Assembly (NCBI RefSeq): GCF_000701465.1
Contig: NZ_KL370783.1
Span: forward strand, 102,602 to 166,601
Length of the DNA stretch: 64,000 nt
Direction: 5' to 3'
Source of the DNA: Paraoerskovia marina DSM 21750
GTDB taxonomy: Bacteria; Actinomycetota; Actinomycetes; Actinomycetales; Cellulomonadaceae
Part shown: positions 1 to 64,000 of the stretch, piece by piece
How the letters are laid out: the number at the start of each line of letters is the position of its first letter
How positions within the stretch are numbered: position 1 is the stretch's first letter
Translations under genes and position numbers: made by a program
Notes under the pieces: generated by a model
What the model saw: only the letters and a program-made list of their open reading frames with translations
Told to the model about the DNA's origin: nothing
Databases searched by the model: none

Positions 1-2
1 GA

Positions 3-596
3 CCTGACACCATCCTCGGGGGTGTCGAGTGGGACCCGATCGAGAACTGGTATGTGTGGCATGCCTCGGAGACGTCGACGGTCACGGATGCGCTCCGTGC
101 AGCGGCACCGACGGATGCGGCCGGCGAGACGCTGGTGCGCGCCGTCGTCGACGTCGACCACCAGTTGTCCCTGATCCCGCACACCGTCGCCGGCGCCGTC
201 TGGGTTCCGGACCCTACGACCGGCTCGGTGGGGATCTACGGACACCTCTCGATCCTGCCGGTTGATGGCCGACACCCACGAGCGCCGAAGCAGTACCGCC
301 GGGGGCTGATGAAGCGCCCGAAGGTCGGCCCAGACGGCATGCGGGTGACGAGCCGCCGAGCTTCCGTGTTCCCGCAAGGCGATGAGTACACGTACGTCCA
401 TCTTCTGGAGGCGCAGGTCGAGCCAGAACGGAACACGGTGTGGTCGACGATCACCAGCACGCTGTTCATGGAGAACACCATGGGTGTGATCGAGATTAGT
501 ACGCGGACGCCGCATACGGCCCTCGCCGAGCAGTATCCGTTCATCCACTCCGAGTTGAACAACTCGTTGATCCCCGTCGTTGGCCACCCGGCGTGA
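3..596 (+). CDS. hypothetical protein, 5'-truncated by the window edge
   Basis: I do not recognise a family. The reading frame is open from base 3 with no stop, so the gene very likely begins upstream; an internal GTG at 54 is the first possible start inside the window. The visible part (about 198 residues) has no signal peptide or membrane helix. Its last 40 residues (ISTRTPHTALAEQYPF region) resemble the same part of the next gene (ATFTTPHLPLRDAMTE region), which suggests the two are diverged tandem paralogs. The stop codon overlaps the GTG of the next gene (GTGA), so the two are probably translationally coupled. Confidence 0.7.
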   Translation, partial: PDTILGGVEWDPIENWYVWHASETSTVTDALRAAAPTDAAGETLVRAVVDVDHQLSLIPHTVAGAVWVPDPTTGSVGIYGHLSILPVDGRHPRAPKQYRRGLMKRPKVGPDGMRVTSRRASVFPQGDEYTYVHLLEAQVEPERNTVWSTITSTLFMENTMGVIEISTRTPHTALAEQYPFIHSELNNSLIPVVGHPA

Positions 597-1213
597 GTGC
601 GATGACGGAGAAGGTCGAGGAGGAGGGGAACGAAGAGGAGGAGTCCGCTTGGGTGTCGTCGAGTGCTCCCGGTGACCTCCGGGTGGCGTTGCCTGCGACC
701 TGGTGGGTCGTCCCGCTGACGGACTCAGCGGCGCGCTCACGGTCGGTCCGGGCCCTGGTCGAACGACAGGTGGGTCGTGCGGACGTGCAGGTCTCGCTGC
801 GCCACGAGCTGCGCCGAGAGCTCTCAGCCACGTTGGATGCCGCGCACCGCGAGGGCGGCCGCCTCTTCGCCACGTCGCTGATGGAGGTGGCCGGCAGACC
901 GGTCTCGGCGACGGTCACGACGTTCCGCCTCGGGCCAGAACGGACTCTGGACGGTCAGCGTCGCCGTGTGCGCATGCTCGGAGGCGAGGCGAGCGAGGCG
1001 ATCGGTCCGTACGGCACGGTCCTGCGGCAGGTTCGAGAGAGCAACGGACCGGACGTCTGGGGATGCACGGACCTGCGCCAGCTCGTCGTCGACTACTGGT
1101 TCGATCCCGACGACGGAGAGGGGCTCTTCCGCGCGACGTTCACCACCCCGCACCTCCCGCTGAGGGATGCGATGACCGAGCTGTTCGACACGATCGTCGC
1201 CGGGATCGGGTGA
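593..1213 (+). CDS. hypothetical protein, coupled to the preceding gene
   Basis: A soluble protein of about 206 residues of unknown function. It has an acidic N-terminus (residues 5-18), then a conserved-looking core with ALPATWWVVPL (about residues 34-44) and a C-terminal FTTPHLPLRDAMTELFDTI segment. The GTG at 593 overlaps the previous stop by four bases; an ATG three codons later at 602 is an alternative start. The protein looks like a companion of the upstream gene, and the pair may form a complex. Proteins of this general look occur near secretion loci in actinobacteria, but nothing in this window shows such a link. Confidence 0.7.
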   Translation: MSAMTEKVEEEGNEEEESAWVSSSAPGDLRVALPATWWVVPLTDSAARSRSVRALVERQVGRADVQVSLRHELRRELSATLDAAHREGGRLFATSLMEVAGRPVSATVTTFRLGPERTLDGQRRRVRMLGGEASEAIGPYGTVLRQVRESNGPDVWGCTDLRQLVVDYWFDPDDGEGLFRATFTTPHLPLRDAMTELFDTIVAGIG

Positions 1214-1311
1214 CGCGACGGGACGAACACCCGCATCGCGGGCAGCCGGACAGGGCGCCAGGCGCCACGATTTCGCTGTGACCCCGACCACACTTAGAGT
1301 GGCGCAATCGA

Positions 1312-1341
1312 TACAGTCGACCGCCACGACGCCGTGGCGGT
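1312..1341 (+). promoter_or_regulatory. -10 box and 5'-UTR stem-loop before the acyl-CoA ligase
   Basis: TACAGT at 1312-1317 fits the actinobacterial TANNNT -10 element. About 7 bases later the transcript would start and immediately form a perfect 9-bp hairpin (1320-1328 with 1333-1341, four-base loop). A strong GGAAGGA ribosome site follows at about 1344-1350. No good -35 element is visible. The hairpin may protect the 5' end or influence translation. Confidence 0.4.
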
Positions 1342-1356
1342 CAGGGAAGGACACCG

Positions 1357-2928
1357 ATGTCAAACCCGACCAACGCGACCGTCTCCGTCGCGGCCATCCT
1401 CGCCGAGTCCGCCACCCGGCACAGCGACCAGACCGCCCTGATCATGGGCGACCAGCGGATCACCTACGCGGATCTCTGGGACCAGACCCGTTCCTACGCC
1501 GGCGCGCTGCGCGCCCGCGGTGTCGGACCGGGGTCGAAGGTCGCGGTTCTTCTCCCCAACGTCCCCGACTTCGCACGCTGCTACTACGCGGTGCTCGCAC
1601 TCGGCGCGACCGTCGTCCCCGTCCACGCGCTGCTCAAGGGCGGCGAGATCCGCTACGTCCTCGAGGACTCGGGCGCCACGCTGCTCCTCGCCGGCGCACC
1701 GCTCCTCGAGGAGGCCGGCAAGGGTGCGCAGGCCGCGCAGGTCCCGGTCCTCAGCCTGCTCGTACCCGACGAGATGGTCGACCAGGTGCCGGTCCCCCGC
1801 CTGGAGGACGAGGCGTCGTCGGCCACCCCGATCGACACGTACGTACCCCAGGCGCCGGACGACGTCGCGACGATCCTCTACACGTCCGGCACCACGGGCG
1901 AGCCGAAGGGCGCGATGGGTTGCCACCTCGCGCTCGTCGAGCAGGTCAACACGCTGCTCTTCGACGCGATCCCGATGAAGTCGAGCGACGTGATCCTCGG
2001 GTGTCTGCCGTTCTTCCACACGTTCGGCCAGACGTGCGCGCTCAACGCGGCGTTCCGCGCGGGCGCCTCGGTGGTGCTGCTCCCGCGGTTCGACGCCGAC
2101 AACGCGCTGAGCCTCATGAACGCCCACGGGGTGACGATCCTGATGGGCGTGCCGACGATGCACATCGCCATCACGCAGGCGGCGGCGAAGAACCCGGAGC
2201 GACCACCGCTGCGGTTCGGCGTCTCGGGCGGCGCGGCTCTCCCCGTCGCGGTGCTCGAAAAGTTCTCCGAGACGTTCGGTGCCGACATCCACGAGGGATA
2301 CGGGCTGACGGAGACCAGCCCGGTGGCGACGTTCAACCACTTCGGCCAGCCGATCCGCCCCGGCACGGTGGGCCAGCCCATCTGGGGCGTCGACGTCGAG
2401 GTCGCCGACCCGCTGATCCGCGACAGCATCGAGCTGCTCCCCCACGGTGAGCTCGGCGAGCTGGTCATCCGGGGGCACAACCTGTTCTCCGGCTACCTCA
2501 ACCGCCCCGACGCGACCGCGGAGGCCGTCGTCGACGGCTGGTTCCGCTCGGGCGACCTGGGCACCAAGGAGGCCGACGGCTTCATCACGATCGTGGACCG
2601 CACCAAGGACATGATCATCCGCGGCGGCTACAACGTGTACCCGCGGGAGGTCGAGGAGGTGCTGATGCGGCACCCGGCGGTCAACATGGCGGCGGTGTTC
2701 GGTCTCGAGCACGAGACGCACGGGCAGGAGGTCGCGGCCGCCGTCGTGCTGGCCGACGGCGCGGACCCGGTCACGGGCGAGGAGATCGTGGCGTGGACCA
2801 AGGAGCAGATCGCCGGGTACAAGTACCCGCGCACGGTGCAGGTGCTCGACACCCTGCCGCTGGGACCGAGCGGCAAGATCCTCAAGCGTGAGCTGGTGCG
2901 CCGGCTGGAGGAGTCCGGGACGCGCTGA
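1357..2928 (+). CDS. long-chain fatty-acid--CoA ligase (AMP-forming)
   Basis: A 523-residue adenylate-forming enzyme that would activate a carboxylic acid, most likely a long-chain fatty acid, with ATP and then CoA. The P-loop-like YTSGTTGEPKG motif lies at about 176-186, the GYGLTETSP motif at about 315-323, the GWFRSGDLG hinge region at about 395, and the C-terminal PSGKILKREL with the catalytic lysine at about 505-514. Length is normal for the family. The start follows a clear GGAAGGA site. It stands alone, with its own promoter, and ends in a strong shared terminator. Exact chain-length preference cannot be read from the sequence. Confidence 0.9.
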   Translation: MSNPTNATVSVAAILAESATRHSDQTALIMGDQRITYADLWDQTRSYAGALRARGVGPGSKVAVLLPNVPDFARCYYAVLALGATVVPVHALLKGGEIRYVLEDSGATLLLAGAPLLEEAGKGAQAAQVPVLSLLVPDEMVDQVPVPRLEDEASSATPIDTYVPQAPDDVATILYTSGTTGEPKGAMGCHLALVEQVNTLLFDAIPMKSSDVILGCLPFFHTFGQTCALNAAFRAGASVVLLPRFDADNALSLMNAHGVTILMGVPTMHIAITQAAAKNPERPPLRFGVSGGAALPVAVLEKFSETFGADIHEGYGLTETSPVATFNHFGQPIRPGTVGQPIWGVDVEVADPLIRDSIELLPHGELGELVIRGHNLFSGYLNRPDATAEAVVDGWFRSGDLGTKEADGFITIVDRTKDMIIRGGYNVYPREVEEVLMRHPAVNMAAVFGLEHETHGQEVAAAVVLADGADPVTGEEIVAWTKEQIAGYKYPRTVQVLDTLPLGPSGKILKRELVRRLEESGTR

Positions 2929-2942
2929 CCCGGCATGACGCA

Positions 2943-2977
2943 GAGGGCCGCGGGACCGTCACGGTCTCGCGGCCCTC
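2943..2977. terminator. bidirectional terminator hairpin
   Basis: A 16-bp stem (2943-2958 with 2962-2977, one G-T pair, three-base loop) lies between the convergent acyl-CoA ligase and esterase genes and can serve both. Confidence 0.75.
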
Positions 2978-2989
2978 GGTGCGTCCGCC

Positions 2990-3967
2990 TCAGGCGAGAC
3001 CGAAGAACTCCACGATCGCTGCGGGGGCGTCCCAGTCGCTCGTGGAGCCGAGCGCGCGGATGGCGCGGGCGTTCGGGTTCGGGACGGTGTGGCCGCCGCC
3101 GTCGACGGTGTCGAGGACGACGGGCGCGTCACCGGTCCAGGCCAGCTCGGTGACGTCGTCGGACACCGCGGTCTCCGTCGGCCCCGTCGCGCCGTTGAGG
3201 CCGGCCCAGTACGCGGCGCCGTCGACGGCGGACATCGCCTCGCCCGCGTCTCCGCCTCCGGCGCGGATGGTGCCGCCCTCGTAGGGGTTGACACCGTCGT
3301 CCGTGCCCGTGACGAACATGGCCGGGACGGGCCCGCTCGGTCCCGCGCAGTCCCAGTTGTCCTCGACGGGCATCGTGGCGGCGACGGTCGCGACGCCGGC
3401 GACGGCATCAGGTGCCTCCGCCGCCATCCGCATCGCCATGTGCCCACCGTTGGAGTACCCGCCGACGTAGACCTGGTCCGTGTCGATGCCGTGCTCCGCG
3501 GCCATCTGGTCGATCAGAGCGAGGGTGAACGCGACGTCGTCGACGTCCTCCGTCTGGGACGGGTAGTCGCCCTCGGCGCGGCAGTCGTTGAAGGTGTTCT
3601 CGTAGCCCTCGGGGTAGGCGACCGCGAACCCGTCCTCGACGGCAAGCTCCTCGAAGCGGTATCCCGTGGACTCGCGGGCACCGGCGGCGTCCTCGCCGCT
3701 TCCTGAGTACCAGATCACGAGCGGTGCACCGTCCGGGAGGTTGTCGGGCGTCACCGCGAGGTAGTCACGAGCGGTGCCGTCCACGGCCACGCTGCCCGAG
3801 CCGACGTCCGCGGCGAGGTCGGGCTCGTCCACCGACGGCGTCCACAGGAACCAGAACGCCGCGCCCGCCACCAGGACGATCAGCACGGCCAGCACCCCGA
3901 GGATCCAGGTCCAGATCCGTCGTGCTCGGCTGCGAGTCCTGACCGACGCGTCCGCTTCGTTGCTCAT
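2990..3967 (-). CDS. membrane-anchored PHB-depolymerase/feruloyl-esterase-like hydrolase
   Basis: A 325-residue alpha/beta hydrolase of the esterase-PHB family (LpqC-like). An N-terminal membrane helix (residues 19-42) after a basic stretch would anchor it with the catalytic domain outside. Visible catalytic residues are Ser172 in GGYSNGGH, Asp223 or Asp224 in GTDDG, and His293 in DGGGHT. Two cysteines in the first half (FNDC, NWDC) may form a disulfide. I chose the ATG at 3967 because an AGGAGA site sits in front of it; an upstream in-frame ATG at 4009 lacks one. A role in cleaving polyester or plant-wall ester bonds is inferred from the family only. Confidence 0.8.
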   Translation of the reverse strand: MSNEADASVRTRSRARRIWTWILGVLAVLIVLVAGAAFWFLWTPSVDEPDLAADVGSGSVAVDGTARDYLAVTPDNLPDGAPLVIWYSGSGEDAAGARESTGYRFEELAVEDGFAVAYPEGYENTFNDCRAEGDYPSQTEDVDDVAFTLALIDQMAAEHGIDTDQVYVGGYSNGGHMAMRMAAEAPDAVAGVATVAATMPVEDNWDCAGPSGPVPAMFVTGTDDGVNPYEGGTIRAGGGDAGEAMSAVDGAAYWAGLNGATGPTETAVSDDVTELAWTGDAPVVLDTVDGGGHTVPNPNARAIRALGSTSDWDAPAAIVEFFGLA

Positions 3968-4179
3968 CTCGTCTCCTTCTCGCGAGCGAGGGACAGTTCC
4001 CGTCGCCATCGAAAACAGAATAGTGCTCGGTAATCGACCGCGGACCGGACCTTCCGGGCATTCGACGCCGTGTGAGAAATCCCCGTGACCTAATCGTTGC
4101 GATTCGGTATCAGATACTTCCCTTCCCGATGCGACAGCGTCTCGCTACTGTCAGCCACGGCTTCGCTCCAGCTCTGCGC

Positions 4180-4197
4180 CTCACCCGTCCGGGTGAG
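4180..4197. promoter_or_regulatory. perfect dyad CTCACCCG-TC-CGGGTGAG in a 277-bp divergent region
   Basis: An 8-bp perfect inverted repeat with a two-base spacer, 47 bp before the start of the heptad-repeat protein. It has the shape of a TetR-type operator, but could also form an RNA hairpin. No matching regulator is nearby. The rest of the region between 3968 and 4244 shows no convincing -35/-10 pair and no gene. Confidence 0.4.
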
Positions 4198-4244
4198 ATC
4201 GAGAACCGCCACGTGCAACGGTGCACGTCGCGAGAGAGGACATC

Positions 4245-6476
4245 ATGTCCACGCACCTCCTGCGGGAACCCCGCACGCCCTGGGCCGTCAGCGCCGTCGC
4301 GCTCGCCCTCCTGACCCTGATCGTCCTCGGACTCGTCGCCTACCTGTTGGTCTTCAACGGCAAGGTGTCCGACGGCGCGACCCGGCTCGAAGACGGCGCC
4401 GCCCAGGTCAGTACCGGGTCCGGCACCCTGGCCGACGGCGCCGGAACCGCCGGGGACGGCGCGTCCGACCTGTCGGCCGGCGCCGAGCAGGTCTCCGCCG
4501 GTGCGCACGAGCTCGCCGCCGGCACCACGACCCTCAGCACCGGGACCGCACGCCTCGCCGACGGCGCACAAACCGCAGCAGACGGCTCGGTCGACCTGCG
4601 AGACGGCGCGCTGAAGCTCCTCGACGGGACGGCCACCGCCCGCACGGGCGCGGGCGACCTGGCGACGGGGGCACAGGACGCAGCGGCGGGCGCCGGGCGC
4701 CTGAGCGCCGGGAGCGTCACGGCGAGCGAGGGCGCCGCAGCCCTCGCCGACGGCGCGGGCGACCTGCGTGACGGCGCAGCCACGGCCGCGGGCGGTGCGC
4801 TCAGCCTGGCCGACGGGACGTCCCAGGTCCGGACCGGCGGAGAATCCCTCGCCGACGGGGCCTCCGACCTCGCGGACGGCGCCGCGGACCTCGACGACGG
4901 AGCTGTCACCCTGGCCACCGGGCTGACCTCGCTGAGCACGGGAGCCGGGGACCTCCTCACGGGCGCGACCGGGCTCAAGGACGGGGCGACGCTCCTCGCC
5001 GACGGTGCTGCACAGGCTCGGGACGGCGCAGCACAGCTCTCCGACGGCGCGGCCGACCTCTCGACAGGGGTACAGCAGGTCGCCGACGGAGCCGCCGACC
5101 TCGCGGCCGGTGCGCAGAAGGCCCTCGACGAGGGTGCAGCACCGCTCGCCGCGGGAGCCGCGGACGTCGCCACGGGCGCCGACACCGCGGCCACCGGCGC
5201 GCAGAACCTCGCAGCCGGGACCGCGCAGCTCTCGGCGGGTCTGAACGACCCCTCGGCCGGTGCAGCACGCGGGGCGGCCACCGTCTCCGGAGGCGTGGCA
5301 CAGCTCGCGACAGCCCTGGCCAACCTCGAGGCCGCCCTCGGCACCAGCGGCGAGATCGACCCCGCCACGCTCGCGGCCGTCCGCGCCGGCATCGCCGAGG
5401 CACGCACGAGCTCCGACACCCTCGCAGCAGGAGCCACCAACCTCAGCGGTGGCATCCAGAACCTGGCCTCAGGTGCGAAGTCCGCGAACGACGGCGCCCA
5501 GGCGCTCGCGACCGGCACCGCCGATCTCCGGGACGGGACCGCGAAGGTCGCCGCGGGTGCCGAGCAGCTGCGTGTGGGCCTCGCCGGCGACGCGGGCAAG
5601 AACGTCGCGGGGCTCGTCCCCGGGGCCCAGCAGCTCTCTGCAGGCGCCGCTGCGGCGTCGACCGGCGCGCGGGATCTCGCAATCGGTGCCGAGAACCTCG
5701 CGGACGGGACCTCGAACGTCGCCGACGGCGCGGTGGGCGTCCGGGGCGGATCGGCCCAGCTCGCGGACGGCGCGGGCAAGGTCGCGAACGGCGCGACCTC
5801 CGCGGCCGAGGGCGGTGTGACGCTCGCCGACGGGACGACGGCCATCGCCGAGGGCGCGAGTGCTGTGGCCGGCGGAGCCGGTGACCTTGCGGACGGTCTC
5901 GTCACGCTGGACGACGGCGCGGTGCTCCTCTCGGACGGCGTGCTCCAGGTCGCCGGGGGGTCGGTGACGCTCGCAGACAAGTCCGGCGAGCTCGCGGCAG
6001 GCGTGCAGCAGGTATCGACCGGCGCCGGCGACCTGGCCGACGGCAACTCACGCCTGGCCGACGGCGCCCAGCGCCTGAGCACGGGCACGGTGGAGCTCAA
6101 CGACGGCGCGGACGCCCTGGCGGTCGGCGCCGGCGACCTCCGCGACGGTCTGGCCACGCTGCTCGAGGGCAGCGCGGACCTCGACGAGGGCGCCGGTGAT
6201 CTCGAGGAGGGCGCGACGACGCTCGCCGCGGGGACGGACGACCTCTCCACCGGGGCGTCCGAGCTGGCCGACGGTGGTGGCCAGATCGCGACGGGCGCCT
6301 CGGACCTGAACGACGGCGTCGTCCAGGTCGCGGCCGGCACCACCGACCTGCGGACGCAGGTCGACGAGGCTCCGGTCGTCCCCGTCGCCTGGAGCGCGAT
6401 CCTGATCGCCCTCCTCGCCGCCGCAGCAGGTGCGGTGGCCATCGGACTGGGGGTCCGGAGCCGCTACACGGCCTGA
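4245..6476 (+). CDS. X-X-X-Leu-X-X-Gly heptad-repeat membrane protein (YhgE/Pip-like stalk)
   Basis: A 743-residue protein made almost entirely of seven-residue repeats of the type L-x-x-G-A-x-x (for example LADGAGD, LSTGTAR), about 90 copies between residues 38 and 710. One membrane helix lies at the N-terminus (about 14-36) and another at the C-terminus (about 713-736), so the repeat region should form a long helical rod outside the cell, held at both ends. A non-repeat break sits at about residues 345-405. YhgE/Pip proteins carry such repeats beside a six-helix permease domain; here only the stalk and two helices are present. The start ATG at 4245 follows GAGAGAGG; an upstream GTG at 4221 is less likely. 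Role unknown: phage receptor, cell-envelope spacer or secretion partner are possible. Confidence 0.75.
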   Translation: MSTHLLREPRTPWAVSAVALALLTLIVLGLVAYLLVFNGKVSDGATRLEDGAAQVSTGSGTLADGAGTAGDGASDLSAGAEQVSAGAHELAAGTTTLSTGTARLADGAQTAADGSVDLRDGALKLLDGTATARTGAGDLATGAQDAAAGAGRLSAGSVTASEGAAALADGAGDLRDGAATAAGGALSLADGTSQVRTGGESLADGASDLADGAADLDDGAVTLATGLTSLSTGAGDLLTGATGLKDGATLLADGAAQARDGAAQLSDGAADLSTGVQQVADGAADLAAGAQKALDEGAAPLAAGAADVATGADTAATGAQNLAAGTAQLSAGLNDPSAGAARGAATVSGGVAQLATALANLEAALGTSGEIDPATLAAVRAGIAEARTSSDTLAAGATNLSGGIQNLASGAKSANDGAQALATGTADLRDGTAKVAAGAEQLRVGLAGDAGKNVAGLVPGAQQLSAGAAAASTGARDLAIGAENLADGTSNVADGAVGVRGGSAQLADGAGKVANGATSAAEGGVTLADGTTAIAEGASAVAGGAGDLADGLVTLDDGAVLLSDGVLQVAGGSVTLADKSGELAAGVQQVSTGAGDLADGNSRLADGAQRLSTGTVELNDGADALAVGAGDLRDGLATLLEGSADLDEGAGDLEEGATTLAAGTDDLSTGASELADGGGQIATGASDLNDGVVQVAAGTTDLRTQVDEAPVVPVAWSAILIALLAAAAGAVAIGLGVRSRYTA

Positions 6477-6517
6477 CCCTCTCGGGGCGTGTCATCGGCG
6501 ACCACGCTCCCGCACCC

Positions 6518-6554
6518 GATCGGGGGCGGCCCACACCCCGGGCCGCCCCCGATC
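6518..6554. terminator. terminator hairpin after the heptad protein
   Basis: A perfect 15-bp stem (6518-6532 with 6540-6554, seven-base loop), 41 bases after the stop. No clear U tract follows, as is usual in high-GC actinobacteria. Confidence 0.7.
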
Positions 6555-6664
6555 TTGCTGTCCGGCCGCCGCCGCCCTGTCCACAGGACGGTGAGGGCCG
6601 TCGCCGTCCACAGTCCGTTCCCGTTCTCGCGTGCAATGTCGGCGGAGACCGCGAGAGTGGTCCC

Positions 6665-7237
6665 ATGACACCGACCTCAGCCCGCTGCTTCGGCGACGGC
6701 GACGACCTGTACGCCGCGTACCACGACGAGGAATGGGGTGTCCCCGTGCACGGAGACACCGCACTGCTCGAGCGGTTCGCGCTCGAGGGCTTCCAGTCGG
6801 GGCTCTCGTGGCTCACCGTCCTGCGCAAGAGGCCGGCGTTCCGCGAGGTCTTCGACGGGTTCGACCCCGAGGCGGTCTCGCGGTTCACCGACGACGACGT
6901 CGCGCGCCTTCTCGGCGACGCCCGGATCATCCGGAACCGCGCCAAGATCGAGGCGACGATCGCCAACTCCCGCGCCGTCGTCGCGCTGCACGAGGCGGAC
7001 GAGTCGCTCGACGAGCTGGTCTGGTCCTTCGCCCCCGAGGCCCGCGCCGAGCCGGACCGGCCACGAACCTGGCACGAGGTCCCCGCGACGTCGGATGCGT
7101 CGAAGGCGCTCGCCAAGGAGCTGAAGCGACGGGGGTTCCGGTTCGTCGGGCCGACCACCGCCTACGCGGCGATGCAGGCGTGCGGTCTCGTCGACGACCA
7201 TCTCGCGGCCTGCCCCGTCGTCCTCGCGCGGCGCTGA
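6665..7237 (+). CDS. tag: DNA-3-methyladenine glycosylase I
   Basis: A 190-residue base-excision repair enzyme that removes 3-methyladenine from alkylated DNA. The zinc ligands known from E. coli Tag (Cys4, His17, His175, Cys179) appear here as Cys8, His20, His179 and Cys183, with the signature YHDEEWG at 19-25. Length matches the family (187 in E. coli). The gene stands alone. Six bases before the ATG is GAGAGT, which nearly fits a -10 box, so the mRNA may be leaderless. Confidence 0.93.
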   Translation: MTPTSARCFGDGDDLYAAYHDEEWGVPVHGDTALLERFALEGFQSGLSWLTVLRKRPAFREVFDGFDPEAVSRFTDDDVARLLGDARIIRNRAKIEATIANSRAVVALHEADESLDELVWSFAPEARAEPDRPRTWHEVPATSDASKALAKELKRRGFRFVGPTTAYAAMQACGLVDDHLAACPVVLARR

Positions 7238-7294
7238 CCAGCACGACCGCCGCGCTGGCGTCCAGCAGGTGAGACGAGGTGCGACGATAGGGGC

Positions 7295-8959
7295 ATGTCC
7301 GCCTACGTCAGCGCTCTCGACCTCTTCTCGATCGGCATCGGGCCGTCGAGCTCGCACACCGTCGGCCCCATGCGTGCCGCCGCGCACTTCGCCGGAGAGC
7401 TCCAGCGGAGCGCCCGCGACGGGCGCGGTCCCACCGGCGGCGGGACCGGCGCCCCGACGCACCTCTCCGTGGTGCTGTGCGGGTCGCTCGGCGCCACCGG
7501 TATCGGCCACGGCACCCCCGACGCCGTCGTCGCGGGCCTGCGGGGTCAGATCGCCGAGACCTGTGACCCCGACGCGATCCCCGACGGGTGGGAGAAGCTC
7601 GGCGACGGCAGTCCGGTCGTGATCGGTCGGGGGCTCGACGCAGACACCGCGGGCGAGGACGAAGGCGAAGACCTCGACGAGGAACCGCTCGTCATCACCG
7701 TCGCGACCGCCGACATCCGGCTCGCGCCGCTGACGCGCCTGCCCGGGCACCCCAACGGCATGCGGTTCACGGCCACCGACGACGCGGGCGACGTCGTCGT
7801 CGAGCGGGTCTACTACTCGATCGGCGGCGGGTTCGTGCTCAGCGAGGAGGAGCTCGCCGAAGCAGAGGAGGCCGAGAAGCGGCAGCGTGCCGCCGAGGCC
7901 GTCGAGACCACGCCGGTCGAGCCCGTCGAGACCACGCCGGTCGAAACCGTCTCGTCAGGCTCGACGAACAAAACGACCGTCTCGACAGGCTCGACGAACA
8001 AAACGACCGTCTCGGCAGGCTCGACGAACGAACCAGCCGTCTCGACGCCGGTCGAGCCTGTCGAGACCGTCCCCTACCCCGTCCTCAACGCCGCCCAGCT
8101 GCTCGCCGCCGCCGACCGGACCGGCCTCTCGATCGCCGAGGTCGCCTGGGCCAACGAGACGGCGCTCCGCCCCGAGGCCGAGGTGACCGCGGCACTGGAC
8201 GACATCTGGCAGACGATGTCGGACTGCGTCGACCACGGTCTAGAGCGGCACGGGACGCTGCCCGGCCGGATGAAGGTCCGCCGTCGTGCGCGGTCTCAGC
8301 GCGAGAAGCTCGAGGTGATGGACGCCGCGGGCGCCGAGACCACGATCGAGTGGCTGCAGGCCTATGCGATGGCGGTCAACGAGGAGAACGCCTCGGGCCA
8401 GCGCGTCGTCACGGCGCCGACCAACGGTGCCGCCGGCATCATCCCGGCCGTGGGGCGGCACTTCCTGCGCACCCACCCCGAGCTCCAGGGTGACGACGAG
8501 GCCACGGCCGCCGAGCGCCGTCGGACGATGCGGACGTACCTGCTCACCGCGGCCGCGATCGGCGCGCTCTACAAGCGCAACGCCTCGATCTCCGGCGCCG
8601 AGGCGGGCTGCCAGGGCGAGGTGGGCTCGGCCTGCTCGATGGCGGCCGGCGCGATCTGCGCCCTGCTCGGCGGCACGCCCGCGCAGGTGGAGAACGCCGC
8701 GGAGATCGCGATGGAGCACAACCTGGGGCTGACGTGCGACCCGGTCGGCGGGCTCGTGCAGGTACCGTGCATCGAGCGCAACGCGATCGCGGCGTGCACG
8801 GCGGTCTCGGCGGCGCGGATGGCGCTGCAGGGGGACGGTTCGCACGTGGTCTCGCTCGACACGGTCATCGAGACGATGCGCCAGACCGGCCTCGACATGT
8901 CGACCAAGTACAAGGAGACGTCGGAGGGCGGTCTCGCGGTCAACGTCATCGAGTGCTGA
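7295..8959 (+). CDS. sdaA: L-serine ammonia-lyase (iron-sulfur type) with an in-frame repeat insertion
   Basis: Deaminates L-serine to pyruvate and ammonia. The N-terminal beta domain starts with [17 protein letters not shown]; the C-terminal alpha domain holds the iron-sulfur cysteines in [14 protein letters not shown] and in [12 protein letters not shown]. Bacterial one-chain enzymes are about 455-465 residues; this one is 554. The excess is mainly residues 206-260, a low-complexity [12 protein letters not shown]... and three tandem 10-residue units ([10 protein letters not shown] type) placed near the junction between the two domains. This is the same palindromic DNA repeat found elsewhere in the window. 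The frame stays open across it, so the protein is probably functional. GACGAT lies six bases before the ATG, suggesting a leaderless start. Confidence 0.92.
7911..8071. repeat. palindromic GTCTCGACAGGCTCGAC-type repeats inside sdaA
   Basis: Copies in the VEPVE orientation lie at about 7914-7933 and 8048-8069, and three tandem 30-bp units in the VSTGST orientation run from 7946 to about 8036. The outer copies are inverted relative to the inner three. All copies are in the same codon phase. Confidence 0.85.
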
Positions 8960-9294
8960 TGAACGACTCCGCCCGTGCCCGGCTCCTGGAACTGCGCGCG
9001 ACGACGCTGCTCCGGGGCGAGCGCCTGCGCGGCGACGTCCACGGCATGGTGGAGGCGTCGCGGACCTCGAACGCCGACGACGAGCACGACCCTGAGGGTT
9101 CGACGATCGCGTTCGAGCGGGCGCAGACCGCAGCGCTGGCCTCGCAGGCAGACACGGATCTCGCCGAGATCGACGCGGCGATCGCCCGGCTCGACGACGG
9201 CACCTACGGCATCTGCGAGGCGTGCGGGCGGGAGATCGCGCCCGCGCGGCTCGAGGCCCGTCCCACGGCGCGCAGCTGCATCGCCTGCGCCTGA
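8959..9294 (+). CDS. TraR/DksA-type zinc-finger protein
   Basis: A 111-residue protein with an N-terminal helical region and a four-cysteine zinc finger (Cys86, Cys89, Cys107, Cys110). The IDAAIARLDDGTYGICEACG segment is typical of the TraR/DksA C4 family, which acts on RNA polymerase through its secondary channel in better-known members. Its ATG overlaps the sdaA stop by one base (TGATG), so it is probably co-translated. The acidic tip residues needed by classical DksA are not obvious, so its action on polymerase is uncertain. Confidence 0.8.
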   Translation: MNDSARARLLELRATTLLRGERLRGDVHGMVEASRTSNADDEHDPEGSTIAFERAQTAALASQADTDLAEIDAAIARLDDGTYGICEACGREIAPARLEARPTARSCIACA

Positions 9295-9297
9295 GCC

Positions 9298-10377
9298 TCA
9301 GCCCGGTGGCGCCGGACGGAGGTAGGCGGCCAGCTTCACGGCGAGCCCTCGCCCGTCCGGGGCGGAGACGACCTCGGCATGGGTCTGACGCAGGGCGGTC
9401 GGGGTGCCGTGCGCCAGGAGCTGCTGCCCGGGGGTGAGCTCGCGGATCGCGATCCCTGCGACGTGATCCGGGTACAGCCGGGCCGCGCGGGCGTAGATCT
9501 CGGGGTCGTGCTGCCCGTCGTCGCCGATCAGGAGCCAGCGGACGTCGGGGAACTCCTGCACCAGGCGGTCGAGCTCGGCGTTCTTGTGCTCGGGGCCGCT
9601 GCGGAACCAGCCCGTGTTGGTCGGGCCCCAGTCCGTGAGGAGCAGCGGTCCGGCCGGGAAGCCGTGCGTCTGGAGGAACCGACGCAGCGTGGCCGCGGTG
9701 TTCCACGCGCCGGTCGAGAGGTAGACGAACGGGGCGTCGGGGTGGGCGGCCTGGATCCCGCGGTAGAGGCCGGCCATGCCGGGCACGGTGTGCCGGGCGC
9801 TCGGGTGGCGGGCGAAGGTGTTCCAGGCTGCCACGAGGGGTCGCGGCAGGGCGGTGACGAGCACGGTGTCGTCGATGTCGCTGACGACGCCGAGCCGTTC
9901 GCCGGGGGCCACGACGACGACGTCGCCCGTGACGCACTCTCCGGTCGCCACCCGGTAGGTGACCTCGTGCCGACCGGGCTCGAGGTCGGCGTCGACGGTG
10001 GCGTGCAGGTAGCCGCCACGGTCGGCGTGCAGGGCGACGGACCGCCCGGCGATCTGCACGTCGACGCGCTCCCCCGGCGCCGGGGCGGAGAAGAAGCTGC
10101 GGTACCCGCGGCGCTCGCCCGCGGGCCTGCCGTCCTCGCGGCGCGGCCGGGTGAGCAGCACCCGGGCCATGACGCGGACCGAGCCCGGCTGCGACGTCGT
10201 GCCCGCCGAGCCGTACCCGGTGTACGGCAGGACGGCCGGCCGCCAGTCCCGTGAGCGGAGCAGGCGCGACAGCACGCGGTGATAGCGGTCCTCGAGCCGG
10301 GCGCCGAGGTGCGGGCGGCGGGACGTCGACGGCGAGTGGTCCGCGAGGTGGGTGGCGTCAGGTCGGTGGCTGGGCAC
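9298..10377 (-). CDS. App1-domain phosphatase (DUF2183)
   Basis: A protein of about 359 residues with the App1 catalytic domain. The HAD-like motif VVSDIDDTVL lies at about 160-169, and a second conserved block (LIGDDGQHDPEIYARAA) lies near 290. Yeast App1 is a phosphatidate phosphatase; bacterial members are assumed to dephosphorylate lipids or related substrates. I took GTG at 10377 because an upstream ATG would overlap the neighbouring gene deeply; GTG at 10395 is an alternative, and no strong ribosome site marks either. It meets the zinc-finger gene tail to tail with only three bases between. Confidence 0.78.
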   Translation of the reverse strand: MPSHRPDATHLADHSPSTSRRPHLGARLEDRYHRVLSRLLRSRDWRPAVLPYTGYGSAGTTSQPGSVRVMARVLLTRPRREDGRPAGERRGYRSFFSAPAPGERVDVQIAGRSVALHADRGGYLHATVDADLEPGRHEVTYRVATGECVTGDVVVVAPGERLGVVSDIDDTVLVTALPRPLVAAWNTFARHPSARHTVPGMAGLYRGIQAAHPDAPFVYLSTGAWNTAATLRRFLQTHGFPAGPLLLTDWGPTNTGWFRSGPEHKNAELDRLVQEFPDVRWLLIGDDGQHDPEIYARAARLYPDHVAGIAIRELTPGQQLLAHGTPTALRQTHAEVVSAPDGRGLAVKLAAYLRPAPPG

Positions 10378-10424
10378 GGGGCCACGGTGCCACACGCTGG
10401 CGACGTTCGCCGTCGTGCGGACGG

Positions 10425-11057
10425 TCAGCCCTCGACGAGGCGCCCGAGGGCGTGCAGGCGTGCCTTCCAGAACTCCTTCAGGGCGGGCACGTCGTCCGGG
10501 TCCTCGATGCGCGTGTGCTGGACGGCGGCCCGCACCTTGCCGCTCGGAGTCCCGTCGGCGCGGTCCGGGGCGTCGCTCAGCCCGAGGATCACGCGGCCCC
10601 GTCCGTCTCCGCCGCCGACGGCGGTCGTCGGCCATCGCCAGCGCACGGAACTGGGTGCCGTCGCCCCCACCACCTCGATCTCGACAGGGTCGTCACCCCG
10701 GGCGAGCTTCCCGAGGGCGGCGTCGAGCCACAGGGCGCGCGCGACGTCGTCGGACGCGAACGCGAAGACCTCCGCGCGGCTCGCGGCGATGGTCCGCGAG
10801 GCGTTCACCTCGTACGTGCCGTCCGCGCGCTGCCCGGGGCGACGCAGACCGCGCGCCTGCTCGTAGGCGACCGTGACCGACTGCGCCCACCACCCGTCGA
10901 CGTCGTGCGACTCGACGAGGAGCGCCGCGATGGCCGGGTGCCGCATCTCCCGCGCACCGGCGGCGTCGAGGATCTCGAACCACTGCGCGCGACGGCGACC
11001 CGTGGCGGCCAGGACGGCGTCGTCGCCGGTGGTCTGCTCGATCGGACGTGCGTTCAT
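10425..11057 (-). CDS. DUF4287 plus SRPBCC (AHSA1-like) protein
   Basis: A 210-residue soluble protein with two parts. Residues about 8-70 match the DUF4287 pattern (TGRRRAQWFEILDAAG, HDVDGWWAQSVTVAYEQARG). The rest (from about 85, NASRTIAASRAEVFAFASDD) looks like an SRPBCC/START-like cavity fold, as in AHSA1 proteins, which often bind hydrophobic ligands. Function is unknown. It lies upstream of and in the same direction as the App1 gene, 47 bases away, and may share its transcript. Confidence 0.75.
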   Translation of the reverse strand: MNARPIEQTTGDDAVLAATGRRRAQWFEILDAAGAREMRHPAIAALLVESHDVDGWWAQSVTVAYEQARGLRRPGQRADGTYEVNASRTIAASRAEVFAFASDDVARALWLDAALGKLARGDDPVEIEVVGATAPSSVRWRWPTTAVGGGDGRGRVILGLSDAPDRADGTPSGKVRAAVQHTRIEDPDDVPALKEFWKARLHALGRLVEG

Positions 11058-11103
11058 CCCGTCAGGCTACGAGCCTCTGGCCCACCGCACCCGAGATAGC
11101 CGA

Positions 11104-11141
11104 AGGGCGGGGCGGGCCGGAGATCCGGCCTGCCCCGCCCT
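11104..11141. terminator. terminator hairpin after the amidohydrolase
   Basis: An 18-bp stem with one mismatch (11104-11121 with 11124-11141) and a two-base loop, directly downstream of the minus-strand amidohydrolase stop at 11151. Confidence 0.75.
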
Positions 11142-11150
11142 CGGGTTGGA

Positions 11151-12761
11151 TCAGGCCTCGAAGACCGTGCGACCGTCCTTGATGGTGCGCACGACCGCGA
11201 TGTCCTTGATCGCGTCCGCGTCCGCCTCGATCGGGTTGGCGTCGAGGACGGCGAAGTCGGCCTTCTTGCCGACCTCGATCGACCCACGCACGGCCTCCTC
11301 GCGGTACTCGTACGCGGCGTTGATCGTCAGCGCCTGCAGCGCCTCGAGCGGCGTGATGCGCTGCGCCTCGCCGATGACGGTCCCGCCCGTGGAGCGGCGC
11401 ACGACGGCGGTCCACATCAGCTGGAGCGGGTTCATCGGGGTGACCGGGAAGTCTGAGTGGTTGGTCGGGTGCAGACCCTTATCGATCGCCGACCGCATCG
11501 GGGAGATCCCGAAGGCCCGTTCCTCGCCGAAGTTCTTCACGTGCGTGTCGCCGAAGATCCAGGTGTGGATGGTGAACATCGACGGCTCGAAGTCCTCGGC
11601 GACGTAGTCGTCGAGCTGGTCGAGACGCATCACCTGCGAGTGGATCGGCACGGTGCGGCCCGGGGCCTCGGCCCCCGCCTCCACCGCCGCGCGGTGGGCC
11701 GTGAGGAGCTGGTCGACCGAGGCGTCGCCGTTGCAGTGCGCGAAGACCTGGACGCCGTTGCGGTACGCGAGCTCGACGAGGGAGTTGGTCTCGTCCTGGT
11801 CGATGACGGCGATGCCGTGCCAGTGGGTCTCTCCGCTGGGGCCGCCGGTGACGTACTCCTCGGTGACGTTCGCCGTCCGGCCCTGCGGCGAGCCGTCGAG
11901 GATCAGCTTGGTGCCGTGGACCGAGTGCCCGCCGACCTCCGTGCCGATGATCTTCGCGTCGATCGCCTTCTGCAGGTCCGGGAAGAACACGAGGGACTTC
12001 ACGTCGATCGGCAGCGGGTTGGCTGTCGCGCTCTCGCGGACCAGGTTCACGGCGCTCATGTCTGCGGCACCGTCCTGCGCGACTGTGTAGCCCCAGCGGG
12101 CGTACTCGGCGGCCATGGCCCGGAGTTCCTCCTCGCCGGCCGGCGGGAGCTGGAACATCAGCGGGAAGAACGCCTGCTCCCAGATCTCGCCCGACGGGTC
12201 CTGCGAGCCCTCGGTGCGGATGATCGTGCCGCCGTCGGGGTCGGGCGTCTCGGCGGTGTACTCGAGGAGCTCGAGGACCTTGCCGTTGACGACCGCGCCG
12301 TGGTTCGAGATGTGGATGAGCGCGACCCGGTACTCGGAGAACTCCTCGTCGATGATCGCCGCGGTGATCTTGCCGCCGTCGTCCATCTCGTCCGGGTAGT
12401 AGCCCCACCCGAGGATCCAGTCGCCCGGCTGGGCGTTGTTGCGGTCACGTGCCTCGCCGAGCTTGCGCAGGATGTCCTGCACCGTGCGGGTGTCGCCGAC
12501 GGGCGGCGTGTGCAGGGCGGCGTGCTTGATGTAGGGGGCACCGGCCGTGATGTGGCTGTGCGGGTCGATGAAGCCTGGGACGACGGTCTTGCCGGCGAGG
12601 TCCAGGACCTCGGTGCTCTCGTCGGCCAACGCGCGGATCTCGTCGGTGGCCCCGACGGCGGCGATCTTCCCGTCGGCGACGGCGACGGCCTCGGCCGTGC
12701 TCCCGGCGTCGTCGACCGTGACCACGGATGCGTTGATGAGAATGAGTTCTGGTGCGCCCAT
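11151..12761 (-). CDS. amidohydrolase of the YtcJ type (amidohydrolase family 3)
   Basis: A metal-dependent hydrolase of about 536 residues. It has the opening LILINASVVTVDD strand, the metal-binding GFIDPHSH motif at about residues 62-69, HCNGD and NHSDFPVTPMNP in the later half, and the closing GKKADFAVLDANP beta sandwich. Substrates of YtcJ-like enzymes are mostly unknown (amide or N-formyl compounds). I chose the ATG at 12761, which has a GAGG site and leaves the usual N-terminus; an in-frame ATG at 12800 would add a 13-residue leader. It is not clearly part of an operon. Confidence 0.85.
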   Translation of the reverse strand: MGAPELILINASVVTVDDAGSTAEAVAVADGKIAAVGATDEIRALADESTEVLDLAGKTVVPGFIDPHSHITAGAPYIKHAALHTPPVGDTRTVQDILRKLGEARDRNNAQPGDWILGWGYYPDEMDDGGKITAAIIDEEFSEYRVALIHISNHGAVVNGKVLELLEYTAETPDPDGGTIIRTEGSQDPSGEIWEQAFFPLMFQLPPAGEEELRAMAAEYARWGYTVAQDGAADMSAVNLVRESATANPLPIDVKSLVFFPDLQKAIDAKIIGTEVGGHSVHGTKLILDGSPQGRTANVTEEYVTGGPSGETHWHGIAVIDQDETNSLVELAYRNGVQVFAHCNGDASVDQLLTAHRAAVEAGAEAPGRTVPIHSQVMRLDQLDDYVAEDFEPSMFTIHTWIFGDTHVKNFGEERAFGISPMRSAIDKGLHPTNHSDFPVTPMNPLQLMWTAVVRRSTGGTVIGEAQRITPLEALQALTINAAYEYREEAVRGSIEVGKKADFAVLDANPIEADADAIKDIAVVRTIKDGRTVFEA

Positions 12762-12929
12762 GCTGTGCCTCACAAGGTTAGGAGTAGTCGAAGCGGCCAT
12801 CGCCCCGTGAGGGAGATCACCGACCACCTTCGAGGCTAGATCCGGACGGTCGTGCGCGCCTGGCGAACGACCGACTCCGACAATGCTCCTACGCTCCCAA
12901 CACAATTCCTCTGCTTTACTCGCAGATGG

Positions 12930-13574
12930 TCAAGCAGAACGCTCCTGACCGCTCATGGCACCGATCGATGTCATGACCTCGTCCGTGAGTTCTCTCCGCG
13001 CCTGCGCCGGACGGGTGCCGACCGGCAGCTGCTTGGTCGGGCCGATGGGCTTGCCGAACGAGACCTGAACCCGATGGATCCGTGGCAGTCGCTTGCCCGG
13101 GGGCTGCACCTTGTCGGTCCCCGTGACGGCGACCGGGATGATCGGGGCGTGGCCCGCCAGGGCCAACCACGCGACGCCGGTGTGCCCCTTGTGGAGCTTG
13201 CCGTCGCGCGAGCGTGTGCCCTCGGGGTAGATCCCGAAGGCGCCACCACGGTTGAGGACGTCGAGCGCGTCCTGCAGGGACCGCTGCCCCGCCCGCGGGT
13301 CGTCGCGCTGGACCGGGATGTGCCCGAGCGTGGTGAAGAACCAGCGGGAGATCCGCCCCTTGACCCCCGTGCCCTCGAAGTACTCCGCCTTGGCGAGGAA
13401 CGTGACGTGCCGCGGCGCGACGATCGGGATGATCAGCGAGTCGATGAACGACAGGTGGTTGCTGGCGAGGATGACGGGCCCGCTGCGCGGGATGTTGCCG
13501 CGCCCGGTGACCTCTGGACGGAGAAACACGTACGCAAGCAGCGACAGGATCAGCTTGAGGACGCGATAGGTCAT
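12930..13574 (-). CDS. plsC: 1-acyl-sn-glycerol-3-phosphate acyltransferase family
   Basis: A 214-residue membrane-associated acyltransferase that would transfer an acyl chain to lysophosphatidate, giving phosphatidate. The catalytic HX4D box is His40-Asp45 in SNHLSFIDS, and the glycerol-phosphate-binding motif YPEGTRS lies at 116-122. A short hydrophobic N-terminal segment (residues 6-18) fits membrane attachment. Length is usual. Several PlsC paralogs are common in actinobacteria, so the preferred substrate remains open. Confidence 0.87.
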   Translation of the reverse strand: MTYRVLKLILSLLAYVFLRPEVTGRGNIPRSGPVILASNHLSFIDSLIIPIVAPRHVTFLAKAEYFEGTGVKGRISRWFFTTLGHIPVQRDDPRAGQRSLQDALDVLNRGGAFGIYPEGTRSRDGKLHKGHTGVAWLALAGHAPIIPVAVTGTDKVQPPGKRLPRIHRVQVSFGKPIGPTKQLPVGTRPAQARRELTDEVMTSIGAMSGQERSA

Positions 13575-13632
13575 TCAACTATTGTGCACCGGATCTTCAC
13601 ACTCGCCGCACCCCGCGTGCGCGGACCGGCCC

Positions 13633-14517
13633 TCACCCCTTCAACCCGGAGCGCGACACCCCCTCGATGATGTACCGCTGGAGGAAGACGAACAGAACGA
13701 GCACGGGAACACTGGCAACGACGGCGCCGGCCATGAGGATGTCGTACCGGACGGCGTTCGCCGACTGCAGCGTCGACAGCCCGGCCGGCAGCGTCTGTAC
13801 CTCTGGGCTGAACAAAACGTAGACAGGCCACAAGAAGTCGTTCCAGTTCGTCAGGAGCGCAAGCAGAGCAAGGGTGGCGAGCGCAGGCCGCGAGAGGGGA
13901 AGGACCACGCGCCAGAAGATCTGGAACGCATTCGCTCCATCGAGACGGGCGGCCTCTTCCAGCTCGAGCGGGATCCCGAGGAAGAACTGGCGAAGGAAGA
14001 ATACGCCGAAGGCAGAAGCGGCCGTCGGGACGATCACGGCGACCAACGTATTGAGCCACCCGAGCTCGTTGACGATGAGGAAGTTCGGGATCACGAGAAT
14101 GACAGGCGGCACGAACAACGTGGCGATAATCGCGCCGAAGACGACGTTTCGCCCGCGGAACGTCATTCGTGCAAGTGCATAGCCTGCCAGCGCCGCGGTC
14201 CCCACGACGAGCGCTGCGTTGGAGACGGCGGCAACCATGCTGTTGGCGAACCAGCGAAGGACCGGCGTGCCAGCCGTGGTCAGGATTGCTCGGTAGCCCT
14301 CGAGGGTGAATGGATCGGGAATCCATGACGGAGGGAATCCCGCGGCGTCCCCCCTCGTCTTGAAAGATGTCAGCACCATGAAGACAAGCGGGCTGACGAA
14401 GACGAGCGCGAGAACGATCAGCCCGGCGTAGCGCACCACATGACGCGCAGTGAGTGGACGTTTGCGGGGCACGAGGCCGATCCGCTCCTCGCCTTCAACC
14501 TCTGGCATCGTATTCAT
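13633..14517 (-). CDS. carbohydrate ABC transporter permease (MalG-like), locus A
   Basis: A 294-residue inner-membrane protein with six predicted helices. The EAA loop that contacts the ATPase is visible as EEAARLDGANAFQIFWRVVLP. It belongs with the next two genes as the inner half of a sugar importer. The ATG at 14517 overlaps the stop of the partner permease by four bases (ATGA). No ATPase gene is nearby, so a shared MsiK-type ATPase encoded elsewhere is likely, as is known for actinobacterial sugar importers. Confidence 0.9.
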   Translation of the reverse strand: MNTMPEVEGEERIGLVPRKRPLTARHVVRYAGLIVLALVFVSPLVFMVLTSFKTRGDAAGFPPSWIPDPFTLEGYRAILTTAGTPVLRWFANSMVAAVSNAALVVGTAALAGYALARMTFRGRNVVFGAIIATLFVPPVILVIPNFLIVNELGWLNTLVAVIVPTAASAFGVFFLRQFFLGIPLELEEAARLDGANAFQIFWRVVLPLSRPALATLALLALLTNWNDFLWPVYVLFSPEVQTLPAGLSTLQSANAVRYDILMAGAVVASVPVLVLFVFLQRYIIEGVSRSGLKG

Positions 14518-15488
14518 GATTGCTTCCTCTCGCGGAACAGCCAGAACACGACGACGCTCAAGACCATGAGGAATGCTGTGAGCACGTAGCTCATCGCAGC
14601 GGCCGTTCCCATCTGGTACTGGCGCAGTCCTGTTTCGGAGATCTGATAGATCGCCGTACGCGTTGCCCGGCCTGGCCCACCCTGTGTCATCAGGTACGAC
14701 TGCCCAAACATATTGGCGGACGCGATGATCGTGATCATGGTGATGAAAGCCAGCACGGGTCTGAGCCCGGGCAGAGTGACGTGCACGAACTGGTTCCAGG
14801 CGCTCGCCCCATCTACTCGTGCGGCCTCGTAGAGCTCCTTGGGAATGTCCTGGAGCGCTGCGAGGTAGATGACAGAGTTGTAACCGAGCGTCCACCAGAC
14901 CGTGACGCCGACGAGCGACACCCAGGCGGCAGGCAAGGAGGTCAGCCACGCCGTGTCGTCCGGGAGCCCCAGCAGCCCGAGGTAGTAGTTCACCAGCCCG
15001 ATGTTGTTGTCGAGCAGGTACCGCCACAGGACAGCAACCACGGCGACACCGAGGACGTACGGTGCGAAGTACACGGCTCGGAAGAGATTGCGCCCCGGAA
15101 ACTTTTTGTTCATCACGAGCGCGACGAGCAGGGGGAGCGTCAACAGGAGCGGAACGCTTGCCACGGTAAATATTCCGGTCGCACCCATCGAGGTCCAGAA
15201 TGACTCGAAGTACACCGAGCCACTGTCAAAGAGGTCTCGGTAGTTGTCGAGTCCGACAAACGGCTTTCCGGGCAGTGTGAAGTCCCACCGATGAAGCGAG
15301 ATGTACAGACCGTAGACCACCGGGCTCACGACAAACGCGATGAACAAGACAAGATACGGCGCGAGGAACAACCAGGGAGTCAAGCGGCCGTGGGGTGCAG
15401 TCCCCCTCCTCGACGCCCCACCACGGTGTGAGCTCCGATGAGCTTTGTCGGGACGAGCAGTCGCCGACGGTGCCACGCGTGTGGACAT
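14514..15488 (-). CDS. carbohydrate ABC transporter permease (MalF-like), locus A
   Basis: A 324-residue inner-membrane permease with a long basic cytoplasmic N-terminus (residues 1-38), six predicted helices and the EAA loop YEAARVDGASAWNQFVHVTLP. It pairs with the MalG-like permease. The ATG at 15488 follows GGAGG, which overlaps the end of the binding-protein gene; the gap is four bases, so the three genes form one transcript. Confidence 0.9.
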   Translation of the reverse strand: MSTRVAPSATARPDKAHRSSHRGGASRRGTAPHGRLTPWLFLAPYLVLFIAFVVSPVVYGLYISLHRWDFTLPGKPFVGLDNYRDLFDSGSVYFESFWTSMGATGIFTVASVPLLLTLPLLVALVMNKKFPGRNLFRAVYFAPYVLGVAVVAVLWRYLLDNNIGLVNYYLGLLGLPDDTAWLTSLPAAWVSLVGVTVWWTLGYNSVIYLAALQDIPKELYEAARVDGASAWNQFVHVTLPGLRPVLAFITMITIIASANMFGQSYLMTQGGPGRATRTAIYQISETGLRQYQMGTAAAMSYVLTAFLMVLSVVVFWLFRERKQS

Positions 15489-15492
15489 CGAC

Positions 15493-16836
15493 CTAGCCTC
15501 CGAAGGTCTCGAGATTCTGTTCCATGAGTTCGGTCGCCTTGCCTGCCTCGTCTGCAAGTGCCGCCTGCGGGTCTTCGTCACCGAGGATCGCGCCGGCGAC
15601 AGCCGGTTCAAGGGTCTCGGCCTGCACGCCACCGAGGCCAGGTACAGCCGGGAGGAAGCGCATCTCGTCGATCCGATCAGCAATAGCCTGTTGAGGCAGG
15701 CCGTCGAGCGCACCGCCTTCACGGACCGACGTCCGCGCCGGGATCATTCCCGACCCTGCCCACTCGTCCGAGTGCTCGCTCATCCATGCGATAAAGACCT
15801 GCGATGCCGCAAAGCGGTCTTCGTCGGCAGACGCCTGGGTGGTGATGAAGAAGTTGTGCGAGTTCGCCCAGACCGCAGGCGCGTCGCCAATCGTCGGGAT
15901 GGGTGCCATCTCCCACGACAGATCGGTGGCCTTCAGATCGTTGATCTGCCAGATCCCATCCCAGGTGATCGAGGTTTCGCCGTTCTTAAAGGCAACGTAC
16001 TGAGAGTCGATCGCCACGTCTGACGGGCTGTAGCCCGCGTCGACGATCCCGCGCTGCCACTCCAGCGCCTCGACGCCCGCCTCGTCGTCGTACGTCGCGG
16101 CGCTCCCGTCGGCTGCGTACGGCTCTCCGCCGTTCTGCCAGTCGAGGGACAGGAACTCGAGGTGCGCCGGCCACAGAGAAGGCATCCAGAACGGCTGCTC
16201 AAACCCAGCGGCCTGCAACTTGTCGAGCGCGTCCATGAAAGACGACTTGTCGGTCGGGGGCTCGTCGATCCCTGCGGCCTCGAAGTGCTCGGCGTTGTAG
16301 TACATGGCCAGCGAGTGGACATCGAGCGGAATCCCGTAGCGCTTTCCCTGGTAGATCCCGGCATCCCAGAGCTCGGCAGTGAAGTCGTCTGCGGTGAGAC
16401 CGATCCCGTCTGCCAAGCCATCGACCGGAGCGATCACGCTCCGGGCTGCGTTCGTCGCGAGCTGATCGAGATGCATCGCTCCGACGTCCGGACCCTCGCC
16501 AGCCTGAACCGCAGCTGGCAGCTTGGCATAGAAGTCGGACCAGTCGACGGCGTTGGAGACGACGTCGATGTTCTCGTGCTCGGCGTTGAACTCCTCCACC
16601 ATCTGGTTCATGAACGGCCCGTCACCGCCGGTGAACCCGGTCCAGTACGAGAGCTCGACGGCCGGACCGTCGTACTCGCCGTCGAACGAGGATTCCGATG
16701 CCGCTCCTCCGCCCGCCAGCTCTTCGGCGCTCGTCCCGCCGCTGCACGCGGTGAGGGCGAGCGCGCCAATACCGAGGATCGCAGCCGCGAACGTTCCGCG
16801 GCCACGTCGATTCTGCCTGCGCGAGGTCGTACTCAT
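15493..16836 (-). CDS. sugar-binding lipoprotein of an ABC importer, locus A
   Basis: A 447-residue extracellular solute-binding protein (family 1). The signal peptide ends in a lipobox with Cys31 (ALALTAC), so the mature protein is lipid-anchored outside the membrane. It is first in the locus A operon and reads away from the LacI regulator, with operators in between. Given the GH2 enzyme nearby, the ligand is probably a beta-linked oligosaccharide, but the exact sugar cannot be read from the sequence. Confidence 0.9.
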   Translation of the reverse strand: MSTTSRRQNRRGRGTFAAAILGIGALALTACSGGTSAEELAGGGAASESSFDGEYDGPAVELSYWTGFTGGDGPFMNQMVEEFNAEHENIDVVSNAVDWSDFYAKLPAAVQAGEGPDVGAMHLDQLATNAARSVIAPVDGLADGIGLTADDFTAELWDAGIYQGKRYGIPLDVHSLAMYYNAEHFEAAGIDEPPTDKSSFMDALDKLQAAGFEQPFWMPSLWPAHLEFLSLDWQNGGEPYAADGSAATYDDEAGVEALEWQRGIVDAGYSPSDVAIDSQYVAFKNGETSITWDGIWQINDLKATDLSWEMAPIPTIGDAPAVWANSHNFFITTQASADEDRFAASQVFIAWMSEHSDEWAGSGMIPARTSVREGGALDGLPQQAIADRIDEMRFLPAVPGLGGVQAETLEPAVAGAILGDEDPQAALADEAGKATELMEQNLETFGG

Positions 16837-16895
16837 CGTTGAGCTCCTTCTGACGTCGTCGTCGGTGATGAATGTCGGTTCCGCCGAGATCCCCC

Positions 16896-16967
16896 GACGG
16901 TAAACCTTGTACCGGACTTTCTACAGCATGGATACAAGGTTGTACAGAGGTGACGGTAAACCTTGTA
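16896..16967. promoter_or_regulatory. three LacI-type operator copies between locus A importer and its regulator
   Basis: AACCTTGTA occurs at 16903-16911 and 16959-16967, and its exact reverse complement TACAAGGTT at 16933-16941. The two direct copies are part of a longer identical stretch of 16 bases (GACGGTAAACCTTGTA at 16896-16911 and 16952-16967). They lie 60-110 bases before the start of each divergent gene and are the likely binding sites of the LacI protein at 17077. Confidence 0.7.
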
Positions 16968-17076
16968 ATCGGCGAGGGTTCTCGCCTACGCTCTGCATGG
17001 AGCACCGCGGCCCAACCGGCCGCGGCCCGTCCCCGGCGACGCCGGGCGGCGCCGGGGCCACAGGAAGGCGAGTTCG

Positions 17077-18198
17077 ATGCGACGAGTCCGGCTGCAGGAC
17101 ATCGCGGAGCGGTCAGGCGTGTCGATCAAGACCGTCTCGAACGTCGTCAACGGCAAGGCTTCCGTGACCGACTCGACACGCACACGGGTGCAGGCTGTCA
17201 TCGACGATCTCGGGTACCGACCGAACGTCGCTGCGCAGCACCTTCGTCGTGGACGAAGCGGAATGATCGCTCTCGCGTTTCCGGAACTGACAGAGCCGTA
17301 CTTCGCCGAACTCGCGTCTCATCTCGTCCGCGCGGCGAAGAAGCGCGGCCTGAGTGCGATCGTCAGCCAGACCGACGGACTCGCGGAGACCGAACGCGCC
17401 GTGGCGGACGGTACCGACATGCCGCTTGTAGACGGACTCATCCTCAGCCCGCTAGCCCTTGGTGCGGCAGACCTGGCAGAGCGAACCGACAAGGGCCCGC
17501 TCGTCCTGCTCGGCGAGACCGTCCGTGACGAGTCACCCTATCCTCGCGTCGCGATCGACAACCACCAGGCCGCGGTCGAGGCGACTCTCCACCTGGCAGG
17601 TCTTGGCCGACGACGGATTGCGGCGATCGGCGCCCGGGCGACCGCGCCCCGCGCGACGGCTGTTCTCAGGCTGGAGGGGTACCGGGCGGGCCTTGCTGCC
17701 GCTGGCCTTTCCTACGATTCCGATCTTGTCGGCTATGTCCCCGGGTTCCATCGGTGTGACGGCGAGCAGGCAATGTTCGATCTCCTGCAGCGCGACCCGC
17801 GGCCAGATGCTGTCTTCTGCTTCAACGACTCCCTGGCCCTCGGAGCGCTACGCGCCCTGCGCGAATCTGGGTTGTCGGTGCCCGACGACGTGGCGATTAT
17901 CGGGATCGACGACATCGAGGAGGGCCGCTTCAGCGCACCCGCGCTCAGTACGATCGCGCCCGACAAGAGTGCCATCGCGGACGCCGCAATCTCCCTCCTC
18001 CTTGATAGGGCGGACGACCCGAATTCCGCGCCCCGAGAGGTCACCGTCGGATTCGAGCTCGTCGCGCGCGGCAGTACGAGTTGCCCGTCACCCGCGCCGA
18101 CACCTCTACCGGTGACCACCCGCCCGTCCAACCGGGAGTTCGACGACGACTCTCCCGACACTGCGGGCCTCGGCCTGCCCAAGAGCCCGGAGGCCTGA
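17077..18198 (+). CDS. LacI-family transcriptional regulator, locus A
   Basis: A 373-residue repressor. The N-terminal helix-turn-helix (RLQDIAERSGVSIKTVSNVV, residues 5-24) and hinge are followed by a periplasmic-binding-protein-like effector domain (about 62-335). Length exceeds the common 330-345 because of a 35-residue acidic, proline-rich tail that reads into the start region of the GH2 gene. It is divergent from the sugar importer, five bases before GH2, and probably represses both transcription units until a sugar binds. Start ATG has an AGGAAGG site. Confidence 0.9.
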   Translation: MRRVRLQDIAERSGVSIKTVSNVVNGKASVTDSTRTRVQAVIDDLGYRPNVAAQHLRRGRSGMIALAFPELTEPYFAELASHLVRAAKKRGLSAIVSQTDGLAETERAVADGTDMPLVDGLILSPLALGAADLAERTDKGPLVLLGETVRDESPYPRVAIDNHQAAVEATLHLAGLGRRRIAAIGARATAPRATAVLRLEGYRAGLAAAGLSYDSDLVGYVPGFHRCDGEQAMFDLLQRDPRPDAVFCFNDSLALGALRALRESGLSVPDDVAIIGIDDIEEGRFSAPALSTIAPDKSAIADAAISLLLDRADDPNSAPREVTVGFELVARGSTSCPSPAPTPLPVTTRPSNREFDDDSPDTAGLGLPKSPEA

Positions 18199-18203
18199 TT
18201 CCC

Positions 18204-20048
18204 GTGGAAACTCTCTCCCTGCTACGTGCGAGCAACTCCGACGGGACGTATCCACGGCCCCAACTGATGCGTTCAGGATGGAGCGACCTCTGCGGTGCCT
18301 GGGACTTCGCGATCGATACGGCAGACGAAGGGCTCGACCAGAGCTGGCATTCGCCCGACGCATCGTATTTCGACCGCCGGATCACTGTTCCCTACCCGCC
18401 TGAATCTCCGGCCTCGGGGGTGAACGCGACGGACCACCTCGGCGTCGTCTGGTACCGACGGAAGATCACCGCGGCCGACCTGCGCGGCGCAGGGGAGACT
18501 TCGCCGGGCGATCGGACGCTCCTGCACTTCGGGGCCGTCGACTACGCGTGCGACGTCTGGCTTGACGGCCAGCACCTCGCGCGCCACGTCGGGGGTCAGA
18601 CGCCCTTTTCCGTCGACATCACCGTGGCCGCGCGAGGAGCCGGCAGCCGTCCGCTGACACTGGTCGTCCGGGCCGAGGACGACCCCGTGGACGTGTCGCA
18701 GCCGCGAGGCAAGCAGGACTGGCAGGTCGAGCCGCACGTAATTTGGTACGACCGAACCACGGGCATCTGGCAACCCGTCTGGCTTGAGCACGTTCCGGCG
18801 GTTCATATCGAAGAGATCAGTTGGGCATGCGACACCTCGGAAGCACAGGTCGAGCTGACCGTCACGCTCAACCAGACTCCACGAACTGCATTCGAGCTCG
18901 ACCTTTCGCTGACCTGCGGAGACGAACTGCTGGCACAGGTCGCGACGCTCGTACGAGACCGGGACTCGCAGATCACCGTCAGCGTTCCCCGCCAGACCAA
19001 CGGACAGGACTACGAGTCGCTGCTGTGGAGCCCCGACCAACCGACACTGATCGACGCCGCCATCACCCTAAGATCGGCGGACTCGACCTCGCCTGCGGAT
19101 CAGGTCGCCTCCTATCTGGGACTTCGTTCAGTGTCGACGCACGGAAACACCCTTCTTCTGAACGACAGACCGTTCCCCCTTCGGTCGGTCCTCGAACAGG
19201 GCTTCTGGCCTCAGACACACCTCGCTGCACCGAGCGCCGATGCGCTCCGTGCAGAAGTTCAGTTGATCAAGGACCTCGGCTTTAACTCGGCTCGCGTGCA
19301 CCAGAAGGCTGAGGACCCTCGATTCCTCTTCTGGGCCGACCGTCTCGGCCTGACCATCTGGGCGGAGACCGCGAACGCTTACGCGTTTACGGGTCGCGCG
19401 GTCGAGATGCTGACACGCGAATGGCTGGATCTCGTACGCCGCGATCGGTCACATCCGTCGATCATCGCGTGGGTCCCCATGAACGAGAGTTGGGGAGTCC
19501 AGCACATCTCTCACGACCCGGCCCAGCAGCAGTACACGGTCGCACTCGCCGCGCTGACCCGATCGCTCGACCCCACACGCCCGGTGATCTCGAACGACGG
19601 CTGGGAGCACACGGACTCCGATATCTGGACGATTCACGACTATGAGCCGTCCGGAGAGGTTCTCCGTGAGCGGTATGGGTCTGATGTCTCCGTGCACCGG
19701 CTCTTCGCTGGCATGGGACCAGCGGGCCGACGGCTCCGCCTGACGGACGTCGTCGACCCTGGAATGGATGACAGGCCGGTGATGCTGACCGAGTTCGGCG
19801 GAGTGAACTTCGCCGCTGATCGCTCGGATGCATGGGGATACTCCACGGCGACAGATGAACAGGACTTCGCGGAACGAGTCGGCGGGCTTCTCACGGCGGC
19901 GCGAGAGGCTGAGCCACTCGCCGGGTTCTGCTGGACGCAGCTCACCGACACGGGTCAGGAGACCAATGGCCTCTTGTACGCAGACAGAAGTCCGAAGATC
20001 CCGATCGCTACGCTGCGCCGTCTCGTCACCGGCGACAACGAACTCTAG
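18204..20048 (+). CDS. glycoside hydrolase family 2 enzyme (beta-galactosidase/glucuronidase/mannosidase type)
   Basis: A 614-residue cytoplasmic GH2 enzyme with jelly-roll (about 45-205), immunoglobulin-like (206-310) and TIM-barrel (311-614) domains. The acid/base is Glu428 in WVPMNESWG and the nucleophile Glu530 in MLTEFGGVNF. No signal peptide, so it acts on sugars brought in by the importer. I chose the GTG at 18204 because GGAGG lies 11 bases upstream. It shares a transcript with the LacI gene. The exact sugar specificity is not visible. Its TAG stop overlaps the TAG stop of the facing GH36 gene. Confidence 0.88.
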   Translation: METLSLLRASNSDGTYPRPQLMRSGWSDLCGAWDFAIDTADEGLDQSWHSPDASYFDRRITVPYPPESPASGVNATDHLGVVWYRRKITAADLRGAGETSPGDRTLLHFGAVDYACDVWLDGQHLARHVGGQTPFSVDITVAARGAGSRPLTLVVRAEDDPVDVSQPRGKQDWQVEPHVIWYDRTTGIWQPVWLEHVPAVHIEEISWACDTSEAQVELTVTLNQTPRTAFELDLSLTCGDELLAQVATLVRDRDSQITVSVPRQTNGQDYESLLWSPDQPTLIDAAITLRSADSTSPADQVASYLGLRSVSTHGNTLLLNDRPFPLRSVLEQGFWPQTHLAAPSADALRAEVQLIKDLGFNSARVHQKAEDPRFLFWADRLGLTIWAETANAYAFTGRAVEMLTREWLDLVRRDRSHPSIIAWVPMNESWGVQHISHDPAQQQYTVALAALTRSLDPTRPVISNDGWEHTDSDIWTIHDYEPSGEVLRERYGSDVSVHRLFAGMGPAGRRLRLTDVVDPGMDDRPVMLTEFGGVNFAADRSDAWGYSTATDEQDFAERVGGLLTAAREAEPLAGFCWTQLTDTGQETNGLLYADRSPKIPIATLRRLVTGDNEL

Positions 20049-22180
20049 GACTCGGGCGCTACCTGGCTCCGGCAGCCCCGCACGCGCAGCAGCACGCCCT
20101 GCTCGGGCGCGAGGCAGGGCAGGGGCAGCCCGACGGACTCCAGCACCGCGCCAGGCAGCTCGACCGATCCCTGGTCCCACCACGGCGGCGGCGCGTCCTG
20201 GACGGCGAGCGCGACCGGCCCGAGGTCGACGCGCTCGACGCGGTACCGCCGTGCGGGGTCGAGCCCGGGCAGGCAGGCCGGTGCCGGCATCGCGTCCGCC
20301 GACGCGGTCCGGCTGACGACGGCGTAGATCGCCTCGGTCCGGTCGGGCGCGACGATCCCGTGCACCCAGGACTCCTCGGTGCGGTCGGCGCGCACCGTCA
20401 CCCCGGTGGCGACGAGGGGCCGCAGGTCGCGCACGAGGGCGGTCCAGCGCCGCAGGGCGCGTCGGTCGTCCTCGCTCAGTGCCGTGATGTCAGCCTCGAT
20501 GCCGCTGTGCCCGAAGACGGCGGTCAGCAGCCGGAAGCCCAGAGACTGCGAGCGCCCGGTGGTGTGCGCGCGGGCGTCGCCGACGTGGGTGCCGACGAGC
20601 TCGGGCGGGACGAGCAGCCCGGTCCAGCGCTGCACGGCCTGCCGCTCGAGCGGGTCGTTGGTGTCGGAGGCCCAGACCCGGTCGGTGCGGTCGAGGACGT
20701 CGAGGTCGACGCGTGCCCCGCCCGAGGAGCAGGACTCGATCTCCAGGCCGGGGAACCGGTCGGTGAGCTCGTCCATGAGGCGCCGGGTGGCCAGGACCTG
20801 CGGCCTGCTCGGTCCGTCGAGCACGTCCCGGTTCTGGTCCCACTTGAGGTACTCGACGGGGTAGGTCTCCAGCAGTGCGACGATCGCGTCCCGGACGGTC
20901 GCGTACGCGCCGGGCTGGGCGAGGTCGAGCACGTGCTGGTGGCGCCACGCGAGAGGCTCGCGGTGCGCGGCGCCCTGCAGGACCCACTCGGGGTGCGCGC
21001 GTGCGAGGTCGGAGTCCAGGTTCACCATCTCGGGCTCGACCCAGAGGCCGAACCCCATGCCGCGCGCACGGACGTGCTCGACGAGGGGTCCGAGCCCGTC
21101 GGGCCACCGGTCGGGGTCGACCTGCCAGTCACCGAGCGCCCGGGTGTCGTCCACCCGGCCGCGGAACCAGCCGTCGTCGAGCACGAACCGTTCCACCCCG
21201 ACGTCGGCCGCGACGTCGGCGAGCGCCGTGAGCCGGGTCAGGTCGTGGTCGAAGTAGACGGCCTCCCAGGTGTTGAGCGTGACGGGCCGTGGCCGCGACG
21301 TCCGACGGGGGCGGGACCGGGTCCACGCGTGGAAGCGCTCGGACGTGCCGTCCATCCCGTTGTCCGACCAGGCGGCGAGCGTGCGCGGCGAGTCGTAGGA
21401 CTCCCCGGGCGCGAGCACGACCTCGCCCGGCCCCCAGAGCTCACCGGCGCCGACGACGGTGTGCCCCGTCGGCTGGTGCTCGACGTGCACGCTCGTGTCC
21501 CCGCTCCAGGCGTGGTGGACGGCCCAGACCTCGCCGGCCCGGAACGAGAATCCCGGCACGCCGACGACCGTCACCGTGGGTGCGTCGTGCCCCGGTCGGC
21601 CGTGCCGGGTCTCCCGCGTCCAGGCTCCGTCGCGGACCGGGACCCGCTGCGGACGCCGTTCGCCCGACCACCGCCCGCTGAGATCCAGGATCTCGCCGGC
21701 CCGTGCCGGGAGCGGGAGGGTCGCCACCACCCCGTCGAGGACGTACGACGACGTCCCGACGTTGGTCACGCGGGTGCGGCTCTCCAGGACGCCGGACAGG
21801 CCGAGCGTGAGGGTGACCTCGACCTCGAGGCCGGCCGCGTCGTCGCCGAGGTCGACCGTGACGGAACCGGCGACATCGCTCCGGCTCCCGCGGTGCTGCA
21901 GGCCCACGTAGGCCGCGGCACGCTCGCCGTCGGGACGCCAGCCCCGCAGGCCAGGACGCCCGGACCAGCCGTCGGCTGGCAGCGGTACCAGGCGGGACCG
22001 CAGCGGCACGTCGACCGAGCTCGGGGGGACCGCCGGGACCTGGGCGTCGGCAAGCGTCTCGAGGTCGGCGGCGCTCGTCGGGCCGAGGTCGCGGCCCCAG
22101 TGGACGACGGCGGGGACGGCCGTGCCGCGGGCGTCCAGCACGAGGCTGGTGCCCGCGGCACGGAGGTGGTGGATCGTCAC
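20045..22180 (-). CDS. glycoside hydrolase family 36 alpha-galactosidase, locus B
   Basis: A 711-residue cytoplasmic alpha-galactosidase. The nucleophile is Asp448 in LKWDQNRD and the acid/base Asp506 in WASDTND; CSSGGARVD before it is the usual substrate-loop motif. An N-terminal beta-sandwich covers about residues 1-300. It is the last gene of the locus B operon, ten bases after the binding-protein gene, with a GTG start and an upstream GGAG site. Together with GH42 it would break down alpha- and beta-galactosides such as raffinose-type or galactan oligosaccharides. Confidence 0.9.
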   Translation of the reverse strand: MTIHHLRAAGTSLVLDARGTAVPAVVHWGRDLGPTSAADLETLADAQVPAVPPSSVDVPLRSRLVPLPADGWSGRPGLRGWRPDGERAAAYVGLQHRGSRSDVAGSVTVDLGDDAAGLEVEVTLTLGLSGVLESRTRVTNVGTSSYVLDGVVATLPLPARAGEILDLSGRWSGERRPQRVPVRDGAWTRETRHGRPGHDAPTVTVVGVPGFSFRAGEVWAVHHAWSGDTSVHVEHQPTGHTVVGAGELWGPGEVVLAPGESYDSPRTLAAWSDNGMDGTSERFHAWTRSRPRRTSRPRPVTLNTWEAVYFDHDLTRLTALADVAADVGVERFVLDDGWFRGRVDDTRALGDWQVDPDRWPDGLGPLVEHVRARGMGFGLWVEPEMVNLDSDLARAHPEWVLQGAAHREPLAWRHQHVLDLAQPGAYATVRDAIVALLETYPVEYLKWDQNRDVLDGPSRPQVLATRRLMDELTDRFPGLEIESCSSGGARVDLDVLDRTDRVWASDTNDPLERQAVQRWTGLLVPPELVGTHVGDARAHTTGRSQSLGFRLLTAVFGHSGIEADITALSEDDRRALRRWTALVRDLRPLVATGVTVRADRTEESWVHGIVAPDRTEAIYAVVSRTASADAMPAPACLPGLDPARRYRVERVDLGPVALAVQDAPPPWWDQGSVELPGAVLESVGLPLPCLAPEQGVLLRVRGCRSQVAPES

Positions 22181-22190
22181 CGGAGAATCA

Positions 22191-23537
22191 TCACTCCGCG
22201 ACGGGGATGGACTGCGACTCGAGCGTCGAGACCGTGGCCTCCTGCCCGGCGCCGAGGGCGTCGAGCAGGGTGCCCTGACCACCGAGAGCGGACCCGAATC
22301 CGTCAGCGACGTCGTTGTAGGTCTGCGCCATCGTCGGCCCCCACACGAAGTTCGGGTCGGTCGCGGCGGCGGCCTCGGCGAAGACGTCGAAGATCGCCTC
22401 TCCGCCGTAGAAGTCCAGGCCCTCCTTGAGCGCCGGCAGCTCGAGCCCGGCGGTGGTGGCCGGGTACAGGCCGCCACCCTTGTTGAGTGCCGTCAGCGAC
22501 TCCTCGGAGGTGTTCAGCCACAGTGCGAACTGCGCGGCCTCGTACGGGTGCTCGCTGCCCTTGAGGACCGCGACGGAGGACCCGCCCCAGTTCCCGGCCG
22601 CGTTCGCGCCGTCCTCCCACTGCGGCATCTGGACGACACCCCAGTTGCCGGACGTGTCGGGTGCCCCGGAGGAGATCGAGTTGCTGCCCCAGACCGCGCT
22701 GACCCACGTCCACAGCTCACCGGTGTTGAGCTCGTTGTTCCACTCGTCCGAGAACCCGGCGGTGTCCTTGACGAGACCGTCGTCCATCAGGCCCTGCCAG
22801 TAGTCGGCGACCTTGGTCGACTCGGGACCGGTGAGGTCGACGGTCCACGCGTCGCCGTCGTTGGCGAACCACTGCCCGCCCGCCTGCCAGACGAGCCCGG
22901 CGAACCAGTTGACGTCCGTGCGCGGGAAGTGCGTGATGTAGGCGCCCTCGTCACGGATCTGCTGCGCCGCCTGCGCGTACTCGTCCCAGGTGGTCGGGAC
23001 GTCGATCCCGGCCTTCTCGAAGAGGTCCTTGCGGTAGAACATCGCCATCGGGCCGGTGTCCTGCGGGATCGCGTACACGGCGTCGTCCTCGCCGAACGTG
23101 ACCTGCTGCCACGTCCAGTCCACGAACTCGTCGCCCGCGTCCATGACGCCCTCGCAGTCGGCGATGTTGGTCAGCCCGTCCTGCACACGGAAGTTGGGCA
23201 GGGTGTCGAACTCGATCTGGCCGAGGTCCGGGGCGTTGCCCGCCTCGAGCTGGTTGAAGAAGTCCTGGTACGTGCCCGCGTTGCCGGCCGGGCCGGTGTT
23301 GTACGTGACCTGGATGTCAGGGTTGGCGTCGTTCCACAGCGCGATGGCGTCCTCCATGCCGGGGACCCACCCCGTGTACTCCAGCTCGACGGGCCCCTCC
23401 GAGGGCTCGCAGGCCGACGCCTCGGCCCCGCCCTCGGTGCCGGACGACTCGTCGGAGCCGCTCGAGCACGCGGCCAGGACCATCGTCCCGGCCAGCACGG
23501 TGGCGCCGGTCCGGACCCACAGTGACTTTTTCATCAT
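22191..23537 (-). CDS. sugar-binding lipoprotein of an ABC importer, locus B
   Basis: A 448-residue family 1 solute-binding protein. Signal peptide with lipobox Cys24 (MVLAACSSG), then a Ser/Glu-rich spacer and the two-lobed binding domain. It lies after the two permeases and before GH36, with a 60-base gap upstream. That gap may hold an extra ribosome site or processing point that raises binding-protein output over the permeases, as is usual in such operons. Confidence 0.9.
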   Translation of the reverse strand: MMKKSLWVRTGATVLAGTMVLAACSSGSDESSGTEGGAEASACEPSEGPVELEYTGWVPGMEDAIALWNDANPDIQVTYNTGPAGNAGTYQDFFNQLEAGNAPDLGQIEFDTLPNFRVQDGLTNIADCEGVMDAGDEFVDWTWQQVTFGEDDAVYAIPQDTGPMAMFYRKDLFEKAGIDVPTTWDEYAQAAQQIRDEGAYITHFPRTDVNWFAGLVWQAGGQWFANDGDAWTVDLTGPESTKVADYWQGLMDDGLVKDTAGFSDEWNNELNTGELWTWVSAVWGSNSISSGAPDTSGNWGVVQMPQWEDGANAAGNWGGSSVAVLKGSEHPYEAAQFALWLNTSEESLTALNKGGGLYPATTAGLELPALKEGLDFYGGEAIFDVFAEAAAATDPNFVWGPTMAQTYNDVADGFGSALGGQGTLLDALGAGQEATVSTLESQSIPVAE

Positions 23538-23597
23538 GTTCCTCCTTGAACGTGTTTGCTGGTTGGAAGGTAGACGGGTGGTGCTGTGGCGATCGGG

Positions 23598-24491
23598 CTA
23601 TGCCTTGACGCCGCCTGCGGCGAGACCGCCGCGCCAGAAGCGCTGCAGCCCCAGGAACGCGAGGATCAGGGGGACGATCGCCACGAAGGCTCCGACGATC
23701 ACGGCCGTGCGGAGCTCGGGAACCGCGTTCGTCTGCGAGTTCCAGGCGTACAGCCCGAGGGTGACCGGGTAGAGCTTGTCGTTGGAGAGCATCACCAGGG
23801 GCAGGAAGAAGTTGTTCCAGATCGTGACGAACTGGAACAGGAAGATCGTCACGAGGGCGGGCGCCATCAGGCGGACCGACAGCGTGAAGAACGTCCGCAC
23901 CTCGCCCGAGCCGTCGAGGCGCGCGGCCTCCAGCAGCTCGGCCGGCACGCTCGCCGCCGCGTAGATCCGCGCCAGGTAGACGCCGAACGGGCTCACCAGG
24001 CTCGGCAGGAACACCGACCAGTACGTGTTCGTCTGGTCCACGGCGCTGAAGATCAGGAAGAGCGGCAGCGCGAGGGCCGTCACCGGGACCAGGACGCCAC
24101 CCAGGATCACGTTGAACACGGCGTCGCGACCGCGGAACGCGTACTTCGCCAGGGCGTACCCGCACATCGAGGCCAGCAGCGTCCCGAGGACCGCACCCAC
24201 CCCCGCGTAGACGACGGCGTTGCCCAGCCAGCGCAGGTACACCCCGCCGTCGTAGGTGAACAGGAACGTGAGGTTGTCCCACAGGTGCCAGTCGGCGAAC
24301 CAGAGCCCGTCCGACGACGCGAACTGGCCGCGCGACTTCGTCGACGCCACGAACAGCCACCAGATCGGGACGAGGAAGTACAGGGAGAACGCCGCGATGA
24401 TGACGAACGCGACGAGGCGGGACATGGGGCGCTCGCGGACCTGGCGTGCTGCCGGGGGCCCGTAGCCGGCGGTGCGGGTCAAGAAGCTCAC
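23598..24491 (-). CDS. carbohydrate ABC transporter permease (MalG-like), locus B
   Basis: A 297-residue permease with six predicted helices and the EAA loop LEAARLDGSGEVRTFFTLSV. I chose the GTG at 24491 because it overlaps the stop of the partner permease (GTGA) and gives a normal cytoplasmic N-terminus; an internal ATG 22 codons later is the alternative. Works with the neighbouring permease and binding protein. Confidence 0.88.
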   Translation of the reverse strand: MSFLTRTAGYGPPAARQVRERPMSRLVAFVIIAAFSLYFLVPIWWLFVASTKSRGQFASSDGLWFADWHLWDNLTFLFTYDGGVYLRWLGNAVVYAGVGAVLGTLLASMCGYALAKYAFRGRDAVFNVILGGVLVPVTALALPLFLIFSAVDQTNTYWSVFLPSLVSPFGVYLARIYAAASVPAELLEAARLDGSGEVRTFFTLSVRLMAPALVTIFLFQFVTIWNNFFLPLVMLSNDKLYPVTLGLYAWNSQTNAVPELRTAVIVGAFVAIVPLILAFLGLQRFWRGGLAAGGVKA

Positions 24492-25420
24492 TGGAAGGCC
24501 TTCCTCTGAGTCAGGCGAAGGAACACGAACGAGAGCACGAACGTCAGCAGCGCCAGCACGACGGAGAAGGCGGCGGCGAGGTTGAAGTTCGGCACCGTCG
24601 AGGTGGTGTAGACCACGAGGTTCGGCGTGAAGGTCGAGCTGATCGAGGTCGTGAACGTCCGGAACACCTGCGGCTCGGTCAGGAGCTGGAGCGTCCCGAT
24701 GATGGAGAACACGCCCGTCAGCACGAGCGCCGGGACGACCAGCGGGATCTTGACCGACCAGGCGATGCGGAGCTGGCTGGCCCCGTCGATCCGCGCCGCC
24801 TCGTAGATCTCGCCGGGGATCGACTGCAGCGCCGAGTAGATGATCAGCATGTTGTAGCCGGCGTAGACCCAGGTGACGACGTTGGCGATGGACCAGAGCA
24901 CGAGACCGCTGCCGAGGAGGTCCACGTTCGCGGTCAGGACGCTGAACGGCGACAGGCTCGGCGAGTAGAGGAATCCCCACATGATCGCCGCGATCACGCC
25001 CGGCACCGCGTAGGGCGCGAAGAACGCGAGCCGGTAGAACTTCTTCCCCCGGATCAGCGGCGAGTCGAGCAGCAGCGCGAACACGAGCGCGAGCCCCAGC
25101 ATCACGGGCACCTGGACGGCGCCGAAGAGCAGCACCCGGCCGATCGACGCCCAGAAGGCGTCCGACGCGAACACCTGCTCGTACTGGACGAGGCCGCCGA
25201 ACACCTCCGTGGCCGGACCGAACGTCCCCTCGCGCTCCACGGTCTGGAACGAGCGGTAGACGGCGTACCCGATCGGCAGCAGGTAGAAGAGCGAGAACAG
25301 GATCCCGAACGGGACGACGAAGATCGCGATCGCGCCGCGGTGGTGCCCCCGCGTCCGGCGTGCCGGTGCCGCGCGCCCCGTGCGCGGGAAGTCCGTCGCC
25401 GCGCTCGTCGTGGTACTCAT
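24488..25420 (-). CDS. carbohydrate ABC transporter permease (MalF-like), locus B
   Basis: A 310-residue permease with a basic N-terminus (residues 1-30), six predicted helices and the EAA loop YEAARIDGASQLRIAWSVKI. Its ATG overlaps the GH42 stop by four bases (ATGA), so importer and hydrolase are translated together. As in locus A, no ATPase is encoded with it. Confidence 0.9.
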   Translation of the reverse strand: MSTTTSAATDFPRTGRAAPARRTRGHHRGAIAIFVVPFGILFSLFYLLPIGYAVYRSFQTVEREGTFGPATEVFGGLVQYEQVFASDAFWASIGRVLLFGAVQVPVMLGLALVFALLLDSPLIRGKKFYRLAFFAPYAVPGVIAAIMWGFLYSPSLSPFSVLTANVDLLGSGLVLWSIANVVTWVYAGYNMLIIYSALQSIPGEIYEAARIDGASQLRIAWSVKIPLVVPALVLTGVFSIIGTLQLLTEPQVFRTFTTSISSTFTPNLVVYTTSTVPNFNLAAAFSVVLALLTFVLSFVFLRLTQRKAFQ

Positions 25421-27462
25421 GCGTCCTCCTCCTGGGTGGGTCGACGCCCGTGGGTCTCCTGCCGGACGACGGCGACGCCGCCCGCCGGGACCACGTGGGA
25501 GTCGTCGAGGGTGTCGGTGGTGAGCTCGCGGCCCGGGACGTCCGCGACGTACGGCTCGTCGCCGTGGTTCATCACGAAGACGTAGTCGGCCGACCCGCGG
25601 CGTCGGACGGCGTCGACCGAGGCGGGAGCGTCGCGCAGGACGGGCCGGACGTCGGCGTCGGCGAGGATCCGCGCGATCAGGGCGTCGCGCCCTGCCTCGT
25701 CCAGCCGGGTCGCGAGATACCAGGACACGCCCTGCCCGAACTCGTGCCGGGTCAGCGCCGGCGTCCCGGGCAACGGACCGTCGACGTAGCTCGCCATCAC
25801 CCGCGCACCCCGCGCCTCAAGCCGTTCCGTCCACACCGATCCGTGACTGCCGTCGTCGAGGGTGACGACCTGCTCGGCCTCGAGCGGGAAGACCTCGTCC
25901 GATCGCACCCCCAGGAGCTCTCGGAACGCGCCGGGGTACCCGCCGAGCCGGACGTGGTCGTTCTCGTCGACCAGCCCCGAGGAGTACGTGACCAGCACGT
26001 GCCCGCCCCGGTCCACGTAGCCCTCCAGCGAGCGGGCTGCCTCGTCGTCGACGGTGTAGAGCGTCGGCACGACGACGAGCCGGTAGTCGTCGAGCACGGC
26101 GCCCGGGGGGACGACGTCGACCGTCACACCGGCGCGGCGCAGGGCGCCGTGCAGCGCGTGGACCTCGTCGAGGTACCGCACGTCGGCCGTCGGGTGCCCC
26201 TCGCCGTCGCACGCCCACCAGGCCTGCCAGTCGAAGACCAGCGCCGCCTCCGCGACGACCGTGCTGCCGGCGACCTCGTCGAGCGCGTCGAGCAGGGCCC
26301 CGAGCCGCGTCGTCGTGCGCCACTGCTGCGAGTCGGTCCCCGCGTGGGGCAGGAGTGCCGAGTGGAAGCGCTCGGACCCGGCGCGGGAGGCACGCCACTG
26401 GAAGAAGCACACCGCGTCCGCACCGCGCGAGACGTGCGTCAGGACGGTCCGTTCCAGCTCTCCGGGAACCTTGGCGATGTTCCGGGGCTGCCAGTTGACG
26501 GCACCCGTCGACGTCTCCATCAACATCCACGGGTTGCCCCGTGCCAGACCGCGCGTGAGGTCCGCGGCGAACGCGACCTCACCGGCAGGGTCCGCCAGGC
26601 GGTGGTCGACGTAGTGGTCGTTGGCGACCACGTCGACGTGGCCCGCCCACGACCAGTAGTCCTGGGTGCGGATGTGCGCGGTGGCCATGAAGTTCGTCGT
26701 GACCGGCGCGACCGACAGCTCCCGCAGGACCTCGGCCTCGGCGTCGTACCAGGCCAGCAGCTCGTCCGAGCTGAAGCGCCGGTAGTCGAGCTCCTGCGTC
26801 GGGTTGCCCGACGAGGCCGTCACGCGCGGCGGGAGGACCTCGTCGAACGACCCGTAGCGCTGGCTCCAGAAGGCCGTGCCCCACGCGTCGTTGAGCGCGT
26901 CGACGCTCCCGTATCGGTCGGCGAGCCACCGGCGGAACGCGCGGGCGGACTCGTCGCAGAAGCAGAGGGCGTTGTGGCACCCGAGCTCGTTCGAGACGTG
27001 CCAGAGCACGAGGGCGGGGTGCTCCGCGTACCGCTCGGCCACCGCCCGGACCAGGTTCAGCGCGTGCTCGCGGACGACCGGCGAGCTGGGGCACCATGCC
27101 TGGCGACCGCCGGGGCTGACGGTGACCCCGTCGCGCGTCACGGGAAGAACCTCCGGGTGCGCGGTGGTGAGCCACGGCGGCGGCGAGGACGTTCCCGTGC
27201 CGAGGTTCACGGAGATGTCGTGAGCGGCCAGGAGGTCCATGACCTCGTCGAGGCGCCCGAAGTCGTAGTTCCCGGGGGTGCGCTCGATCTCCGCCCAGCC
27301 GAAGATGTTGATGGCGACGAGGTCGACACCGGCCTCGTTCATGAGGCGCACGTCCTCGGCCCACGTCTCGCGCGTCCACTGCTCGGGGTTGTAGTCCCCG
27401 CCAAAGGCGATGCCGCGGTGCGGCAGCGGCAGACCGCGGCCCTGTGCTGCGGGGTCGTCCAC
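25417..27462 (-). CDS. glycoside hydrolase family 42 beta-galactosidase
   Basis: A 681-residue cytoplasmic beta-galactosidase. It opens with the family signature GIAFGGDYNPEQW; the acid/base is Glu159 in WHVSNELG and the nucleophile Glu316 in MLMETSTGAVNW. The cysteine group CHNALCFC right after Glu159 fits the zinc site seen in some GH42 enzymes. The trimerisation domain (about 395-600) and small C-terminal sandwich follow. It is first in the operon. The GTG at 27462 is preceded by CAGGAGTCAAC, a good ribosome site, and the palindromic operator lies 33 bases further up. Confidence 0.92.
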   Translation of the reverse strand: MDDPAAQGRGLPLPHRGIAFGGDYNPEQWTRETWAEDVRLMNEAGVDLVAINIFGWAEIERTPGNYDFGRLDEVMDLLAAHDISVNLGTGTSSPPPWLTTAHPEVLPVTRDGVTVSPGGRQAWCPSSPVVREHALNLVRAVAERYAEHPALVLWHVSNELGCHNALCFCDESARAFRRWLADRYGSVDALNDAWGTAFWSQRYGSFDEVLPPRVTASSGNPTQELDYRRFSSDELLAWYDAEAEVLRELSVAPVTTNFMATAHIRTQDYWSWAGHVDVVANDHYVDHRLADPAGEVAFAADLTRGLARGNPWMLMETSTGAVNWQPRNIAKVPGELERTVLTHVSRGADAVCFFQWRASRAGSERFHSALLPHAGTDSQQWRTTTRLGALLDALDEVAGSTVVAEAALVFDWQAWWACDGEGHPTADVRYLDEVHALHGALRRAGVTVDVVPPGAVLDDYRLVVVPTLYTVDDEAARSLEGYVDRGGHVLVTYSSGLVDENDHVRLGGYPGAFRELLGVRSDEVFPLEAEQVVTLDDGSHGSVWTERLEARGARVMASYVDGPLPGTPALTRHEFGQGVSWYLATRLDEAGRDALIARILADADVRPVLRDAPASVDAVRRRGSADYVFVMNHGDEPYVADVPGRELTTDTLDDSHVVPAGGVAVVRQETHGRRPTQEEDA

Positions 27463-27494
27463 GTTGACTCCTGGTTCTCGTCGTCGAAAATCAG

Positions 27495-27512
27495 TGTGTG
27501 CACGTGCACACA
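27495..27512. promoter_or_regulatory. perfect 18-bp palindromic LacI-type operator
   Basis: TGTGTGCACGTGCACACA is fully palindromic around a central CG, as usual for LacI-family sites. It lies 33 bp before the GH42 start and most likely blocks the locus B operon promoter. Confidence 0.8.
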
Positions 27513-27540
27513 ATCGGGCACGCTACACGACTTCCGGCGA

Positions 27541-27558
27541 TGTGTACACGTGCACACA
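27541..27558. promoter_or_regulatory. second LacI-type operator, one mismatch from the first
   Basis: TGTGTACACGTGCACACA differs from the upstream operator at one position. It covers the expected -35 region of the divergent LacI gene, so the regulator probably represses itself. Confidence 0.78.
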
Positions 27559-27573
27559 CGACCAGTTCGGAGA

Positions 27574-27579
27574 TAGCCT
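27574..27579 (+). promoter_or_regulatory. -10 box of a leaderless LacI transcript
   Basis: TAGCCT lies exactly six bases before the ATG at 27586, with no ribosome site in front of that ATG. This spacing places the transcription start on or next to the start codon. Confidence 0.6.
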
Positions 27580-27585
27580 GCGCTC

Positions 27586-28599
27586 ATGACCCCTCCCCCG
27601 CGGCAACGTGCGACGGTCCACGACGTCGTCGCCCGAGCAGGAGTATCACGCGGAACCGTCTCCCGGTTCCTGAACGGGACGGGGTACGTCTCCGCGGACG
27701 CGGCGGCGCGGATCGAGGCGGCGATCGAGGCGGTCGGGTACGTCCGCAACAATGCGGCACGCAACCTCGTGACCCAGCGCTCGATGGCGGTCGGGTTCGT
27801 CGTCCACGAGCCCCACCAGCTGTTCCTCGGCGACCCGAACATCGGGTCGATCATGCTCGGCACCAACGACGCCCTGGCCGACGCCGGCTACCAGCTCGTC
27901 GTCCTCGTCGTCGCGTCGGACAGCGACGCCGAGCGCGTCTCGACCTACCTCCGCGGCGGGTTCGTGGACGGCGTGGTCCTCGTCTCTGCCCGGACGCACG
28001 ACGCCGTGGCGGAGGCCGTGGAGAAGATCGCCCTGCCCGCCGCCGTCATCGGCCAGCCGGAGGGCGGCGGCTCCCTCCCCCACGTCGCGATCGACAACCA
28101 CGCCGCCGCACGCGAGATCACCGAACGGCTCGTCGCGACCGGGCGCAGGCGCGTGGGAATGCTCGCGAGCGCGCTCGACCGGGACTCGGGCGCCGACCGG
28201 CTCGCCGGGTTCACCGAGGCGCTCGGCGAGCGGTTCGACGAGTCCCTCGTCGTGACGGACCCCCTGTACTCGTACACGTCGGGCGTCCGCGGCATGGCTG
28301 AGCTGCTGCGGCGCGACCCGTCGGTCGACGGGGTGTTCGCGGCGTCCGACGCCGTGGCCGCGGGCGCGATCGAGACGCTGCGCGCGCACGGGCGCCGCAT
28401 CCCCGAGGACGTCGGGATCGTCGGGTTCGACGACAGCGACTGGGCCCAGCGCTGCACCCCGAAGCTCTCCACGGTGGCGCAACCCGCCCACGACATCGGA
28501 CACGCGGCCGCGCGACTCGTCCTGGACCAGCTGCGCAGCCCCGAGGCCGCTGCGAACGTGACGCTCCCGACGACCGTGGTCTGGCGCGCCTCCGCCTGA
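27586..28599 (+). CDS. LacI-family transcriptional regulator, locus B
   Basis: A 337-residue repressor with helix-turn-helix at residues 9-30 (ATVHDVVARAGVSRGTVSRF) and an effector domain typical of the family (VGFVVHEPHQLFLGDP..., GIVGFDDSDWAQRCTPKLST near the C-terminus). Length is usual. It is divergent from the GH42 operon, with two near-identical palindromes between them, one of which overlaps its own promoter. A galactoside or its breakdown product is the likely inducer. Confidence 0.92.
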   Translation: MTPPPRQRATVHDVVARAGVSRGTVSRFLNGTGYVSADAAARIEAAIEAVGYVRNNAARNLVTQRSMAVGFVVHEPHQLFLGDPNIGSIMLGTNDALADAGYQLVVLVVASDSDAERVSTYLRGGFVDGVVLVSARTHDAVAEAVEKIALPAAVIGQPEGGGSLPHVAIDNHAAAREITERLVATGRRRVGMLASALDRDSGADRLAGFTEALGERFDESLVVTDPLYSYTSGVRGMAELLRRDPSVDGVFAASDAVAAGAIETLRAHGRRIPEDVGIVGFDDSDWAQRCTPKLSTVAQPAHDIGHAAARLVLDQLRSPEAAANVTLPTTVVWRASA

Positions 28600-28632
28600 G
28601 CACGTCACGTCGTCTCGCCCAACGGACAGCGC

Positions 28633-28662
28633 TTGGCCCACCATGCGGGCGGCTCGTAGGCT
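28633..28662 (+). promoter_or_regulatory. promoter of the metF-metE operon
   Basis: TTGGCC at 28633-28638 and TAGGCT at 28657-28662, with 18 bases between, form a reasonable vegetative promoter. The transcript would begin near 28669, just before the SAM riboswitch. Confidence 0.55.
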
Positions 28663-28679
28663 CGTCCCAGCAACCCATC

Positions 28680-28780
28680 CAGAGCGGTCGAGAGTCCTGG
28701 CTCGTCGACACCGCAGCAACCTGCCCGACGGAAGCCTCCCGAGGGGTACAGGTGCTAACGCCAGGTCCGATGGAGACCAC
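28680..28780 (+). promoter_or_regulatory. SAM riboswitch (SAM-I/SAM-IV clan)
   Basis: Conserved segments of the SAM-binding core are present in order: GAGAG (28690-28694), CTGGCTCGTCGACACCG, GCAGCAACCTGC and CAGGTGCTAACGCCAGGTCC. The closing stem pairs GGTC at 28686-28689 with GACC at 28775-28778. GGAG at 28772-28775 touches that stem, so ligand binding could hide a ribosome site. It precedes metF-metE, so high S-adenosylmethionine should switch off methionine synthesis. Confidence 0.85.
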
Positions 28781-28782
28781 GC

Positions 28783-28803
28783 ATGTCTGAGGCACTCGTA
28801 TGA
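28783..28803 (+). CDS. possible six-codon leader ORF (MSEALV) coupled to metF
   Basis: An ATG at 28783 has a GGAG eight bases upstream, in the closing stem of the SAM riboswitch. It reads six codons and stops in ATGA, where the metF start begins. This is too short for a stable product but may couple metF translation to the riboswitch. Confidence 0.35.
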   Translation: MSEALV

Positions 28804-29819
28804 CCGTGACGATCGGCGCAGCCCCGGCCCGCCCGACGATCTCGTTCGAGCTGATGCCCCCGCGCAACCCTGACGCCGCCCCCAAGTTCTGGGAGACGGC
28901 GCGCCGCCTCGTCGCGGCCCGCCCCGACTTCGTCTCGGTGACGTACGGCGCGGCCGGCAACGACCGCTCGACCGCACGGAACGTCGTCGGGAAGCTCCTG
29001 GCGGGCACCCCCGTCCTCCCGATCGCGCACCTGACCTGCGTCGGCGCGTCGCTCGAGGACACGGAGTCCGTCATCGAGGACTTCCTCGACGAGGGCGTCC
29101 GCAGCTTCCTCGCCCTGCGCGGCGACCCGCCCGTCAACAACCCGGACTGGGTTCCGGCGGAGGGTGGGCCGTCGTCGGCCGTCGAGCTGGTCGCGCTCCT
29201 GCGCCGCGTCGAGGCACGGCGGTGCGCGGCGGACGTCTCGACCGCGCTGCGCGGAGCAGCCCGGCCGCTGACGATCTGCGTCGCCACGTTCCCCGACGGC
29301 AACCGGGACGCGGGCACCACCCGCACCCAGGAGGTCGCCCGCCTGCTGGAAAAGCAGCAGGCCGGCGCCGACTTCGCCATCACCCAGCTGTTCTACGAGG
29401 CCTCGTCGTACATCGAGTTCGTCGAGGAGGCCCGGGCCGCGGGCGTCACCATCCCGATCCTCGCGGGGATCCTGCCGATGACCGAGCCGCGCCGCCTGCG
29501 TCGTGTCGAGGAGCTCACCGGCGTCCCGGCGCCCACCTCGATCGTCGCCGAGCTCGAGGCCGCGGCGGACGACGACGCCGCGCGCCACGCCCTCGGCGTC
29601 CGACGCTCCGTCGAGCTCGCCCGCGCGGTCCTCGCCGCGGGCGCGCCCGGCATCCACGTCTACACCTTCAACAAGCACGAAGCCGCACTCGACCTGCTCG
29701 AGGGTGTCCACCTCGACGGCGGGGGTGCGCGGGCGACCAGCCCCGCACCCGCGGACCTGGCCAGCGGGCCGTGGGTCTCCGGCGAATCCACCACCCTCAC
29801 GGAAGGACTCGCACCATGA
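28800..29819 (+). CDS. metF: 5,10-methylenetetrahydrofolate reductase
   Basis: A 339-residue flavoenzyme that reduces 5,10-methylene-THF to 5-methyl-THF, the methyl donor for MetE. The TIM-barrel fold shows FELMPPRN at the start, [12 protein letters not shown], the LALRGDPP loop near 104 and [13 protein letters not shown] in the second half. Length is a little above the usual 290-310, with an extra C-terminal tail rich in Ala and Pro. It lies under the SAM riboswitch and overlaps metE by four bases (ATGA). Confidence 0.92.
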
Positions 29820-32329
29820 CCAGCACAGCATTTCCCGGAGGAACCGTCCTCGGTTACCCCCGCATCGGACGACGTCGCGAGCTCAAGAAGGCCGTGGAGG
29901 CCTTCTGGGCGGGCGACGCCGACACGCTCGACCTCGAGGTCGCCGCGGGCACGCTCCGCCGCGACACCGTGCGCCGCCTCGTCTCCCTCGGACTGAACCC
30001 GGACGACGGGTCGGTCCCCGGGTCGTTCTCCTACTACGACCAGGTGCTCGACGTCGTCGCGCTGCTGGGTGCGGTCCCCGAGCGGTTCCGCGACCTCATC
30101 GACCCCGACGACGGCTCCCTCGACCTCGCCGGCTACTTCACCGTGGCCCGCGGTCGCGGCGAGGACGCCCCGCTCGAGATGACCAAGTGGTTCGACACCA
30201 ACTACCACTACCTCGTGCCCGAGATCAGCGAGACCACGTCGATCTCGTTCGCCGACCACCGGATCGTCCGCGAGTACGCCGAGGCGAAGGAGGCCGGGGT
30301 CACGACCCGCCCGGTCCTGGTCGGGCCCGTCACGTTCCTCGCCCTGGCGAAGGCGGCCGACGACGCCGGCGAGGGCTTCACGCCCCTCGACCGCCTGGAC
30401 GACGTCGTCGCCGCGTACGCCGACCTGCTGCGTGCGCTCGGCTCCGTCGGCGTGCCGTGGGTCCAGCTCGACGAGCCGATCCTCGTGACCGACACCCTCG
30501 ACGTCTCCGTCGAGCGCGTTCACGAGGCCGTCACGACGGCGTACCGCGCGCTGGCGACGGAGATCTCGCCGGTCGAGGTCTCGACAGGCTCGACCAGCGC
30601 GACCGACTCGACCAGCGCATCGCCCGTCGAGCCTGTCGAGACGGCGGGCGGGGTCTCGACGAGCTCGACCGCCTCATCGCCCGTCGAGCCTGTCGAGACG
30701 GAGGAGGACGTCCGCCCGCGGATCCTCGTCGGCACGCCCTTCGGCGACCTGCGCGGCGGGGACGCCGACGCGCTGGCGCTGCTCGCGGCGACCGACGTCG
30801 AGGCCGTCTCGCTCGACCTCGTGCGCGGCGCGGTCCCCACGGGCCCCGTGGCGGGTCTTGAGGGCAAGACCGTCGTCGCGGGCGTCGTCGACGGCCACAA
30901 CATCTGGCGCGCCGACCTCGCGGCGAAGCTCGACCTCGCCGAGCAGGTCGCGGCGCTCGGGGCGGGCGGCGTCACCGTCGGCACCTCGACGTCGCTGCTG
31001 CACGTCCCGCACGACGCGGACGACGAGCAGTGGGGCGACGACTCCACCCCCGGCGCCGCACGCCGCAAGCTGCACCCACAGCTGCGCGAGTGGCTCGCGT
31101 TCGCCGACCAGAAGGTCGCCGAGGTCACCACGCTGGCCACGGGCCTGCGCGACGGGCGTGATGCGGTCGCCGACGCCCTGGCCGCGTCCGGCGCCGCCGT
31201 CGCCTCCCGCGAGAGCGCCGCGGGCGTCGTCGTGCCGACAGTCCGTGACCGCGCGGCGGGGCTGACCGCGGCCGACTTCACCCGCGGGGACGCCGCCGAG
31301 CGCGCCGAGGCGCAGGCGCAGGCCCTCGGGCTCCCGCTGCTGCCGACCACCACCATCGGCTCGTTCCCGCAGACCCCGGAGATCCGCCGGGCCCGCGCCC
31401 AGTACGCCAAGGGCACGCTGCCGGAGGCCGAGTACACGGCGGCGATGCAGGACGAGGTCCGCCGCGTCGTCGAGCTCCAGGAGCAGATCGGCCTGGATGT
31501 GCTGGTGCACGGCGAGCCCGAGCGCAACGACATGGTCCAGTACTTCGCGGAGCTGCTGGACGGCTTCGCGACGACCGCCAACGGCTGGGTCCAGTCCTAC
31601 GGCTCACGCTGCGTGCGCCCGCCGATCCTGTGGGGCGACGTCGTCCGGCCGGCGCCGATGACGGTGGACTGGTCGACGTTCGCCGCCTCGCTGACGGACA
31701 AGCCCGTCAAGGGCATGCTCACCGGGCCGGTGACGATCCTCGCGTGGTCGTTCGTCCGCGACGACCAGCCGCTCGGCGACACCGCCAACCAGGTGGGCCT
31801 GGCGCTCCGCGACGAGCTGACCGACCTCGAGGCGGCTGGCATCGGCGTCATCCAGGTCGACGAGCCCGCACTGCGCGAGCTCCTGCCGCTGCGCCGCGCG
31901 GACCAGCCCGCGTACCTCGACTGGTCGGTCGGCTCGTTCCGCCTCGCCACGGCCGGGGTCCGCACCGAGACTCAGGTGCACACGCACCTGTGCTACTCGG
32001 AGTTCGGCGAGGTCATCGGCGCGATCGACGGCCTGGACGCCGACGTGACCTCCGTCGAGGCGGCGCGCTCGCGCATGGAGATCGTGCCGGAGCTGGCCGA
32101 CGCCGGGTACTCCCGCGGCATCGGCCCGGGCGTCTACGACATCCACAGCCCGCGCGTGCCGTCGGTGGACGAGGCGACCGAGCTGCTGCAGCTCGCGACC
32201 AAGTCGATCGACCCGCGCCTGGTGTGGGTGAACCCGGACTGCGGCCTCAAGACGCGTCGGTACGCCGAAACGGTGCCGTCGCTGGAGAACCTCGTCGGCG
32301 CGGCGAAGGCGGTCCGCGGACTCCTCTGA
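29816..32329 (+). CDS. metE: cobalamin-independent methionine synthase with a repeat insertion
   Basis: Transfers a methyl group from 5-methyltetrahydropteroyl-triglutamate to homocysteine. 837 residues; the family is usually 750-780. The N-terminal half starts [17 protein letters not shown]; the C-terminal barrel starts at about 505 ([14 protein letters not shown]). Zinc ligands are visible as HTHLCYSEF (His and Cys) and NPDCGLKTR (Cys). The excess length is mainly residues 254-296 in the N-terminal half: [12 protein letters not shown]..., VEPVETAGG and a second VEPVET copy, encoded by the palindromic repeat. The frame is intact on both sides, so activity is likely kept. ATG at 29816 overlaps the metF stop. 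Confidence 0.93.
30577..30702. repeat. palindromic GTCTCGACAGGCTCGAC-type repeats inside metE
   Basis: One copy in the VSTGST orientation (30577-30595), one degenerate copy (VSTSST, 30651-30670) and two in the VEPVE orientation (30624-30641 and 30681-30699). They form two inverted pairs. Codon phase is the same as in sdaA. Confidence 0.85.
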
Positions 32330-32343
32330 CCGGCGCAGACGCA

Positions 32344-32379
32344 CGAATCCCCGGGGCCGTCGTCGGCCCCGGGGATTCG
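32344..32379. terminator. bidirectional terminator after metE
   Basis: A perfect 16-bp stem (32344-32359 with 32364-32379, four-base loop) between convergent metE and a small membrane-protein gene. Confidence 0.8.
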
Positions 32380-32389
32380 TCGTGTCAGA

Positions 32390-32593
32390 TCAGTTGCGGT
32401 GCTCGCGCATCGGAATGGCGAACGCCAACGTGCCGAGGATGAGGGCACCGGCGAACATGCTGAACGCGGTCGCGCCGTCGTAGCTGAAGGCCGTGCCCAT
32501 GAGGAAGAGGCTCGCGAGGAAGGCCACGAAGGCCAGGACGAAGCTGACGTAGCGCCCCATGCTCTGGTGCTCGGTCGATTCGGTGCGGTCCAT
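32390..32593 (-). CDS. small membrane protein, unknown function
   Basis: A 67-residue protein with a short polar N-terminus (to about 12) and two membrane helices (about 14-34 and 40-60). I chose the ATG at 32593 because GGAGGAG lies directly upstream; the open frame beyond it runs into the repeat array and is not coding. I do not recognise a family. It ends in MREHRN, so both ends probably face the cytoplasm. Confidence 0.7.
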   Translation of the reverse strand: MDRTESTEHQSMGRYVSFVLAFVAFLASLFLMGTAFSYDGATAFSMFAGALILGTLAFAIPMREHRN

Positions 32594-32650
32594 GATCTCC
32601 TCCGTGCTCTTTCCGTCGGCGCTCCACCGACACGGGTAGGTTACCGCGTT

Positions 32651-32815
32651 CTCGATCTCGACAGGCTCGATCAGCGCGGCGGTCGAGCCCGTCGAGACGC
32701 GGCGGCGGTCTCGATCTCGACAGGCTCGATCAGCGCGGCGGTCGAGACCCACGCGGCGGTCTCGATCTCGACAGGCTCGATCAACGCGGCGGTCGAGCCC
32801 GTCGAGACCCGCGCG
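32651..32815. repeat. tandem array of palindromic repeats in a 323-bp gap
   Basis: Three near-identical units (starting at 32651, 32710 and 32761), each CTCGATCTCGACAGGCTCGA followed by about 14 bases and the complement GGTCGAGCCCGTCGAGA; the middle unit lacks half of the second arm. Each full unit can fold into a 15-bp hairpin. The rest of the gap (32816-32916) holds only the upstream region of the next gene. No transposase is near. Confidence 0.85.
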
Positions 32816-32916
32816 ACGCGCGTCACACCCCGTTCGCCGTGCGAGTTGTCCGGAGCACTGCCACTGTTCATCACTGGCCGGAGAAATCCTCCGATACCTG
32901 AACGAAGGAGCACACA

Positions 32917-33177
32917 ATGGGCTGGATCGCCTTTATCGTCCTCGGTCTTCTTGCAGGACTCATTGCGCGCTGGATTCTCCCGGGTAAGCAGACGAGCAGC
33001 ATCATCATCACCATCCTCCTCGGTATCGTCGGCGCCCTCCTGGGTGGCTGGCTCGGCAGCATCCTCTTCGACGCTCCGCTGGAGGACTTCTTCTCCATCC
33101 AGACCTGGCTCCTCGCCATCGGCGGCTCGGTGATCGTCCTCGCGATCTACGGTGCCGTGATGGGCAAGAAGCGCTGA
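32917..33177 (+). CDS. GlsB/YeaQ/YmgE-family stress membrane protein
   Basis: An 86-residue protein with three membrane helices (about 2-20, 27-48 and 62-80). The GWIAFIVLGLLAGLIARWI opening and the GxxGAxxGGW loop are typical of the transglycosylase-associated family, which is linked to envelope stress. A strong GAAGGAG site precedes the ATG. It stands alone between the repeat array and a terminator. Confidence 0.88.
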   Translation: MGWIAFIVLGLLAGLIARWILPGKQTSSIIITILLGIVGALLGGWLGSILFDAPLEDFFSIQTWLLAIGGSVIVLAIYGAVMGKKR

Positions 33178-33198
33178 TCTGACCTGATCCGACTGCTC

Positions 33199-33232
33199 CG
33201 GCCCGCCCCCTCCCTCACGGAGGGGCGGGCCG
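33199..33232. terminator. terminator hairpin after the GlsB-like gene
   Basis: A GC-rich stem of about 15 bp with one bulged base (33199-33213 with 33218-33232), 22 bases after the stop. Confidence 0.65.
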
Positions 33233-33256
33233 TCGTCGTTCGGGCGGACCACTGGC

Positions 33257-33276
33257 TCGAAACGATTCGATAGACT
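33257..33276 (+). promoter_or_regulatory. dyad and -10 box of a leaderless MFS transcript
   Basis: TAGACT at 33271-33276 lies exactly six bases before the ATG at 33283. Just upstream is TCGAAACGATTCGA (33257-33270), a five-base inverted repeat around ACGA that would sit between -35 and -10 and could be an operator. Confidence 0.5.
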
Positions 33277-33282
33277 AGGCAC

Positions 33283-34614
33283 ATGCCCCCCTCCCTGTCT
33301 GTCGACGACACCGCTGCGCCCGCAGCCGTCGTGATGCGCGCCCGCTACTCCCTGCTGGCACTGTTCACGCTGATGGGGATGCTGTTCTCCAGCTGGCTGA
33401 CCCGTCTGCCGTCGCTGCGCGTCGACCTCGGCATCGGGTCCGCCGAGCTCGGGGCCCTGCTGATCTTCGGTGCCGTCGGGGCGCTCGCCGCGGTGCTCGT
33501 GACGGGAACCGTCGTGACCCGGTTCGGCAGTCGCGCCGTGATGCTCGTCGCGACCGCCGGGAACCTCGTGGGATTCGGGCTGATCTCTGCCGCCGCGGCC
33601 GCGAGCGACGTGCGGCTGTTCGTCGTCGGGGCCCTGATCAACGGCATGTGCGGGGCCGGCACCAACATCCCGATCAACCTCAACGCCGCCGTGATCGAGC
33701 AGCACGTGGGCCGCGCGATCCTCCCCCACTTCCACGCGGCCTTCTCCATCGGTGCCGCGCTCGGGACGCTCGCCGGCGCCGCGTTCTCCGCCGCGCACGT
33801 GTCCGCCGCCGTGCACATCACCGTGATCAGCCTCGTCGTCGCGGTGGCACGGTTCCTCCTGATCCCCGCCGCGTCCGCGCTCCAGCCGCCGCCCCTGAGG
33901 CACTCGGCGTCCGACGACGGAGCACCCCGCCCGCGCGGGGGCGTCGCCCTGCGGACGGCGCTCGCCGCGTGGGCCGAGCCGCGGACCGTCCTCATCGGGC
34001 TCGTCGTCCTCGCGGGGTCGCTCTCGGAGGGGTCCGCGGGCAACTGGCTGTCGATCGCGGTCGTCGACGGGTTCGACGAGCGCGAGGCCGTGGGCTCCCT
34101 GGCCTACGGGACGTTCATCGTCTCGATGACGGTGTTCCGGATCCTCGGCGCCCGGGTGATCGACCGCTACGGCCGCGTGACCGTGCTGCGCACCTCCGGC
34201 ATCGCGTCACTGGCGGGGCTGATGCTGTTCGCGTTCGCACCGAGCCTTCCGCTCGCATGGGCCGGGATCGTCTTCTGGGGGTTCGGGGCCGCGCTCGGCG
34301 TCCCGATCTCGATCGCGGCGGCCTCGGACGAGCCGACGCGCGCCGCTGCCCGGGTCTCGGTGGTGACCTCGTTCAGCTCGATGGCGCAGCTGGCGGCGCC
34401 CCCGGTCCTCGGGCTGCTCGTCGAGACGATCGGTGGCCGGTACGCACTGGGGTCGATCGCGATCGCCCTTCTCCTCAGCATCCTGCTGGCCGGGCAGGTC
34501 GCCCCGCTGCGACGGGAGTCGGCCGACGATGCGGGGGTCGGGCCGGCCGACGAGGACGAGGTCCCGCGGACGAGCCCGCCGGCGGCCGACGACCCGGCGG
34601 CGTCGCGGCGCTGA
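33283..34614 (+). CDS. major facilitator superfamily transporter
   Basis: A 443-residue inner-membrane transporter with about 12 helices and an acidic C-terminal tail. The opening resembles MFS proteins related to sugar/fucose or drug exporters (SSWLTRLPSLRVDLGIGSAELGALL). The charged loop between helices 2 and 3 reads VVTRFGSRAV, and a later one IDRYGRVTVLR. Substrate unknown. A leaderless promoter is visible in front of it, with a possible operator, so it may be substrate-induced. Confidence 0.85.
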   Translation: MPPSLSVDDTAAPAAVVMRARYSLLALFTLMGMLFSSWLTRLPSLRVDLGIGSAELGALLIFGAVGALAAVLVTGTVVTRFGSRAVMLVATAGNLVGFGLISAAAAASDVRLFVVGALINGMCGAGTNIPINLNAAVIEQHVGRAILPHFHAAFSIGAALGTLAGAAFSAAHVSAAVHITVISLVVAVARFLLIPAASALQPPPLRHSASDDGAPRPRGGVALRTALAAWAEPRTVLIGLVVLAGSLSEGSAGNWLSIAVVDGFDEREAVGSLAYGTFIVSMTVFRILGARVIDRYGRVTVLRTSGIASLAGLMLFAFAPSLPLAWAGIVFWGFGAALGVPISIAAASDEPTRAAARVSVVTSFSSMAQLAAPPVLGLLVETIGGRYALGSIAIALLLSILLAGQVAPLRRESADDAGVGPADEDEVPRTSPPAADDPAASRR

Positions 34615-34705
34615 CCGCCCGCCCTTCACCGCGTCGAGGTGAGAGGCCGCCGCTACGCTGAGGACGGTCCGAGGCCGCACCACCCGACGTCCCCGAGGAG
34701 CTGGC

Positions 34706-35335
34706 ATGCCCCACGCCCGCGCTGAGCTCTGGTCGACGGTCCGCACCGAGCGGCTCCGTCTCGTCGCCGACCTCCGCGACCTCGACGACGACGCCTGGGC
34801 CACGCCCGCGCTCTGCCCGGGATGGACCGTGCACGACGTCGTCGCGCACCTCGTCGACACGGCGCGGACCGGACGAGCCCGGTTCCTGCTCGAGATGCTC
34901 CGGGCCCGGATGGACTTCGACCGCGCGAACGACGTCGGGATCGCCCGGGAGAAGCGCGACGACCCGCGGCAGACGCTCACGGCGCTCCACGACGCGGCCG
35001 ACCTGACCCGCACCCCACCGGCCCACCCTGCGACCCGACTCGTCGAGGCGATCGTGCATGGCGAGGACGTCCGCCGTCCGCTCGGTCTGACCGGCGACTA
35101 CCCGGCGCAGGCCGTCCACGAGGCCCTCGACCACCAGGTCCGGACCGCCGTCGGATTCGGCGGTGGCCGCGAACGGGCAGCCGGACGTCAGCTGGTGGAC
35201 CGGGCGACGGGCAGGACCTGGGGCACGGCCGCGGGCCCCGACGCAGTCGTGACGGCCCCGGCCCTCGACCTGCTCCTCGCGGTCTCCGGCCGCCCGGTCG
35301 CGGGGATCGACCTCGGGGACGGCGAACAGCGATGA
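34706..35335 (+). CDS. DinB-fold maleylpyruvate isomerase-like, mycothiol-dependent family protein (copy 1)
   Basis: A 209-residue protein with the N-terminal TIGR03083-type domain: CPGWTVHDVVAHLVD (about 38-52) and IVHGEDVRRPLG (about 115-126) carry the His/Glu/His metal ligands. Family members use a divalent metal and often mycothiol, the actinobacterial thiol, for isomerisation or detoxification. The actual reaction is unknown. A GAGGAG site precedes the ATG. The next gene is a paralog overlapping by four bases. Confidence 0.82.
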   Translation: MPHARAELWSTVRTERLRLVADLRDLDDDAWATPALCPGWTVHDVVAHLVDTARTGRARFLLEMLRARMDFDRANDVGIAREKRDDPRQTLTALHDAADLTRTPPAHPATRLVEAIVHGEDVRRPLGLTGDYPAQAVHEALDHQVRTAVGFGGGRERAAGRQLVDRATGRTWGTAAGPDAVVTAPALDLLLAVSGRPVAGIDLGDGEQR

Positions 35336-35991
35336 CGAGGCCCGACGACGACTCACTGTGGGCACTCGCCCACCAGGAGCGGGCGCGCCTCGTCGACGAC
35401 CTGGAGACGCTGGAACCGGCCGACTGGGCCCGCCCGACGCTCTGCGGCACCTGGGACGTCGAGGACGTCGTCGCCCACCTCACCGCGGCCACGACCGTGA
35501 CCCCCGGACGGTGGGTCCGCAGCATCGTCGCCGCCGGGTTCCGGCCCGCGGTCCACAACCAGCGCCGTCTCCGCGAGCAGCGCGGGCCCACGCCCGATCA
35601 GACGCTGGACCGCTTTCGCGCCGTCGTGACCAGCACCGTCGCACCGTCCTCCCACACCGCCGCGTACCTCGGCGAGGTGCTGGTCCACGCCCAGGACATC
35701 CGCCGTCCGCTGGGGATCGCCACCGAGCCCGCCGTCGAGGCACTGACGCCCGTCGCGGAGTTCTACGCGGCCAACAACTTCACGGTGCCCAGCCGGACGC
35801 ACGCCGACGGCCTGCGCCTCACGGCCGACGACGGACCGTTCACGGCCGGCACCGGGCCGAGCGTGACGGGGTCCACCCTTGCTCTCGTGATGACCCTCGC
35901 GGGGCGCGCCGTCTACCTGGACGAGCTCGAGGGGCCGGGCGTGCCGGACCTCCGTCGGGCGGTCGAGCGGTCGGCGGCCCGCGACGCCTGA
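35332..35991 (+). CDS. DinB-fold maleylpyruvate isomerase-like, mycothiol-dependent family protein (copy 2)
   Basis: A 219-residue paralog of the preceding protein, with LCGTWDVEDVVAHLT and LVHAQDIRRPLG at the matching places. Note Gln in place of the Glu in the second metal motif (HAQD against HGED), so metal binding may differ. The ATG at 35332 overlaps the first stop (ATGA). The pair probably arose by tandem duplication and may work as a heterodimer. Confidence 0.82.
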   Translation: MTRPDDDSLWALAHQERARLVDDLETLEPADWARPTLCGTWDVEDVVAHLTAATTVTPGRWVRSIVAAGFRPAVHNQRRLREQRGPTPDQTLDRFRAVVTSTVAPSSHTAAYLGEVLVHAQDIRRPLGIATEPAVEALTPVAEFYAANNFTVPSRTHADGLRLTADDGPFTAGTGPSVTGSTLALVMTLAGRAVYLDELEGPGVPDLRRAVERSAARDA

Positions 35992-35997
35992 CCCGGG

Positions 35998-36011
35998 CCT
36001 AAACGTTTAGG
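35998..36011. promoter_or_regulatory. 14-bp palindrome CCTAAACGTTTAGG before the endoglucanase
   Basis: A perfect palindrome centred on CG, as expected for a LacI/GalR-type operator, 117 bp before the endoglucanase start. It differs from both operator types of loci A and B. The rest of the 137-bp gap shows no other clear signal. Confidence 0.6.
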
Positions 36012-36128
36012 GCCCTCGTCGGCGCGCTCGTGCCGTGCTGTGATCACCGCAGCAGCGCGGTCGGGCCCCGGCCCCGCGACGGCGACACCGAGGCCGCCGT
36101 CGTCGCCGCGCCTGATCCGGAGGTACCC

Positions 36129-37535
36129 ATGCACCGCTCCCCCACGATCCCGCCCGACGCGCAGCCACCCAGGGCGCGCCACGGCGTCGCCCTCGTCGCC
36201 GCGACGGCGCTGCTCGCGCTCGCCGGGACGACGACGCTCGCCGCGGTCACCCTCGACGCGGACCCCGCGGCGGCCGCCGGCACGTGCGAGGCCGACTTCG
36301 ACGTCAACAACCAGTGGGACGGCGGGTTCGGCACCAACGTCGCCGTGACCAACACCGGAGACCCTGTCACGTCCTGGGAGGTCACCTGGGAGTTCTCGGG
36401 CGACCAGCAGGTGACGCAGCTCTGGAACGGGACGGTCAGCCAGAGCGGGAACACCGTCCACGTCGCGAGCCTGCCCTGGAACGGGGCCGTCGGGACGGGA
36501 GGCACGCTCTCGTTCGGGTTCAACGGGTCCGGCGACGGCAGCACCGCAACCCCCACCGCGGTCACGTTGAACGGGGCCGCATGCTCGACGGGCACCGACC
36601 CCACGCCGACACCGACGACCACCACGCCGACACCCACCCCGACCGAGACGACGCCCACACCCACACCGACGGAGACCACGGACCCGCCGGCAGCGGACGG
36701 CGACCTCTACGTCGACACCGGCAACCAGGCTTACCCGGCCTGGAGCGCCGCGAGCGGGGACGACAAGGCGCTGCTCGCCAAGATCGCGCTCACGCCCCAG
36801 GCGTACTGGGTCGGCAACTGGGACGACCCGGAGCACGCGCAGGCCGAGGTGCAGGACTACACGGGGCGTGCGGTCGCCGCCGGGCAGGTCCCGCAGCTCG
36901 TGATCTACGCGATCCCGGGGCGTGACTGCGGCTCCTACTCCGGCGGCGGCGTCGCCGAGTCGGAGTACGCCGACTGGATCGACACGATGGCTGCCGGCAT
37001 CCAGGGCAACCCCCTCGTCGTCCTCGAGCCCGACGCCCTCGCCCAGCTCGGCGACTGCGACGGCCAGGGCGACCGGGTCGGGTACCTCGCCTACGCCGCG
37101 TCGTCGCTGACCGACGCCGGTGCGCACGTCTACGTCGACGCCGGGCACTCCGGCTGGCTGGCCCCGTCCACCGCGGCGGACCGGCTGCTGCAGGTCGGCC
37201 TCGACGACGCCGTCGGGTTCGCGGTGAACACCTCGAACTACCAGACGACGGCCGACAGCCGGGCCTGGGCCGAGCAGGTCTCGGCGCTCACGGGCGGCGC
37301 GGGCTACGTCATCGACACGTCGCGCAACGGCAACGGTTCCAACGGGCAGTGGTGCAACCCGAGCGGCCGCGCCCTGGGCGACAGGCCCAGCCTGGTCGAC
37401 GACTCGACGAACCTCGACGCCCTGCTGTGGGTCAAGCTCCCCGGCGAGTCCGACGGCACCTGCAACGGCGGGCCGTCGGCCGGCGCCTGGTGGCAGTCGA
37501 TGGCGCTCGAGCTCGCCCGCAACGCCTCCTGGTAG
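36129..37535 (+). CDS. secreted endoglucanase: CBM2 plus GH6 (CenA-like)
   Basis: A 468-residue secreted beta-1,4-glucanase. Signal peptide 1-50 (long, basic-proline N-region), CBM2 cellulose-binding domain about 51-156, a Pro/Thr linker (TPTPTTTTPTPTPTETT) about 158-188, then the GH6 catalytic domain. Acidic residues of the GH6 site are visible in IPGRDCGSYSGGG, VLEPDALAQL and VKLPGESDG. Paired cysteines fit the conserved disulfides. The domain order equals that of Cellulomonas fimi CenA (about 449 residues). ATG at 36129 follows GGAGG. Control by a LacI-type protein is suggested by the upstream palindrome. Confidence 0.93.
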   Translation: MHRSPTIPPDAQPPRARHGVALVAATALLALAGTTTLAAVTLDADPAAAAGTCEADFDVNNQWDGGFGTNVAVTNTGDPVTSWEVTWEFSGDQQVTQLWNGTVSQSGNTVHVASLPWNGAVGTGGTLSFGFNGSGDGSTATPTAVTLNGAACSTGTDPTPTPTTTTPTPTPTETTPTPTPTETTDPPAADGDLYVDTGNQAYPAWSAASGDDKALLAKIALTPQAYWVGNWDDPEHAQAEVQDYTGRAVAAGQVPQLVIYAIPGRDCGSYSGGGVAESEYADWIDTMAAGIQGNPLVVLEPDALAQLGDCDGQGDRVGYLAYAASSLTDAGAHVYVDAGHSGWLAPSTAADRLLQVGLDDAVGFAVNTSNYQTTADSRAWAEQVSALTGGAGYVIDTSRNGNGSNGQWCNPSGRALGDRPSLVDDSTNLDALLWVKLPGESDGTCNGGPSAGAWWQSMALELARNASW

Positions 37536-37543
37536 ACGACGTG

Positions 37544-37571
37544 GGGCCCGGCCCGTCGAGGGGCCGGGCCC
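37544..37571. terminator. bidirectional terminator after the endoglucanase
   Basis: An 11-bp GGGCCCGGCCC stem (37544-37554 with 37561-37571, six-base loop) between convergent genes. Confidence 0.7.
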
Positions 37572-37581
37572 TCGCGCGCGA

Positions 37582-38967
37582 TCAGGCCACAGGAAGCAGG
37601 GCCGCGACCTCGCGGGCCGCCCGCTCGCCCGAGCTGATCGCGCCGTCGACGTACCCGCACCACCGGGTAGCCGTCTCTGTGCCGGCCCAGTGCACGACGC
37701 CGACCGGCTCTCGCAGCGCCCGTCCCACCTGCGTCCAGGCTCCGGGCGGCAGGTGCGCGCCGTAGCAGCCGCGCGTCCACTCCTCGGCCGTCCAGTCCTG
37801 CTCGTTGAACGACGTCGGGGACAGCGCACGGTCGCCCACGTACCCGGCGAGCACGCGCACGACGGCGTTCTTCCGCTGCTCGGGCGTCCACGCCGCCGCC
37901 TCGAGGGCGTCCGCACCCTCGATGAAGGCCACGAGGATCCCCGGGGGCGGCGCGTCGTCCGGCCCGGCGCCCGAGCGGGCCGGGGGCGTGGCGTCGAAGA
38001 CCACCTTCACCGGACCGGTGTCGCCGGCCGCCTCGCCGCTCAACCCGTCCTCGCGCCAGAACGGCGTCGGGTAGACGGCGTGGCACTTGATCACGCTGCC
38101 GTGTGGCATGCGGCGCTGCACGGCGTCGCGGACGGGCGGGAGCGGCGGTGCGAACGCGATGCCCGCGACCAGCGCCGGCGGGACGGTCACCACCATCCGG
38201 CGTGCTCGCAGGACGTCCGCCCCCGTCCGGACGACGACACCGCCCGGACCGTGCTCCACCGCCGTCACCGGCGACGACAGACGCACCCGGTCGCCGAGAC
38301 CCGCGGCCAGGTGCTCGGCGAGCTGGGCCATCCCGCCGTCGACCACGGCGTGCTGCGCGCCGCCGCCCGTCGTCAGCAGGTGCGAGAACGACGTGCCGGA
38401 GCGGCTGTAGAAGAGCGCATGGAGCAGGGAGAGGTTCGCGGACGTCGTCGCGAAGACAGCCTCGCACCCGATGCGGAAGAAGTCTCGGCCCTGCGAGGTC
38501 CGCAGGTTCCGACGGATCCAGGTCTCGAACGTCTGAGCGTCGAGGCGGACGGCGTCGGGCGTCGCCCAGGGTGCGTCGAGGTCGACCCGTGCGCACAACC
38601 GGTCGAAGCGCCACAGCGCCTGCCCGACGTCGGCGAGCGCCACGGCACCGATCTTGGGGGTGTCGCCGCGGTACCGGCGCAGACTCCCGCGCAGGCTCAC
38701 GAGAGCGTCGCGACCGTCGTCCTGATCGTGGGTGGTGAGGCCGAACCGGTCGAGCTCGGCGAGCAACGCCCGCTGGTCGGGCCCCACCCACTGGCCGCCG
38801 ACGTCGATCCGGTACTCCGGGTGGTCGGGCACCGGGACGGTGTGCGTGCGGCCGCCGACGCGGTCGCGGGCCTCGAGGACGACGACGTCGTACCCCTGGG
38901 TGGTGAGTCGGTCTGCCGTGACGAGGCCGGAGACCCCGGCTCCGACGACCACGATGTCGTGCTGCAT
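37582..38967 (-). CDS. flavin-dependent amine oxidase (monoamine oxidase family)
   Basis: A 461-residue FAD enzyme that would oxidise an amine to an aldehyde with hydrogen peroxide release. The dinucleotide-binding motif DIVVVGAGVSGLVTADRL starts at residue 4, followed by the conserved EARDRVGGRT block; near the C-terminus HWAGTETATRWCGYVDGAI binds FAD, and its cysteine may hold the flavin covalently as in monoamine oxidases. Length is normal. The start ATG has a TAGGGT -10 box seven bases upstream and no ribosome site, so it is probably leaderless. It is divergent from the RDD fusion gene. Confidence 0.9.
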   Translation of the reverse strand: MQHDIVVVGAGVSGLVTADRLTTQGYDVVVLEARDRVGGRTHTVPVPDHPEYRIDVGGQWVGPDQRALLAELDRFGLTTHDQDDGRDALVSLRGSLRRYRGDTPKIGAVALADVGQALWRFDRLCARVDLDAPWATPDAVRLDAQTFETWIRRNLRTSQGRDFFRIGCEAVFATTSANLSLLHALFYSRSGTSFSHLLTTGGGAQHAVVDGGMAQLAEHLAAGLGDRVRLSSPVTAVEHGPGGVVVRTGADVLRARRMVVTVPPALVAGIAFAPPLPPVRDAVQRRMPHGSVIKCHAVYPTPFWREDGLSGEAAGDTGPVKVVFDATPPARSGAGPDDAPPPGILVAFIEGADALEAAAWTPEQRKNAVVRVLAGYVGDRALSPTSFNEQDWTAEEWTRGCYGAHLPPGAWTQVGRALREPVGVVHWAGTETATRWCGYVDGAISSGERAAREVAALLPVA

Positions 38968-38974
38968 GAGACGT

Positions 38975-39018
38975 ACCCTATGACCAGTTTCGGTGAGCGC
39001 GGTCACACGGGCTACATT
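38975..39018. promoter_or_regulatory. divergent leaderless promoters of amine oxidase and RDD fusion genes
   Basis: On the minus strand TAGGGT (38980-38975) lies seven bases before the amine oxidase ATG. On the plus strand TACATT (39013-39018) lies six bases before the GTG at 39025. Only 57 bases separate the two start codons, so the promoters must overlap. Confidence 0.55.
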
Positions 39019-39024
39019 CTCCGC

Positions 39025-40929
39025 GTGACCGCCACCCCCGCCCGGCGCCTTGCCGGCCTCGCCCTCGACGCCCTCCTGCTCGTCGTCACGCTCGGGATCG
39101 GCTGGCTGGTGTGGTCGTGGTTCGAGTGGGGGCACGCACGCACTCCCGGCATGCGGCTGGTACGCCTGCACGTCGAGCGCGGGGACGGCGCGGCGGCGCG
39201 CGGCCGGATGGCCGCCCGGGAGGTGCTCTGGAAGGGGCTCGCACTGCTCGCGGGCCTGGTCTCGTTCGGCGTGCTCTGGTGGGCCGCGGCCGCCCCCGTG
39301 CTCGGACGACGCCGTCGTGCGCTCTGGGACGTGGCGGCCGGCACGGACGTGGTGGGCACGCGCGAGGTCGAGCGGGGCACGGTCCGCCGTGTCGTGGGCC
39401 GCACGGGGGCGGGCGCCGGTCTCGTCGCCGTGACCGCCGCGACCGCCCTCCTCGCGGTGATGTGGCTCCCTGCCGGCGCCACGGTCGTCTCCAACGTCGT
39501 CGCGGGCGAACGCGCTGACGAGCTCGCCGGCACACCGGCGACGGCGCGCTGCACCGAGCTGCGGCCCGAGGGCCGCGTCGAGACCCAGGGCCGCGCTGCC
39601 GACGGGGCCACGCTGCGGGTGTTCACGATCGGTTACCACCTGCGCGTCTCGGACGCCGAGGACTACGCGACCTACCGCGACCGCATGCGCTGCCTGATGG
39701 AGGACGAGGTCGTGCCGCACCTCGAGCCCGGGCAGCCGGCGCTCGTCGTCTACCCGGAGGACGTCGGGCTGCCGGCCGTCGCGCTCGGGGCGCGCGGTGC
39801 CACCGTCCGCGCCCAGGCCGAGGGACCGCTCCGCGCCGTCAGCCCGGACGTACCGCTGGCGCTCGCCGGGGCGCTCGGGCAGTTCAACCTCGGCTACGGC
39901 CCGCAGATCGCGGCCTACCAGGCGAGGTTCGGCGGCGTCGACCCGCGCAAGCAGGCGATGCTCGCCGCCACCGACACCGCGGTCCGCTCGTTCGCCCGCA
40001 CGTTCTCGGAGATCGCGAGCGACTACGGCGTCTACGTCGTCGCGTCCAACAACATGGCCGACTACCGCGTGACCACCGACCCCGCCGAGGTGGCGCTCTT
40101 CGCCGACCCGGAGGCGCAGCCCACCGATCGCGCCTACGTCGCGACGTCGTCGCGCGTTACCAACTCCACGTTCCTGTGGGGACCCGACGTCGTCGACCCG
40201 GACGCACCGGACTACCTGACGAACCTGCTCGCGAAGAACGAGAAGATCCCCCTGACGCCGCTCGAGCTCGATCTGCTCGGCCTCGACGAGGGCCCGGCGA
40301 CCGGCCCGGAGGCGCTCGAGAACGCCGCCCCGGTCGACGTGGAGGGTTTCGCGGTGGGGATGGCGACGTCGTTGCCCGCCTTCCGGTACGGGTACCCGTT
40401 CGGGGAGCGTCCCTCCGGGTTCGACCCCTGCGCGGACCTGCGGGAGTCGTACGAGGCGTGCCAGGACGAGCTCGGGGTCGAGGTGGTGGTGCAGGCCGAC
40501 GCCAACCCGGGACAGTGGCCGGCCCCGGGGGGCCACGGCGAGTACCAGCCGCTCGAGTGGATGGGCAGCGTCTGGCGGCAGGTCGCCGACCCCACGGTCT
40601 CGACCCGGTACAACGTGACCCCGATGATGACGGGCAACCTCTTCGACCTGACCTTCGACGGTCAGTCGACGATCTCGGAGCGCGGGGCCTCGGGAGGCGG
40701 GATGCACCTCGTCGGGATCGACGCGGCCGAGCCGGAGGACGGCGACGAGTGGCGGATGTACGCGGGCGACAAGTCCGAGTTCCTCGTGATGTCGCCGTGG
40801 GTGGTGGACTCGGACGACCGCGACGAGCTGCGCGCGACGGCCGCCGAGCTCGCGGGCGGGTCCGGTGCGGACCGCGAGAACGACTACGTCGAGTCGGTGC
40901 TCTGGGCCGACCTGGTCCCCGCGGAGTAG
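39025..40929 (+). CDS. RDD membrane domain fused to a nitrilase-fold domain without the catalytic cysteine
   Basis: A 634-residue protein. Residues about 1-115 form an RDD domain with membrane helices (RRLAGLALDALLLVVTLGIG, arginine near the start); another helix follows at about 131-153. From about 195 the sequence resembles carbon-nitrogen hydrolases: Glu in LVVYPEDVGLPA, Lys in KNEKIPLTPLELD, and VVVQADANPGQW near the end. The position of the nucleophilic Cys (normally after a GVAIC-type strand) reads GMATSLPAF, so it is replaced by Thr/Ser. It may be a sensor or a changed enzyme rather than a nitrilase. I chose GTG at 39025 because of the -10 box; an ATG at 38980 is the alternative. Confidence 0.72.
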   Translation: MTATPARRLAGLALDALLLVVTLGIGWLVWSWFEWGHARTPGMRLVRLHVERGDGAAARGRMAAREVLWKGLALLAGLVSFGVLWWAAAAPVLGRRRRALWDVAAGTDVVGTREVERGTVRRVVGRTGAGAGLVAVTAATALLAVMWLPAGATVVSNVVAGERADELAGTPATARCTELRPEGRVETQGRAADGATLRVFTIGYHLRVSDAEDYATYRDRMRCLMEDEVVPHLEPGQPALVVYPEDVGLPAVALGARGATVRAQAEGPLRAVSPDVPLALAGALGQFNLGYGPQIAAYQARFGGVDPRKQAMLAATDTAVRSFARTFSEIASDYGVYVVASNNMADYRVTTDPAEVALFADPEAQPTDRAYVATSSRVTNSTFLWGPDVVDPDAPDYLTNLLAKNEKIPLTPLELDLLGLDEGPATGPEALENAAPVDVEGFAVGMATSLPAFRYGYPFGERPSGFDPCADLRESYEACQDELGVEVVVQADANPGQWPAPGGHGEYQPLEWMGSVWRQVADPTVSTRYNVTPMMTGNLFDLTFDGQSTISERGASGGGMHLVGIDAAEPEDGDEWRMYAGDKSEFLVMSPWVVDSDDRDELRATAAELAGGSGADRENDYVESVLWADLVPAE

Positions 40930-40943
40930 CGCGGCCCCGGGGC

Positions 40944-40949
40944 TAGGAT
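40944..40949 (+). promoter_or_regulatory. -10 box of a leaderless kinase transcript
   Basis: TAGGAT lies exactly six bases before the GTG at 40956, and there is no ribosome site. It falls in the 26-base gap after the RDD fusion gene. Confidence 0.55.
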
Positions 40950-40955
40950 CTGCGC

Positions 40956-41489
40956 GTGCCCACCTCGCCCTGTCGCATCGCCGTCGCCGGGACGTCGGGC
41001 AGCGGCAAGACGACGTGGGCGAGACGGATCTCCGCGCGCACCGGGATCCCGCACGTCGAGGTCGACGCCCTCTTCCACGGGCCCGACTGGACGCCGCGGC
41101 CCGAGTTCCTCGACGACGTGCGCGCGTTCCTCGCCACCGACGCATGGGTCTGCGAGTACCAGCACCCGACGGCACGGCCGCTGATCTCGGCCCGGGCCGA
41201 CGTCGTGCTGTGGCTGGACCTGCCCGTCCGGACGGTGATGCGGCAGGTCACCGCCCGGACGCTCCGACGCTGGTGGCGCAAGGAGGAGCTGTGGAACGGC
41301 AACCGCCAGCCACACCCGTTCGGCAGCCTGGACCCCGACGGGAACATCGTCGTCTGGGCGTGGACGTCACGGCACGCGCTGGACGACCTGCCCGAACGTC
41401 TCACGGCGGAGGCGCCGGGCACCCGGCTGGTGCGGGTCCGTTCGCACGACGAGGCGCGCCGATGGGTGGCGAGCCTCAGCCCGCGGTGA
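40956..41489 (+). CDS. P-loop nucleotide kinase-like protein (FlaR/adenylate kinase-related)
   Basis: A 177-residue ATPase with the Walker A motif AGTSGSGKTTWA (about 11-22), the VEVDALFHGPDW segment common in so-called DNA topology modulation proteins (FlaR-like), and DVVLWLDLP as the Walker B strand. The family acts as small-molecule kinases of unknown substrate. The GTG start is supported by the -10 box six bases upstream. Its last 14 bases overlap the facing Nudix gene. Confidence 0.82.
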   Translation: MPTSPCRIAVAGTSGSGKTTWARRISARTGIPHVEVDALFHGPDWTPRPEFLDDVRAFLATDAWVCEYQHPTARPLISARADVVLWLDLPVRTVMRQVTARTLRRWWRKEELWNGNRQPHPFGSLDPDGNIVVWAWTSRHALDDLPERLTAEAPGTRLVRVRSHDEARRWVASLSPR

Positions 41490-41904
41490 GTCCTGTCCGG
41501 GCGGCCACGGCGTCCACGATCGGCACGTCGGCGTCGAGCCACGGTACCGAGTAGAGGTCGTCGGGCCCGAGCCAGCGGAGCTCGTCGTGCTCGACGAGCG
41601 GCTGCGGGTCGCCGGTGACGACGCGAGCGCACCACAGGCGCATGACGTGCCGGTCGGTGATCTCCCAGGCGCCGTCGCGCGGACCGGGGACCTCCTCGGA
41701 CAGCTCGACGGTGACCCCGAGCTCTTCGCGCAGCTCGCGGTGCAGCGCGTCGACCGGCGTCTCGCCTGGCTCGACCTTCCCGCCGGGGAACTCCCAGCGT
41801 CCCGCGAGGTGCTCCGGCTGACTGCGTCGGGCGCCCAGCAGAGCCGCGGGCTGGTCGAGATCGTCGAGGATCGCGGCGGCGACGACAAGTTTGCGGGGCG
41901 TCAT
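41476..41904 (-). CDS. Nudix hydrolase (MutT/CTP-pyrophosphohydrolase-like)
   Basis: A 142-residue pyrophosphohydrolase. The Nudix box runs from GGKVEPGETPVDALHRELRE into EELGV (about 40-63), with the metal-binding glutamates in place. The AGRWEFPGGK opening is typical of MutT-like enzymes that clear oxidised or surplus nucleoside triphosphates. Its 3' end overlaps the kinase gene by 14 bases. CATCAT seven bases before the ATG may be a weak -10 box; there is no ribosome site. Confidence 0.88.
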   Translation of the reverse strand: MTPRKLVVAAAILDDLDQPAALLGARRSQPEHLAGRWEFPGGKVEPGETPVDALHRELREELGVTVELSEEVPGPRDGAWEITDRHVMRLWCARVVTGDPQPLVEHDELRWLGPDDLYSVPWLDADVPIVDAVAARTGLTAG

Positions 41905-41989
41905 GTCCCGGATGATGCCACGCCCACGGCCTGCGACATACGGCCCGCCCCGCGCGCCGCCTCCTCGGGCGTGCCCGAGGACCCGCGCG

Positions 41990-41995
41990 TAGTCT
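41990..41995 (+). promoter_or_regulatory. -10 box of a leaderless VOC-protein transcript
   Basis: TAGTCT lies exactly six bases before the ATG at 42002; no ribosome site is present. Confidence 0.55.
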
Positions 41996-42001
41996 CGATC
42001 G

Positions 42002-42427
42002 ATGACGACACGGTTGAACCCCTATCTCCAGTTCGACGGCACCGCGCGCGACGCCGTCACGCTCTATCAGCGGGTCTTCGGCGGAGACGTCGAGCTCAGC
42101 ACGTTCGGCGAGGCGGGTCTCAGCGACGACCCCGCTGCGCGCGACAAGATCATGCACGCGATGCTGACGACCCCCGGCGGGCTCGTGCTCATGTGCTCCG
42201 ACACACCCCCGGGCATGCAGCACGCACCGTTCACCGGGTCCGCCGCGGTCTCGCTCAGCGGGGACGACGACGCCGAGCTGCGCGGGTTCTGGGCCGGCCT
42301 CGCCGACGGTGGCACCGTCACGCTTCCGCTCGAGGTGGCCCCGTGGGGCGACGCGTTCGGGATGTGCGTCGACCGCTTCGGGGTGCACTGGATGGTCAAC
42401 ATCGCCGGGGCTCCGACCCCCGGCTGA
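42002..42427 (+). CDS. VOC-family (PhnB-like/glyoxalase-fold) protein
   Basis: A 141-residue protein with the paired beta-alpha-beta-beta-beta units of the vicinal oxygen chelate fold, PhnB subgroup: LNPYLQFDGTARDAVTLYQR at the start and WGDAFGMCVDRFGVHWMVNI at the end. PhnB-like proteins are common and mostly of unknown substrate, sometimes linked to resistance or methyl transfer. It stands alone with its own leaderless promoter. Confidence 0.85.
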   Translation: MTTRLNPYLQFDGTARDAVTLYQRVFGGDVELSTFGEAGLSDDPAARDKIMHAMLTTPGGLVLMCSDTPPGMQHAPFTGSAAVSLSGDDDAELRGFWAGLADGGTVTLPLEVAPWGDAFGMCVDRFGVHWMVNIAGAPTPG

Positions 42428-42437
42428 CACGTTCGCG

Positions 42438-42674
42438 CTAAGGCATTCCGTGGCGCTGGGCCCACGTGATCGCGTCCGCCCGGCTCGAGACGCCGAGCTT
42501 GCGGTAGACGCTGCGGACCTGCGACTTGACGGTGTTGCGGGTGACGTACAGCGTCGAGGCGATCTGCTCCAACGTGGCGTCATCCGACAGGTGTGACAGG
42601 ACGACGCGCTCGCGGCGCGTCAGGTGGTTCGCTCCCCCGGGTGCGGCTGCGGGCCCGTGATCGACGACGGTCAT
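42438..42674 (-). CDS. stand-alone LuxR-type helix-turn-helix protein
   Basis: A 78-residue protein consisting of only a LuxR C-terminal DNA-binding domain (LTRRERVVLSHLSDDATLEQ at about 18-37, then TRNTVKSQVRSVYRKLGVSS). There is no receiver or ligand domain, so activity may be set by its amount or by a partner, as for GerE-type proteins. GGAGGAG sits directly before the ATG. Its only clear neighbour relation is the upstream palindrome region that also ends the gcv operon. Confidence 0.8.
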   Translation of the reverse strand: MTVVDHGPAAAPGGANHLTRRERVVLSHLSDDATLEQIASTLYVTRNTVKSQVRSVYRKLGVSSRADAITWAQRHGMP

Positions 42675-42796
42675 CTCTCCTCCAGACCGGGCACCCCGCT
42701 TCTTGAGGCGCCCATGTTCGATGTTTCTACGGATGGAGAGGGCCGTCCACTCGGTTTATGACGCGAAACTCCACATCGAATCCACATTCGTCCCAC

Positions 42797-42836
42797 ACTG
42801 TGGACACAGTGGTGCCGTTTCCCTGCGTCGACGCAG
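42797..42836. other. two palindromes in the 233-bp region upstream of the LuxR-type gene
   Basis: ACTGTG-GA-CACAGT (42797-42810) and the perfect 14-bp CTGCGTCGACGCAG (42823-42836) lie next to each other between the LuxR-type gene and the gcv terminator. They may be regulator sites; no promoter hexamers are convincing here. Confidence 0.4.
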
Positions 42837-42837
42837 A

Positions 42838-42879
42838 TGAGAGGCCATACCGGTACGCATGCACCAGTATGGCCTCTCA
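42838..42879. terminator. terminator of the gcv operon
   Basis: A perfect 13-bp stem (42838-42850 with 42867-42879) with a 16-base loop, 28 bases after the gcvH stop on the minus strand. Confidence 0.65.
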
Positions 42880-42907
42880 GGGAAAACTCAGAGTCGCGCG
42901 AGCGGCA

Positions 42908-43279
42908 TCAGCCGCCGATGAGCTCCGTGTACTGCGCGGGGGTCAGGGTGGGCCCGGTCTCCGTGACCGTGATCTTGACGAGCCACCCGGCCCCGTACGG
43001 GTCGGAGCCGACGGTCTCCGGGGCGTCGACCACGGAGTCGTTCACCTCGGCGACCGTCCCGGTGACCGGCGAGTAGAGCTCCGAGACCGACTTGGTGGAC
43101 TCGACCTCGCCGAAGACCTCCCCGGCCGTGACGGCGGTGCCGACCTCGGGCAGCTCGACGTAGACGATGTCGCCGAGGGCCTCGGCGGCGTTGGCGGTGA
43201 TCCCGACGGTGGCGGGCGTGCCGTCGTCGAGCCACTCGTGCTCGGCGGTGTAGATCAGGTTCTCGGGGACGTTCGACAT
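42908..43279 (-). CDS. gcvH: glycine cleavage system H protein
   Basis: A 123-residue carrier protein of the glycine cleavage complex. Lys63 in [14 protein letters not shown] is the lipoyl attachment site that swings between the P, T and L proteins. Length is usual (about 125-130). Last gene of the gcvP-gcvT-gcvH operon, 53 bases after gcvT, with a GAGGAG-type site (read from the minus strand). The L protein gene is not in the window, as is common. Confidence 0.95.
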
Positions 43280-43332
43280 CGGGGACTCCTCAGGTTCTGG
43301 GGGTGGACGGAGGCGGGCGCGGCGGGCGCCCG

Positions 43333-44484
43333 TCAGGAGGTGGGGCGGACGTAGGCGCGCAGCGGGGCCACCACGAAGGGCTCCTGGCGTCCGCGCACGT
43401 CCACGGCGAGCTCGGTGCCCTCGGCCGAGAACTCCGGGGTCACGTACGCCATCGCGATCGGGTGCCCGAGCGTGGGCGAGGGCGCACCGGAGGTCACGGA
43501 ACCGATGACCGTGCCCGCGCCCGGGAGCACGACGTCGTAGCCCGCCCGCGCAGGACGGCGTGCGGTTCCCCGCAGGCCGACCAGCACGCGGGCCGGTGCC
43601 GACTGACGCCGTGACTCGAGGGCGGCACGGCCGACGAACGGCAGCGGCGCACCGGCGTCGTCCGTCTTCTCCAGCTTGACGACCCGACCCAGGCCCGCCT
43701 CGTACGGCGTCGTGGTCGTGTCGAGCTCGTGGCCGTACAGGGGCATGCCGGCCTCGAGGCGGAGCGAGTCCCGGGCGCTGAGCCCGGCCGGGACCAGCCC
43801 GAACGGCTGACCGGCCTCGAGCAGGGCGGCCCAGACCTCGGCGGCCTGCTCGACGGGGACGAACAGCTCGAACCCGTCCTCGCCGGTGTACCCGGTGCGG
43901 GCCAGCAGCACCGTGGCTCCGGCGACCGTCGCGCGGGCGCTGGCGTAGTACGGCATCTCACGGACCGTGGGGACGTCCGCGGCCGCGGTGATGCTCGTGA
44001 CGATCTCCTCGGCGCGCGGCCCCTGGACGGCGACCAGCGCGGTCTCCTCCGAGCGGTCGACGACGACGGCGTCGAAGCCCTCGACGCGCTCGGTCAGGGC
44101 CGTGAGCACGACCTCGACGTTGGAGGCGTTCGCGACGACGACGAAGTGGTCGTTGTCCAGGCGGTAGACGACGAGGTCGTCGAGCACCGAGCCGTCCTCG
44201 GCGCAGATCATCGTGTACCGGGCGCGGCCGGTCTTGACGGCACTCAGGTTGCCCACGAGCGCGTAGTCGAGCGCGGCGGCGGCCTGCGGGCCGGACACCT
44301 CGATCTCCCCCATGTGGGAGAGGTCGAAGAGACCGGCGGCCTCGCGGACGGCGCGGTGCTCGGCGATGTCCGAGTCGTAGCGCAGCGGCATCTGCCAGCC
44401 GCCGAAGCCGGTCAGCGCCGCGCCGAGCGCGACGTGCTGCTCGTGGAGCGGGCTGGGGCGGTCGGTCGTCGAGTCGTTGCTCAT
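43333..44484 (-). CDS. gcvT: glycine cleavage system T protein (aminomethyltransferase)
   Basis: A 383-residue enzyme that moves the methylene group from the H-protein arm to tetrahydrofolate and releases ammonia. Seen are [20 protein letters not shown] near the start, [12 protein letters not shown] and [13 protein letters not shown], all typical. I chose the ATG at 44484, which gives the usual N-terminus. It lies 37 bases after gcvP in the same operon, so it shares the glycine riboswitch. Confidence 0.95.
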
Positions 44485-44521
44485 ACGTCGATCCTCTCGT
44501 ATCTCTGGCCGGGGCTGCCGG

Positions 44522-47446
44522 TCAGACGGTCTCGTACTCGGACAGCGGCGGGCACGAGCACTGGAGGTTCCGGTCCCCCGCGGCACCGTCGATGCGGCGC
44601 ACCGGCGGCCAGTACTTGCTCGCGCGCAGCGAGGCGAGCGGGTAGGCCGCCTGCTCGCGGGAGTACTTCTTGTCCCAGACGTCGGCGGTCACCGATGCGG
44701 CGGTGTGCGGGGCCCCGCGCAGCGGCGAGTCCTCGACGGCCCACTCGCCGGCCGCGACCGCGTCGATCTCGCCACGGATCGCGATCATCGCGGCGACGAA
44801 CCGCTCGAGCTCGCCGAGGTCCTCGGACTCGGTGGGCTCGACCATGAGGGTGCCGGGGACGGGGAAGCTCAGCGTCGGGGCGTGGAACCCGTAGTCCTGG
44901 AGGCGCTTGGCGACGTCCTCGGCGGTGACGCCGGTCTGCTTGGTCAGGTCGCGCAGGTCGAGGATGCACTCGTGCGCGACGAGGCCGTTGGGGCCCGTGT
45001 AGAGCACCGGGAAGTACTCGTGCAGGCGACGGGCGACGTAGTTGGCCGTGAGCACGGCCGTCTCCGACGCCGCGGTGAGCCCGTCCGGTCCCATCAGGGC
45101 GAGGTAGGCGTAGGAGATGGGGAGGATGCCGGCCGAGCCGTAGGGTGCGGCCGAGACGGGCGTGCCGCCGGCCTCGGTGGCGACGAGCGACGTCGGGGAT
45201 CCGGGCAGGAACGGCACGAGGTGCTCGGCCACGCCCACCGGGCCGACGCCGGGGCCGCCGCCGCCGTGGGGGATGCAGAACGTCTTGTGCAGGTTGAGGT
45301 GCGAGACGTCGCCGCCGAACTCGCCCGGCCGGGCCAGGCCGACCAGCGCGTTGAGGTTGGCCCCGTCGATGTAGACCTGCCCGCCGGCGGCGTGCACGAG
45401 GTCGCAGACCTCGCGGACGTGCTCCTCGAAGACGCCGTGGGTCGAGGGGTAGGTGATCATGATCGCCGCGACGGCCGAGCCGTGCTGCTCCAGCTTGGCG
45501 CGCAGGTCGTCGAGCAGCACCTCGCCGTCGTCGGCCGTCGCCACGACGACGACACGGAGGCCCGCGAGCACCGCGGAGGCCGCGTTCGTCCCGTGCGCGG
45601 AGGCGGGGATGAGCACGATGTCGCGCTCGCCCTGGCCCTGGGACCGGTGGTAGTCCCGGATGGCGAGCAGACCGGCCAGCTCACCCTGCGAGCCCGCGTT
45701 CGGCTGCACCGAGACGGCCGCGTACCCGGTGATCTCGGCCAGGCGCGACTCGAGCGAGCTGATCATCTCGAGGTAGCCGGCGGCCTGCTCGGTCGGCACG
45801 TACGGGTGCACGTTCGCGAACTCCGGCCACGAGATGGCTTCCATCTCGACCGTGGCGTTGAGCTTCATGGTGCACGAGCCCAGCGGGATCATCGTGCGGT
45901 CGAGCGCCAGGTCCTTGTCCGCCAGACGGCGCAGGTAGCGCAGCATCGCGGTCTCGGAGCGGTGCTGGGAGAACACGGGGTGGGTGAGGAACTCCGAGGT
46001 CCGCGTCGCCCACTCGGGAAGAGCGGGTGCGGGCGCCGCTGCGGCGTCGTCGGCGGTCAGCACACCGAAGGCGGTGAGCACCGTCTCCAGGTCGGCGGCG
46101 GTCGTCGCCTCGCTGCAGGCCACCTGCACGTGGTCGGCGTCGGGCGCGTAGAGGTTGACCCCCCACTCGGCGGCCGCCGCGAGGATCCGCTGCGCGCGGC
46201 CGGGCACGCGGGTGCGCACGGTGTCGAAGAAGTCGTCGTGGACCACCTCGACGCCGCCGGCACGCAGGGCGTTCGCGAGAGTGACGGCCTGGCCGTGCAC
46301 GCGCTGCGCGATCTCCGTGAGCCCCCGGGGGCCGTGGTAGACCGCGTACATCGACGCGACGATCGCGAGCAGCGCCTGCGCCGTGCAGATGTTGGACGTG
46401 GCCTTCTCGCGACGGATGTGCTGCTCGCGGGTCTGCAGGGCGAGGCGGTAGGCGACATCGCCGTCGGCGTCGACCGAAACCCCGACGATCCGGCCCGGCA
46501 GGGACCGCTCGAGCCCCTTGCGCACGCTCATGAACGCGGCGTGCGGGCCGCCGTAGAAGAGCGGGACACCGAAGCGCTGGGCCGAGCCGACGGCGATGTC
46601 GGCGCCGAGCTCCCCGGGCGGGGTGATCATCGTCAGCGCGAGCAGGTCGGTGGCGACGGTGACGAGCGCCCCGGCCTCCTTGACCTCCGCCACGAGACCG
46701 CGGACGTCCGCGATGCGGCCGGACGCCCCGACCTGCTGGACGACGACTCCCACGAGGGGACCTGCGTCGTCGGGAACCGGGACCGAGGCCAGCCCCTCGC
46801 TCACGTCCGCGACGACGACGGGCAGCCCTGCCGCCTCGGCGCGACCCTGCGCGACGGCGAGCGTCTGCGGGAAGAGGTCCGCGTCCAGGACGACGTACCC
46901 CGTCTTGGCCCGCGTGGCGCGCCACATCAGGGCGACGGCCTCGGCGACGGCGGTCGCCTCGTCGAGCAGCGAGGCCCCGGCGACCTCGAGCCCCGTGAGG
47001 TCGGAGACCGCCGTCTGGAAGTTCAGGAGCGCCTCGAGCCGGCCCTGGGAGATCTCCGGCTGGTACGGCGTGTAGGCGGTGTACCAGGCGGGCGACTCGA
47101 GCACGTTGCGGCGGATCACCGGCGGCGTGACGGTCCCCGAGTACCCGAGCCCGATCATCTGCGACTTGACCGTGTTGCGGCCCGCGAGCTCGCGGAGCTC
47201 GGCCAGCACCTCGGTCTCCGTCCGGGCGGCGGGCAGGTCCAGCGGCCGGTCGCTGCGGATGACGGCGGGCACGGCGGCGTCGACGAGCGCGTCGAGGCTG
47301 GGGTACCCGACCTCGTCGAGCATGCGCTGCGTGTCGCCGTCGACGCGCTGCTCGGTCTCGGTGCGCACGCCGCGCGGGCCGAGGTGGCGGAAGGCGAAGT
47401 GCTCGCGGTCGAACGCGCTGGAGGACGTCTGGTCCGGCTGGGTCAC
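44522..47446 (-). CDS. gcvP: glycine dehydrogenase (decarboxylating), P protein
   Basis: A 974-residue PLP enzyme that decarboxylates glycine and loads the aminomethyl group onto the H protein. It has the two homologous halves fused in one chain, as in E. coli. The PLP lysine is Lys721 in [15 protein letters not shown]. The N-terminus ([19 protein letters not shown]) and the glycine-rich loop are typical. First gene of the operon, directly behind the tandem glycine riboswitch. A long open frame on the opposite strand is a codon-bias shadow. Confidence 0.96.
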
Positions 47447-47524
47447 GATGGGTCTCCGGGGAGTTCACGAGGGGACCGACCCCGTCCGGGGCCGACCTGT
47501 CCCTCCCCGCTCTGTCATCGGACC

Positions 47525-47752
47525 CGAGGGTCGACCTGAGAGTTTTGCTGGTCCGCAGTCTCCACGTTTCCGTGGACGGCGCGCGCCAACTTGCACCGTC
47601 GGTGGGTGCCCGTCACCGACCCGAGGGACGACGTCGCGCACCACTTTTCAGAGTTGCCTCGCCATGACGGTACGGGGGCCTGAGAGATTCCCGGGGAGGG
47701 ATTGCTCCTTCGGCGCCGACCCGGTCACGTGGACCTGCCGGACTCTCCCGTC
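47525..47752 (-). promoter_or_regulatory. tandem glycine riboswitch
   Basis: Read on the minus strand, the first aptamer begins GGGAGAGTCC at 47750, has GGAGCAATCCC and ends with AATCTCTCAGG near 47679. The second has GGCGAGGCAACTCTG, GGTGCAAGTTGGC and CAAAACTCTCAGGTC near 47535. Both show the CTCTCAGG-type closing element. It lies 80 bases before gcvP and should switch on glycine breakdown when glycine is high. The remaining bases up to 47446 are GC-rich leader. Confidence 0.9.
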
Positions 47753-47778
47753 ATGATTCGAACGGCGACTACCGGCCC

Positions 47779-47784
47779 AGTCTA
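47779..47784 (-). promoter_or_regulatory. -10 box of the gcv operon promoter
   Basis: On the minus strand TAGACT (47784-47779) would start transcription about 20 bases before the glycine riboswitch. The -35 region is weak. Confidence 0.5.
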
Positions 47785-47829
47785 GCGACCGAACGCCCGA
47801 GGTTCGTGGTCGTCCTGTGAAGGCTTGGG

Positions 47830-48057
47830 CTACTCCTGGTCCGGCGGCTGCGTCGCCGGGATCTGGCCGCTGGGCGGCGACGGGTCGGGGATGCGTCGTG
47901 CGCGACGCGCCCGTCGGGACCCGCGCCCGGTCTCGGCGGTCTTCCCGCCGGAGTCCTGCCCCTCGCCCGCGACCGAGGGTCGGTCCCCGAGCTGCGGGTC
48001 GATGCCCGTGCTCAGCTTCGCCTCGTCGAACAGCGGCGTGCCCGCGTCGTCTTTCAT
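47830..48057 (-). CDS. small hypothetical protein
   Basis: A possible 75-residue protein with a protein-like N-terminus (GTPLFDEAKLSTGIDPQLGD), a basic Arg/Ala middle and a Pro/Gln C-terminus, likely unstructured. I do not recognise it. The ATG at 48057 has only GAAGG directly attached. It is downstream of the DUF4190 gene, behind a terminator, and just upstream of the gcv promoter. It may not be expressed. Confidence 0.4.
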   Translation of the reverse strand: MKDDAGTPLFDEAKLSTGIDPQLGDRPSVAGEGQDSGGKTAETGRGSRRARRARRIPDPSPPSGQIPATQPPDQE

Positions 48058-48091
48058 CCTTCGATCATGCGGGCGGTCACGAAAACACGCA

Positions 48092-48131
48092 GCCCGACGC
48101 GCGGTGTCTTCGCACACACCGCACGTCGGGC
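48092..48131 (-). terminator. terminator after the DUF4190 gene
   Basis: A 16-bp stem with one mismatch (48092-48107 with 48116-48131, eight-base loop). On the minus strand a short run of four T follows within 15 bases. Confidence 0.7.
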
Positions 48132-48160
48132 CAGGTCAGGCACAACGTACAAATCGAACG

Positions 48161-48679
48161 TTACTCGCAGGCGAACTCTTCGCCCTCGTAGACGAACGTG
48201 CCACCGCTGCCGTCGATGCAGTTCTCGATGTACAGGTCGACGACGCCGCCCATGACGGTGAAGATGAGGATCAGCGCGATCGTCGCCAGGATCGTGAAGA
48301 TCGCCCCGAGGATGATGCCCGCGAGCGCCGGACCGTTCGAGAACCCGGCCTTCTTCGACTGCACGAACGCGACGATGCTGAGGACCAGGCCGACGATCGG
48401 CATGAAGAAGGCGAGGACGAGGCCGACGATGCCCATCGTCTTGCCCGGGACGCTCCCGCTCCGCGCGGGCTGCTGGCCGTAGGAGTCCGGGGTGCCGGGT
48501 GCCTGGGGATAGCCCGGCTGACCGTACGGGGCCGACTGCCCGTACTGACCGGGCTGGCCGGACTGGCCGTACTGCGGCGGGCCGGGCTGCGCGGGCTGCT
48601 GCCCGTACGCCGGTGGTGTCGACGAGTCGGGCTTCTGGCCGTCGGGGACTCCGTACGGGTCAGGGGTCTGTCCGCTCAT
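48161..48679 (-). CDS. DUF4190-type membrane protein with a Pro/Gln/Tyr-rich N-terminus
   Basis: A 172-residue protein. Residues 1-75 are low-complexity, with repeated PxYGQ-type units (PPQYGQSGQPGQYGQ); then two membrane helices (about 81-107 and 116-145) with the KTMGIVGLVLAFFMPIVGLV start typical of DUF4190 proteins, and a short outer tail with two cysteines (ENCID, FACE) that may pair. Function unknown; such proteins are common in actinobacterial envelopes. An AAGGAG site precedes the ATG. Confidence 0.78.
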   Translation of the reverse strand: MSGQTPDPYGVPDGQKPDSSTPPAYGQQPAQPGPPQYGQSGQPGQYGQSAPYGQPGYPQAPGTPDSYGQQPARSGSVPGKTMGIVGLVLAFFMPIVGLVLSIVAFVQSKKAGFSNGPALAGIILGAIFTILATIALILIFTVMGGVVDLYIENCIDGSGGTFVYEGEEFACE

Positions 48680-48793
48680 GATGCTCCTTGGTTCTCGGGC
48701 CGAATGTCGGCTCGCGACGGGTTCTTCGTCGCGAACCTAGCCCACTCGCGCCCGGTTGTCCGTCGTTCGACGACGGCGCGCGGCCGGCGACGT

Positions 48794-49321
48794 TCAGCGC
48801 GGCCGGCCGACGCGGATCGCGAACCGCATCATCGCCACCACGAACGCGGCGACGACGAAGACTGCGCCGACCAGGTGGTGGCTGATCTCGAAGCCCTCGT
48901 CCCCCCACACCTGGTACGCGACGAGGACGCCCGCGTACCGGACCATGTTGGCGACGAGGACGATCCCGAGCGCCTCACCGAGGCCGCCGAGCACGGCGCG
49001 GACCGGGAACCGGGCGAGGCCGAGCGTGACCGCACCGAGGACCAGGAGCGGGACGGCGAGGACGACGGTCGAGCACATGAACGTGATCTGCACACCGATG
49101 CTCTGGCCCGTCCCGCCGCCGATGGCGGCGATGTCCCCGATCGCGCGCGAGGTGCCGCCGGTCACCGGACCGGCGACCCACGCGAGCAGGCTCGCCTCTG
49201 CCGCCCGGACGGCTGCGGAGCGTGCCACGAGCAGCACCGCGGCGCCGAGGACCGCCGCTGCGCCGAGCACGCGCGCCGGGTTGCTCACGTGCGCCGGTGC
49301 GGGCAGCGCGGCGGCGGTCAC
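48794..49321 (-). CDS. exosortase/archaeosortase-family membrane protein
   Basis: A 175-residue integral membrane protein with about five helices. The three residues that define exosortases are in place: Cys83 in ITFMCSTVV, Arg128 in NMVRYAGV and His148 or His149 in ISHHLVGAVF, each at the end of a helix near the outer face. Exosortases are transpeptidase-like enzymes that process C-terminal sorting signals such as PEP-CTERM. It is the last gene of a four-gene operon and overlaps the glycosyltransferase by four bases. It is shorter than many exosortases (250-300 residues). The likely substrates are the two proteins encoded upstream in the same operon. Confidence 0.78.
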   Translation of the reverse strand: MTAAALPAPAHVSNPARVLGAAAVLGAAVLLVARSAAVRAAEASLLAWVAGPVTGGTSRAIGDIAAIGGGTGQSIGVQITFMCSTVVLAVPLLVLGAVTLGLARFPVRAVLGGLGEALGIVLVANMVRYAGVLVAYQVWGDEGFEISHHLVGAVFVVAAFVVAMMRFAIRVGRPR

Positions 49322-50799
49322 GCGGCCCGCCAGGCGTCGAGCTCGATCACGTCCGCGTCAGCGCCTCCGGCCCCGGGAAGCGCGGGAGACCTGGCAGTCG
49401 CGCCGGCGGGCTTCACCGCGCGTGCCTGGTCCAGGACAGCGGCCTGCACCCCGGCCCCGACGCGTGCGGTCTTCTCCCAGCCCGAGTGACCGCGCAGCAC
49501 ACGCCCTGCGGCGCGGACGAGCACGGGGTAGGTCGTGTAGGAGTAGAGCCAGTACCCGAACCCGCGGACGACGGCACGCCCGATGCTCGAGTCCGGGTCG
49601 TCCCGGGACCGGTAGACGAACGCCCAGAGCACGAACGGGCCGATGCCGGTGAGCATCGTCAGCGGCACGAGCCACCATGCGGCGGCGAGGAGGGTGGCCG
49701 TCGTGTGCGTGGCCACCGCGCCGGTGACGACGAAGGCGGCGATCACCGGCCAGATCACGACCCCGAGCAGGCCGAGCCACGGGATCGAGAGGAAGTAGAG
49801 GCTCTCGACGACGCCCGCGTTGGTGAATCCGGGCGATGCGACGATCTTCGGCGCGTACGCCGCGCACTGCATCCCGCCCTGGGTCCAGCGCGTGCGCTGG
49901 CGCAGGTACGGGCACATGGCGGGCAGCGCCTCCTGCCGCACGACGGCGTCGTGGACGTAGCGGGTGCGGTACCCGGCGAGCATCGTGTGGATGCCGAGCT
50001 CGTAGTCCTCCAGGAGCGCTCCGTGCCACGGCTCGCCGTACGTCTCGCCGATCGCGTCGAGCGCCACGAGCCGGGTGAACTGACCGTTGCCGCCCATGCC
50101 CGCCGAGGCGGTGCGCAGCCGCAGGGTCTGCATCGCGGCGATCGTGGTGCGGAACTCGATGTCCTGGCTCCGCAGCAGCCACCGGGCGCGGGCGTTGCGG
50201 AGCCAGGCCCGCACACCCGTGCCCGCGTGCATCTTTCGGCCGGTGTTGTTCATCGCGACCGACGCCTGGGCGGCGCCGACCTCGGGGTCGAGGAAGACGT
50301 CCTTTCCGCTCATGTGCTCGAGCGCCCCGGGGACGAGCTCGCCGTCGGCGTCGATCACCCCGACGACGACCCGGTCGTCGGAGACGCCGGAGAGCTCGTC
50401 TCCGGCGGTCGCCCGCCAGGCGTGCAGGGCGTGGTAGGCGGCGTTGAGGGCCGCGCCCTTGCCCTGTCGCGCGTCAGGTCGTCGGCGCTCGACGAGGTGG
50501 ACGCGGGGGTGCGCGGATGCCCACCTCGAGACGATCTGCGGCGTCGCGTCGTCGCTCGCGTCGTCGATCACCCACACGTGCACGGACGGGAAGTCCCGCG
50601 TGAAGCGCGTGAGGGTCTCGTCGATCACGAGCTCCTCGTCGAGGCAGGGCACGAACATGTGCCACTCGAAGAGGTGCGCCAGCCCGCGCCGTGCACGCCG
50701 TCGTCCCAGGAACGGGACGAGGATCAGCGTGACGTACGCGAGGAACATGACCAGCAGGACGAATCCGACGACGTTGACCGTGGTCTCGAGGGTGGACAT
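49318..50799 (-). CDS. membrane glycosyltransferase family 2
   Basis: A 493-residue processive-type GT2 enzyme. It has an N-terminal helix (about 9-29), a cytoplasmic GT-A domain with VWVIDDASDDAT, the metal-binding DAD in VGVIDADGELVP, LLEDYELG and the QRTRW motif, then three or four helices (about 330-440) and a soluble Ala-rich tail. It could build or export a glycan, or glycosylate the surface protein of the same operon. Exosortase systems are often found with polysaccharide genes. It starts nine bases after the 51-residue gene and overlaps the exosortase gene. Confidence 0.85.
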   Translation of the reverse strand: MSTLETTVNVVGFVLLVMFLAYVTLILVPFLGRRRARRGLAHLFEWHMFVPCLDEELVIDETLTRFTRDFPSVHVWVIDDASDDATPQIVSRWASAHPRVHLVERRRPDARQGKGAALNAAYHALHAWRATAGDELSGVSDDRVVVGVIDADGELVPGALEHMSGKDVFLDPEVGAAQASVAMNNTGRKMHAGTGVRAWLRNARARWLLRSQDIEFRTTIAAMQTLRLRTASAGMGGNGQFTRLVALDAIGETYGEPWHGALLEDYELGIHTMLAGYRTRYVHDAVVRQEALPAMCPYLRQRTRWTQGGMQCAAYAPKIVASPGFTNAGVVESLYFLSIPWLGLLGVVIWPVIAAFVVTGAVATHTTATLLAAAWWLVPLTMLTGIGPFVLWAFVYRSRDDPDSSIGRAVVRGFGYWLYSYTTYPVLVRAAGRVLRGHSGWEKTARVGAGVQAAVLDQARAVKPAGATARSPALPGAGGADADVIELDAWRAA

Positions 50800-50808
50800 C
50801 GGTACGTC

Positions 50809-50964
50809 CTACCGTTGACGACGCGCGAGTCGCGCCGAGCGGTAGACGAGAAGCGCGCCGACGGCGAGCAGGACGACGGCGAGGACGACGGCCAGGGAGG
50901 TCGCTCCCGTGGCCGCGAGCGTGCCCGCGGTGGTGCCGGCGGCACCGGCTGCGGTCTTGTACAT
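50809..50964 (-). CDS. 51-residue protein consisting of a sorting-like signal (LAATG, helix, basic tail)
   Basis: Translation of the minus strand from an ATG at 50964 gives 51 residues to a TAG at 50809. Residues 1-15 are small and polar (Ala, Gly, Thr), then LAATG at 16-20, a membrane helix at about 23-41 and a basic tail (RSARLARRQR). This is the plan of a cell-wall sorting signal; LAxTG is the motif known for class E sortases. A strong AGGAGA site lies upstream. It lies 24 bases after the surface protein and nine before the glycosyltransferase, so it belongs to the operon. It may be a substrate, a membrane adaptor or an exosortase cofactor. Confidence 0.65.
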   Translation of the reverse strand: MYKTAAGAAGTTAGTLAATGATSLAVVLAVVLLAVGALLVYRSARLARRQR

Positions 50965-50988
50965 GAGGTCTCCTGATCCGTGTCGCGC

Positions 50989-52551
50989 TCAGACGGTCCG
51001 ACGGCGCAGTGCCGCGGTCCCGAGTCCGACGACGGCAAGGAAGGCGACCGTGGCCGCCCCGACTCCCGCGGTGGCGACCGGGATCGGCCGGGCCACGACG
51101 ATGGTCACGGTCGCGACGTCCGAGGTGCAGTCCCCGACCGTGAGCGTGTAGGTGAACGAGTCCTCTCCGGCGAAGCCGGCGTCCGGCGTGTAGGTCACCA
51201 TGCCGTCCTCGCCGAGCGAGACCGTGCCGTGGGCAGGCTCGTCGCCCAGCTCGACGACGGTCTCCGCGTCGGCAGTCGTGTCGTTCTCGGTCACGACGAC
51301 GTCGGTCGGCTCTCCCTCCGCGGTCGCGGCCTCGTCGTCCCGTGCGACGAGGTCCTCGGGGACGCAGACCGGGACGTCGGGCACGACGATCGGACTCGTC
51401 GTCTCGCAGGCGGCGTCGTCGTAGACCGCGGGCCAGCCGGGATCGATCGTGTAGCTGCGCTGCGGGTTGCCGTCAGTGCCGACGTCGTTGCCGATCGCGA
51501 GCATGAAGTCGAGCCGGTCGACCGACGCTCCCCCGAAGTCGGTCATCGCCCGGCCGTTGACCGTGGCGTTCGAGTTGTCGAAGTCCTTGACGTTCCCGTT
51601 CGCGCTGAACCCCGACGTCTGGGTTCCCAGCGGGTCGCCGTCGACGGTCACACCTCCGACGATCTGCTGCGCGATGACATGGTTGCCGGAGGTGCCGCGG
51701 GACGAGTCCACCTGGCTTCCGTCGCTGAGACCGACGACCAGCCCCATCTCACGGTTGCCCGGATCTCCCGAGGTCCCGTCGAGGTCTCCCATCCCGAACT
51801 CGGCTCCCGCCACGATCGCCGGGTCGAACTCGGCGCTCGCGTACGCGAACCTGCTGAACTGCCGTCCGTTGCGGTCGAACGCCCCGCGAGGCTGAGCACC
51901 GAACGTGGTCAGCCCTTCGTCACCCGACGGCCACTGCGTGCCGGAGTCGGGGTAGACGGAGCCGCGGTTCGAGACCAGCCCGGTGCTGAACCGGATCGTC
52001 TGCGCACCGACCGTGAGCTCCCCGCCGGCTGCCGCGACGTCGTAGAAGTGGATCAGCTCGTCGGCGCGACCCTCGGCCGAGCAGTTCGAGTCCAGCGGGC
52101 CCGTGACGACGTTCGTGAGCGCGCCGTCGCCGATGCCCTCGGGGCCGACCGTCACCTGATAGGTGACGGTGACCGTCTCGCCCGCACCGATCGGCCCGGC
52201 CCACTCCAGCTCGTCGCCGGAGACCTCGGCCGTTCCCGGGCCGCCGACGACGTCGTCCCAGGTGGCGTCGTCGAGCACGCCGGAGAGGTCGTCGGAGAAG
52301 GTGGCCGGGTCGTCGGCCGTGTACGGCTCGTCGCGGGTGTTGGTCAGGCTCACCTCGTAGGTGACGACCTGGCCGGGGGCGATGTCGCCGTCCGCGTCGG
52401 AGACCTTGGTCATCACGAGGTCGGCGTCCGACGTCTCGACAGCGGTCTGGAGGGCGTGGCTGGGTTGCGCCGCGGTGGCGGCTGTCGGGATCGCGAGTGC
52501 GCCGCCGACAAGGACGGCGACGGCAGCGACGGCTGGCGTGTGTCGAGACAT
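50989..52551 (-). CDS. DUF11-type surface protein with a C-terminal sorting-like tail
   Basis: A 520-residue exported protein. Signal peptide about 1-27; a DUF11-like repeat at about 42-135 (SDADGDIAPGQVVTYEVSLT, GPIGAGETVTVTYQVTV); an unassigned middle domain about 140-385 with four or so cysteines; an Ig/cadherin-like repeat about 400-486 (VTENDTTADAET..., GEDSFTYTLTV). It ends with RPIPVATAG at about 488-496, a helix to 515 and RRRTV. There is no LPxTG, so the operon's exosortase is the best candidate to process this tail. It is first in the operon, divergent from the sigma fusion gene. The DUF11 part resembles the LPQTG protein at the window's end. Confidence 0.82.
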   Translation of the reverse strand: MSRHTPAVAAVAVLVGGALAIPTAATAAQPSHALQTAVETSDADLVMTKVSDADGDIAPGQVVTYEVSLTNTRDEPYTADDPATFSDDLSGVLDDATWDDVVGGPGTAEVSGDELEWAGPIGAGETVTVTYQVTVGPEGIGDGALTNVVTGPLDSNCSAEGRADELIHFYDVAAAGGELTVGAQTIRFSTGLVSNRGSVYPDSGTQWPSGDEGLTTFGAQPRGAFDRNGRQFSRFAYASAEFDPAIVAGAEFGMGDLDGTSGDPGNREMGLVVGLSDGSQVDSSRGTSGNHVIAQQIVGGVTVDGDPLGTQTSGFSANGNVKDFDNSNATVNGRAMTDFGGASVDRLDFMLAIGNDVGTDGNPQRSYTIDPGWPAVYDDAACETTSPIVVPDVPVCVPEDLVARDDEAATAEGEPTDVVVTENDTTADAETVVELGDEPAHGTVSLGEDGMVTYTPDAGFAGEDSFTYTLTVGDCTSDVATVTIVVARPIPVATAGVGAATVAFLAVVGLGTAALRRRTV

Positions 52552-52721
52552 GGAGATTCCTCGGCTCTGGTCGGTTCACACGCCAGGCGGCATGCGTGGT
52601 GAGACTCAGAGGACAGGACCATCGGCAGGTCGCGTGATGACGGTTGCGCAGAGTGAGCCATCCCACTCGTTCCTGCCGTCATGATCGGCTCCGGCGGCGG
52701 TCTCAATGGGTGGAGGTACCA

Positions 52722-54413
52722 ATGCCCACGACAGTGCAGGGGTCGCAACACCATGCGGACACCCCGGAAGCGCCCGAGACCGACATCGAGCTGATCAACC
52801 GCACCCGCTCCGGTGACCCCGAGGCGTACGCGGAGCTCTGGGAGCGCCACCACGACGCCGTCCGCGGAGCCGCACGGCGCATCACCCGTGCGTTCGACCC
52901 CGACGACCTGACGCAGGAGGCCTTCTCCCGCACGTTCGCGGCCCTGCAGGACGGCCGCGGACCCCGCACGACGTTCCGGCCGTACCTGTACGCGACCGTC
53001 CGCAACCTCGCGGCGTCCTGGTCGTCGTCGGACTCCGTGTCGGTCGACCCCGAGCAGTTCGAGGCCGTCGGTCCCACCCAGGAGTTCGAGTCGGAGCTCG
53101 TCGACCGGACCGTCACGGCGCGCGCGTTCCGCACGCTTCCCGACGAGTGGCGCACCGTCCTCTGGTATGTCGACGTCGAGGGGATGAGCGCCACCGAGGT
53201 CGCGCCGATCCTCGGGTCGACCCCCAACGCCGTCGCTGCCCTCACCTACCGCGCCCGCGAGGGGCTTCGTCGTGCCTGGATCGACACGCACGCGGAGTCC
53301 ACCAGCGAGGACCCCGAGTGCGTCTGGACGGTCTCGCACCTGTCCGCCTACGTGCGGGACGGACTGTCGCGCCGCAAGCGCAACCGCGTCGAGGACCACC
53401 TCACCACGTGCACCGCGTGCTCGATCCTCGCGGAGCAGCTCGACGAGGTGGCGTCCTCCCTGCGGGCGATCCTCGTCCCGCTGGTCCTCGGCCCCGCGGT
53501 GGTGATCGGGGGCGAGTCCGTCGGACCTGCCGCGATCCTCCCCGCCCAGGCGTCGGGCGTGACCGCCGAGCAGGCGCGCACGGCGGCAGAGGCAGGGCGC
53601 AACGGCTGGCACCACCCGTTCACCACGCACCCCAAGGCCTCCTGGGGTCTGACCGCGTCGATCGTCGCGGTCGCGGTCACGAGCCTCGCGCTCACGACTC
53701 TCGGTGGCGACGCGGCACCGGAGGCCAGTGCCTCCCCGCTCGCCGACCCGCCGACGACGTCCGAGCCGAGCGACCGTCCGACGGACGACCTCGAGCCCGG
53801 GCCGACGAGCGCTCCGGAGGAGAAGAGCACCGAGGACGGGAGTTCGGACGGCGAGGGTACGGACGCGGGCTCTGACGCCCCGGCCGGCGCCACGGCCGAA
53901 CCCGAGGTCGAGGATCCGGCCGACGAGGCGGCGGAGGAATCCGGGGCCGACGCTGTCCGGCGGACGCAGGACGCCGACGACGCACCGACGAGTGCCTCGG
54001 AGGACGACCCCGAGCCCCCGGTGGTCGAGAGCTCGGCGTCGCCGGACGCGTCGACACCCGCCCCGGAGACGGCCACCGAGCCGGACGCGGCCGACCCGAC
54101 CGTCGAGCCGGATCCCGCACCTGCGCCCGACGTCGCCGCACCCGAGCTCCTCCACCCGGACCCCGGCGCCAAGGTCGCGCTCCGCGACGTCGACGGCTCG
54201 GGGACGGCCGACGACCTGCTGGTGTGGATCGCGGGCGACCCCGACCGCGTCGTGGCGATCTCGATCGACGGCGGGGCCGAGAAGCAGCTCGTCGTCACCG
54301 AGGACGCGGTGCCCTACTTCCTGCGCTCGGTCTCAGCCGGAGGGCACACGCTCACCGCGCGCTACCTCGACGGCTCCGGGAGCGTGAGCGTCTCGTTCAC
54401 CGCTGTGCCCTGA
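52722..54413 (+). CDS. one-chain transmembrane ECF sigma factor fused to a zinc anti-sigma domain and an outer domain
   Basis: A 563-residue fusion. Sigma region 2 lies at about 26-95 (DPDDLTQEAFSRTFAAL), region 4 at about 135-187 (GMSATEVAPILGSTPNAVAA). A ZAS-type anti-sigma domain follows with His206, His226, Cys230 and Cys233 (HLTTCTAC). A membrane helix lies at about 308-327, then a 130-residue linker rich in Pro, Asp, Glu, Ser and Ala, and an Ig-like C-terminal domain (about 460-563) that must be outside. ECF proteins with fused membrane extensions are known in actinobacteria. GGAGG precedes the ATG. It faces the surface-protein operon across 170 bases, so it probably controls that operon in response to an envelope signal. 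Confidence 0.85.
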   Translation: MPTTVQGSQHHADTPEAPETDIELINRTRSGDPEAYAELWERHHDAVRGAARRITRAFDPDDLTQEAFSRTFAALQDGRGPRTTFRPYLYATVRNLAASWSSSDSVSVDPEQFEAVGPTQEFESELVDRTVTARAFRTLPDEWRTVLWYVDVEGMSATEVAPILGSTPNAVAALTYRAREGLRRAWIDTHAESTSEDPECVWTVSHLSAYVRDGLSRRKRNRVEDHLTTCTACSILAEQLDEVASSLRAILVPLVLGPAVVIGGESVGPAAILPAQASGVTAEQARTAAEAGRNGWHHPFTTHPKASWGLTASIVAVAVTSLALTTLGGDAAPEASASPLADPPTTSEPSDRPTDDLEPGPTSAPEEKSTEDGSSDGEGTDAGSDAPAGATAEPEVEDPADEAAEESGADAVRRTQDADDAPTSASEDDPEPPVVESSASPDASTPAPETATEPDAADPTVEPDPAPAPDVAAPELLHPDPGAKVALRDVDGSGTADDLLVWIAGDPDRVVAISIDGGAEKQLVVTEDAVPYFLRSVSAGGHTLTARYLDGSGSVSVSFTAVP

Positions 54414-54425
54414 GTCGACCGACCC

Positions 54426-54725
54426 TCAATCGACCAGCGCGTCGACGATCTCTTCCCCCGCGGGCGTCGCGAGGATGTTGCTGACCCGCCCGTCGGTGGG
54501 GTGCGGGAGCCGGGCGACCAGCCCGGACGACTCGAGCCGTTGGACGATCCCGGTGACGGTCGACGGGGTCGAGTCGAGGAGCTCTCCGATCCGATACGCG
54601 GTGAGGACCCCGTGCAGCTTGAGCAGCGCGAGGACCTTGAGCTGCTGGAGCGGCACGTCGACACCGACGAGGGCCTCGAGCCTCCGGTCCGCCACGACGT
54701 CTCCCGTGGAGCCTGCCTCAGACAT
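54426..54725 (-). CDS. small MarR-like winged-helix regulator
   Basis: A 99-residue protein that is little more than one winged helix-turn-helix (LTAYRIGELLDSTPSTVTGI, wing at about 72-86 LPHPTDGRVSNI). Such short MarR-like proteins bind DNA as dimers. It overlaps the preceding HTH gene by eight bases, so the two are made together and may interact. Target unknown; it ends 12 bases from the sigma fusion gene, with no terminator between. Confidence 0.75.
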   Translation of the reverse strand: MSEAGSTGDVVADRRLEALVGVDVPLQQLKVLALLKLHGVLTAYRIGELLDSTPSTVTGIVQRLESSGLVARLPHPTDGRVSNILATPAGEEIVDALVD

Positions 54726-55281
54726 CGTCGCCCCCGACCCTCTTGAGCTCGCGCCGACCGGCGAGGGTCAGGACGTACTCCCGCCCCGTACGCCGCCCGT
54801 CGGCCACCATCTGGCGGACGAAGCCCGCGTTCTCGAGCATCGTCAGGTGCGCGCGGACCGTCGTGACCGGGCCGCCGACGGCGTCGATCAGCACGTCCTT
54901 CTGCACCGGGCCGCTCCGCAGCGTTCGCAGGACACGGGTGCGCAGCTCGGGGCTCTCGGCCGTCGTCACGGGCGGCACGGCCGGAGGGCGCGGCGTCGGG
55001 CCGACGATGGCGTCGATCTCGAGCCGCCCTTTGCGGGTCAGCCGCAGGTCGGCCTCCGCACCCGCACCAGAGGCCGCGACGGCCTCGAGCATGCCCAGCC
55101 CGGCGAGACGAGCGATCGTCGCGCGCACCTCCCCCGACCCTCCGTCGAGCACGCGTTCGGCGGTCGACGGTTTCGCCAGACCACGAAGCCCGACGTAGGC
55201 GAGTATCCGCAGCTCTTGCACGGTCCGGTCCGTGACGATGACGGCGTTGAGGCGCGTGTTCCGCGCAGCGTTGGGGCTCAC
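54718..55281 (-). CDS. protein with two winged-helix domains
   Basis: A 187-residue protein with two DNA-binding-like halves: residues about 18-85 (LRILAYVGLRGLAKPSTAERV, LTRKGRLEID) and about 110-180 (VLRTLRSGPVQKDVLIDAVG, LTMLENAGFVRQ, LTLAGRRELKR). Each ends in the LT..G..E motif seen at the end of many winged helices. I do not recognise a named family. It is encoded just before the MarR-like gene with which it overlaps. Confidence 0.7.
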   Translation of the reverse strand: MSPNAARNTRLNAVIVTDRTVQELRILAYVGLRGLAKPSTAERVLDGGSGEVRATIARLAGLGMLEAVAASGAGAEADLRLTRKGRLEIDAIVGPTPRPPAVPPVTTAESPELRTRVLRTLRSGPVQKDVLIDAVGGPVTTVRAHLTMLENAGFVRQMVADGRRTGREYVLTLAGRRELKRVGGDDV

Positions 55282-55333
55282 ACTGGTCAGGACCGCGGCA
55301 CGGCTCCCGCATGACGCCTGAGGAACGCGACCT

Positions 55334-56239
55334 TCACCACAGCTCGAGCTCGGTCGCGGTGGAGAGCATCTCGTCGAGCATCGCGGACGTCGCGGGCCCC
55401 GGTTCGCGCCGAGTCTCCCGGTGCCGGGCGACGAGACGGCGGGACCCGAGCCCCGGAAGCCTGACGACCTCGACCCCGTCGGGGAGGTCCTCCTGGAGCG
55501 CCAGGGCCGGCACGAGCGCGATCCCCTGGCCTGCCGCGACGAGCGCGAGGGCGACGTCGAAGTCGTAGTAGGAGTGCCGCGTCGGCAGGGTCGTCCCCAT
55601 CTGGGCCCCGACGCGGGCGAGTGCGCGCGCCGCCGCCGTGCTGCGCTCTGGACCGAGCCACGCGGCGTCGCGCAGGTCCTCGAGCTGGCTCGGGGTCGGG
55701 AACGCCGACGGGGTCACCAGCCGCCACGGCTCGTCGATCAGCACGACCTCGCGCTGGCCGCGGGGAACGGTGGCGTCCGACTCCTCGTCGCTCTCGATGA
55801 TCACGAGGTCGAAGTCACCGGCCCGGAGCCCGCGCAACGCGTCGACGGGCTCGGCCTCGGTCACGATCAGGTCGACGCCGGGGTAGTCCTCGGGGAGCCG
55901 GGCGAGCAGCGGTGCGATCACGGCGCGGATCCCTGTCTGGACGGCACCGACGCGGACCCGTCCCGAGACGTCGTCGCCCATGGTGGCGAGCTCGCGCCGC
56001 GCCTCGACCAGCTCGTTCTCGATCCGTTCCGCGGCGTCGGCGAGCACACGGCCCGCCGGGGTGAGGGTCACGCCGCGCGGCCCGCGCTCGAGGACCTGCA
56101 CGCCTTCCTCGGCCTCGAGACGCTGGATCTGCTGAGAGACGGCCGACGGCGTCACGTGCATGACGTCCGCCGCCGCGAGCACCCCTCCGGTGCGGTAGAC
56201 GGCCAGGAGAAAGGCAAGCCTTCGTGGGTCTGTTGCCAT
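55334..56239 (-). CDS. LysR-family transcriptional regulator
   Basis: A 301-residue regulator with an N-terminal HTH (LAAADVMHVTPSAVSQQIQR, about 18-37) and a two-lobed effector domain (about 90-295) starting GRVRVGAVQTGIRAVIAPLL. It is divergent from a small membrane-protein gene, which is the usual LysR target position. TAGTAT lies six bases before its ATG, so the transcript is probably leaderless and the -10 region may itself be the operator (TAGCAATACTAAA fits T-N11-A). Confidence 0.88.
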   Translation of the reverse strand: MATDPRRLAFLLAVYRTGGVLAAADVMHVTPSAVSQQIQRLEAEEGVQVLERGPRGVTLTPAGRVLADAAERIENELVEARRELATMGDDVSGRVRVGAVQTGIRAVIAPLLARLPEDYPGVDLIVTEAEPVDALRGLRAGDFDLVIIESDEESDATVPRGQREVVLIDEPWRLVTPSAFPTPSQLEDLRDAAWLGPERSTAAARALARVGAQMGTTLPTRHSYYDFDVALALVAAGQGIALVPALALQEDLPDGVEVVRLPGLGSRRLVARHRETRREPGPATSAMLDEMLSTATELELW

Positions 56240-56245
56240 GTAGCA

Positions 56246-56251
56246 ATACTA
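56246..56251 (-). promoter_or_regulatory. -10 box of the leaderless LysR transcript
   Basis: On the minus strand TAGTAT lies exactly six bases before the ATG at 56239, in a T-N11-A element typical of LysR binding. Confidence 0.55.
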
Positions 56252-56389
56252 AACAGTGGATGCAGAGTTGTTCGATTGCGCTGAAGCCACGTCGTGTCTC
56301 AGAATGGTCACGTCGCCAGCAGCAACGCCTGGAGCGCCAGGGCTGACACGTATCCCTCACCCACCTGCTTTACCTCGTCGGAGACACCT

Positions 56390-56857
56390 ATGTCCGCATT
56401 CTTTGACCAAGCCGTCATGCTCCTCGGCTGGATCAGCGCCCTCGCCGGCGCCATCGCCTACTGCCTCGCCTCGCGCGGCGTGTGGGACGCGAAGTCTGTG
56501 CGGTTCCAGGTGACGAACATGACCGCGGCCGGACTGATGATCGTCGTCGGGGCCGTCAACGGCATCTGGCCCTCGGTCGCCGCCAACATGGTGTGGGTCG
56601 TCATCGGGGTCAACACCCTGCTGGTCGTCTTCTCCTCCCGTCGCGCCGACCGCCGCGCGGCTGCCGTCGCAGCCGCCCAGGCCGAGCTCGTCGACCCGTT
56701 CGTCGAGGTCGTCGACCCGGACGAGCCCAGCGCCTACACCTACACGTTCGCCGACACCCTCAGCGACGCCCTCGTCGCCCCGGCGCACGGCGACGCCCCC
56801 GGCGAGTTCGTGCTCGAGCAGACCCCCAAGCCCGCGGACGTCTCGCTCGTCGCCTGA
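56390..56857 (+). CDS. small membrane protein (CBU_0592-like), LysR neighbour
   Basis: A 155-residue protein with three predicted helices (about 7-28, 41-60, 62-82) and a soluble acidic C-terminal half. The helix region resembles the CBU_0592-like domain (SAFFDQAVMLLGWISALAGA, MTAAGLMIVVGAVNGIWPSV). Function unknown. The ATG at 56390 has a GGAGA site and is the start that leaves a natural N-terminus. It is probably controlled by the divergent LysR protein. Confidence 0.75.
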   Translation: MSAFFDQAVMLLGWISALAGAIAYCLASRGVWDAKSVRFQVTNMTAAGLMIVVGAVNGIWPSVAANMVWVVIGVNTLLVVFSSRRADRRAAAVAAAQAELVDPFVEVVDPDEPSAYTYTFADTLSDALVAPAHGDAPGEFVLEQTPKPADVSLVA

Positions 56858-56871
56858 CCCGCTCCACGCAG

Positions 56872-56905
56872 AAGGTCCCCGCCCGGACGACCGGGCGGGG
56901 ACCTT
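56872..56905. terminator. bidirectional terminator
   Basis: A perfect 15-bp stem (56872-56886 with 56891-56905, four-base loop) flanked by AA and TTTT, between convergent genes. It is the most intrinsic-like terminator in the window. Confidence 0.85.
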
Positions 56906-56923
56906 TTGCGTCAGGGAAGAACG

Positions 56924-58129
56924 TCAGCGGCCGAGCGTCGACTGCCAGGCCACGATCCGCTCGACCGCCTCGGCCACGACCTCGGGCGACGCGGCGAACG
57001 ACAGCCGCACCCAGTCACCGCCGCCCTCGGGATCGAAGTCCGTCCCTGGCGTGAGCGCGACACCGGCCTCGGCGAGCAGGCGTGCGCAGTACTCGACGGA
57101 CCCCATCCCGAACCGGTTGATGTTGCCGTACAGGTAGAACGCGCCGTCGGCCGGCGCCACCGGGTCCCACCCGAGGTCCGCCGTGCGTCGAAGCAGGAGC
57201 TCGCGCGACGCCGCGTAGTACGCGACCGACTCCGCCGCGGCGGCCATGCCCTCGTCCCCGAGCGCGACCACGCCGGCGTGCTGGGCGAGCGCCGGAGGGC
57301 AGAGCGCGACGTTGCCGGCGAGCGCCTCGACGGGCCCGACGAGGTCGTCGGGAAGGACGAGCCACCCAATCCGCCACCCCGTCATGCCCCAGTACTTGGA
57401 GAACGAGCTCACGACGACGGCTCCCGCGTCCCGGTAGGCCGCTGCGGTCGGGGCTCCGGCCGGTGAGCCCGCGGGAAGGCCCGGGGTCTCGACGTCGCCG
57501 CCGGTGATGCCGTGGTAGATCTCGTCGCTGATCAGCCGCACGTCGTGGTCGGCGCACCAGTCGGCGATCGTCCGCAGCTCACGGGCGTCGACCATCGTGC
57601 CCGTCGGGTTGGCGGGGCTGGCGAGGATCAGCCCGTCGAGGCCGCCCTCGTAGTAGGCCTCCATCAGGCGAGGGACGGTCGGCTGGTACCGCTCGGCGGG
57701 GCCGCAGTCGAGCTCGACGACGTCGCAGCCCAGCGAGCGCAGGATGTTCGCGTAGGCGGGGTAGCCGGGTCGGGCGAGCGCGACCCGGTCGCCGGGGTCG
57801 AACGCGGCGAGGAACGCGAGCAGGAACCCGCCGGAGGACCCCGTGGTGACGGCGACGTGCCCGGGCTCGACCGCGACGTCGTACCACCGGGCGTAGTGCT
57901 CGGCGATGCCGGTCCGCAGTGCGGGGATGCCCATCGCCTCGGTGTACCCGAGGTCGCCGTCGCGCATGATGTCGGCGGCGTGCCGGCGGACCACGTCGGC
58001 CGCACCGGATCCCGGCTCACCGGCGCAGAGGTTGAGGATCGACTCCCCCGCCGCACGCCGCGCGTTGGCCTCGGCGAGCACCCCCATGACCGCGAACGGC
58101 CGGACGTGGGCCCGGCGCGAGACCTTCAC
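56924..58129 (-). CDS. class I/II aminotransferase
   Basis: A 401-residue PLP enzyme of the aspartate-aminotransferase fold. Visible are LNLCAGEPGSGAADVV near the start, TTGSSGGFLLAF at the cofactor pocket, ASPANPTGTM, the DEIYHGI block, and the PLP lysine in SSFSKYWGMTGWRIGW. Substrate unknown. The GTG at 58129 overlaps the stop of the GAF-ANTAR gene (GTGA), so the two are made together, which is unusual for a metabolic gene next to a regulator. Confidence 0.88.
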   Translation of the reverse strand: MKVSRRAHVRPFAVMGVLAEANARRAAGESILNLCAGEPGSGAADVVRRHAADIMRDGDLGYTEAMGIPALRTGIAEHYARWYDVAVEPGHVAVTTGSSGGFLLAFLAAFDPGDRVALARPGYPAYANILRSLGCDVVELDCGPAERYQPTVPRLMEAYYEGGLDGLILASPANPTGTMVDARELRTIADWCADHDVRLISDEIYHGITGGDVETPGLPAGSPAGAPTAAAYRDAGAVVVSSFSKYWGMTGWRIGWLVLPDDLVGPVEALAGNVALCPPALAQHAGVVALGDEGMAAAAESVAYYAASRELLLRRTADLGWDPVAPADGAFYLYGNINRFGMGSVEYCARLLAEAGVALTPGTDFDPEGGGDWVRLSFAASPEVVAEAVERIVAWQSTLGR

Positions 58130-58869
58130 CGCGGGGCGCTCCCGACGGTCTGCTCCGCCCCGACTCCGGGGACTGCTCGATCGCTCACCACCCGGCGGGC
58201 GACGTCGACGAGCTTCACGTTGGACTCCTGCGAGATCCGGCTGAGCACCTCGAACGCCCGCTCCGCAGAGATCCCGTACCGCTCCATGCAGATTCCCTGG
58301 GCCTGGCCGATGATCGTGCGGCCCTGGACGGCGCTCTGCAGCTGGTCCTCGGTCCGCGCGGCGTCGAGGGCCGCGGCGGCGACGGCCGCGAACGTGGTGG
58401 CGAGTGTCTGGTCCGGCCCGTCGAACGCGCCGCGCTCGGTGCCGTAGAGGTTCAGGGCCCCGTGGTTCGTGTCGGTCGTGAAGAGCTGGATGCAGAGCAT
58501 CGACCCCACGCCGAGCTCTGCGACGCGCGGCCCCCACGTCGGCCAGCGCGGGTCGTGCGCCAGGTCAGGCGTGGAGACGATCTCGGTCTCGCGGATCGCG
58601 TCGAGGCAGGGCCCCTCGTCGAGCTCGTACTGCAGCTCGTCCCCGCGCCCCCCGACGGCATCGGACGCCGCAGGGGTCTCGATCCGGCCGCGACGGGCGA
58701 CGAGGGAGATCGACGCCGAGGCGCACCCGTCGATCATCGCCACGGCGCGCTCGACCACCCGGTCGAGGGTCGACCCGAGGCTGTCCTCGTCCGCGAGCAG
58801 CCGTACCGCCCGGGCGATCTCACCGTGCAGGCCGAGGCTGACCTCGGTCTCCTCGAGCTCCTTCGTCAT
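58126..58869 (-). CDS. GAF-ANTAR regulator
   Basis: A 247-residue protein with a GAF sensor domain (about 15-160, YELDEGPCLDAIRETEIVST, GALNLYGTERGAFDG) and a C-terminal ANTAR domain (about 168-225, RTIIGQAQGICMERYGISAE, then AFEVLSRISQESNVKLVDVA). ANTAR domains bind twin-hairpin RNA and stop transcription termination. It is coupled to the aminotransferase gene. One of four ANTAR proteins in a row. Confidence 0.9.
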   Translation of the reverse strand: MTKELEETEVSLGLHGEIARAVRLLADEDSLGSTLDRVVERAVAMIDGCASASISLVARRGRIETPAASDAVGGRGDELQYELDEGPCLDAIRETEIVSTPDLAHDPRWPTWGPRVAELGVGSMLCIQLFTTDTNHGALNLYGTERGAFDGPDQTLATTFAAVAAAALDAARTEDQLQSAVQGRTIIGQAQGICMERYGISAERAFEVLSRISQESNVKLVDVARRVVSDRAVPGVGAEQTVGSAPR

Positions 58870-58975
58870 GGCCCATCCTCCGCGCTCCTGAGGTCCGGAC
58901 GGACCCGGACCTCAGGATACGTGGCGGATTCCGGGGCAGCACGGGCCTCGGGATCCCGCCGGGACTGCGCGCGCC

Positions 58976-59698
58976 TCAGCTGAACTTGCGGGTGAGCTGG
59001 GCGTTGCGGGGGCGTCGCTTGTCGGCCGACGTGAGGTCTCCGAGCACCCCGTCGACGAGCTGACCGGCCTCGGACCCGAGCCCGGGGCCGTCGTCGAGCG
59101 CCTCGACGAGGAGCACCGCGACGTCGTGGACCCGCAGCCCGGCACGGCTCGAGTGCCACACCAGCCGGTCGGCGGCCGCGGCGTCGTCGATCCCGTAGAC
59201 GGCCATCAGCACGCCCTTGGCGCGCTCGACGAGGATGCGTTCGCTGCCCCGCTGCTCGACGGCGCGGGTGATCTCGGCCTCGCGCATCTGGTTCTGCGCG
59301 GCCGACTGGTCCACCACGTAGCCGGCGATCTCGGCGATCTTGCCGTTCGCGTCCCGGCGGCCCTGCCCGGTCACGGTCACGGTGCGTGTCCGTCCGCGCC
59401 CGTCGACGATGCGGTGGAGGAAGCTGAAGGGACGACCCGTGCGACGGCAGCGGGAGATCTCCCGCGCGATCGTCCCGCGGTCGTCCTGGTGCTTGCGTGC
59501 CGCGAGGAGCTCGGCGCTCGGCTCGACGTCGCCGGGTCGGTACCCGAGCATCTCGTAGACCTCGTCGGACCACCACCAGGTGCCCTTGGCGAGGTCGGTG
59601 CGGTACTGGCCGATGGGGAGTGCATGTCCACCGCCGAGTGCGTCCTCGACGGTGACGTCCCAGGGGGTGGTGACGGGCTCGACTTCTTCAGCAGACAT
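58976..59698 (-). CDS. PAS-ANTAR regulator (copy 1)
   Basis: A 240-residue protein with a PAS domain (about 28-135, GTWWWSDEVYEMLGYRPGDV, FSFLHRIVDGRGRTRTVTVT) and an ANTAR domain (about 150-205, ERILVERAKGVLMAVYGIDD). The C-terminal extension to 240 is polar and unassigned. I chose the ATG at 59698, with a GAGAGG site; a longer in-frame start at 59779 is less likely. The PAS part resembles that of the fourth protein in the row. Confidence 0.87.
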   Translation of the reverse strand: MSAEEVEPVTTPWDVTVEDALGGGHALPIGQYRTDLAKGTWWWSDEVYEMLGYRPGDVEPSAELLAARKHQDDRGTIAREISRCRRTGRPFSFLHRIVDGRGRTRTVTVTGQGRRDANGKIAEIAGYVVDQSAAQNQMREAEITRAVEQRGSERILVERAKGVLMAVYGIDDAAAADRLVWHSSRAGLRVHDVAVLLVEALDDGPGLGSEAGQLVDGVLGDLTSADKRRPRNAQLTRKFS

Positions 59699-59800
59699 GA
59701 CAGGTCCTCTCGGAGGAGAGTTCACGGAGCCGCTTCTTGACGCCGGGGCCAACGTAACCGAAACGTGACCCGAGTGCACCCCGGAGTGCTGCCGGCTGCG

Positions 59801-60481
59801 TCAGGGGTTGAGCGTCAGCCGCCTCTCGACGACGTCGCGGGCCACCTCGACGAGCCGCTCGCCCCGGACGAAGCCGCGCGCCCGGAGGACCGAGACCGCC
59901 GACTGCGGGGAGACACCGAGCTGTGCGGCCACCATCCCGGTGGCCCGGTGAACGATCGCCTGGTCGGCCCACTCGTCGTCCCGGATCAGCTCCGGGACGT
60001 CGCACGTGTCCACGAGCGTCAGCGCCGCGTGGTCCACGAGCACCTGGGCGACCTCGTCGGGGACGCTCAGGGAGCGGTCGGTCTCCGCGAACAGCACGAG
60101 GACCCCGAGCACCCGGTCCGGAGAGCGCAGCGGGAAGGCGGTCAGTCGGGCCGCGCCGAGGGAATCGGCGGCCGCGACGTAGACGGGCCACCGCCCGGAC
60201 GCCTCGCCCAGGGTCACGGTGCGCGCGTCGGAGCCCTCGAACGCCGCACGGGCCGGGCCCTCGCCGTAGCAGATCTCAAGGTCGGCGAGCTCCTCGGCCG
60301 TCGCGCCCGACGCGTGCACGACCGCGTGGACGTCCCCCGGTGCCGCCACCGTGAGGTACCCGCCGTCGGCGCCGAGCAGCACGATGCAGGCGTCCAGGAT
60401 CTCGGGCGCGGTCGCACGGGTGCCACCGCTCGCCGCGAGTCGCGCGTCGAGGCTGTCCAGCAGCCTGCCTGCTCTCTGCAC
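59801..60481 (-). CDS. GAF-ANTAR regulator
   Basis: A 226-residue protein. The GAF domain (about 15-150) includes CIVLLGADGGYLTVAAPGDV, CYGEGPARAAFEGSDART and VLGVLVLFAETDRSL; the ANTAR domain (about 165-224) shows HRATGMVAAQLGVSPQSAVS and LRARGFVRGERLVEVARDVV. It starts with GTG after a GGGGTGG site. Unlike typical ANTAR proteins the A-x-G-x-I/V-M core reads ATGMVAAQ, which may alter RNA recognition. Confidence 0.85.
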   Translation of the reverse strand: MQRAGRLLDSLDARLAASGGTRATAPEILDACIVLLGADGGYLTVAAPGDVHAVVHASGATAEELADLEICYGEGPARAAFEGSDARTVTLGEASGRWPVYVAAADSLGAARLTAFPLRSPDRVLGVLVLFAETDRSLSVPDEVAQVLVDHAALTLVDTCDVPELIRDDEWADQAIVHRATGMVAAQLGVSPQSAVSVLRARGFVRGERLVEVARDVVERRLTLNP

Positions 60482-60605
60482 GATTCCACCCCTGTCCGTC
60501 GAGTTCGCCTGACCCGTCGAGATCGTCGTGGGATCACTCTCGCAGGCTGACCGGGCCTCGCACGTCAGAAGGTTCGGCGCGGGCGTAGGAGGCCGGGTGA
60601 AATCG

Positions 60606-61196
60606 TCAGATTCCGTCCTCGGCCATCGCGTCGGCGCCGTGCTCGACGACCGCGTCGGCGACGGCCCGCAGCTTCACGTTGCCCCCGATCGAGGTCGACC
60701 GGAGGATCTCGAAGGCCTCCTCGGCACTCACGCCCCGGGCGGCCATCAGCACTCCCTTGGCCTGCTCGATCACGGCCGCGCTCTCCCGGAAGCGCTCGAC
60801 CGAGGTCCGCACCCCGGCGTCGGCCACGACCCGGTGCGGCTCGGTCACGTCCACGGTGTACCCGTCGACCCGCACCACCACCCCGGCGTCGTCCGCGTGC
60901 GCCGTGCCGGTCGCGACGACGTACCGGGTGGTACCGGCGGTGTCGACGATCCGGTGCCAGAGCGCGAAGTCGCCCGGGGTGGTCGCGATCATCTGCACGA
61001 GCTCGACGTAGCGCTCCCTGTCCTCGGGGTGCTTGTGCGAGATCGCCAGCTCTCGCGTGGGTACGACCTCGCCCGGCTCGAAGCCGTACAGTCGAAACAT
61101 CCCGTCGGACCAGCGGGTCTCGGAGGTCGCGGGATTCCAGGTAAAACGTCCAACACGTGACGAAAAGTGCAGATCGTCAGGATTGGGAGCGCCCAT
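60606..61196 (-). CDS. PAS-ANTAR regulator (copy 2)
   Basis: A 196-residue protein with a PAS domain (about 10-120, GRFTWNPATSETRWSDGMFR, LWHRIVDTAGTTRYVVATGT) and an ANTAR domain (about 133-190, AVIEQAKGVLMAARGVSAEE, AFEILRSTSIGGNVKLRAVA). First of the four ANTAR genes on the minus strand. The PAS part is close to that at 58976, suggesting duplication. Confidence 0.88.
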   Translation of the reverse strand: MGAPNPDDLHFSSRVGRFTWNPATSETRWSDGMFRLYGFEPGEVVPTRELAISHKHPEDRERYVELVQMIATTPGDFALWHRIVDTAGTTRYVVATGTAHADDAGVVVRVDGYTVDVTEPHRVVADAGVRTSVERFRESAAVIEQAKGVLMAARGVSAEEAFEILRSTSIGGNVKLRAVADAVVEHGADAMAEDGI

Positions 61197-61353
61197 GCGC
61201 CCTCACATTCAGCTCGTGCTCGTCGGACCGTGGTCTCGATCCTGGCTGATATTACTCCGGAACCGCCCGTCGTCTTTGTGGTGCGTCCCCGACGCGGTTC
61301 AATGGAAGAAGGCACGACAGCCGTCGTGCACATCTCCACCGAAAGAGAACATC

Positions 61354-61734
61354 ATGGACTTCTGGCAGGTCTTCTGGCTCATGGTCTGGGCCTTCTTCTT
61401 TGTCGCTTACCTCATCGTGCTCTTCCAGATCATCGCCGACCTCTTCCGTGACGAAGAGCTCTCCGGCTGGTGGAAGGCGCTCTGGATCATCGCGCTGCTC
61501 TTCATCCCCGTCATCACCGCGCTGATCTACCTGATCGCGCGTGGCCGCGGGATGTCGCGTCGTCAGATGCAGCTCGTCGAGCGGCGCAAGGCTGAGACGG
61601 ACGACTACATCCGCACGGTGGCGACCGCGTCCCCGGCGGAGCAGATCGCCCAGGCCAAGGCACTGCTCGCCGACGGCTCGATCAACGAGGCCGAGTTCGA
61701 GGTTCTCAAGGCGAAGGCGATCAACAGCAACTGA
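61354..61734 (+). CDS. PLDc_N-SHOCT membrane protein
   Basis: A 126-residue protein with two membrane helices (about 5-27 and 40-62; the FWQVFWLMVWAFFFVAYLIV start and WWKALWIIALLFIPVITALI fit the PLD-nuclease N-terminal domain) and a C-terminal SHOCT motif (EQIAQAKALLADGSINEAEF, about 90-120). No catalytic domain is attached. Such proteins are small envelope components of unknown role. GAAAGAG precedes the ATG; it is divergent from the ANTAR genes. Confidence 0.85.
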   Translation: MDFWQVFWLMVWAFFFVAYLIVLFQIIADLFRDEELSGWWKALWIIALLFIPVITALIYLIARGRGMSRRQMQLVERRKAETDDYIRTVATASPAEQIAQAKALLADGSINEAEFEVLKAKAINSN

Positions 61735-61766
61735 CTTTCTCGTTGCTGACTTTGCTTCACCCTGCT

Positions 61767-61804
61767 GCGGCCGGGCACTGACCAAGAATTCAGTGCCCGG
61801 CCGC
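61767..61804. terminator. terminator overlapping the next promoter
   Basis: A perfect 15-bp stem (61767-61781 with 61790-61804, eight-base loop), 32 bases after the SHOCT gene. Its right arm ends three bases before the -10 box of the next gene. Confidence 0.75.
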
Positions 61805-61806
61805 TG

Positions 61807-61812
61807 TAGCGT
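61807..61812 (+). promoter_or_regulatory. -10 box of a leaderless membrane-protein transcript
   Basis: TAGCGT lies seven bases before the ATG at 61820 with no ribosome site. The -35 region must lie inside the terminator stem. Confidence 0.45.
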
Positions 61813-61819
61813 TCGCACC

Positions 61820-62803
61820 ATGACACGTCGAGTGGTTCCCGTCGTCCTCGTCGTCCTCGCCGTGATCTTCGCGATCATCGCGGTCCCCGCGCGGTACGTG
61901 CACGCCAACGTGCTCGACACCGAGGGCTACGTAGAGATGGTGGGCCCGCTCGCGAGCGACCCGGCCGTCCAGCAGACCGTGGCCGACGCGGTCACCGAGG
62001 CCGTCGTCGACCAGGTCGACCTCCAGGCCTACGCCGAGGAGGCGCTGAGCTCCCTCGCCGAGGGGGAACGCGTCCCCGACGGAGTCACCCGCCTCGCGCC
62101 GGTCATCGCCAACCAGACCGAGGCCCTGATCCAGCGCACGAGCGAGAAGCTCGTGCAGTCGCAGCAGTTCGCCGAGATCTGGGTCAAGGCCAACCAGGTC
62201 GGCCACGGCGCCGCGACGTCCATCCTCTCGGAGGAGGACCGCGAGTACGTGGACGTCGAGAACGGCGTCATCTCCATCCCGCTCGACCCCGTCGTCGAGG
62301 CCCTCAAGGTCCGGCTCGTCGACGCCGGCCTCGACATCGCCGAGCAGATCGAGCCCCAGGGTCGCAGCATCGTGCTGATCGACTCCGCGGAGCTCGGCAC
62401 CGCGCAGGCGGCCCTTGCCTGGTTCGACCGCATCGCGTTCCTGCTGCCGTTCCTCGTGATCGGACTCGTCGCCGGTGCCGCCGCCGTCGCCCGACGCCGC
62501 GCGCGCACCGTCCTGATCGCCGCGTGCTGCCTCGCCGCCGTCAGCGCGATCCTCGCGGCGGGGATCGCGATCGGCCGCGCGGTGTACCTCGGAGACCTGG
62601 GCGTCAGCATCGTCTCGCTCGAGACCGTCAATGCCGTCGCCGATGCGTTCGTCGGTCCCCTGACGGCTCAGCTGTGGTGGACCACCGCGTTCTGGGTCCT
62701 CGTCGCCGTCGTCGCCGGGTTCTGGCCGTGGGCCGCCCCGCGTGTCCGCGAGCGCCTCGCGCGCCGCGGGGACCACGGCGAGGCCGCGGCCGTCACCGAC
62801 TGA
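61820..62803 (+). CDS. integral membrane protein with a large outer loop, unknown function
   Basis: A 327-residue protein with a first helix at about 5-24, an outer region of about 175 residues rich in Val, Ala, Gln and Glu (likely helical), and three further helices (about 207-227, 232-255 and 281-303). The tail is basic, then acidic. I do not recognise a family; the same topology is common in actinobacterial hypothetical proteins. No partner is visible except the convergent DUF11 gene. Confidence 0.75.
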   Translation: MTRRVVPVVLVVLAVIFAIIAVPARYVHANVLDTEGYVEMVGPLASDPAVQQTVADAVTEAVVDQVDLQAYAEEALSSLAEGERVPDGVTRLAPVIANQTEALIQRTSEKLVQSQQFAEIWVKANQVGHGAATSILSEEDREYVDVENGVISIPLDPVVEALKVRLVDAGLDIAEQIEPQGRSIVLIDSAELGTAQAALAWFDRIAFLLPFLVIGLVAGAAAVARRRARTVLIAACCLAAVSAILAAGIAIGRAVYLGDLGVSIVSLETVNAVADAFVGPLTAQLWWTTAFWVLVAVVAGFWPWAAPRVRERLARRGDHGEAAAVTD

Positions 62804-62916
62804 CCCGACGATCAGGCCCAGGACTCACGACCGGGACGCCCGCCCAGGGCCCACACCCGATACAAGGACTCACGCCCCAGGCTCACGACCGGGATGGCAC
62901 GACCGGGATGCACGAC

Positions 62917-62960
62917 GACGGGGCGTCGCACCAGGACTTGTCCCGGTGCGACGCCCCGTC
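62917..62960. terminator. bidirectional terminator
   Basis: A perfect 16-bp stem (62917-62932 with 62945-62960) between convergent genes; the 12-base loop itself holds GGAC-TT-GTCC. Upstream in the same gap, a 13-base CACGACCGGGATG unit is repeated near 62884 and 62899, with a variant near 62826. Confidence 0.75.
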
Positions 62961-62972
62961 AGGCGTCTCTGC

Positions 62973-64000
62973 CTACCTGCTGAACCCGCTCCGGCGACGC
63001 ACCCCGGCGATCATCAGGCCGCCGGCGAGGAGGAACCCGAGGGCGAGTGCCACGAGTCCTGCGAGCTCCGCGCCCGTCTGCGGCAGCGCCGGTGACGGGG
63101 GCGCCGGAGCGGCGGGGGGAGCCAGCGGGAAGCTGACCTCGTCGCAGGGCCATCCGTCCTCGTCGGTGCCGTCGGTGCACTCGCCCGGAGCGGGCGGCGT
63201 GAGGTCACCACAGTCGGGGACGGTCGTGCAGCCCGGTCCGGCCGGCTGGAACGCGACGTTGTCGACGCTCCCGTCCCCGCCGTCGGTCAGCGTCACGGTG
63301 TAGGTCAGCGTGACGGACTCACCGGCCGGGATCGGCCCGGACCAGATGATCTGCGGCTCGACGTACGCGAGATCACCCGCGTCGGGCGAGACCGTCGCGT
63401 CGTCGTTGTAGGTGCCGTCGTCGAGCACCCCGGACAGGTCGTCGACCACGGTGGCCGGCGACTCGTCGGTGTAGTCGGAGCTGCCCGTGTTCGTCGCGAC
63501 GACCGTGTACGTCACCACGTCGCCGATCGAGGCCGGGTCGGGCACGTCGGCCGACTTGTCGATGGTCAGGCCACGGTCACCGACGGGCACCTCGGTGGTG
63601 CAGTCGAGGTCGTCGGGCCCACAGCTTGCCTCGGGAGGACCGGAGACGACGTTGACCAGGTCCCCGTTGCCGGCCGGCGGGTCGTCGACCGTCACCGTGT
63701 AGGAAATCGTCACGACCTGCCCCGGGGCGAGCGGACCCGTCCAGGTCAGCTCGGGCTCGGCGTAGGCGAGGGCTCCGACGTCGACGCCGTCGACCTGCGC
63801 CGTCGCGTCGTCGTTGAACGTCGCGTCGTCGAGCACGTCGGTGAGGTCGTCCGTCACGACCACGGGGGTCTCGTCGGTGTAGGAGAACGTGCCGGTGTTG
63901 GTCACGTCCACCGTGTACCGCACGGTCTGTCCCGGGCCGGCCTCCTCGCCGGCGTCCGAGGTCTTGACGATCTCGAGCGCCCGCACGGGCGTGGTGGTCT
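62973..64000 (-). CDS. DUF11-repeat surface protein with LPQTG anchor, N-terminus beyond the window
   Basis: At least 342 residues; the frame stays open to the right edge, so the gene is cut. Two DUF11-type repeats are visible: one with the GPGQTVRYTVDVTNTGTFSY start and GPLAPGQVVTISYTVTV end, another with VVTYTVVATNTGSSDYTDES and GPIPAGESVTLTYTVTL. A cysteine-containing spacer follows each repeat. The C-terminus has a Pro/Ala stretch, LPQTG, a helix (about 20 residues) and VRRRSGFSR: a standard sortase signal. No sortase gene is in the window. It is related to the surface protein at 50989, which has a different tail. Confidence 0.88.
   Translation of the reverse strand, partial: TTTPVRALEIVKTSDAGEEAGPGQTVRYTVDVTNTGTFSYTDETPVVVTDDLTDVLDDATFNDDATAQVDGVDVGALAYAEPELTWTGPLAPGQVVTISYTVTVDDPPAGNGDLVNVVSGPPEASCGPDDLDCTTEVPVGDRGLTIDKSADVPDPASIGDVVTYTVVATNTGSSDYTDESPATVVDDLSGVLDDGTYNDDATVSPDAGDLAYVEPQIIWSGPIPAGESVTLTYTVTLTDGGDGSVDNVAFQPAGPGCTTVPDCGDLTPPAPGECTDGTDEDGWPCDEVSFPLAPPAAPAPPSPALPQTGAELAGLVALALGFLLAGGLMIAGVRRRSGFSR

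What the first reader, a model, noticed from the sequence alone, without database searches (positions are those of the whole stretch)
39025..40929. RDD membrane domain fused to a nitrilase-fold domain lacking the nucleophilic cysteine
The Glu and Lys of the carbon-nitrogen hydrolase triad are recognisable, but the expected Cys site reads GMATSLPAF. Fusion of RDD with this fold is unusual. It could be a non-catalytic sensor, a changed enzyme, or an apolipoprotein N-acyltransferase-like relative.
Basis: partly seen in the sequence, partly recalled or inferred. Interest (0 to 1): 0.5.

Follow-up and report, generated by a model that had tools for sequence, protein, structure and literature searches.

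The report
Serine nitrilase paired with amine oxidase
This gene makes a membrane-anchored enzyme of the nitrilase family in which the usual reactive cysteine is a conserved serine, and its relatives in two distant groups of bacteria often sit beside an amine-oxidising enzyme, which suggests an unrecognised amide- or lipid-cleaving pathway outside the cell membrane.

Summary
Window 39025-40929 (+) encodes a 634-residue protein: a short RDD membrane domain (over Pfam's cut-off), one more hydrophobic segment, and a nitrilase-fold domain whose predicted model matches nitrilase-superfamily structures (best Z 23.7). The catalytic Cys position is Ser449. Glu245, Lys407, Glu414 and Ser449 are identical in 29 of 29 intact relatives and in 6 of 6 of a more distant Ser group. 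Serine is encoded by both AGC and TCN codons. One decayed member has lost Glu245, Lys407 and Ser449 together. The Cys pair in DPCADLRESYEAC is absent from the distant Ser group and is probably a disulfide, though some weak alignments favour it. So it is most likely an altered but working hydrolase, not a sensor. The RDD link belongs to one small clade: in three relatives RDD is a separate gene whose stop overlaps the start of the nitrilase gene. Other relatives, in Actinomycetota and Nevskiales, look secreted or lipoprotein-like, and 7 of 31 are fused to a glycerophosphodiester phosphodiesterase. A FAD amine oxidase lies next door in 20 of 31 loci, this one included. Substrate and activity are untested. 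Glu-Lys-Ser nitrilases have been noted in cephalopods. New variant of a known kind.

The parts
39025..40929 (+). CDS of the RDD-TM-(Ser)nitrilase fusion, 634 aa, GTG start
39058..39342 (+). RDD domain (residues 12-106), short form; profile match begins at position 44 of 137
   Evidence: Pfam PF06271 32.1 bits, cut-off 24.1; RDD as separate genes in L037, L043, L045
39418..39492 (+). extra hydrophobic segment (about residues 132-156, by eye) between RDD and the nitrilase domain; Arg-rich before, acidic after, so the nitrilase domain is read as outside
   Evidence: sequence; the model is below pLDDT 50 here
39562..40926 (+). nitrilase-fold domain (residues 180-634)
   Evidence: AlphaFold2 model, 38 of 46 ten-residue blocks from residue 181 on at mean pLDDT 80 or more; VIA Z 23.7 to 8pt4_D, model range 180-634
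39757..39759 (+). Glu245, first triad residue
   Evidence: 29 of 29 family A, 6 of 6 group B, 30 of 30 controls
40243..40245 (+). Lys407, second triad residue
   Evidence: 29 of 29 family A, 6 of 6 group B, 30 of 30 controls
40264..40266 (+). Glu414, near the place of the 'fourth catalytic residue' (Lys+7 here; Lys335+8 in E. coli Lnt)
   Evidence: 29 of 29 family A, 6 of 6 group B; Lnt numbers from PMC5500890. The control column does not show a shared Glu
40369..40371 (+). Ser449 (TCG) at the nucleophile place
39550..39552 (+). Cys176, probable disulfide partner of Cys223 (inference)
   Evidence: 27 of 29, 2 gaps where the aligned rows start later
39691..39693 (+). Cys223, probable disulfide partner of Cys176 (inference)
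   Evidence: 29 of 29
40429..40431 (+). Cys469, probable disulfide partner of Cys479 (inference); rival nucleophile
   Evidence: 29 of 29 family A, 0 of 6 group B
40459..40461 (+). Cys479, probable disulfide partner of Cys469 (inference)
   Evidence: 29 of 29 family A, 0 of 6 group B
37582..38970 (-). divergent neighbour: MAO-type FAD amine oxidase, 462 aa, no export signal seen by eye
   Evidence: PF01593 E 1.1e-74; best solved relative 8p84 'Monoamine oxidase' E 1.7e-109; the same pair in relatives
38971..39024 (.). 54-base gap between the divergent start codons
   Evidence: coordinates

Best explanation
The C-terminal domain is a catalytically altered member of the nitrilase superfamily, a Glu-Lys-Ser hydrolase (or acyl transferase) that most likely works on the outer side of the cytoplasmic membrane. 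Ser449 attacks an amide or ester carbonyl, Glu245 acts as general base, and Lys407 with Glu414 stabilises the intermediate, giving an acyl-Ser enzyme that water or another acceptor resolves. Its usual partner is a MAO-type amine oxidase; the simplest joint role is that the hydrolase frees a primary amine which the oxidase oxidises. In this small clade the hydrolase is tied to an RDD membrane module (separate overlapping genes in Micromonosporaceae, one fused gene here), and the oxidase lacks an export signal, so RDD may serve as anchor or as a way in for the product. Shown by computation: fold, residue conservation, fusions, gene pairing. Inferred: activity, side of the membrane, and the amine link. 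The substrate is unknown.
For: Fold. Ser in the Cys place: alignment A5, where the Cys of L017 and the Ser of the other rows share a column once group B is included; two of three MAFFT modes with 30 controls; profile steps. Conservation: Glu245, Lys407, Glu414 and Ser449 in 29 of 29 family A and 6 of 6 group B. Ser is kept through both codon classes in 34 distinct site contexts: 16 AGC and 18 TCN. The one decayed member, L060, lacks Glu245, Lys407 and Ser449 together but keeps Glu414. Group B L083, with Ser at the site, still passes Pfam CN_hydrolase (23.5 bits, cut-off 23.2). Partner: oxidase adjacent in 17 of 21 loci, 2 of 7 more (L076, L079) and 1 of 3 more (L138), so 20 of 31. It is the genome's best oxidase hit in 9 of the 12 genomes with a hit under 1e-100, of 16 searched, and the best of 8 PF01593 hits in the window's genome. 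Export: 16 of the 20 adjacent oxidases have a twin-arginine-like N-terminus (read by eye), the other 4 being the RDD loci; Sec-like or lipoprotein-like N-termini on many of the hydrolases (by eye).
Against: The residue two places after the nucleophile is D or E in 30 of 30 controls (25 D, 5 E), is the essential Glu389 in Lnt (PMC5500890, passages) and is Asp in 6 of 6 group B, but is Pro451 in 29 of 29 family A, so the oxyanion side must differ. One of three MAFFT modes and the weak direct profile alignment put the ordinary Cys in the Cys469 region; in the small alignments, without group B, the L017 Cys did not fall on Ser449 either. No activity, substrate or experimental structure is known. 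The oxidase is not adjacent in 11 of 31 loci, and no close copy was found in G811, G783 and G797. In the RDD clade the oxidase looks cytoplasmic while the hydrolase looks exported. RDD and lack of an oxidase signal coincide in four genomes of one clade, perhaps one event.
Confidence: 0.55

Rival explanations
1. Pseudoenzyme: the nitrilase fold is kept as a non-catalytic binding or sensor domain, for example reporting a ligand to the RDD module or to the amine oxidase.
For: Loss of Cys and of the acidic residue at +2, which is D or E in 30 of 30 controls; membrane module fused here; Pfam and NCBIfam do not recognise the domain.
Against: Glu245, Lys407, Glu414 and Ser449 are identical in 29 of 29 and 6 of 6, Ser is kept across two codon classes, and where decay has happened (L060) Glu245, Lys407 and Ser449 went together. 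RDD is found in only 4 of 31 loci, while 7 of 31 carry a second enzyme domain, GDPD.
Confidence: 0.2
2. Cysteine enzyme with a moved nucleophile: Cys469 (or Cys479) of the inserted loop reaches the active site, and the Ser is structural.
For: Both Cys are invariant in 29 of 29 family A; MAFFT genafpair gives Cys in 26 of 30 family-side rows at the control Cys column; the direct profile alignment puts the ordinary Cys at Cys469 at probability 9.
Against: Group B, homologous at E 1.4e-48 and itself aligned to nitrilases at 2.6e-11 with Ser on Cys, has neither Cys. Ser449, not Cys469, follows the strand in the model. Four conserved Cys in a family that looks exported fit two disulfides (inference).
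Confidence: 0.12
3. Extracytoplasmic N-acyl-amine or glycerophospho-N-acyl-ethanolamine degradation: GDPD frees the N-acyl amine, the Ser-nitrilase cuts the amide, and the amine oxidase oxidises the amine.
For: GDPD fused in 7 of 31 loci in two phyla, one of them cut by a contig end; MAO-type oxidase next door in 20 of 31; L076 (Actinomycetota) and L034 (Fontimonas, Nevskiaceae) hold all three.
Against: No substrate evidence; GDPD was not found with most members or in the window; which amines the oxidase takes was not tested; the literature search gave no precedent.
Confidence: 0.15

Closest known systems
Nitrilase (carbon-nitrogen hydrolase) superfamily, PF00795; nearest solved folds beta-ureidopropionase (8pt4) and Nesterenkonia amidase (3hkx, 4izw)
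   Same: fold over residues 180-634; catalytic Glu and Lys
   Different: Ser instead of Cys, Pro at +2, an insertion of roughly 20 residues with Cys after the nucleophile, below Pfam detection
Cephalopod symplectin/vanin-like proteins with an E-K-S triad (PMC5541922, passages seen)
   Same: nitrilase domain with Ser in the Cys place and Glu and Lys kept; [quoted passage not shown]
   Different: animal vanin/biotinidase group with a base domain; the passages seen mention no oxidase, GDPD or RDD
Apolipoprotein N-acyltransferase Lnt (PMC5500890, passages seen)
   Same: nitrilase domain on the outer face of the membrane joined to membrane helices
   Different: eight Lnt membrane helices versus a short RDD module and one more segment; E267-K335-C387 with E389 needed; here Ser and Pro
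RDD proteins: H. andaensis Na+(Li+,K+)/H+ antiporter (PMC5996927, abstract); B. subtilis SppI, inhibitor of SppA (PMC7568657, search listing and one passage)
   Same: RDD domain; SppI is likewise an RDD protein tied to an enzyme
   Different: the RDD here is a short form and is fused to, or overlaps the gene of, a nitrilase-fold protein
Monoamine oxidase / putrescine oxidase FAD family (PF01593; 8p84, MAO-A/B)
   Same: the neighbour is a clear member; GCY motif in 19 of 20 adjacent oxidases (that it marks covalent FAD is recalled)
   Different: paired with a Ser-nitrilase; twin-arginine-like signal in 16 of 20

Membership tests
Nitrilase superfamily (PF00795) | alpha-beta-beta-alpha nitrilase fold | tested here: met
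   AlphaFold2 model; the 50 VIA rows shown are by title nitrilase-superfamily chains, Z 21.3-23.7
Nitrilase superfamily (PF00795) | catalytic Glu and Lys | tested here: met
   E245 and K407 in 29 of 29, same columns as 30 of 30 controls in all three MAFFT modes
Nitrilase superfamily (PF00795) | nucleophilic Cys | tested here: not met
   Ser449 in 29 of 29 family A and 6 of 6 group B; Cys in 30 of 30 controls. Homolog by fold, but not a Cys-nitrilase; a moved Cys469 nucleophile is the remaining doubt
Nitrilase superfamily (PF00795) | acidic residue two places after the nucleophile | tested here: not met
   Pro451 in 29 of 29; Asp in group B 6 of 6; D or E in 30 of 30 controls
Nitrilase superfamily (PF00795) | Pfam curated cut-off | tested here: not met
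   no hit at E up to 10 for the window protein or for any of the 20 members of A4; group B L083 passes, 23.5 against 23.2
Nitrilase superfamily (PF00795) | hydrolysis or condensation of C-N bonds | not testable with these tools
   no assay
RDD (PF06271) | Pfam curated cut-off | tested here: met
   32.1 bits against 24.1
RDD (PF06271) | match over the full length of the profile | tested here: not met
   match starts at profile position 44 of 137 here, and at 46 and 45 in L037 and L043
Lnt | hit to the Lnt family model (TIGR00546) | tested here: not met
   no NCBIfam hit for the window protein at E up to 10; the library holds that model (hit by L017)
FAD monoamine oxidase (PF01593), the neighbour | family cut-off | tested here: met
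   252.8 bits against 19.8

The most novel reading that the evidence does not exclude
A separate Ser-nucleophile branch of the nitrilase superfamily, spread patchily in Actinomycetota and Gammaproteobacteria, that with GDPD and an exported MAO-type oxidase forms an extracytoplasmic pathway stripping phosphodiester, amide and amine in turn from lipid-derived N-acyl amines. In one clade an RDD membrane module replaces oxidase export by bringing the amine inside.
Probability: 0.12. Interest if true: 0.75.

Novelty: new variant of a known kind. Interest (0 to 1): 0.5.

Why it matters
The nitrilase superfamily is usually described by its Glu-Lys-Cys triad (recalled; for Lnt). A bacterial branch with Ser in every intact member examined, missed by the Pfam model, and often placed beside an amine oxidase or fused to a phosphodiesterase gives a ready system to ask whether Ser can be a natural nucleophile in this fold and which chemistry it selects. 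It also gives a defined partner for the poorly understood RDD domain.

Tried and rejected
Pfam, NCBIfam and PDB sequence searches with the window protein found only RDD. PDB search with the A4 profile gave only four weak Bcl-2-like matches, E 0.12-0.14, taken as chance. Weak Pfam matches to NonGDSL (4 of 20 members, best 0.037), DUF5372 and COX17 were not pursued. Searches of viral contigs and plasmids gave nothing, nor did the first genome-contig scan with the window protein alone. First thought, an auxin-type pathway (oxidase plus amidase), was dropped: the oxidase's best solved relatives are MAO and putrescine oxidase, and nothing pointed to tryptophan. The GDPD/N-acyl-ethanolamine literature search gave nothing useful. 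Of the 20 matching genomes, matches L005-L016, L018, L019 and L021 cover only query residues 2-138 (RDD and segment) and L020 is weak; these were dropped before the counts. L064 and L065 (weak) were not counted. G822 (L058/L067/L079) has a broken reading frame and is left out of residue counts but kept as a locus. G780 (L060) is counted as a locus but not among intact members. The topology of the two RDD helices could not be settled: both loops are Arg-rich and the model there is poor. The VIA list gives ranges only, so no residue-by-residue structural overlay was possible. The claim that this family is not described rests on the listings in an open-access library; the only Ser-for-Cys nitrilase case among them was the cephalopod one.

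One search also added the oxidases of L138 and L079 to the export count (14 of 18 became 16 of 20).

Full report
What is there. The ORF at 39025-40929 (+) encodes 634 residues starting with GTG. Residues 12-106 match RDD over Pfam's cut-off. No other Pfam model matched at E up to 10, no NCBIfam model matched and no PDB sequence did. A further hydrophobic stretch lies near residues 132-156 (by eye). The protein is rare near home: of 59 genomes among the relatives and 396 of the order, only the window's own genome matched.

Relatives. A search of 394 genomes of the class gave 20 matching genomes, of which three hold relatives of the nitrilase domain at 52-53% identity, all in one family, and one (G439, L017) a distant Cys nitrilase; 15 more matched only the RDD part or weakly. 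An alignment of the four reached 19 loci in the GTDB collection: Frankiaceae and other Actinomycetota, Micromonosporaceae (Hamadaea, Catellatospora) and Gammaproteobacteria, mainly Nevskiaceae (Solimonas, Fontimonas, Stagnimonas, Sinimarinibacterium). Profile searches added members elsewhere in the phylum (14 of 396 genomes, the window's own, group B and two weak ones included; 11 of 249, six family A and five group B) and found 12 of 58 genomes in the Solimonas family. The spread is patchy. I count 31 distinct family A loci: 21 (window included), 7 and 3. A more distant group B (L061, L062, L063, L134, L135, L136) has the site as [TI]SKDAW; three of them, read in full, go on into a C-terminal repeat region that looks like a sialidase-type propeller by eye.

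The nucleophile place. In 30 of 30 ordinary nitrilases taken from 12 genomes (the window's and 11 related ones) the nucleophile column is Cys (30 of the 40 listed places were kept as loci). In family A it is Ser in 29 of 29 intact members and in group B in 6 of 6. Glu245, Lys407 and Glu414 are as invariant. The sites use AGC in 16 and TCN in 18 of 34 distinct contexts, so Ser has been kept through changes between unlinked codon sets. L060 (G780) has Ala for Glu245, Arg for Lys407 and Gly for Ser449, though it keeps Glu414: there the site has decayed as a set, as expected of an active site.

How safe is that alignment? Direct comparison is weak. hhalign of family A against the 30 controls gives probability 9, and its path opens a gap of about 20 residues and puts the ordinary Cys on Cys469; one of three MAFFT modes does likewise. 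The stepwise path is strong: family A to group B at probability 100 and E 1.4e-48 with Ser on Ser, and group B to the controls at 97.3 and 2.6e-11 with Ser on Cys. Group B has neither Cys469 nor Cys479. The Cys-bearing nitrilase L017 joins family A at probability 97.1 and E 6.3e-11, although in that alignment, and in the five-row MAFFT alignment, the site itself falls in a gapped stretch and its Cys is not over Ser449; alignment A5, with group B, does put its Cys over the Ser column. In the AlphaFold2 model (mean pLDDT 74.4; 38 of 46 ten-residue blocks from residue 181 on at 80 or more) Ser449 comes right after strand 442-447 and before helix 450-453. That resembles Lnt, whose Cys387 opens a short helix. 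Cys469 is outside helices and strands and Cys479 in helix 472-482. The Foldseek and VIA rows shown are nitrilase-superfamily chains by title, best VIA Z 23.7. I put about 85% on Ser449 being in the nucleophile place (judgement).

Company. A MAO-type FAD amine oxidase is adjacent in 17 of 21 loci, in 2 of 7 more (the one in L079 is only 26% identical to L034's) and in 1 of 3 more, in both co-directional and divergent layouts. In L035 an oxidase 70% identical lies about 9.8 kb away; in G1023 and G926 close copies lie on other contigs; G811, G783 and G797 have no close copy (16 genomes searched). GDPD is fused to the N-terminus in L033 (cut by the contig end), L034, L035, L075, L076, L077 and L137, that is in both phyla. 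In several Nevskiaceae loci a TetR gene (L034, L042, L047) and in L038 a glutathione peroxidase gene are near; this may be mere synteny.

RDD. Only four loci have it: the window, and L037, L043, L045, where RDD is a separate gene whose TGA overlaps a GTG start of the nitrilase gene. They form one side of a branch with 100/100 support. The same four oxidases lack the twin-arginine-like N-terminus that 16 of 20 adjacent oxidases show (motif recalled and read by eye, no predictor run). This is one clade and may be one event.

Mechanism, with basis. Shown: fold (by prediction), residue set, gene neighbours, fusions. Inferred: acyl-Ser chemistry, outside location (signal-like sequences, lipoprotein-like boxes, four conserved Cys), and an amine passed to the oxidase. 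Against: Pro at +2 in 29 of 29, where 30 of 30 controls have D or E and Lnt needs Glu389, shows that the oxyanion side has changed, so ester or transfer chemistry is as possible as amide hydrolysis, and loss of activity cannot be ruled out.

Known context. [quoted passage not shown] RDD has been reported as a cation antiporter (PMC5996927, abstract), and an RDD protein, SppI, as an inhibitor of SppA (PMC7568657, listing and one passage). I found no description of this bacterial family in the listings. Overall: a real, well-conserved and, in the libraries searched, unrecognised Ser variant of a known superfamily with an informative partner gene; function open.

Noticed in passing
L083:6562-10290 (relatives in L084, L085, L140, L141, L142): Group B proteins: Ser-site nitrilase domain, in the three read in full followed by a C-terminal repeat region that looks like a sialidase-type propeller; L083 just passes Pfam CN_hydrolase.
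   Followed up: partly
L034:8945-11374, L035, L075, L076, L077, L137: GDPD-(Ser)nitrilase fusions with signal-like N-termini in both Actinomycetota and Nevskiaceae.
   Followed up: partly
L060:595-1959: A decayed family member (G780) that has lost Glu245, Lys407 and Ser449 of the site but keeps the rest of the domain.
   Followed up: partly
window 36132-37535: Secreted glycoside-hydrolase-like protein with a Pro/Thr linker (looks like a cellulose-binding module plus GH6 by eye, not scanned) next to the oxidase gene.
   Followed up: no
L079 (G822): Family member with a broken reading frame beside a distant amine oxidase (26% identity to L034's, PF01593).
   Followed up: partly
L017:1180-2529: Actinobacterial nitrilase with the normal Cys; the only Cys-bearing protein that the window protein search itself brought in.
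   Followed up: partly

Follow-up and report, generated by a model that had tools for sequence, protein, structure and literature searches.

To our knowledge, the exosortases of Gram-positive bacteria are almost unstudied, and we know of no identified acceptor for the substrates of bacterial exosortases. The PEP-CTERM/EpsH system belongs to outer-membrane bacteria with a median of 8 substrates per genome, a PEP motif and sigma-54 control (PMC1569441). The locus described here resembles it in the Cys/Arg/His exosortase, in the substrate tail composed of a motif, a helix and a basic cluster, and in the neighborhood of exopolysaccharide genes whose polymer is made independently, whereas the outer membrane, the many substrates, the PEP motif and the sigma-54 control are features of PEP-CTERM/EpsH. 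Closer in layout is the XrtG system of Lactiplantibacillus plantarum, which consists of one CTERM protein, one exosortase and 2 glycosyltransferases (PMC12854382). However, the XrtG model TIGR03110 was not among the matches of our exosortase, our locus contains a single glycosyltransferase, and no counterpart of the small protein here called MY is described for XrtG.

The gene set is partly known from NCBIfam, which already models the exosortases XrtP, XrtR and XrtS, an "XrtP-associated glycosyltransferase", a "LAXTG small protein" and the substrate CoaP. The XrtP/CoaP set (NF012139, NF053846, NF058583 and NF040603/NF053845), all components of which occur together in Herbidospora-type loci (L037), shares with our locus an exosortase, the same glycosyltransferase family, a small LAxTG-type protein and a tailed surface protein. 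Our locus differs in having an XrtS-like exosortase, a DUF7927/Big_9 substrate instead of CoaP, a small protein that stays well under the cut-off of the model, and, placed opposite, a sigma/anti-sigma fusion. A literature search on XrtP, XrtR, XrtS, CoaP, LAXTG proteins with exosortases and Microbacterium exosortases found no description of the system. The statement in a preliminary description of this DNA that the genes had not been described as a system therefore holds for the literature searched, but not for NCBIfam, which already covers the enzymes and relatives of the small protein with models.

The four-gene unit and its divergent neighbor

The analyzed stretch of 64,000 nucleotides from Paraoerskovia marina DSM 21750, here called the window, contains 4 minus-strand open reading frames at positions 48794 to 52551, in the reading order surface protein, 51-residue protein, glycosyltransferase of the GT2 type and exosortase, with gaps of 24, 9 and -4 bases. 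All of them were found exactly as the preliminary description had given them. The features of the locus are as follows.

48794..49321, minus strand: predicted exosortase, XrtS-like; 175 aa, five predicted long helices, Cys83, Arg128 and His148; NCBIfam TIGR04178 match, AlphaFold2 model
49318..50799, minus strand: membrane GT2 of the processive-synthase type; 493 aa, NF053846 match, invariant motifs
50809..50964, minus strand: MY protein; 51 aa, Met-Tyr start, Ala/Gly/Thr-rich N-terminal tail, LAATG, one helix, basic C-terminal tail; weak NF058583 match
50989..52551, minus strand: exported surface protein; 520 aa, signal peptide, DUF7927, a middle part without assignment, Big_9, exosortase-type tail (Pfam)
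50992..51087, minus strand: C-terminal sorting tail, PIPVATAG-helix-RRRTV; aligns with the tails of surface proteins adjoining other exosortases
52552..52721, no strand: divergent intergenic region; presumed promoters in both directions, judged from position
52722..54413, plus strand: sigma-70/ECF factor fused to a zf-HC2 zinc finger; 563 aa, one apparent membrane helix and an extracytoplasmic part; probable regulator
54426..54725, minus strand: MarR-family winged-helix protein (Pfam MarR, 9.6e-13); within the gained block
54718..55281, minus strand: DprA_WH-like winged-helix protein (Pfam DprA_WH, 2.9e-7); within the gained block

The order of the 4 genes was also found in Cellulosimicrobium cellulans (L043/L071), the set recurs in dozens of other actinobacteria, and the neighborhood is conserved across 80 named loci.

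The functional unit reaches past position 52551 to the divergent gene at 52722 to 54413. Its product matched Pfam Sigma70_r2, zf-HC2 and Sigma70_r4_2, with the membrane helix read from the sequence, and a divergent homolog is located at the same place in Cellulosimicrobium (L043; 37% identity, E 1e-90). The sigma gene is not present beside every homologous locus, and a scan of the intergenic region for sites of the sigma-70 type found no consensus site. The block from the exosortase gene to position 55281, including the MarR and DprA_WH-like genes, is absent from 3 genomes of the same genus, in which the site is empty.

The exosortase and its surface protein

The 175-residue protein is, as judged by its sequence, an exosortase. 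In the NCBIfam search it scored 31.6 bits against TIGR04178 (cut-off 23). Its score against the XrtS model NF033767 was 133.8 bits (E 4.6e-39), below the threshold of 145, and on this comparison we class it as XrtS-like, short of XrtS proper. The residues Cys83, Arg128 and His148/149, which the preliminary description had placed as in exosortases, were present there; C83, R128 and H148 are invariant in an alignment of 46 rows, while His149 is not. If the protein were a small membrane protein of other descent, in which these residues coincide by chance, this would agree with its Pfam Exosortase_EpsH score of 22.4, just under the cut-off of 25.7, and with the AlphaFold2 model (mean pLDDT 94.1), for which no relative was found among solved structures, neither by sequence nor by fold. 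We regard this as extremely improbable given the TIGR04178 and XrtS matches, the invariant residues, and the finding that all 46 members of the alignment match 4 exosortase models. Since the exosortase passes the signature model of its family and the homologs keep the order and the set of genes, the arrangement is not due to chance. None of the findings that the preliminary description had named as speaking against it, namely no model match, variable C/R/H residues or dispersed genes, was made.

In Pfam, the repeats of the surface protein belong to DUF7927 (E 1.2e-18), a family resembling DUF11, and Big_9 (3.1e-15) comes after them, which refines the earlier label of a DUF11-type protein. The sole broad match of the protein was an LPxTG giant protein in another genome (G044), with a related ectodomain and 38% identity over residues 14 to 389, and residues 149 to 400 had no relative among the fetched loci. 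The models for the CoaP domain and CoaP_CTERM (NF040603, NF053845) had no match in the window's surface protein; they do match at L037. The PIPVATAG-helix-RRR tail was located where it had been placed, and the consensus of such tails beside exosortases is P-[VIL]-[VAI]-x-P..helix..RRR. When the whole genome was searched with the tail model, one clear substrate was obtained (E 4.6e-8), the next hit having a value of 0.12 and being of a different kind. This single clear tail agrees with the earlier proposal that the exosortase has a surface protein of its own.

The glycosyltransferase and the MY protein

The GT2 protein scored 531.1 bits against NF053846, the "XrtP-associated glycosyltransferase" (cut-off 520). 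The top-scoring members of this family, in G591 and G555, come from genomes with no exosortase, and the name of the model therefore does not prove a partnership. The motifs DD, DADG, GGNGQ, ED and QR-RW, the set of processive polymer synthases, are invariant, and among the nearest solved chains is the cellulose synthase BcsA, which matches across the DxD-QRxRW region. The gene for WecB usually adjoins the glycosyltransferase gene across loci; in the window genome it is located elsewhere, away from the locus.

The preliminary description had envisaged that glycans are attached or made within this dedicated unit. In one dedicated pathway shared with the exosortase, the glycosyltransferase would modify the surface protein or build its glycan anchor. 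The genes are tightly clustered, the glycosyltransferase and exosortase distances are correlated (r 0.81, a value reached in 0 of 1000 permutations), and the published XrtG system likewise pairs an exosortase with glycosyltransferases (PMC12854382). We nevertheless consider such a pathway unlikely, as the enzyme carries the processive-synthase motifs, its relatives occur in Streptomyces genomes without any exosortase, and it outlives its neighbors: in Microbacterium L111 and L112 the exosortase Cys and His, MY and the surface protein have been lost while wecB and the glycosyltransferase are kept, and in the sister loci L110 and L113 everything is present. This retention after exosortase decay indicates an independent, polymer-making role for the glycosyltransferase and WecB.

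Relatives of the 51-residue open reading frame amounted to 78 distinct sequences, and it thus represents a real gene family. Its members have an invariant Met-Tyr start, are Gly-rich, and usually carry LAxTG, one helix and a basic end; the LAATG of the window's copy was located as previously noted. This copy scored 29.1 bits against LAXTG_small_WW (NF058583), a weak match below the cut-off of 65, and 11.1 bits against TIGR01167 for sortase-dependent surface proteins, for which the cut-off of 15.9 was exceeded by relatives in L093 (20.5) and L107 (20.3). A gene for MY was located near 69 of the 70 intact exosortases and at 2 of the 10 loci without an exosortase (Fisher 1.4e-8, without correction for the tree), and on the glycosyltransferase tree the lack of an exosortase requires at least 5 changes. 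It is the exosortase, not the glycosyltransferase, that MY accompanies almost without exception. Among the intact exosortases, the one in L149 lacks a nearby MY. Without a local exosortase, MY is found in L133, in a genome with an exosortase elsewhere, and in L120, on a short contig. The MY-like proteins beside the glycosyltransferase in L051 and L054, from genomes without an exosortase, are longer (110 to 123 aa) and of uncertain kinship.

The usual position of MY directly upstream of the glycosyltransferase gene, often overlapping it, would suit a small subunit of that enzyme comparable to the small partners of PNAG synthases, and small partners of processive glycosyltransferases are known. 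Such a role is very unlikely in view of the Streptomyces glycosyltransferase loci that have neither exosortase nor MY (L125, L131, L136, L147 and L150), the loss of MY with the glycosyltransferase kept in the decayed Microbacterium loci, and the fusion of MY to the exosortase in L050, from one incomplete draft genome. It is also rather improbable that MY is a second exosortase substrate, the mini sorting peptide of the preliminary description, cut at LAATG. Its layout of motif, helix and basic tail and its association with intact exosortases would be expected of a substrate; however, it has no Pro-containing motif like the P-[VIL]-[VAI]-x-P of the neighboring surface proteins, and instead carries an LAxTG of the class E sortase type, which matches the LAxTG/LPxTG signals that sortase substrates carry in the same genomes. 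The window genome has the signals LAVTG, LAETG and LAKTG and encodes a class E sortase that scored 230 bits (cut-off 160). Furthermore, the copies in Curtobacterium, Gryllotalpicola and M. mangrovi have lost LxxTG but kept Met-Tyr. Because the motif was lost in these clades, MY was also rejected as a plain LPxTG protein, and it differs from class E sortase substrates in its dispensable motif, its length of 51 aa and the lack of a cleavable signal peptide. A comparison of the LA or LP choice in MY with the sortase signals of each genome suggested that the one follows the other, in a small sample with a mismatch in Micromonospora.

Proposed working and meaning of the cassette

Our main reading, to which we assign a probability of about 0.7, is a mobile or sporadically kept exosortase cassette with a single substrate, MY as partner, a polymer made independently by the glycosyltransferase, and control by the sigma fusion. 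The surface protein would be exported and stay anchored in the membrane through its tail, which the exosortase may cut near PIPVATAG with Cys83, Arg128 and His148 before passing the protein on to an acceptor, as expected from the family. MY, predicted to have its N-terminus outside, may serve as acceptor, adaptor or helper. GT2 would make a polymer exported across the membrane, and the usual proximity of wecB to its gene points to HexNAc sugars as the probable building blocks. This polymer would be deployed alongside the displayed protein, but its synthesis would not depend on that protein. Control of the unit most likely lies with the divergent sigma/anti-sigma fusion.

A more speculative extension, to which we give little credence, is a relay in two steps. 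First, the exosortase would link the surface protein to the free N-terminus, starting with Met-Tyr, of a membrane-held MY; a class E sortase would then cut MY at LAxTG and transfer both to the cell wall. Such a relay would fit the predicted N-out orientation of MY, its invariant Met-Tyr and flexible Gly-rich linker, its sortase-type motif, and its near-obligate tie to active exosortases. If true, MY would be an adaptor linking 2 transpeptidases and a genetically encoded exosortase acceptor, and clades without LxxTG would halt after the first step.

New here are the linkage of MY to the exosortase, the pattern of decay in Microbacterium, the divergent sigma fusion, the block that is absent in 3 genomes of the same genus, and the single tail. 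The locus presents a minimal system: a single enzyme, a single substrate and a small partner that vanishes when the active site of the enzyme decays. The neighboring glycosyltransferase, despite its exosortase-derived name, leads an existence of its own.

The exosortase locus

Four minus-strand genes had been proposed, in the preliminary description, to form a unit at window positions 48794-52551. Their positions proved exact and the gaps of 24, 9 and -4 bases between them were confirmed, although the interval ended short of a divergent sigma gene.

Features of the exosortase locus
48794-49321, minus strand: exosortase, membrane protein of 175 amino acids, TIGR04178 above cut-off
49318-50799, minus strand: GT2 glycosyltransferase, 493 amino acids, NF053846 passed
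50809-50964, minus strand: small protein, here called MY, 51 amino acids, weak NF058583 relative
50989-52551, minus strand: surface protein, with DUF7927 and Big_9 domains plus the tail
52722-54413, divergent: sigma gene, with sigma regions 2 and 4 and a zf-HC2 anti-sigma-type finger

In the sigma protein, the finger is followed, as judged by inspection, by a single membrane helix that leads into an extracytoplasmic part. Two overlapping genes for winged-helix regulators (MarR and DprA_WH-like) were located at 54426-55281, within the gained block.

The 175-residue protein was assigned to the exosortase/archaeosortase family by NCBIfam (TIGR04178, 31.6 bits, cut-off 23), and Cys83, Arg128 and His148/149 were found where they had been placed previously. 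Cys83, Arg128 and His148 were invariant in an alignment of 46 relatives, all 46 of which matched the XrtP, XrtS, XrtR and TIGR04178 models. The closest model was XrtS (133.8 bits, E 4.6e-39), although this score fell below its cut-off of 145 bits, and Pfam EpsH was slightly below threshold. The AlphaFold2 model was confident (mean pLDDT 94.1) with five long helices, and none of the solved structures searched resembled it.

The GT2 enzyme scored 531 against a cut-off of 520 for NF053846, "XrtP-associated glycosyltransferase". It contained the motifs DD, DADG, GGNGQ, ED and QR-RW, which constitute the motif set of processive GT2 synthases, and cellulose synthase chains matched it across its motif part. 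The top NF053846 scores (693 bits) were obtained for G591 and G555 (loci L035 and L036), which are genomes without any exosortase, so the family name over-reaches.

The small protein MY and its sortase-like motif

MY resembled NF058583 LAXTG_small_WW only weakly (29 versus a cut-off of 65). Most of its 78 distinct relatives were collected with a pattern requiring Met-Tyr, and the eight identified by the gene caller alone also started with Met-Tyr; only one of 66 small called genes with this start fell outside the family. The N-tail of about 25 residues is one quarter glycine with almost no charge, while the C-tail has a net charge of about +3.7, for which reason the N-terminus should face outside according to the positive-inside rule.

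LAxTG prevailed over LPxTG in the family. LxxTG was missing in eight distinct copies, some of which kept only TG, and the motif was entirely lost in Curtobacterium, Gryllotalpicola and Microbacterium mangrovi. The tails of surface proteins neighbouring exosortases followed P-[VIL]-[VAI]-x-P, whereas LAATG looks like a sortase signal, since the window's own genome encodes LAxTG proteins at other places as well as a class E sortase that scored above its cut-off. At L050:6614-7315, within a draft genome that is incomplete (68%), a single 233-aa frame joins MY to the exosortase; this fusion may be genuine or may reflect an assembly error.

A class F sortase of the genome (L165) contains PVEPVET repeats, which may be a translation of GGTCGAGCCYGTCGAGACC, a short palindrome-like, REP-like repeat with 6 copies in the window (7915, 8050, 30577, 30652, 32681 and 32791) against 0.13 expected.

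Gain or loss of the block and its substrates

Of 200 genomes from the bacterial family, 8 were found by direct search to encode the exosortase, a lower bound because G006 and G011 emerged with the family model. The LysR gene (window 55334) adjoins the DUF4190-like gene (window 48161), or is separated from it by 1 to 2 unrelated small genes, in three other genomes of the genus, and the genes for the surface protein, MY, GT, exosortase, sigma factor and two winged-helix proteins were absent from this site. The block was gained in the window genome or lost in the three others.

A model built from 18 tails gave a single strong match in the genome (E 4.6e-8; the next, at 0.12, had another kind of tail), in agreement with the suggestion of a one-substrate system. 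In a sister species, an open frame of 5590 residues that ends in LPRTG matched residues 14-389 of the surface protein (38% identity), which fits one kind of ectodomain with interchangeable anchors. A large set of sortase-anchored relatives of the substrate was located 10-35 kb away (G000:C7:166249-190938); at window 62973-63998, the C-terminus of a DUF11/DUF7927-type surface protein with LPQTG was found, in a region that continues beyond the window end, where the open frames measure 907 to 4546 residues. Several substrates occur in some relatives, as in G011:C21:66933-78783, where an exosortase is accompanied by at least 3 nearby proteins resembling the Big_9 and tail end of the substrate, one with the tail PVPMVAGG.

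Association of MY with the exosortase

A GT alignment scan yielded 80 named loci. In Micrococcales the four genes usually stood in the order surface protein, MY, GT and exosortase, often followed by wecB. Cellulosimicrobium cellulans NBRC 15516 (L043/L071) reproduced every gene of the window's arrangement in place, the divergent sigma gene among them, with acyltransferases and wecB next. Other actinobacterial orders contained the same parts rearranged, with CoaP as the surface protein in Herbidospora-type loci. L045 and L049 showed two different exosortases in one genome: one had MY and GT, and the other lacked MY and was situated close to genes for a DUF7927 surface protein and an ECF sigma factor.

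An intact exosortase (Cys, Arg, His) was present in 70 of the 80 loci. MY was located nearby in 69 of these, a tally that includes L115, cut by a contig end, but in only 2 of the 10 others: L133, from a genome with an exosortase at another site, and L120, on a short contig (Fisher p 1.4e-8, inflated by relatedness of the loci). On the GT tree, at least 5 changes are required to account for exosortase absence.

Microbacterium provides the clearest individual case, a natural knock-out. L110 and L113 contain, in this order, wecB, MY, GT, exosortase, surface protein and a 580/703 aa protein, whereas their sisters L111 and L112 contain wecB, GT and a decayed exosortase with the Cys region deleted and His replaced by Leu; both have also lost MY, the surface protein and the gene after it, and no other exosortase was found in these genomes. 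The exosortase was also lost in L126. GT and wecB remained intact where it had decayed or disappeared. By gene content, MY appears to be the partner of the exosortase and not of the GT.

NCBIfam models already exist for the parts, and the related XrtG layout (PMC12854382) and the PEP-CTERM/EpsH system (PMC1569441) are in print. No paper on the actinobacterial system was found in the literature searched, consistent with the earlier impression that it had not been described, although other papers could exist.

Beyond the observed gene content, linkage, catalytic residues, natural knock-out and empty site, the exosortase would cleave the surface protein at PIPVATAG, with a presumed acceptor and a presumed exact role for MY, and the sigma fusion would control the unit. 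The sugar would be ManNAc or GlcNAc, as suggested by wecB, which in this genome is located elsewhere. A relay in which the N-terminus of MY is the acceptor and a class E sortase then completes the transfer seems unlikely. The partnership of MY with the exosortase is best viewed through the Microbacterium series: since MY and the substrate disappeared there along with the active exosortase and GT and wecB were kept, MY and the substrate depend on an active exosortase, whereas the polymer enzymes do not.
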